From Thermomucor indicae-seudaticae (taxonomy: Eukaryota > Mucoromycota > Mucoromycetes > Mucorales > Lichtheimiaceae): a stretch of 15,807 nt of DNA. This document shows, in pieces, positions 1 to 15,807 of the stretch. Position 1 is the first letter of the stretch. The number at the start of each line of letters is the position of its first letter. Location of the stretch: assembly GCA_000787465.1 (NCBI GenBank), contig JSYX01000718.1, positions 1 through 15,807 of the forward strand, read 5' to 3'. Under the pieces are notes generated by a model. That model saw only the letters and a program-made list of their open reading frames with translations, ran no database searches and was not told the origin of the DNA. The position numbers were made by a program, and so were the translations under genes.

Positions 1-12
1 GAGTTTCAAAAA

Positions 13-30
13 CGGTACAATTTCGTACCG
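13..30. repeat. short hairpin in the partial left-edge intron
   Basis: A perfect 6-bp inverted repeat (CGGTAC, 6-nt spacer, GTACCG) lies in the first 65 bases. Those bases look like the 3' end of an intron: stops occur in the reading frame used downstream, and a TTTATCAG acceptor ends at 65. No function can be assigned; a stem this short may be chance. Confidence 0.3.
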
Positions 31-65
31 GTCGGAAAAGAACCCATTAATAAGTAGTTTATCAG

Positions 66-1190
66 TCTTTCCGACGTTGGGGGATTGCCCACTATGATGA
101 GCATGCCAAGAAGGGCGAAATATCTTACTTCATTGCGTATTTCGAAGCTGACCCGCAATTGGTATACCTGGCAAACACCTTGCAGACGAAAAAGGCAGCG
201 ATTGTGAGCCCCGATGGCGATCTGTTTGCATACCCTGGCGCACTGGATGCAATCGTAAGTGTACAGAAACCCATCTATCTTTTCATTTTATACCTGAATA
301 ATAAAGTTGTACATATCATAGCGCGTGCTTAAGCTCGTCAACAAAGATAATACGACAGCAGGTGCTATGGTGTCCACCAAGAGGACGTTACTAGAGAAAT
401 TAAAACTTGTCAAGGGCGCAGATTTTGTAAAGGTGAGTATGTTTTATGGAACTCTAGTAAACGACTAGATTTTGCAAGGTCTGACGTGAGACGCCTCTTT
501 CGCACAGGCTGAGAAGATTCTTGCTTTGATTTGCGCACTAGCTGGAAATGATTACGCGATGAACGTCTACAGAAGATCATTTGCATGGGCCAAAGACTTC
601 CTAGTTGCAGCACCACAAGAGCTCCCAGCTGATGAGCTTCTCGATAGGGCAAGTGCTGAAGTATTGCTATCTACATACGATGTCATTGCCTTTAACGCAT
701 TTAGCCACAAGACCGATTCATGCAGACGTTACATCAATTTTCAGCCCCTTGTAAACGATCTGGAGCTTCAACCTCTCCATACATCACCAAACTTTGCCGT
801 TAACCTGAATGAAAGCGTACTTGAGAAAATTCGAGAAGCGGCATCGTCATCAAGAGGAGTTGTCCCTCCTGTTGGTACGTTGTAAAAGAATGTGAAACCT
901 GATGTACCCGTTCTGAAAGGCTAGACGTAGTTACAAAATGGCGTCCGAAGCACCCCGAGTGGCCGCGGTACAAGCTCACTTCCGCGGCATTGCCACCTCC
1001 AACTATACTTGCACCAACCGACGACACACGTACGAGGCAAGCTCGTAAAAAATCCAGGCCCCTGAAGGAACCTCGAGCAGAAGTAGTTTTGATGAAATCT
1101 ACGGTGCCCCTCCGCGCACAAGGAAACAAAGGAAGGCTCACTTGGCAGGATCTTCCGAGCCGGTCTCGAAGCAATCCAGAAAAACTGTAG
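66..1190 (+). CDS. XPG/EXO1/FEN1-like 5' structure-specific nuclease, 3' portion, spliced
   Basis: Exons read 66-254, 322-432, 508-874 and 925 onward; earlier exons lie off the left edge. The family cuts flaps and 5' ends of branched DNA using metal-binding acidic residues in a PIN-like fold. Seen here: an EADPQLVYL motif (Glu at 144, Asp at 150), like the EADAQ of EXO1; SPDGDLFAY (Asp at 213 and 219), like the second acidic pair; and LICALAGNDY (Asp at 550), like the GxDY of the helix-hairpin-helix region. A Pro-rich, strongly basic tail follows (RQARKKSRPLK near 1035-1070), a possible nuclear localisation signal. Phases agree across all three introns. In frame 3 the last exon stops at 1188-1190, but by then a second frame (from 1049) is open and runs into the Fanzor coding region, so this may be the N-terminal part of one larger protein. 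The family call rests on motifs only; the EXO1, FEN1 or XPG subgroup is not resolved. Confidence 0.68.
255..321 (+). other. intron in the XPG-like gene (67 nt)
   Basis: GTAAGT donor and TATCATAG acceptor, with a CTGAAT branch-like site. It falls between two complete codons and joins the acidic-motif exon to the exon starting RVLKLVNKDN. Confidence 0.75.
433..507 (+). other. intron in the XPG-like gene (75 nt)
   Basis: GTGAGT donor, CTGAC branch sequence near 481, CGCACAG acceptor; phase 0. It joins KGADFVK to AEKILALICALAGNDY, rebuilding the expected nuclease motif order. Confidence 0.8.
875..924 (+). other. intron in the XPG-like gene (50 nt)
   Basis: GTACGT donor and GGCTAG acceptor, with CTGAAAG just upstream of the acceptor. 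Without splicing the frame stops at 883-885. With splicing it continues as KWRPKHPEWPRYKL and the basic tail, which reads as coding. This splice carries the nuclease frame into the region that leads to the Fanzor frame. Confidence 0.6.
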
Positions 1191-3783
1191 CTTTTACTGC
1201 TGGATTTTTCTCATCGGTGTTGTCGGCTGCGCGTGCACGCGACGAATCAAGCGCGTATCCTTATGCCAGGTTCCTGTGTACGCTTATAAGAAGGGAAGTT
1301 GAAAACTTAAAGCTCATCAAGCAAACTGCTACACAAATGGCCAATCTGGCGCTGCGGCTGGCGTTCGAGGGTGATTTCGAGAATGACTTTCTACACATGA
1401 TATACCGCAACTTTTTCGAATCGGATAGAACCGAGAAAGGCATCCGGGCGAACGTAGAGGGTGCCTCAAAGTCTGGCGGTCAAAAAACCTGGCAATGGAT
1501 ATGCCATATGGCGACGCTTTATCATCACAACGAGCAGGAGAATAAGCTCATCGTACCAACGTATCCAGCACAACATCCCGCGTTGGACCGAAATGGGTCC
1601 ATTGACAATCCCAATAAACTCGTCGCCTATCCCGATGACCCTTCAATCACAGCTCTAGTTATCCTGACGGATGACAACAGACCATTAGGGAATTTGCTAC
1701 TGCTTGCGCGACGGGTCTGGTTCGAAGGCTATGCAGAACGCTTTGATGAAATGCAACGCTACTCGATTTTGAATATCGCCAACGTCTGTTTGGGCAAGCG
1801 TCCCGAGAACTGGACGAAAGGTTTAGAGCCAATATCATAGATCATTTTCTTGCCAGGTACGCGGCGTACCTGTCTGCACGTGTGGCGCTGCGAGCGGGAT
1901 CCATACCAGGTTGGCCAGACGCGGACTCCATCGTGGCGTGGTGGAGACGCCAGGACCGAAGTGCTCAGCTGCTGGACGGTCGGTTGATTAAATATGCGTT
2001 CCCAAAGATTCAATACGCTGCACGCAGACAGATACTTTCGCTCGCAAAGGCAATGCAATACAAAGGAGTGTGCACGCGCGATGAGATCATATTTGCCATC
2101 CAGGAGAAAGCCGTCCGTCTCAGAGCCGTCCCCACGGATTGGCCGAAACATGAACATCTCTCTCTGTATCTCGCAACCAAGATTTTACGGATTCCACTGA
2201 AGACCACGGACGCAGGCTATGAAGTATCAGCGCTTATAGAGAACCAACCTTCGCATGTGCAGAATAATATCCTGCACTTTATTGACTCTCAGCGCACTGA
2301 ACTTGAAGCTGCGTATGGGAAATCGATCGTGGACAAGCAAACGGGGGCAGGACAGGTGGATGTATCTCGTTGTCTTGGACTTACTCAGGCAGCACCTGGG
2401 CAAGGACATATTCGAAAGGAAATGGCTTTCCTTCTTAAAGTGACCATGGACATTCACGCGTCATCCTTTTGTTCCGGGTTTGCGATTGCCCCGACGTGTA
2501 CACGTAGCAACGCGAACGCAAGTTTTTCACGCTCTGCTGTGCATCACATGCTGACACATTTGAACTTGTTTGCGACTACTGCAGAGCAAGCCATTGCTGA
2601 ACAAATGACGTCATCTTACAATCGCTCTGACCAGAAGGATTCTTTGCAGTATCTGTTTGACATATCCCAAATGGCGACGCAAAAACTAGATGAAGCGATT
2701 GTAATTAAGAAAAGAAGATATACAAGCAAGCTACGGCAAATTGTCGCCACAGCAACTGGCGATCATATTGCTCGATATGAACAATGTGATATGTTTTCGA
2801 CGAATGGATTCAAATGCTCCGCTTATTACTTTGACTGGAAGACACCGAAAAGCAAGTATAAGCCTACATTACCGGAAGCAGCCTCACTTGCTGGGTGTCA
2901 GCGGGATGTCCAAGGCATTTTGGGTGTTGATTCTGGCCAAACATTTACAGCAGCAAGCTTCTACATGCCATTACCTGATGGCGTAGACTCAGACCCTTGT
3001 GTGTTACTGAATGTATACGTTACAAGCGGTGTGCGTTTGGCAATCAGAGGGTCAGAACTCTTGGGGGAGTCTCGGAAGCATGCATCTTGGTTGGAGAGGA
3101 ACATTGACCATAATGATCATATAAGACTGGCGCAAGCTGCCATGTCCAAAGGAAGTACAGGTGGAGACCTTCAAGCCTACCTTACCTACGTGCAAGGCTG
3201 GCAGAGCGCCAGTGGAGCTGAAATGCGTAAGTTCTATTCCAAACCATCTGTAATCCGACGAAGCTGGGCAGCATCAAGGTCCAAGACAAAGATACTAGAC
3301 CAAAGCACATGGCTTATTTTGAAAAGTGCGCCTGTTACAGGTTCATGGACTGTATTGGCGATCGGCATGGATGGCTTGGGCAGCCCGGTGGCCTATGGCG
3401 CCCCTGCGTCAATGGAAGGACGGTTTTTAGAGGTGCTACAGAGACATGCCAAGGAGATTGGGTCCTTCCTAGTGGTGAGTGTAAACGAGTACTTCACGTC
3501 ACGTATATGTCCAGCTTGTCTGGCAGTTGGCAACATTAATCAAGTGGAAGCGATGAGAAAGCTTCCCCATGGCAAATGGGGCGGAGACTCTGACTCACTT
3601 GACAATGAAGGGAAGTACGCAATGACGCGTGTGAGACGCTGTCCGGCATGTGGAACCATTTTCCATCGAGATACGATGGCTGCCAATAACATTGCATCTA
3701 TAGCTGGTTGTATTGTCAGATACGGTACTCGTCCAGCTTGTTTCGTTGCACCCAGCACTCCCGTTAAATCAACTACTAGGTGA
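1049..3783 (+). CDS. Fanzor: eukaryotic TnpB-like RNA-guided nuclease (RuvC + zinc ribbon), frame broken in its N-terminal half
   Basis: Fanzors are eukaryotic relatives of TnpB and Cas12: transposon-linked nucleases that use an RNA made near the 3' end of their own gene. The catalytic half is unbroken from 1750 to 3783. RuvC-I is GILGVDSG (Asp 2929-2931). The Glu of VNEYFTS is at 3487-3489, in the place described for the relocated Fanzor glutamate. A four-Cys zinc ribbon follows (CPAC at 3508-3519, CPAC at 3640-3651, with a 40-residue insert). RuvC-III is HRDTMAANNI (Asp 3670-3672). The N-terminal half (about 230 codons, 1142-1840) is in another frame. Phases match one gene if a base is missing near 1767-1770, or if 1788-1840 is a 53-nt intron. 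A similar break near 1087-1090 separates it from the XPG-like exons. An ATG at 938 with a 968-1057 intron is an alternative separate start. Full length would be about 900 codons, or more if fused to the nuclease exons. No transposase partner or terminal repeats were found. Confidence 0.85.
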
Positions 3784-3806
3784 AACCTGGCGTTCACCCC
3801 AGGTTT
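3783..3806 (+). other. 8-bp perfect hairpin overlapping the Fanzor stop codon
   Basis: AAACCTGG (3783-3790) and CCAGGTTT (3799-3806) pair perfectly around an 8-nt loop, starting at the last base of the Fanzor TGA stop. In TnpB and Fanzor loci the guide-scaffold RNA is made from the 3' end of the gene and its downstream flank, so this stem is a candidate part of it. There is no T-run typical of an intrinsic terminator. The RNA role is inference only. Confidence 0.45.
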
Positions 3807-4078
3807 TCTAAAACTACGGGTAAGTTACCAAACATGCCATTTGTAAGCACCGAGTGCTAAAAGAGCCTTCTTTCCCTCTGTCTGCTTCCACATCATCTTC
3901 ACTGCAAATTTTACCAACTGTATGCGCCAATAATTTTTGTGCTTTCCGTGAAACACCCATTGTATCTACACAAACCTTTTTGTACATTTGTCCAAAATTT
4001 CAGCATCAAGCCTGTAAACGACACGTAAAGTGTGAATCGTCTCTTCGTTCTAGTACGTTCTGCTAGCTGAAACACCAG
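3807..4078. other. stretch between Fanzor and the candidate exon, no gene seen
   Basis: AT-rich sequence with no sustained coding frame. A donor-like GGGTAAGT occurs at 3818-3825 and an acceptor-like AACACCAG ends at 4078, so much of it could be an intron. It is also where the guide part of a Fanzor RNA would be expected. No terminal inverted repeat to any part of 1-1200 was found by eye. Confidence 0.4.
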
Positions 4079-4214
4079 CAATCGCTGTTCCTGGATCGAG
4101 GGATTGCCGGAACCAGTGCCAGGTGCCGCCGTCGGTCCTTCAATCCTTGATGTTGCATCACCAGAGGCGACGGTCACATCACACAATAGCTCTGGAGTTT
4201 CTACATTCATTTGA
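4079..4214 (+). CDS. candidate terminal exon of an unrecognised gene
   Basis: After the AACACCAG acceptor, frame 3 is open for 44 codons to TGA at 4212-4214. It is GC-richer than its flanks and reads like a Pro/Ala/Val-rich tail (IEGLPEPVPGAAVGPSILD). It ends 14 bp before the SEM1 start, so it would overlap the SEM1 promoter or 5' UTR. It could be the last exon of the gene whose upstream exons lie at 66-1190, with the Fanzor inside that gene, or an unrelated fragment. The opposite strand is also open from 4210 to 3911, so orientation is uncertain. Confidence 0.3.
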
Positions 4215-4228
4215 TCTTCACCTTCAAA

Positions 4229-4606
4229 ATGTCAGCACCCGCGTTGCAGAATAAGCAAGATCAAAACGAGGATCAAAAGAATCTTCCACAGCTAGGCTCT
4301 TTGGAAGAAGACGACGAATTTGAGGAGTTTGCTGCAGAAGGTCAGAGAATCTTTTTGTTCAACTCTCACTTTTTGCGGAGCTGACGCATTAGCTATAGAT
4401 TGGGGAGAAGGAGAAGAGGACAATGACGATTTTCACTTTTGGGAGGATAACTGGGATGACGACGACATCGAAGACGACTTTTCGAAGCAATTACGGTATG
4501 TTTAGCTCGATAACTTTTGGACGAATCGCCGCACGCTGATCTCGCTCCCTGTTACAGGGCCGAACTCGAAAAGCTCTCACAGCAACCGCAACCTATGAAT
4601 ATGTAA
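4229..4606 (+). CDS. SEM1: SEM1/DSS1, small acidic subunit of the 26S proteasome lid
   Basis: Sem1/Dss1 is a tiny disordered acidic protein that holds the Rpn3-Rpn7 part of the proteasome lid together; it also serves in the TREX-2 mRNA-export complex and binds BRCA2-like proteins where present. Exons 4229-4340, 4399-4495 and 4558-4606 give 85 residues, the usual family length. Seen: the first acidic block [10 protein letters not shown] (residues 25-34), the second block with the conserved tryptophans [10 protein letters not shown] (51-60), [13 protein letters not shown] (63-75) and a short polar tail ending in Met. Both introns are short (58 and 62 nt), carry CTGAC or CTGAT branch sites and keep phase. 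The ATG follows TTCAAA and is the only start that gives the conserved N-terminus. Nothing is broken. Confidence 0.96.
4341..4398 (+). other. SEM1: SEM1 intron 1 (58 nt)
   Basis: GTCAGA donor, CTGAC branch at 4381-4385, GCTATAG acceptor, phase 1. An earlier AG at 4391-4392 is skipped; using the later one rebuilds the conserved AEDW sequence. Confidence 0.9.
4496..4557 (+). other. SEM1: SEM1 intron 2 (62 nt)
   Basis: GTATGT donor, CTGAT branch, GTTACAG acceptor. Splicing rebuilds QLRAELEK, which is conserved in the family. Confidence 0.92.
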
Positions 4607-4939
4607 ACAAGGTTGTACCTCGGCATTTCAACGCACATACCTTCTTCATTGGTCTTATACAGTGTATACTGCGTTCCATTATTCTTCCGGTGTAATTTAC
4701 ATTTTCTCGATAAACGCTACGGTGCACCGTATGTTCTTTGCGAGGCAAATGCACACTAAACGGCCATGACTGATAATTGCCACATGTTATTAAATGTGAC
4801 GTTTCTCCATTCATTATTCCTTGAGTACTATGACTAAAAAAGGGTCACGAAAACGTTTGCAGTTTGGAGAAGACGCACTTAGGCAAAGATAGCTTTTATC
4901 TATATCAAAATACACCCGATATTGCGTCCAAGATGGTCT
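4607..4939. other. intergenic stretch downstream of SEM1
   Basis: AT-rich sequence with no convincing reading frame on either strand; presumably the SEM1 3' UTR and spacer. The minus-strand frame at 4593-4814 overlaps the last SEM1 exon and has no recognisable motif. Confidence 0.5.
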
Positions 4940-5660
4940 TTATTCACCAAAAGACTTTGTGACACGAAGTACTTTCAGCTCGGGAGCCCCAACAGCATCC
5001 AGACCGAGGGATCACGACTTGACTCCCATCCGATGGCATTTAGGCTGGCTGTCTGGCGAGAAGCCGAAGCCCTGCGTCCGCTCCGGAGACCCTTCTGGAA
5101 CATCACGAGCACGTCTCATATCTTGCCTACAAGTGCATCGGCGCCTCATGCAACCGTACACTCTTTCTGACTTCCTTGTCTACCATTCTCAACAGACTGC
5201 GAAATCTCCTCCTGCGTCCAAAGTCGGTCAACACTATTGGACATGTACATGGCCAGACATGTATGACATTCTGGTCGAGCTGGAATTCGTCTACCATCCT
5301 CACGGTCAACGTTAGCTACTACGCCAACAAAGCTCGACGACCAGTTCCTCAAGTCGGTTAGCTCTAGCACCAAGATATTTCTGCCTTCTTATCCTTCTTC
5401 CTGCTTGCCATCTTTCACCGACAGATAAGAATGGATCCTCCCCATCTTTTCCATATCTTCGTGTCGTATTGTCTTTTCCTTTCTCCTATGCGCTTTTATT
5501 GTGTCTAGTTCCCTCTACATGTTGCTTCTCGTCTTCCTGCCTATATCTTTTTGCCCTATTTACCCATGTTTTGCATTCCCCTTTTCTTTTTAGACCTGGT
5601 GAGAGCAATACGTTTTTTTTAGCGAGCGCTCATTTCGTCTTTAATCAAACTTTTATTAAA
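4940..5660 (+). mobile_element. old 3' fragment of a LINE (non-LTR retrotransposon)
   Basis: Frame 3 at about 4985-5310 matches, in order, the C-terminal end of the LINE at 13407-15594. RWHLGWLSGEKPKPC corresponds to RWRLGWMSSGKPWPC, then SCLQVHRRL to QCLKAHQRL, then YWTCTWPDMYDILVELE to YWSVIWPAVCALLLEID. A pyrimidine-rich 3' UTR follows, ending near 5625-5660 with GCGCTCAT, CGT and TTAAT elements that the other copy shares at 15559-15580. The reverse transcriptase is absent, as expected of a 5'-truncated insertion. Divergence is much greater than a recent insertion would show. The left edge is uncertain; ACTTTGT at 4954-4960 and 5660-5666 might be a worn target duplication but is too short to trust. 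Confidence 0.7.
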
Positions 5661-5757
5661 CTTTGTTCGATTCCCAGCTTCCCCGGTGGGCAAACCGAAT
5701 CGTGGGCTCCCCTTTCACTGGTGGCCAGCGAGGAACATGGTACTTACCTTGACCCTA

Positions 5758-5931
5758 CTTACCTGAAAGATCTATCGTGAGCGATCGTCTCTAAAAAAGT
5801 AAACATTGTGGGCAGTGCCATAGTCGCCCAAGAAAAAGGAAGTTAGCAATCGACGGCTCAATTGTGAATTTACCTGAAAACTGGTTGCCTTGCAAAATCC
5901 ATCGTGGGCGGTCGTCTTTGAAAAAAAGAAA
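5758..5931 (+). repeat. imperfect direct repeat pair
   Basis: A unit at 5758-5803 recurs at 5871-5931. Both start TTACCTGAAA and both contain ATCNATCGTGNGCGNTCGTCT followed by an A-rich run; the second has about 18 extra bases near its start. The spacing is about 113 bp. No coding frame runs through it convincingly. It may be a remnant of a small repeat family or a local duplication. Confidence 0.6.
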
Positions 5932-6196
5932 AAGAAGTCAACGAAAGGACCGAAGAAAAGGAGATGGGGTATCAACGCGATTTTATAATTGCGCGCACGC
6001 CGTCAAAAAATTTTTATTCGGGAGAACAAAAATCAATCAAAAAGGCCTCAAAAATGCCTCTCTTTTCATAGTCTTCTGTGGACGCATCCGAATCTTTCCT
6101 GTTCTAAGAGAGGGAGAGAAATCCTGTCATATGGAACGTTTCTTGAGTGGATCAATTAACATTAACTACATGCAGTACCGAAGTCTTTGGCGCTGC

Positions 6197-9100
6197 TCAT
6201 ATGCTTTTGGCCAGGTGATTGTTCAGATAATGGCCAAAGAGTGGATCGAGCGCCGAAATATCACGCAGAGCGCGAATAAATTCTTGGTCAGCCGCCAACT
6301 GCATTCGTTGGGCCTCAAGCGAGGCCTGGGCTTCTGTGAGATATCACAATGAAAAATAGAAATAAAGTCAAAAGAACAAACGAAACTGAATATATCGTGT
6401 TCTATTAGAGTGATAACTCTACTGTATCTATACTGCTCTGAAGATTCCTAATCACAGGCGTTGTCTCTGTCGTCAATTGGAATGAGAACGAACATAACAG
6501 AACAGCTCAGTTCAGTTCAATTCAATTCAATTCATAACAGAAGGTACCATATTAGTTTAGATCAGAATGTGTTGTCAAAGTGTTGTCTGAGCCCCTGATT
6601 CTGGAAGCTAAGATATGCATGAGCCGGAACGTGGTGCGTAATCGAATTTACCACAGTAACAATTGACACTCAGAAGACAGAGCTGGATAATGGTCCAGAA
6701 ACCAGGTATGGGTTTCCCAAAACTTGTAACGAGAAGATGTCTGATACGACAGCTCCTTTGGTAATGCGCTTTACATGGGCTTTTATTGTACTTGTACGAT
6801 CTTCCAGCTTAGCAATGGTTGCCCGAAAGAGCGGACTTCTTTGAGATCGTCCATAGAAGCCAGGAAACAAGGGAGAGAGAAAGCATGAGAGACGTTGCAC
6901 GTAGCGTTGCATTGAGCTATCTCAGAAACAAAATCGCTGGAAAAATGTCTATGACGATAGAAGCTGTTCAAAGCGAACTAAAGAAGAGAGTATATTGTCA
7001 CCGAAAACAAAACGACTGGTTAAATTCATGTTTCCCTTTTAGAAATGGAGTATCTTTTCGATTAGCAGCGCAGAAGAGGGTTTTCACGAATCCCATATGG
7101 TGCGCGTCACCTGGACTCGACGATTTTTTTCGGTTCGTTTCAGCTCTTAGTAGAGGAAGTACAGACAATATGTCGCAAAACTAATACATAAGTATGCTTT
7201 TTATGCATCTAAAGAATATTTATCGTGTATTATCTTTGAGAGATATTGTCTGTGTGTTCCCCGTTAAGAACTGAAATGGATCGAAAAATTGTCGAGTCTA
7301 GGTGACACGAACGATACCATTGAACATTTTTCTTTTCCATGAAGTCTTTATTTCGGAGTGCCTCGATCATCTGCACTTATTTTCGAGTCGAGGTATGCTC
7401 ATCTAAATTCCTCGCCACTTCATCATGAACCTACTGTCATACTTGATAATTGCATCATTGGAGGAATTACTTTTAATCAAATAAGGTGGTAAAACCCCAG
7501 AACTCGGATTGGATGTAGTATGTGGGCATGACTGAGCATCGGATAAATAGACACATATGCATATATTGTGTACAATTCATCTGCGTAGCTATTGCCATTT
7601 ATGGTAGAAAGATCTCGGCTTGATGGATGAGTACAGGGAAGATAGAGCAGGAAAACTAGATTTATTTCATATTGCAAATTACGATTGTATGCCACAAACC
7701 CCAAGACATTAGGGTTACGACCGACTTGAGGTCTATCAGATTGTTAAAAATCCATTTTGCCGACTCTGCTGCTGTCAGTGGAGTTCCATTTCGATCTGTC
7801 AGTCTCCGATATTCTCATAGCTCGATTTTGAGAATTGACTACTCATTATATTTTCGTGCGGATCACTCGCGAGACATTTGAATCAACATGAAGAATCCCC
7901 TCAAACATTTTGATTATTTACAACTTAATCACCATCGTCCTGCTCAATGCAGGACATATAGCAGTAACATATATATATATATATATAGAAAGAGAGAGAG
8001 AGAGATCTGGCCAAAAAGATCCACTCCTTACTTTTTGCTTTCTGCTGCTTCACACAGAGCCTCCAGCGACATTCTGACTTGATAAACTATAAGAATCCAC
8101 TTCCGGAAACACAATTCTGTCTTTTTCTGATGGGCTTATTATATTCTTGAGTGAGGAAGGAACAAAAAAGTAGTAGAAAAATGGCCAAGATCACGGAGCT
8201 TCAAGCTTAATTTTTATTCTAGATAGTCCATGTCCATAGCGTCCACTGCATCTGCATCTTCGCTTTAACTCTCTGAAATTTCGTCACCGCCAGCTGATCC
8301 TTGCTTTAAGTCCTGAGGGTACTATCTACGGTACTCTTGATTCTCTTTGAAGGACTTATTCCATAAGGGATCAGCCGGCTCGGCTTAAGTTTAACGAATA
8401 GCTGAAACCTAGGTCGCGAAGGTATCTACGAAGAGTCCTGTCAGCAACAACGAAATCCAAGTTGAAAAGCTCCATTCCAATGATACCTGAGTTTAGGGTC
8501 ACGCCGTTTTGGTTGCCTTTCATAATAACTTCGCCTACGGCTGTGACGAACGTTGGGTCCAGCTGCTTTTTCGGACGCCCAATCTTCAATTGATCGCGCA
8601 TTTTGTTCTCATGGCTGCAACGAATTGCCTCCTGCGCGACCGTCTCAGATACGCCAGTAGCCTCAGCAAGGCGCTTGCGCCTCGAGAAGTTCTCCCTCGA
8701 CTTTGGTCTCACGTTATGAGCCTCCAAGTACCAGTGAGCCCTGACGAGCATCTTGAATTCATTTCCAGTCAGAGGAGCTCCATCACGTATAAATGAGTCG
8801 CGAGTTATAGTAGAGAGTTAATATTTTACAAGAAGGCATATTAGAGAGAGAAGAAAGTTTTTCACTTAAAAGCCAGAGGGCACTTTCTAATAAGAATCAC
8901 GAGTTGTCTTAAGAGCCAAAGACAAGGGTCAATTTGCGGAGTGGATCTTTTTGGCCAGATCTCTCTATATATATTATTGCTTTTTATACCTCGCCTGCAC
9001 AATTCTCGTGCTAATCCGGCGGTCAACCTTCTCGAGCATTTCTGAAAGTTGAACGATCCGACGTAGTCCCAACAGTAGTCGTTGCCACTATAATCGCCTG

Positions 9101-9693
9101 TCAGCTGTCAAAAAGAAATACTGACGGTTAATCTGCGCTATATCCGAGAATCAATTCCATGGATATATGCTATATCGCCCGTGATGAGAGAAACAGCGCA
9201 CTTTTGGCCGGCCAACTTTCAGTGCTTTTTATGGCATTGTTTCGATCGGGACAAATTACCATGACTCCTTTCAAAATTTATCGTGAAACTCCTTCCGATT
9301 GCCTGTCAAGGTATTTTTCATGTTGCAAAATTCTTAGTGAGTGCCTCAATCACCGCCCTTTTATAGATCCTTTTACGCCGGTTTGACTATTTTCATGACA
9401 TAACGCCTTTTTCATGTTGAACGTTAAGCCGGCCAATGTCACTGAGATTCTTCTCTAGGTGTACCTTTGTCTGAGCGTGCTGACTATTTTGCCTTACTAT
9501 TTGAGGTAGGAATTTCCTGCTCTTCAAGGGGCGCGTCTTACAGCAGGCCGCCGTCAATTTCAAGGCCACGATTAGCACTGGAGCCTTGGAAATAACTGTG
9601 CTCCAAAATTAACGAGGTTAGTGCCTGGGACCTTTTGTCAATTGAGTCAGTCAGCTGGGTTTTGGGTATCATCTCGTGGCCGTCTTGCCTCAT
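6197..9693 (-). CDS. unrecognised coiled-coil protein, tentative five-exon model, 173 aa
   Basis: Candidate exons on the minus strand are 9693-9542 (ATG start), 9483-9405, 9087-8990, 6838-6775 and 6325-6197 (TGA stop). Their lengths (152, 79, 98, 64, 129) keep phase throughout and total 522 nt. The peptide is rich in Leu, Glu, Arg and Gln and is probably helical: exon 3 carries IVQLSEMLEKVDRRIST and the last exon LEAQRMQLAADQEFIRAL then DPLFGHYLNNHL. Donors include GTAAGA, GTATAA and GTAAAG; exon 3 is preceded by CTGAC and TTATAG. Weak points are the poor GTTATG donor after exon 2 and long introns (317, 2151 and 449 nt) against the usual 50-75 nt. The 2151-nt intron holds a transposon. These exons could belong to two genes or to a decaying one. 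I recognise no family. Confidence 0.4.
6504..6534. repeat. pentanucleotide microsatellite (TTCAR)n
   Basis: About six units of CTCAG, TTCAG, TTCAA, TTCAA, TTCAA and TTCAT, flanked on both sides by the direct repeat CATAACAGAA (6493-6502 and 6533-6542). It lies within a predicted intron of the minus-strand gene. Confidence 0.75.
7161..7253. repeat. 11-bp perfect inverted repeat in AT-rich DNA
   Basis: ACAGACAATAT (7161-7171) and ATATTGTCTGT (7243-7253) are exact reverse complements about 70 bp apart. Between them are further AT-rich palindromic patches (ATACATAAGTATGC, ATGCAT). It may mark a very small non-autonomous element or be chance in AT-rich sequence. No gene is visible here. Confidence 0.4.
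7254..7968. other. AT-rich stretch with no gene seen
   Basis: No frame longer than about 75 codons and no recognisable motif on either strand. In the tentative minus-strand gene model this belongs to the long third intron. Confidence 0.5.
7969..8004. repeat. (TA)n then (GA)n microsatellite at the transposon's left end
   Basis: About ten TA units pass into GAAAGAGAGAGAGAGAGA, immediately outside and overlapping the left terminal inverted repeat. The right end has a short mirror version (CTCTCTATATATATTATT). The left GA tract has therefore expanded or the right one has shrunk. Confidence 0.85.
7999..8966. mobile_element. Tc1/mariner-like non-autonomous element (968 bp)
   Basis: Perfect 29-bp terminal inverted repeats lie at 7999-8027 and 8938-8966; each contains AGATCTGGCCAAAAAGATCC read inward. 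TA-rich flanks fit a TA target site. Inside, on the minus strand, is the N-terminal DNA-binding part of a transposase (8751-8371), followed directly by what looks like its C-terminal tail (8372-8218). The catalytic DDE domain is missing, so the element could move only with help from a full-length relative. It sits inside the predicted third intron of the minus-strand coiled-coil gene, in the same orientation as that gene. Confidence 0.85.
8218..8751 (-). pseudogene. internally deleted Tc1/mariner-like transposase
   Basis: The 126-codon frame 8751-8371 has two helix-turn-helix-like parts. The first is RRKRLAEATGVSETVAQEAI, followed by the basic hinge KIGRPKKQ. The second is near TLRRYLRDLGFSYSL, the usual layout of the paired-type N-terminus of Tc1/mariner and pogo transposases. 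It stops at 8371. In another frame the next bases read DPLWNKSFKENQEYRR and later DAVDAMDMDYLE before a stop at 8218, interrupted by two stops (near 8325 and 8265). This resembles a transposase C-terminus. The expected 150-200 residue DDE/D domain is absent between the parts, so the protein is a remnant without catalytic residues. The family call rests on domain layout and the TIRs. Confidence 0.7.
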
Positions 9694-9794
9694 TTTTTGA
9701 TTGATGACATATTAGAATATAGCCACAGCTTGTCATCTGTAAAGACAGGAATTTTTACTCCTTTACTGTATTATATGAACGACATCAGACCGCG

Positions 9795-10100
9795 CTATGA
9801 TGTCTGGGTGCAAGGGGCTCTCGCCAATGGCCAGATACACAACATCAACAAGATAAATGAATCATAGGCTGATGTATGCGCACTCTTCTTGTCCTTTTTA
9901 ACTCTGTTTTCGTAATGCTGCATACCACAGTATACGGGAATTGCGGCATAGTTGGACATGTAGATGTCATAGAAAAGAAAGAAGTTTGTTTTCTTCAGTA
10001 CGCTGGCTAATGTCATTGGATCATCAATACTCCATGAAGGGATTCAATCCCCTCTCATGCCCTTGAACATAAAAATACGAGGGACTGAAAATTTTCATTA
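9795..10100 (-). pseudogene. unrecognised decaying reading frame
   Basis: A 73-codon frame at 10016-9795 (NFFLFYDIYMSNYAAIPVYC, then HYENRVKKDKKSAHTSAYDS) is preceded in another frame by PSYFYVQGHERGLNPFMEY after a TTTTCAG acceptor-like site. Removing one T in GAGTATTGATGATCC (near 10028) would join them, so a +1 frameshift is likely. I recognise no family. It could be an exon, a broken gene or a transposon remnant. Confidence 0.3.
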
Positions 10101-10427
10101 TATTTTCTGGATATTTCTTTTTTTTGGAGAAGCTTGAAAATATCGAGGGGTCGAAATTAATAGGGGCGCGCTGTATTCGGAGTCAGATGTCCGTGCAAAA
10201 CCGTTTACTACAATATCGACCGGTAAAACCTGTATGTACTTGGCTCCATACTTACGTATTCTTTTTTCGAGAAGCTTACTCTCAGGGCAAAAACGTAAGG
10301 TACGGTACGGTAAGTGATAACTATTAGGATAATAAAAATAGGCAAAATTTAGACTCTTTCTTTCATTCGGCTTATCGCCAGGAGGATTAGGACGACCAAT
10401 TGGCCCAGGGCCGAAGAAGACCTCCAG
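10098..10427 (-). CDS. 109-codon open frame without ATG, unrecognised
   Basis: The minus strand is open from after a stop at 10428-10430 to TAA at 10098-10100. It starts FFGPGPIGRPNPPGDKPNER and includes YHLPYRTLRF and KYGAKYIQVLPVDIVVNGFA. There is no start codon, so it would be an internal exon or a remnant. A strong donor-like GTAAGTATGG lies inside it, and CTGAC followed by ATACAG lies further on, so part may be intron. It and the frame at 9795-10016 may be parts of one gene. Confidence 0.3.
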   Translation of the reverse strand: MEVFFGPGPIGRPNPPGDKPNERKSLNFAYFYYPNSYHLPYRTLRFCPESKLLEKRIRKYGAKYIQVLPVDIVVNGFARTSDSEYSAPLLISTPRYFQASPKKRNIQKI

Positions 10428-10471
10428 TTAGACGCCTCTCACCACAGACAGCGTGGCGGCCCAGTAAAAGT

Positions 10472-10579
10472 ATGTCCCTCCATCTAAAAGAAGGTGGCGG
10501 CAATAGTGCTCCGCAAAAAAAAGTTGAAGAAGCTGCTTTAAAGAAATTTGCGAAGACTTATACTAGGTTGACTCTCTAA
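10472..10579 (+). CDS. possible 35-aa ORF or exon, unrecognised
   Basis: ATG at 10472 opens a Lys/Ala-rich frame (KEGGGNSAPQKKVEEAALKK) to TAA at 10577-10579. A donor-like AGGTTGAC follows the codons for KTYTR. No family is recognised and the opposite strand is also partly open, so the call is weak. Confidence 0.2.
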   Translation: MSLHLKEGGGNSAPQKKVEEAALKKFAKTYTRLTL

Positions 10580-10762
10580 TGATATGGACAAGCAAGTTTA
10601 AAGACCCTTGTATCCTAATGGAACGGTACTGTCCCGGTCTCATTTGCATAATTGAAGGTAACATTTATTCACTGTAGAAGATACGCGTCACACAAAGGAT
10701 ACTGCTGCAACCTTCAGGGGCATCTCCTGCATACGTAGTTTGCAAATGCATCTTTTTTGTCC

Positions 10763-12651
10763 TCAGAGAAGGAATCGCGATAAGCCAGGTACAGAATCCG
10801 GCAATACTGCTGTTATACCCTTGTTGTCTGCTTGAGCCAGCAATGGACCAATGTTCATCTCGCTCCATGACTCCCAAAGCTTCCTGACTGCCAGCTTTGT
10901 ATTCGCAGATAACACGATACAAAAAATAGCATCATAGCCACCAGCTATCAGGGTAATAGGATGTTAGATAGAATAGTTTTAACGGAAATAGGGAACCGAT
11001 TTCGCCTTTACCTCCTGGTACACCTGCCATAGCTACACCCTCGACGTTCATACAAGCATCTAGAAGCCGAGTTTGTTCCGGAGGTTCGATCGGTACTTGA
11101 GATAATTCGCTCATCTGTTGCAAGTATTTCCGAACAGCACCAAAGTCGCGCGTTAAGTCCACCAGCTTTTGAGTTACTGTCGAAGGATCGCTGATGTTCT
11201 CCCACTACTCGGTGTGAGCAAATAGGTCAGTTACTTTTTTGTGAAGCGTCATTCCCATAGATCCTTATACCTCTGAGGCCTTGAGTGACGCACATTGAGC
11301 GATGGCTTTCTGGTATACATCAGGTTGCTCAAAGGCAGCTTTGGATAGATCACGGAAGTGCTGCTCCACTCGTGCGTTCATTTTGCCTAGCTCATTCCAC
11401 AAAGCGTTTGCTTGAAGAAAAAAATTAGTCAGCGGTTGTCTGCAAGGTGAAAACCAAGTCTTTACCTTGTTCTGGGCAAGATTTTCTCCAGGCAAGTACT
11501 TTGCCCACCAAGGTTGGGGTATGGCTACCGGCGTCCACATCACCAAGGATCAATTCCATGCCAGGTGGTAAATGGAACGGAACAACTACATTGTCCCAAC
11601 TGGTATCCGATCAGCTACAGAATATAACTTGGGCAGTCTGTCTTCTTTCTTACTTTGAGGAAGTAGGATGAAGCCTTTTGACAAGGTCGCCCGAAGAGAC
11701 TTGGTCATTCTCGAAAAAGAAAAGCAAATAGGTTAGAAGATGACTCAATTAACCAAGAGATTAATCTTTCTTTACCATTAATGGCGCCAGGATGTTCGGA
11801 CTGAAGCGAGTATACCTGTGATTGCCCCAGACGGCGGCCGATACATCAAATCCGCTTCCTACCTTGCCTTGAGCAAAACAATGAACGAATTGTGCAAGGT
11901 TGTGAATCAAGGCCTTGTCTTCGTCTTTTTCCAGATCTGCGCAACGGAAGAAAACAAGAAGAGCGGCAACAAGTGATGTTGTTAATGCAGCTGAGCTGCC
12001 CAGACCTGTCTTGTGTACAGTGCCAAGTGTAGCATGCGTAGAGCAAAAAGGCTCCAGCGACGCCAGACCACTGGCTGTCTTGGGCAGACCTTTGGCCTCG
12101 AGCTGTTATCCATAATGAGTTCAGACGAACAGAAAAAAGCCGCATAAATCAAGATATTTACTTCTGCTCTTTGAGAATAAAAGTCGTTGTCGGCCACAAT
12201 CACAATAGATAGACAATCCCATGGTATCTCCAGCATATTCGTGAGACCAATCTTTTCATATATCACTTGCAGAGTGAAATACAGACAAGTTTCGACAAAC
12301 TTGTTTTTTGGTGTGTCCTGCCTATGGAACAGACTTTATAAGCAGTTGCTTTTCAGTGTCAAAAAGACACAAAAGTACTGACAGCGTTTCGAAATAGAGG
12401 TCACCGGTTTCTTTAACGCCAAAGGAGTATGACCATTCAGCATCGGCAACAAATTGCGGCGACCGGACTCGAATGACTCTGGAACTATGTTCGGGATCCC
12501 GTTTACCTTCTTGAATCGCTGTGTAGAAACGCGAAGTGGTACCAACGACCAGGCCTTGATAAGCTTGGTCTAATACAAGATAGCCGCCAGTGAGGAGGAC
12601 TTTGCCCGGCGCAGAGACAACGGTACAATCTTTGCCATTAAATTTGGTCAT
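10763..12651 (-). CDS. ERG8: phosphomevalonate kinase (ERG8)
   Basis: Phosphorylates 5-phosphomevalonate to 5-diphosphomevalonate with ATP in the mevalonate route to ergosterol and other isoprenoids; a cytosolic GHMP-family kinase. Exons: 12651-12379, 12317-12162, 12102-11776, 11709-11654, 11599-11466, 11410-11271, 11204-11012 and 10944-10763. All phases agree and give 486 residues (yeast Erg8 is about 450). Seen: [16 protein letters not shown] near the N-terminus (residues 13-28), the ATP-binding loop [12 protein letters not shown] (174-185), [15 protein letters not shown] (222-236), [12 protein letters not shown] after intron 4, [10 protein letters not shown], and the C-terminal GVPGAGGYDA (near 422-432), rebuilt across intron 7. 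Introns are 54-67 nt; introns 4-6 have clear CTGAT/CTGAC branch sites. The start gives the usual short lead before the APGK motif. The gene is intact. It shares an upstream region with plus-strand exons from 12926. Confidence 0.95.
12318..12378 (-). other. ERG8: ERG8 intron 1 (61 nt)
   Basis: GTACTT donor and GGCAG acceptor on the minus strand, phase 0. It joins FETLS to DTPKNKFVE, keeping nearly the same spacing to the KNPF-like motif as yeast Erg8. A GGTGAC donor slightly upstream gives the wrong frame. Confidence 0.8.
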
Positions 12652-12925
12652 TGGGCCTCATCTACAGTTTCCAAATCGCGGTTCTTGAGTTGCACTCTTT
12701 TTGAACCTTAAATTTCGGATCGACGCCCGGTAAAAAATAGTATTGGATTTTCCCGAATATTTTGCGCTCAAACCCGGTTGACTTTGCGCCTTGCAATTTG
12801 AAAGGTTGGCGTGTGTGAATTGCGCTCTCAAGACAAGAACTGTCTGCGCTGCATCATGTATGCGTGCGACGAGGCTTTACTCTGGAGAAAAACGTGCTGC
12901 TGCCGGGCCACTGCTCTGATATTCA
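12652..12925. promoter_or_regulatory. shared upstream region between ERG8 and the divergent plus-strand exons
   Basis: A 274-bp gap between two divergent starts, so it probably holds both promoters. No classical TATA box stands out. It contains the dispersed repeat at 12744-12826, with several TTTGCGC-type words (near 12761, 12783 and 12820). A regulatory role for these words is inference. Confidence 0.4.
12744..12826 (+). repeat. dispersed repeat, copy A
   Basis: Runs from TGGATTTTCC through ATATTTTGCGC, then GGTTGACTTTGCG, and ends GGCGTGTGTGAATTGCGCT. The same ordered blocks occur at 13381-13406 plus 15609-15687, where a LINE splits them. The last 19 bases are identical in both copies. 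Confidence 0.8.
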
Positions 12926-13366
12926 ATGGAATTTGCATCGTTTGTCCGCCAGTTTATTGCGAAAGAATGGCACGTATCCAGTTTCATTGCAGCAAGGGAT
13001 AGATAGCTTTGTCTTTACTCGCATTGACGTTGTTACTTCACCCTACAGGTACTTCGAGCTCCACTGATTTCAGGCCTACCAAAATGGTTCATATCCTGTG
13101 AAACTGTGTCGGGGACTTGCTTAGGGGCTCTACACAAAACGAAGCTAGTAGTTGAAACCCTTAGTATTTACAGTAAAGTAGACCTGCGCCAAGTGTTTGC
13201 TTAACGAGAAGAAACTGATTCTATCGGTATACAAGCCGTCGACCAGATGGATAAAGCGTCGCGATTAAAATGTCTGCGGATTACAGCTGGTGAGATCAAC
13301 CAGAAGGGGCTTGTACGAAAATATCAGAAGAAACGTGAGCGAAGAAAGGCATCTAAAAGTGATATT
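12926..13366 (+). CDS. tentative exons of an unrecognised gene divergent from ERG8
   Basis: ATG at 12926 begins MEFASFVRQFIAKEWH. A GTATCC donor at 12974 and a CCCTACAG acceptor ending at 13048 join it in phase 0 to a frame starting VLRAPLISGLPKWF and continuing HKTKLVVETLSIYSKV. A single TAA at 13202-13204 then interrupts the same frame, which carries on as QAVDQMDKASRLKC and a strongly basic stretch, KYQKKRERRKASKSD, up to a GTAAGT donor at 13367. The TAA is either the true stop (67 aa), lies in a very short GTAAAG intron, or is a mutation. The LINE entered just downstream of the donor. No family is recognised. Competing frames overlap the first exon. Confidence 0.35.
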
Positions 13367-13380
13367 GTAAGTTATTGCAC

Positions 13381-13406
13381 TGGATTTTTCTTGGATATTT
13401 GCGCCC
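13381..13406 (+). repeat. dispersed repeat, copy B, left part (before the LINE)
   Basis: Carries the TGGATTTTT and GGATATTTGCGC blocks of copy A. It is continued after the LINE at 15609, so copy B was present before the LINE arrived. Confidence 0.7.
13393..13406 (+). repeat. LINE target site duplication, left copy
   Basis: GGATATTTGCGCCC, 14 bp, is identical to 15595-15608. The bases on either side differ, so the duplication is exactly delimited and fixes both ends of the insertion. Confidence 0.88.
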
Positions 13407-15372
13407 TCTATCTGGTGCCCTCGCACCCATACTGTCTAACCTTTTCACACTATGCTGGCGTTGGAGTCAGGTCCCCGTCCAGTGGCGTGTCGCCCAGGTT
13501 GTCCCGATCCACAAAAAAGACTCGCCATCCGACTCTGCCAACTTTCGACCTATTAGCCTCACCAGTATCTTACGCAAAATCATGGAACATTGCTTCAAGC
13601 CTGTCCTTCAAGCCACTGCGCCTCCATTGGATATTGCCCAGGGCGGCTTTCGAGAAGCTCGCGGAACCTTGGACCAGGCGCTCTGCTTACACGAACTTTG
13701 CAATCTTCACAAACACCGCACTGGATCACCACCCGTAGTAGCCTTCCTGAACATCAAATCAGCCTACGATACAGTGGACCGCGAAATTATCTGACAAGCT
13801 CTACGAAACTTTAATGTTCCATCTCCATTATATTATCTGCTGAAACATTTGTTCGACTCAGTCTTTATAGAAGTACTCATCTCTAGTGCTACCTCTCGCC
13901 GATTCTGCCCTGTTACAGGGGTTTTGCAAGGATCTGTACTTTCCCCCTTCCTGTATTCCCTTTACATCAGCTCCCTTCCCCATGTTCTTCGGCAGGCGGA
14001 GGACAGCTTTCGGGCTACACAATTTCAACACTTTCAGCAACCTTTTGACCACTTGCAAGTCGATGGTCTACGTATCAATAGTCTTCTTTACGCCGATGAC
14101 GTCGTCCTTATAGGCACCTGGGGCACCATGCCGACTCTCTTAGCAGCATGTGAACGCCATAGCCTTGAGCTCGGCTATCGATGGAATCCTACCAAATGTG
14201 TTGTCCTCGCCAACCCGAACCATGCTTCTACTTATTCGCCCGCCACTCGAGCTTTATTGGACGTCTATTCCAGAGGCTGACACCTTCAATTACCTCGGTA
14301 TCCCTTTCAATAATTTGAGCGCCATCGACACGAAGCGGCTGCTCGAACAGAACACTCAGAGGGCGCACCGTAGTATGCAAGCCATGCGCTCTATAGGGCT
14401 GAGTGCCACCGGTTTTAATCGGCTTCTTGCTTCCCCCTTATACCAACAATTCATCTGACCACAGCTTGAACATGGATTAGCGATTCAGCGCCTTACTGCG
14501 ACGCAACTGAAAATCCTTGACGACGCCCAAGCCAACTGTATGCGCTCAATATATGGCGCAAAGAGCCACACCTCCACAGCTGTTATGCTCCATCTTAGCA
14601 ACATCCCTCCCATGGCCGTTAGGGTCGCTACCCTCCAAGCGAAGTTCTTGTACCGCTCAACCTTTCTACCAGCCGACGCCCTCCTACAATGTCTGATTCC
14701 ACGGCTGCAACAAGAACAGACGAGCTTGTTTCGCCGACTTGAAAGTATCGCCTATGGACACGCCTACCACGGCCTCACACCTCAATAGACACAAAAACGT
14801 TGAAGCGGGAGATACAGGCTCTCCGATGGGAACTCTTTGCTGCTCGGCGAGCCAGCAGTGGATCTAAGCTCTTACGCGCATGCCGTCCAACACTAGGTCC
14901 TGATCCTATCCTGTGGATCCCGATGTCTCGTCCTGAAAGAAGCCGTTGCCTCCGCTGGAGACTTGGCTGGATGTCCAGCGGGAAACCGTGGCCTTGTCGC
15001 AACTGCCCCGAGGGAGCCCACTTCAGTCGTACACATGCCATCCAATGTCTAAAAGCCCACCAGCGCCTTCGTGTCCCAGTGCTGGTCACTGACCCGATCT
15101 CCTATGTCCTTAACCAGCTACCGACCCACCCACTGTCTAATGTGCGTGCAAGAAAATATTGGAGCGTTATCTGGCCGGCCGTCTGTGCCCTTTTACTAGA
15201 AATCGACAAGCTGTGTCATTCACCTGAGGACTTCCGTCCGGGTCCCCCTACACCCACCGCCTCACGAAGCAATAGTTTCTTGCTCTGGCTCGAGCCCATA
15301 TCAACAGCAATAGCCCACCCACCGCCTCCGAGTGTTTCTCTTGATTCCCCCTTGTCCATTTCATCGCAATAA
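13407..15372 (+). pseudogene. broken LINE reverse transcriptase with C-terminal zinc knuckle
   Basis: Reads in order: VAQVVPIHKKDSPSDSANFR and PISLTSI; GGFREARGTLDQAL; AFLNIKSAYDTVDR; TGVLQGSVLSPFLYSLY; and the polymerase core LLYADDVVLIG (YADD at 14089-14100). A long thumb/connection follows (FNYLGIPF), then a Cys-His knuckle, CRNC...HFSRTHAIQC, near 14995-15050. The expected DDE-free RT order is complete, though the first residue of the catalytic AFLNIKSAYD motif is Asn where Asp is usual. Breaks: in-frame TGA at 13792-13794 and 14456-14458; a frame 1 to 2 change between about 14235 and 14280; and a return to frame 1 between about 14750 and 14788. The last frame ends with TAA at 15370-15372. 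A functional protein is not possible. Confidence 0.88.
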
Positions 15373-15594
15373 CTTCACCCTAGCTCATTTACACATATCT
15401 TTTTCACCTGTCTTGCCTTCTTTGGCTTGTATCCTATTATAATTTCTTTATGTTTCCTTCTCTCTTCTCTCCACCTTTTTTCCCTTAGTCCCTTTAAGGG
15501 TTTTTTATCCTCATCTCTGCTTCTTGGAACTGACTAGAGCGGATATGCCATACGCGAAGCGCTCATCAGTCGTTAATAAACACTTACTTTCACC
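15373..15594 (+). other. LINE 3' untranslated region
   Basis: Pyrimidine-rich sequence, then a conserved end with GAAGCGCTCATCAGTCGTTA, which resembles the end of the older copy near 5620-5650. A common 3' end is where the LINE reverse transcriptase would recognise its own RNA; that role is inferred from other LINEs. Confidence 0.65.
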
Positions 15595-15608
15595 GGATAT
15601 TTGCGCCC
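15595..15608 (+). repeat. LINE target site duplication, right copy
   Basis: GGATATTTGCGCCC, identical to 13393-13406. Confidence 0.88.
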
Positions 15609-15687
15609 ATGAAGAGAAAAATTCGCGTTCGGGTCCAGGTTGACTTTGCGTCTTGAAAATGAAAGTTCGGCGTGTGTGAATTGCGCT
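15609..15687 (+). repeat. dispersed repeat, copy B, right part (after the LINE)
   Basis: GGTTGACTTTGCG at 15638 and GGCGTGTGTGAATTGCGCT at 15669-15687 match copy A upstream of ERG8. There are about 17 more bases between the blocks here than in copy A. Confidence 0.8.
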
Positions 15688-15807
15688 GATGACGAGAATG
15701 GTTTGCGTTTCCCTTTAAGACACACTGCGTAGACCTAGCATTTGAAATGCGTGAGTCCGGTTTGCACTCTTGGGACGAACGTTTTCGCGCCGCTTTTCTA
15801 CTGCATA
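15688..15807. other. right edge, no gene seen
   Basis: Further TTTGCG and TTTGCACTC words occur (15701, 15760, 15783) in the style of the dispersed repeat. No coding frame is visible before the window ends. Confidence 0.4.

What the first reader, a model, noticed from the sequence alone, without database searches (positions are those of the whole stretch)
66..3783. Flap-type 5' nuclease exons reading into a Fanzor: possible two-nuclease fusion
Seen: spliced exons with XPG/EXO1-type acidic motifs (EAD at 144-152, PDGD at 210-221, GNDY near 544-555) lead through an in-phase intron and a basic linker into the same region and strand as a Fanzor with an intact RuvC centre. No second promoter gap separates them; the frames even overlap at 1049-1190. 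Known: Fanzors are RNA-guided DNA nucleases, and XPG-family enzymes trim flaps and 5' ends. Inferred: one protein, or a tightly coupled pair, could cut at a guided site and process the ends, or the nuclease could aid mobility of the element. I know of no described XPG-Fanzor fusion.
Basis: partly seen in the sequence, partly recalled or inferred. Interest (0 to 1): 0.88.

Follow-up and report, generated by a model that had tools for sequence, protein, structure and literature searches.

The report
Fanzor fused to EXO1-like 5' nuclease
In one eukaryotic genome, probably a fungus, an RNA-guided DNA cutter of the Fanzor kind is repeatedly joined to a second DNA-trimming enzyme resembling human exonuclease 1, which looks like a natural version of the cut-and-trim genome editors that people have built by hand; the copies examined are decayed and no activity has been tested.

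Summary
Window 66-874 holds XPG-type exons; a six-locus profile of this module matches human EXO1 at E 7e-12, acidic residues aligned. Window 1049-3783 holds a Fanzor-like protein with RuvC D-E-D and zinc ribbon. In this copy the XPG exons do not read into the Fanzor: the XPG frame stops at 1190 and the Fanzor frame breaks again near 1750. It is a decayed copy at a contig edge.

The pairing itself is real and old. Genome-wide searches with the XPG module found it on 21 contigs (one host-type XPG contig dropped); 13 of 21 have a Fanzor downstream on the same strand. Nine compared copies share only about 25-55% identity. Two loci carry both halves in one ORF (L022 4077-4646, L020 1718-2548). In two further families one linker is in frame with XPG in one copy and with Fanzor in its sister (C134/C89, C187/C65). 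I infer one ancestral XPG-Fanzor polypeptide.

Best mechanism (inferred): guided cut plus local EXO1-like 5' resection, favouring homology-based copying. My paper searches found no description.

The parts
66..254 (+). XPG-like exon A: EAD (144-152) and PDGD (210-221); upstream XPG-N part lies off the contig
   Evidence: XPG_I E 0.0056 for this exon; XPG profile E 2.9e-28; the window is one of the six rows of that profile
322..432 (+). XPG-like exon B
   Evidence: intron 255-321 GTAAGT..ATAG
508..874 (+). XPG-like exon C: GNDY (544-555) and C-terminal part of the module
   Evidence: introns 433-507 and 875-924
925..1190 (+). Basic linker in the XPG frame, stop at 1188-1190
   Evidence: open in this frame, no close match to the linkers of other loci
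1049..1840 (+). Fanzor N-terminal part, other frame; conserved block SRKTVAFTAGFFSSVLSA at 1175-1228; no ATG before the block in this frame
1750..3783 (+). Fanzor central and C-terminal part, third frame (677 aa): RuvC D 2929-2931, E 3487-3489, D 3670-3672; CxxC 3508-3519 and 3640-3651
   Evidence: PF07282 E 8.1e-11; 99% identical protein P0009 in an independent assembly

Best explanation
The locus is a decayed copy of a family of mobile-element proteins in which an N-terminal EXO1/FEN-type (XPG superfamily) 5' nuclease is joined through a basic linker of about 100 residues to a Fanzor-like RNA-guided nuclease. Shown: both domains, their fixed order and strand, the open frames across the junction in some copies, and conserved catalytic residues in both halves. 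Inferred: the Fanzor half makes a guided double-strand break, the tethered EXO1-like half trims or resects the 5' strands at that break, and the resulting 3' single-stranded ends favour repair from a homologous chromosome that carries the element, so the element is copied or retained (a cut, resect and copy cycle). My estimate is about 0.87 for the ancestral fusion and about 0.45 for this mechanism.
For: Homology: XPG profile to human EXO1 E 7e-12, with D78, E150, D152, D171, D173 and D225 (my numbering, read off the printed alignment; their catalytic role is recalled) opposite acidic residues of the module; EAD, the second D of DGD and the D of NDY are invariant in all six rows. Fanzor D, E, D and zinc cysteines invariant in all five rows. 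Recurrence: 13 of 21 contigs with the module have a Fanzor downstream on the same strand; chance estimate for 14 of 22, counting C368, 4e-31 under uniform placement. One ORF across both halves: L022 4077-4646 matches XPG C-terminal sequence of C134 (E 1e-6) and Fanzor N-terminal sequence of C89 (E 1e-5); L020 1718-2548 likewise aligns along its length with the L029 composite. Chance of those linkers staying open 0.006 and 0.003. Bridges: a 20-residue linker identical in C134 and C89 is in frame with XPG in one and with Fanzor in the other; a 42-residue linker, 60% identical, does the same between C187 and C65. In 4 of 9 loci no ATG precedes the conserved Fanzor N block in its frame. In seven loci the gap between domains is about 295-465 bases. 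The nested clade ((window,C8),(C198,C209)) appears in both the XPG and the Fanzor-N tree. Analogy: a Cas9-human EXO1 fusion raised HDR and lowered NHEJ (PMC11107001, abstract seen).
Against: No copy examined is intact from end to end; frame breaks or in-frame stops occur in the window, L022, L025, L029, L033 and L041. 8 of 21 contigs with the module show no Fanzor; two of those end within 235 bases, but C156 has 1.0 kb downstream with a C4-like linker and no Fanzor. 7 of 18 contigs with the Fanzor N part show no XPG module, one of them (C165) with 5 kb upstream in hand. dN/dS of the one close pair is 0.67 over 242 codons, 1.14 over the XPG-C and linker segment, so no clear recent constraint. 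Correlation of XPG and Fanzor-N identities over 36 pairs is not significant (rho 0.20, p 0.20). Whether XPG modules resect or only bind DNA is unknown. The glycine-rich turn after GCDY in EXO1 is replaced here.
Confidence: 0.6

Rival explanations
1. Two adjacent genes of one mobile element, an XPG nuclease and a Fanzor, transcribed together or separately, acting as partners but never one polypeptide.
For: In the window and L041 the XPG frame ends in a stop that overlaps the start of the Fanzor frame. In 5 of 9 loci an ATG exists upstream of the Fanzor N block in its frame. The 37 Fanzor zinc-ribbon hits outnumber the pairs.
Against: Two ORFs span both halves, two linker bridges exist, 4 of 9 loci have no such ATG, and the gap is short.
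Confidence: 0.15
2. The XPG part is a non-catalytic DNA-binding or targeting module that steers the Fanzor to flaps, forks or 5' ends rather than cutting.
For: The turn after GCDY that EXO1 keeps as GIG reads differently here, and one acidic residue of the DGD motif is N in L022, so activity could be altered or lost in some copies.
Against: EAD, the second D of DGD and the D of NDY are invariant in six diverged loci, as expected of an enzyme.
Confidence: 0.2
3. A chance capture of a host XPG gene next to a Fanzor that was multiplied by transposition without function.
For: All copies seen are decayed; capture of host genes by mobile elements is common (recalled).
Against: The pairs share about 25-55% identity yet keep order, motifs and linker position, which needs a long shared history under selection.
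Confidence: 0.08
4. The frame breaks are sequencing or assembly errors and the window gene is intact.
For: The two window breaks lie at short runs of A or near them.
Against: Sister loci carry whole in-frame stop codons of several kinds and larger insertions. A 99% identical protein from an independent assembly starts downstream of the breaks and so does not decide it.
Confidence: 0.15

Closest known systems
Fanzor1 RNA-guided nucleases (Spizellomyces SpuFz1, Parasitella PpFz1)
   Same: RuvC D-E-D with the glutamate just before the zinc ribbon, zinc ribbon, multi-copy in a eukaryotic genome; profile matches PpFz1 E 6e-4 and SpuFz1 E 0.07, bacterial LaTranC E 9e-5 being the best
   Different: Motif is DSG, DFG or DIG in place of DPG (against PMC10711439 section 23); fused XPG domain; N-terminal block SRKxxxxxAGxxSSVLSA
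Exonuclease 1 / FEN1 / XPG nucleases
   Same: MG start and DFCC acidic residue in L033 and P0002, VIDGxxxxAK, EAD, DGD and NDY motifs; EXO1 best PDB match by sequence and by a weak fold match of relative P0002
   Different: Fused to a Fanzor; multi-copy; divergent turn after the last aspartate
Engineered exonuclease editors (Cas9-EXO1, PMC11107001; T5exo-ErCas12a, PMC8945719)
   Same: A guided nuclease tethered to a FEN-superfamily 5' nuclease (superfamily placement of T5 exonuclease recalled)
   Different: Man-made, Cas9 or Cas12a rather than Fanzor; seen as abstract and outline and as a search listing
Viral Mariner elements with Fanzor1 plus a separate endonuclease gene (Bao and Jurka 2013)
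   Same: A Fanzor accompanied by a second nuclease in one element (passages seen)
   Different: Separate genes with GIY-YIG or restriction-type nucleases; the paper's text has no occurrence of XPG

Membership tests
Fanzor / TnpB superfamily | RuvC D-E-D with glutamate six residues before the first CxxC (Ealt) | tested here: met
   invariant in five of five rows; definition from PMC10711439 section 23
Fanzor / TnpB superfamily | Zinc ribbon of the TNB type (PF07282) | tested here: met
   42.4 bits, cut-off 26.3
Fanzor in the sense of Yoon et al. 2023 | DPG motif at RuvC-I | tested here: not met
   DSG, DFG, DFG, DFG, DIG in the five aligned rows; DFG also in L021 and L034; so I call it Fanzor-like
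Fanzor | Guide RNA and RNA-guided cleavage | not testable with these tools
   no Rfam match in the window; no guide RNA could be defined from decayed, diverged copies
XPG/FEN/EXO1 superfamily | Acidic active-site residues in XPG-N and XPG-I | tested here: met
   one of the two DGD aspartates is N in L022; XPG-N part seen in sister loci, not in the window
XPG/FEN/EXO1 superfamily | Pfam XPG_I over its cut-off | tested here: inconclusive
   window 21.9 bits, below 24.9; sister loci 27.7 and 28.7, and C65, C134, C187 and C431 frames over it
XPG/FEN/EXO1 superfamily | Helix-turn-helix with glycine-rich turn after the last aspartate | tested here: inconclusive
   region aligns to EXO1 but the GIG turn is replaced
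Single XPG-Fanzor polypeptide | One open frame across the junction | tested here: met
   met in L022 and L020 and by two linker bridges; not met in the window copy
Transposable element | Defined ends, target duplications, transposase | tested here: inconclusive
   DNA search with window 1-4200 found no second copy of the gene at DNA level, only short flanking matches; ends not defined

The most novel reading that the evidence does not exclude
A natural, single-chain RNA-guided cut-and-resect enzyme: a Fanzor-like nuclease that carries its own EXO1-type 5' exonuclease, so that each guided break is pushed away from end joining and into homology-based copying. This would make it a selfish genetic element with a built-in exonuclease editor.
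Probability: 0.42. Interest if true: 0.93.

Novelty: new variant of a known kind. Interest (0 to 1): 0.8.

Why it matters
The biological role of Fanzors is unknown (stated in PMC10432273, passage seen). A second nuclease that is repeatedly fused to one, with its active site kept, is a direct clue: it suggests that what matters after the guided cut is how the ends are processed. It makes the cut-then-copy idea testable by mutating one active site at a time. It would also be a natural counterpart of editors that tether EXO1 or T5 exonuclease to Cas nucleases, and a possible source of compact eukaryotic cut-and-resect tools.

Tried and rejected
Rejected: that the pairing is a one-off accident at this locus. 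Rejected: that the XPG exons are an ordinary host repair gene. The Pfam XPG_I search gave 12 hits in this genome, and the module groups apart from the stronger hits; C30, a host-type XPG hit, was dropped from the counts. Considered and left open: an intron between 1030 and 1148 that would join the two frames in the window; its donor is weak and it is longer than the three other introns (one search lists those). Considered: programmed frameshifting; the shifts in the window and in L041 go in different directions, so it is not supported.

Led nowhere: protein database search with the fused profile found one hit, an N-terminal Fanzor exon (P0001), among 7994 scored of a capped candidate list, so absence of an intact fusion elsewhere is not shown. 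The XPG profile found P0002 in an ENA contig and EXO1 proteins; the Fanzor profile found P0009-P0011. Three scans of viral contigs gave no confirmed relative. The single-sequence fold of the Fanzor ORF is useless (mean pLDDT 34). The fold of relative P0002 is mediocre (pLDDT 64.5); its ten best PDB matches are human EXO1, but the TM-scores are only about 0.3. No tRNA and no Rfam match in the window. The first open-frame test of the L020 linker was run in the wrong frame and redone. The organism was not identified: the rRNA search did not complete.

Papers: Fanzor with XPG, 0 papers; TnpB with exonuclease, fused and natural fusion, 0; Fanzor with exonuclease, transposon and fungi, 2, of which PMC6338049 was seen in passages and PMC11931038 only as a listing; Fanzor with flap endonuclease, 2, passages seen; Fanzor with EXO1, 1 (passages on other terms seen). 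PMC11071296 uses the phrase 'candidate Fanzor flap endonuclease homologs' for genes of two viral contigs without describing a fusion in the passages seen. bioRxiv proper and subscription papers are not held.
Full report
What is in the window. It is eukaryotic and probably fungal; that rests on short introns and gene content and was not tested, because the rRNA search did not complete. Three exons at 66-254, 322-432 and 508-874 encode an XPG-type module, with introns of 67, 75 and 50 bases after them. A fourth exon at 925-1187 is a basic linker that ends at a stop. A Fanzor-like protein follows on the same strand, in frame 2 from 1049 to 1837 and in frame 1 from 1750 to 3780. As assembled, this copy cannot make one protein from end to end.

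The XPG half. The exons of the window alone match Pfam XPG_I at E 0.0056 for exon A and 2.3e-4 when spliced, below the family's cut-off. Spliced parts of two sister loci exceed it. A profile of six loci matches human exonuclease 1 at E 7e-12 and archaeal FEN1 at 1.6e-4; in the printed alignment the EXO1 residues at 78, 150, 152, 171, 173 and 225 stand opposite D, E, D, D, D and D of the module (their catalytic role in EXO1 is recalled). EAD, the second D of DGD and the D of NDY are invariant in all six rows; the first D of DGD is N in L022. The full N-terminus, beginning MGLKGLHAFL, is seen in C134 (L033) and in the relative P0002 from another assembly. The glycine turn that follows GCDY in EXO1 is replaced.

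The Fanzor half. The TNB zinc ribbon matches PF07282 at E 8.1e-11. In five aligned loci the RuvC-I aspartate, the glutamate shortly before the first CxxC, the RuvC-III aspartate and the zinc cysteines are invariant. The motif at RuvC-I is DSG, DFG or DIG; Yoon et al. [quoted passage not shown] A profile of this region matches LaTranC (9e-5), Parasitella Fanzor1 (6e-4), viral L79 (0.019) and SpuFz1 (0.07) among solved structures, while the window ORF alone matched none at E up to 1. I therefore call it Fanzor-like with the Ealt active site.

Recurrence. The genome has 37 TNB hits. Searches with the XPG module of C134 and C198 found it on 21 contigs after dropping C30; these queries come from Fanzor-linked loci, so they favour this subfamily, and a few hits are weak (C300 at E 0.006, C391 at 0.003). 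On 13 of 21 (C134, C65, C89, C671, C4, C591, C198, C209, C645, C8, C431, C272, C300) a Fanzor match lies downstream on the same strand. Of the other eight, C187 and C432 reach a contig end within 235 and 129 bases, C354 within about 1.1 kb, C156 has 1.0 kb downstream with a linker like that of C4 but no Fanzor, and C551, C241, C391 and C524 show no Fanzor hit on the contig. C368 is a further pair, found only in a fetched Fanzor flank. Seen from the Fanzor side, 11 of 18 contigs with the Fanzor N part carry the module. A second, more diverged group of Fanzors (C174, C184, C415, C374) has no XPG module in 6-7.5 kb upstream, 0 of 4. Under uniform placement, 14 pairs among 22 modules, counting C368, has a chance of 4e-31.

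One polypeptide. In C4, the ORF L022 4077-4646 (190 aa) holds both the end of the XPG module and the start of the Fanzor. Against raw single ORFs of other loci its first 51 residues match the XPG-side ORF of C134 (E 1e-6) and its last 42 match the Fanzor-side ORF of C89 (E 1e-5). In C209, L020 1718-2548 (277 aa stop to stop) likewise runs from the last XPG residues into the Fanzor N part. The chance that the linkers stay open is 0.006 and 0.003. C134 and C89 are about 90% identical in DNA over the matched pieces. A 20-residue linker stretch, identical in both, belongs to the XPG frame in C134 and to the Fanzor frame in C89. The linker of C187, in frame with XPG, is 60% identical over 42 residues to the linker of C65, which is in frame with the Fanzor. 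In 4 of 9 loci (window, L025, L029, L054) no ATG precedes the conserved Fanzor N block in its frame. In seven loci the gap between the domains is about 295-465 bases. Results against: every locus modelled has stops or frame breaks somewhere; dN/dS in the close pair is 0.67, and 1.14 in the XPG-C plus first linker segment; the correlation of identities between halves over 36 pairs is not significant (rho 0.20, p 0.20), although both trees recover ((window,C8),(C198,C209)) with supports of 0.885-0.99.

How it most likely works. Saito et al. write that the role of Fanzors is unknown and that a TnpB break lets an insertion sequence copy itself by homologous recombination; SpuFz1 cuts leave 5' overhangs (PMC10432273, passages). 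EXO1 removes the 5' strand at breaks and so exposes 3' single strands for recombination (established knowledge, recalled). A Fanzor that carries such an enzyme would cut an allele that lacks the element and at once make the ends fit for copying from the allele that has it. The man-made equivalent, Cas9 tethered to human EXO1, is reported to raise HDR and lower NHEJ (PMC11107001, abstract). Every step of this mechanism in the natural protein is inferred.

Novelty. Searches of the held papers found no XPG-Fanzor; the library lacks bioRxiv proper and most subscription journals. Bao and Jurka described viral elements in which a Fanzor has a separate nuclease gene nearby (passages). One preprint uses the words 'candidate Fanzor flap endonuclease homologs' for genes in two viral contigs without more in the passages seen. 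I rate this a new variant of a known kind: Fanzor-like, with an unreported fused 5' nuclease and an atypical RuvC-I motif.

Noticed in passing
window 13363-14280, + strand: Reverse transcriptase of a LINE-like element split over two frames (RVT_1 E 1.6e-8 and 7.7e-10).
   Followed up: partly
window 12657-10932, - strand: GHMP-type kinase gene with several exons (GHMP_kinases_N E 3.7e-8); phosphomevalonate kinase by recall.
   Followed up: partly
window 4230-4610, + strand: Small acidic multi-exon gene that resembles SEM1/DSS1 by eye (recalled, not tested), directly downstream of the Fanzor.
   Followed up: no
window 8371-8817, - strand: 148-aa frame that looks by eye like the DNA-binding part of a transposase; no Pfam match.
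   Followed up: no
window 3860-4018 and 4039-4183: Short stretches with 93-94% copies on C104 and C108 and an 89% copy on C418, not next to a copy of this gene; nature unknown.
   Followed up: no
L024, L027, L030, L032: A second Fanzor group in the same genome with a different zinc-ribbon signature (NRDxMAAxN) and no XPG module upstream.
   Followed up: partly
L055 (C156) 2203-2469: XPG module followed by a linker 35% identical to that of C4 over 89 residues but without a recognisable Fanzor within 1.0 kb.
   Followed up: partly
P0009, 633 aa: Independent assembly holds a 99% identical Fanzor part with 6 residue differences, so the locus is polymorphic in the population.
   Followed up: no
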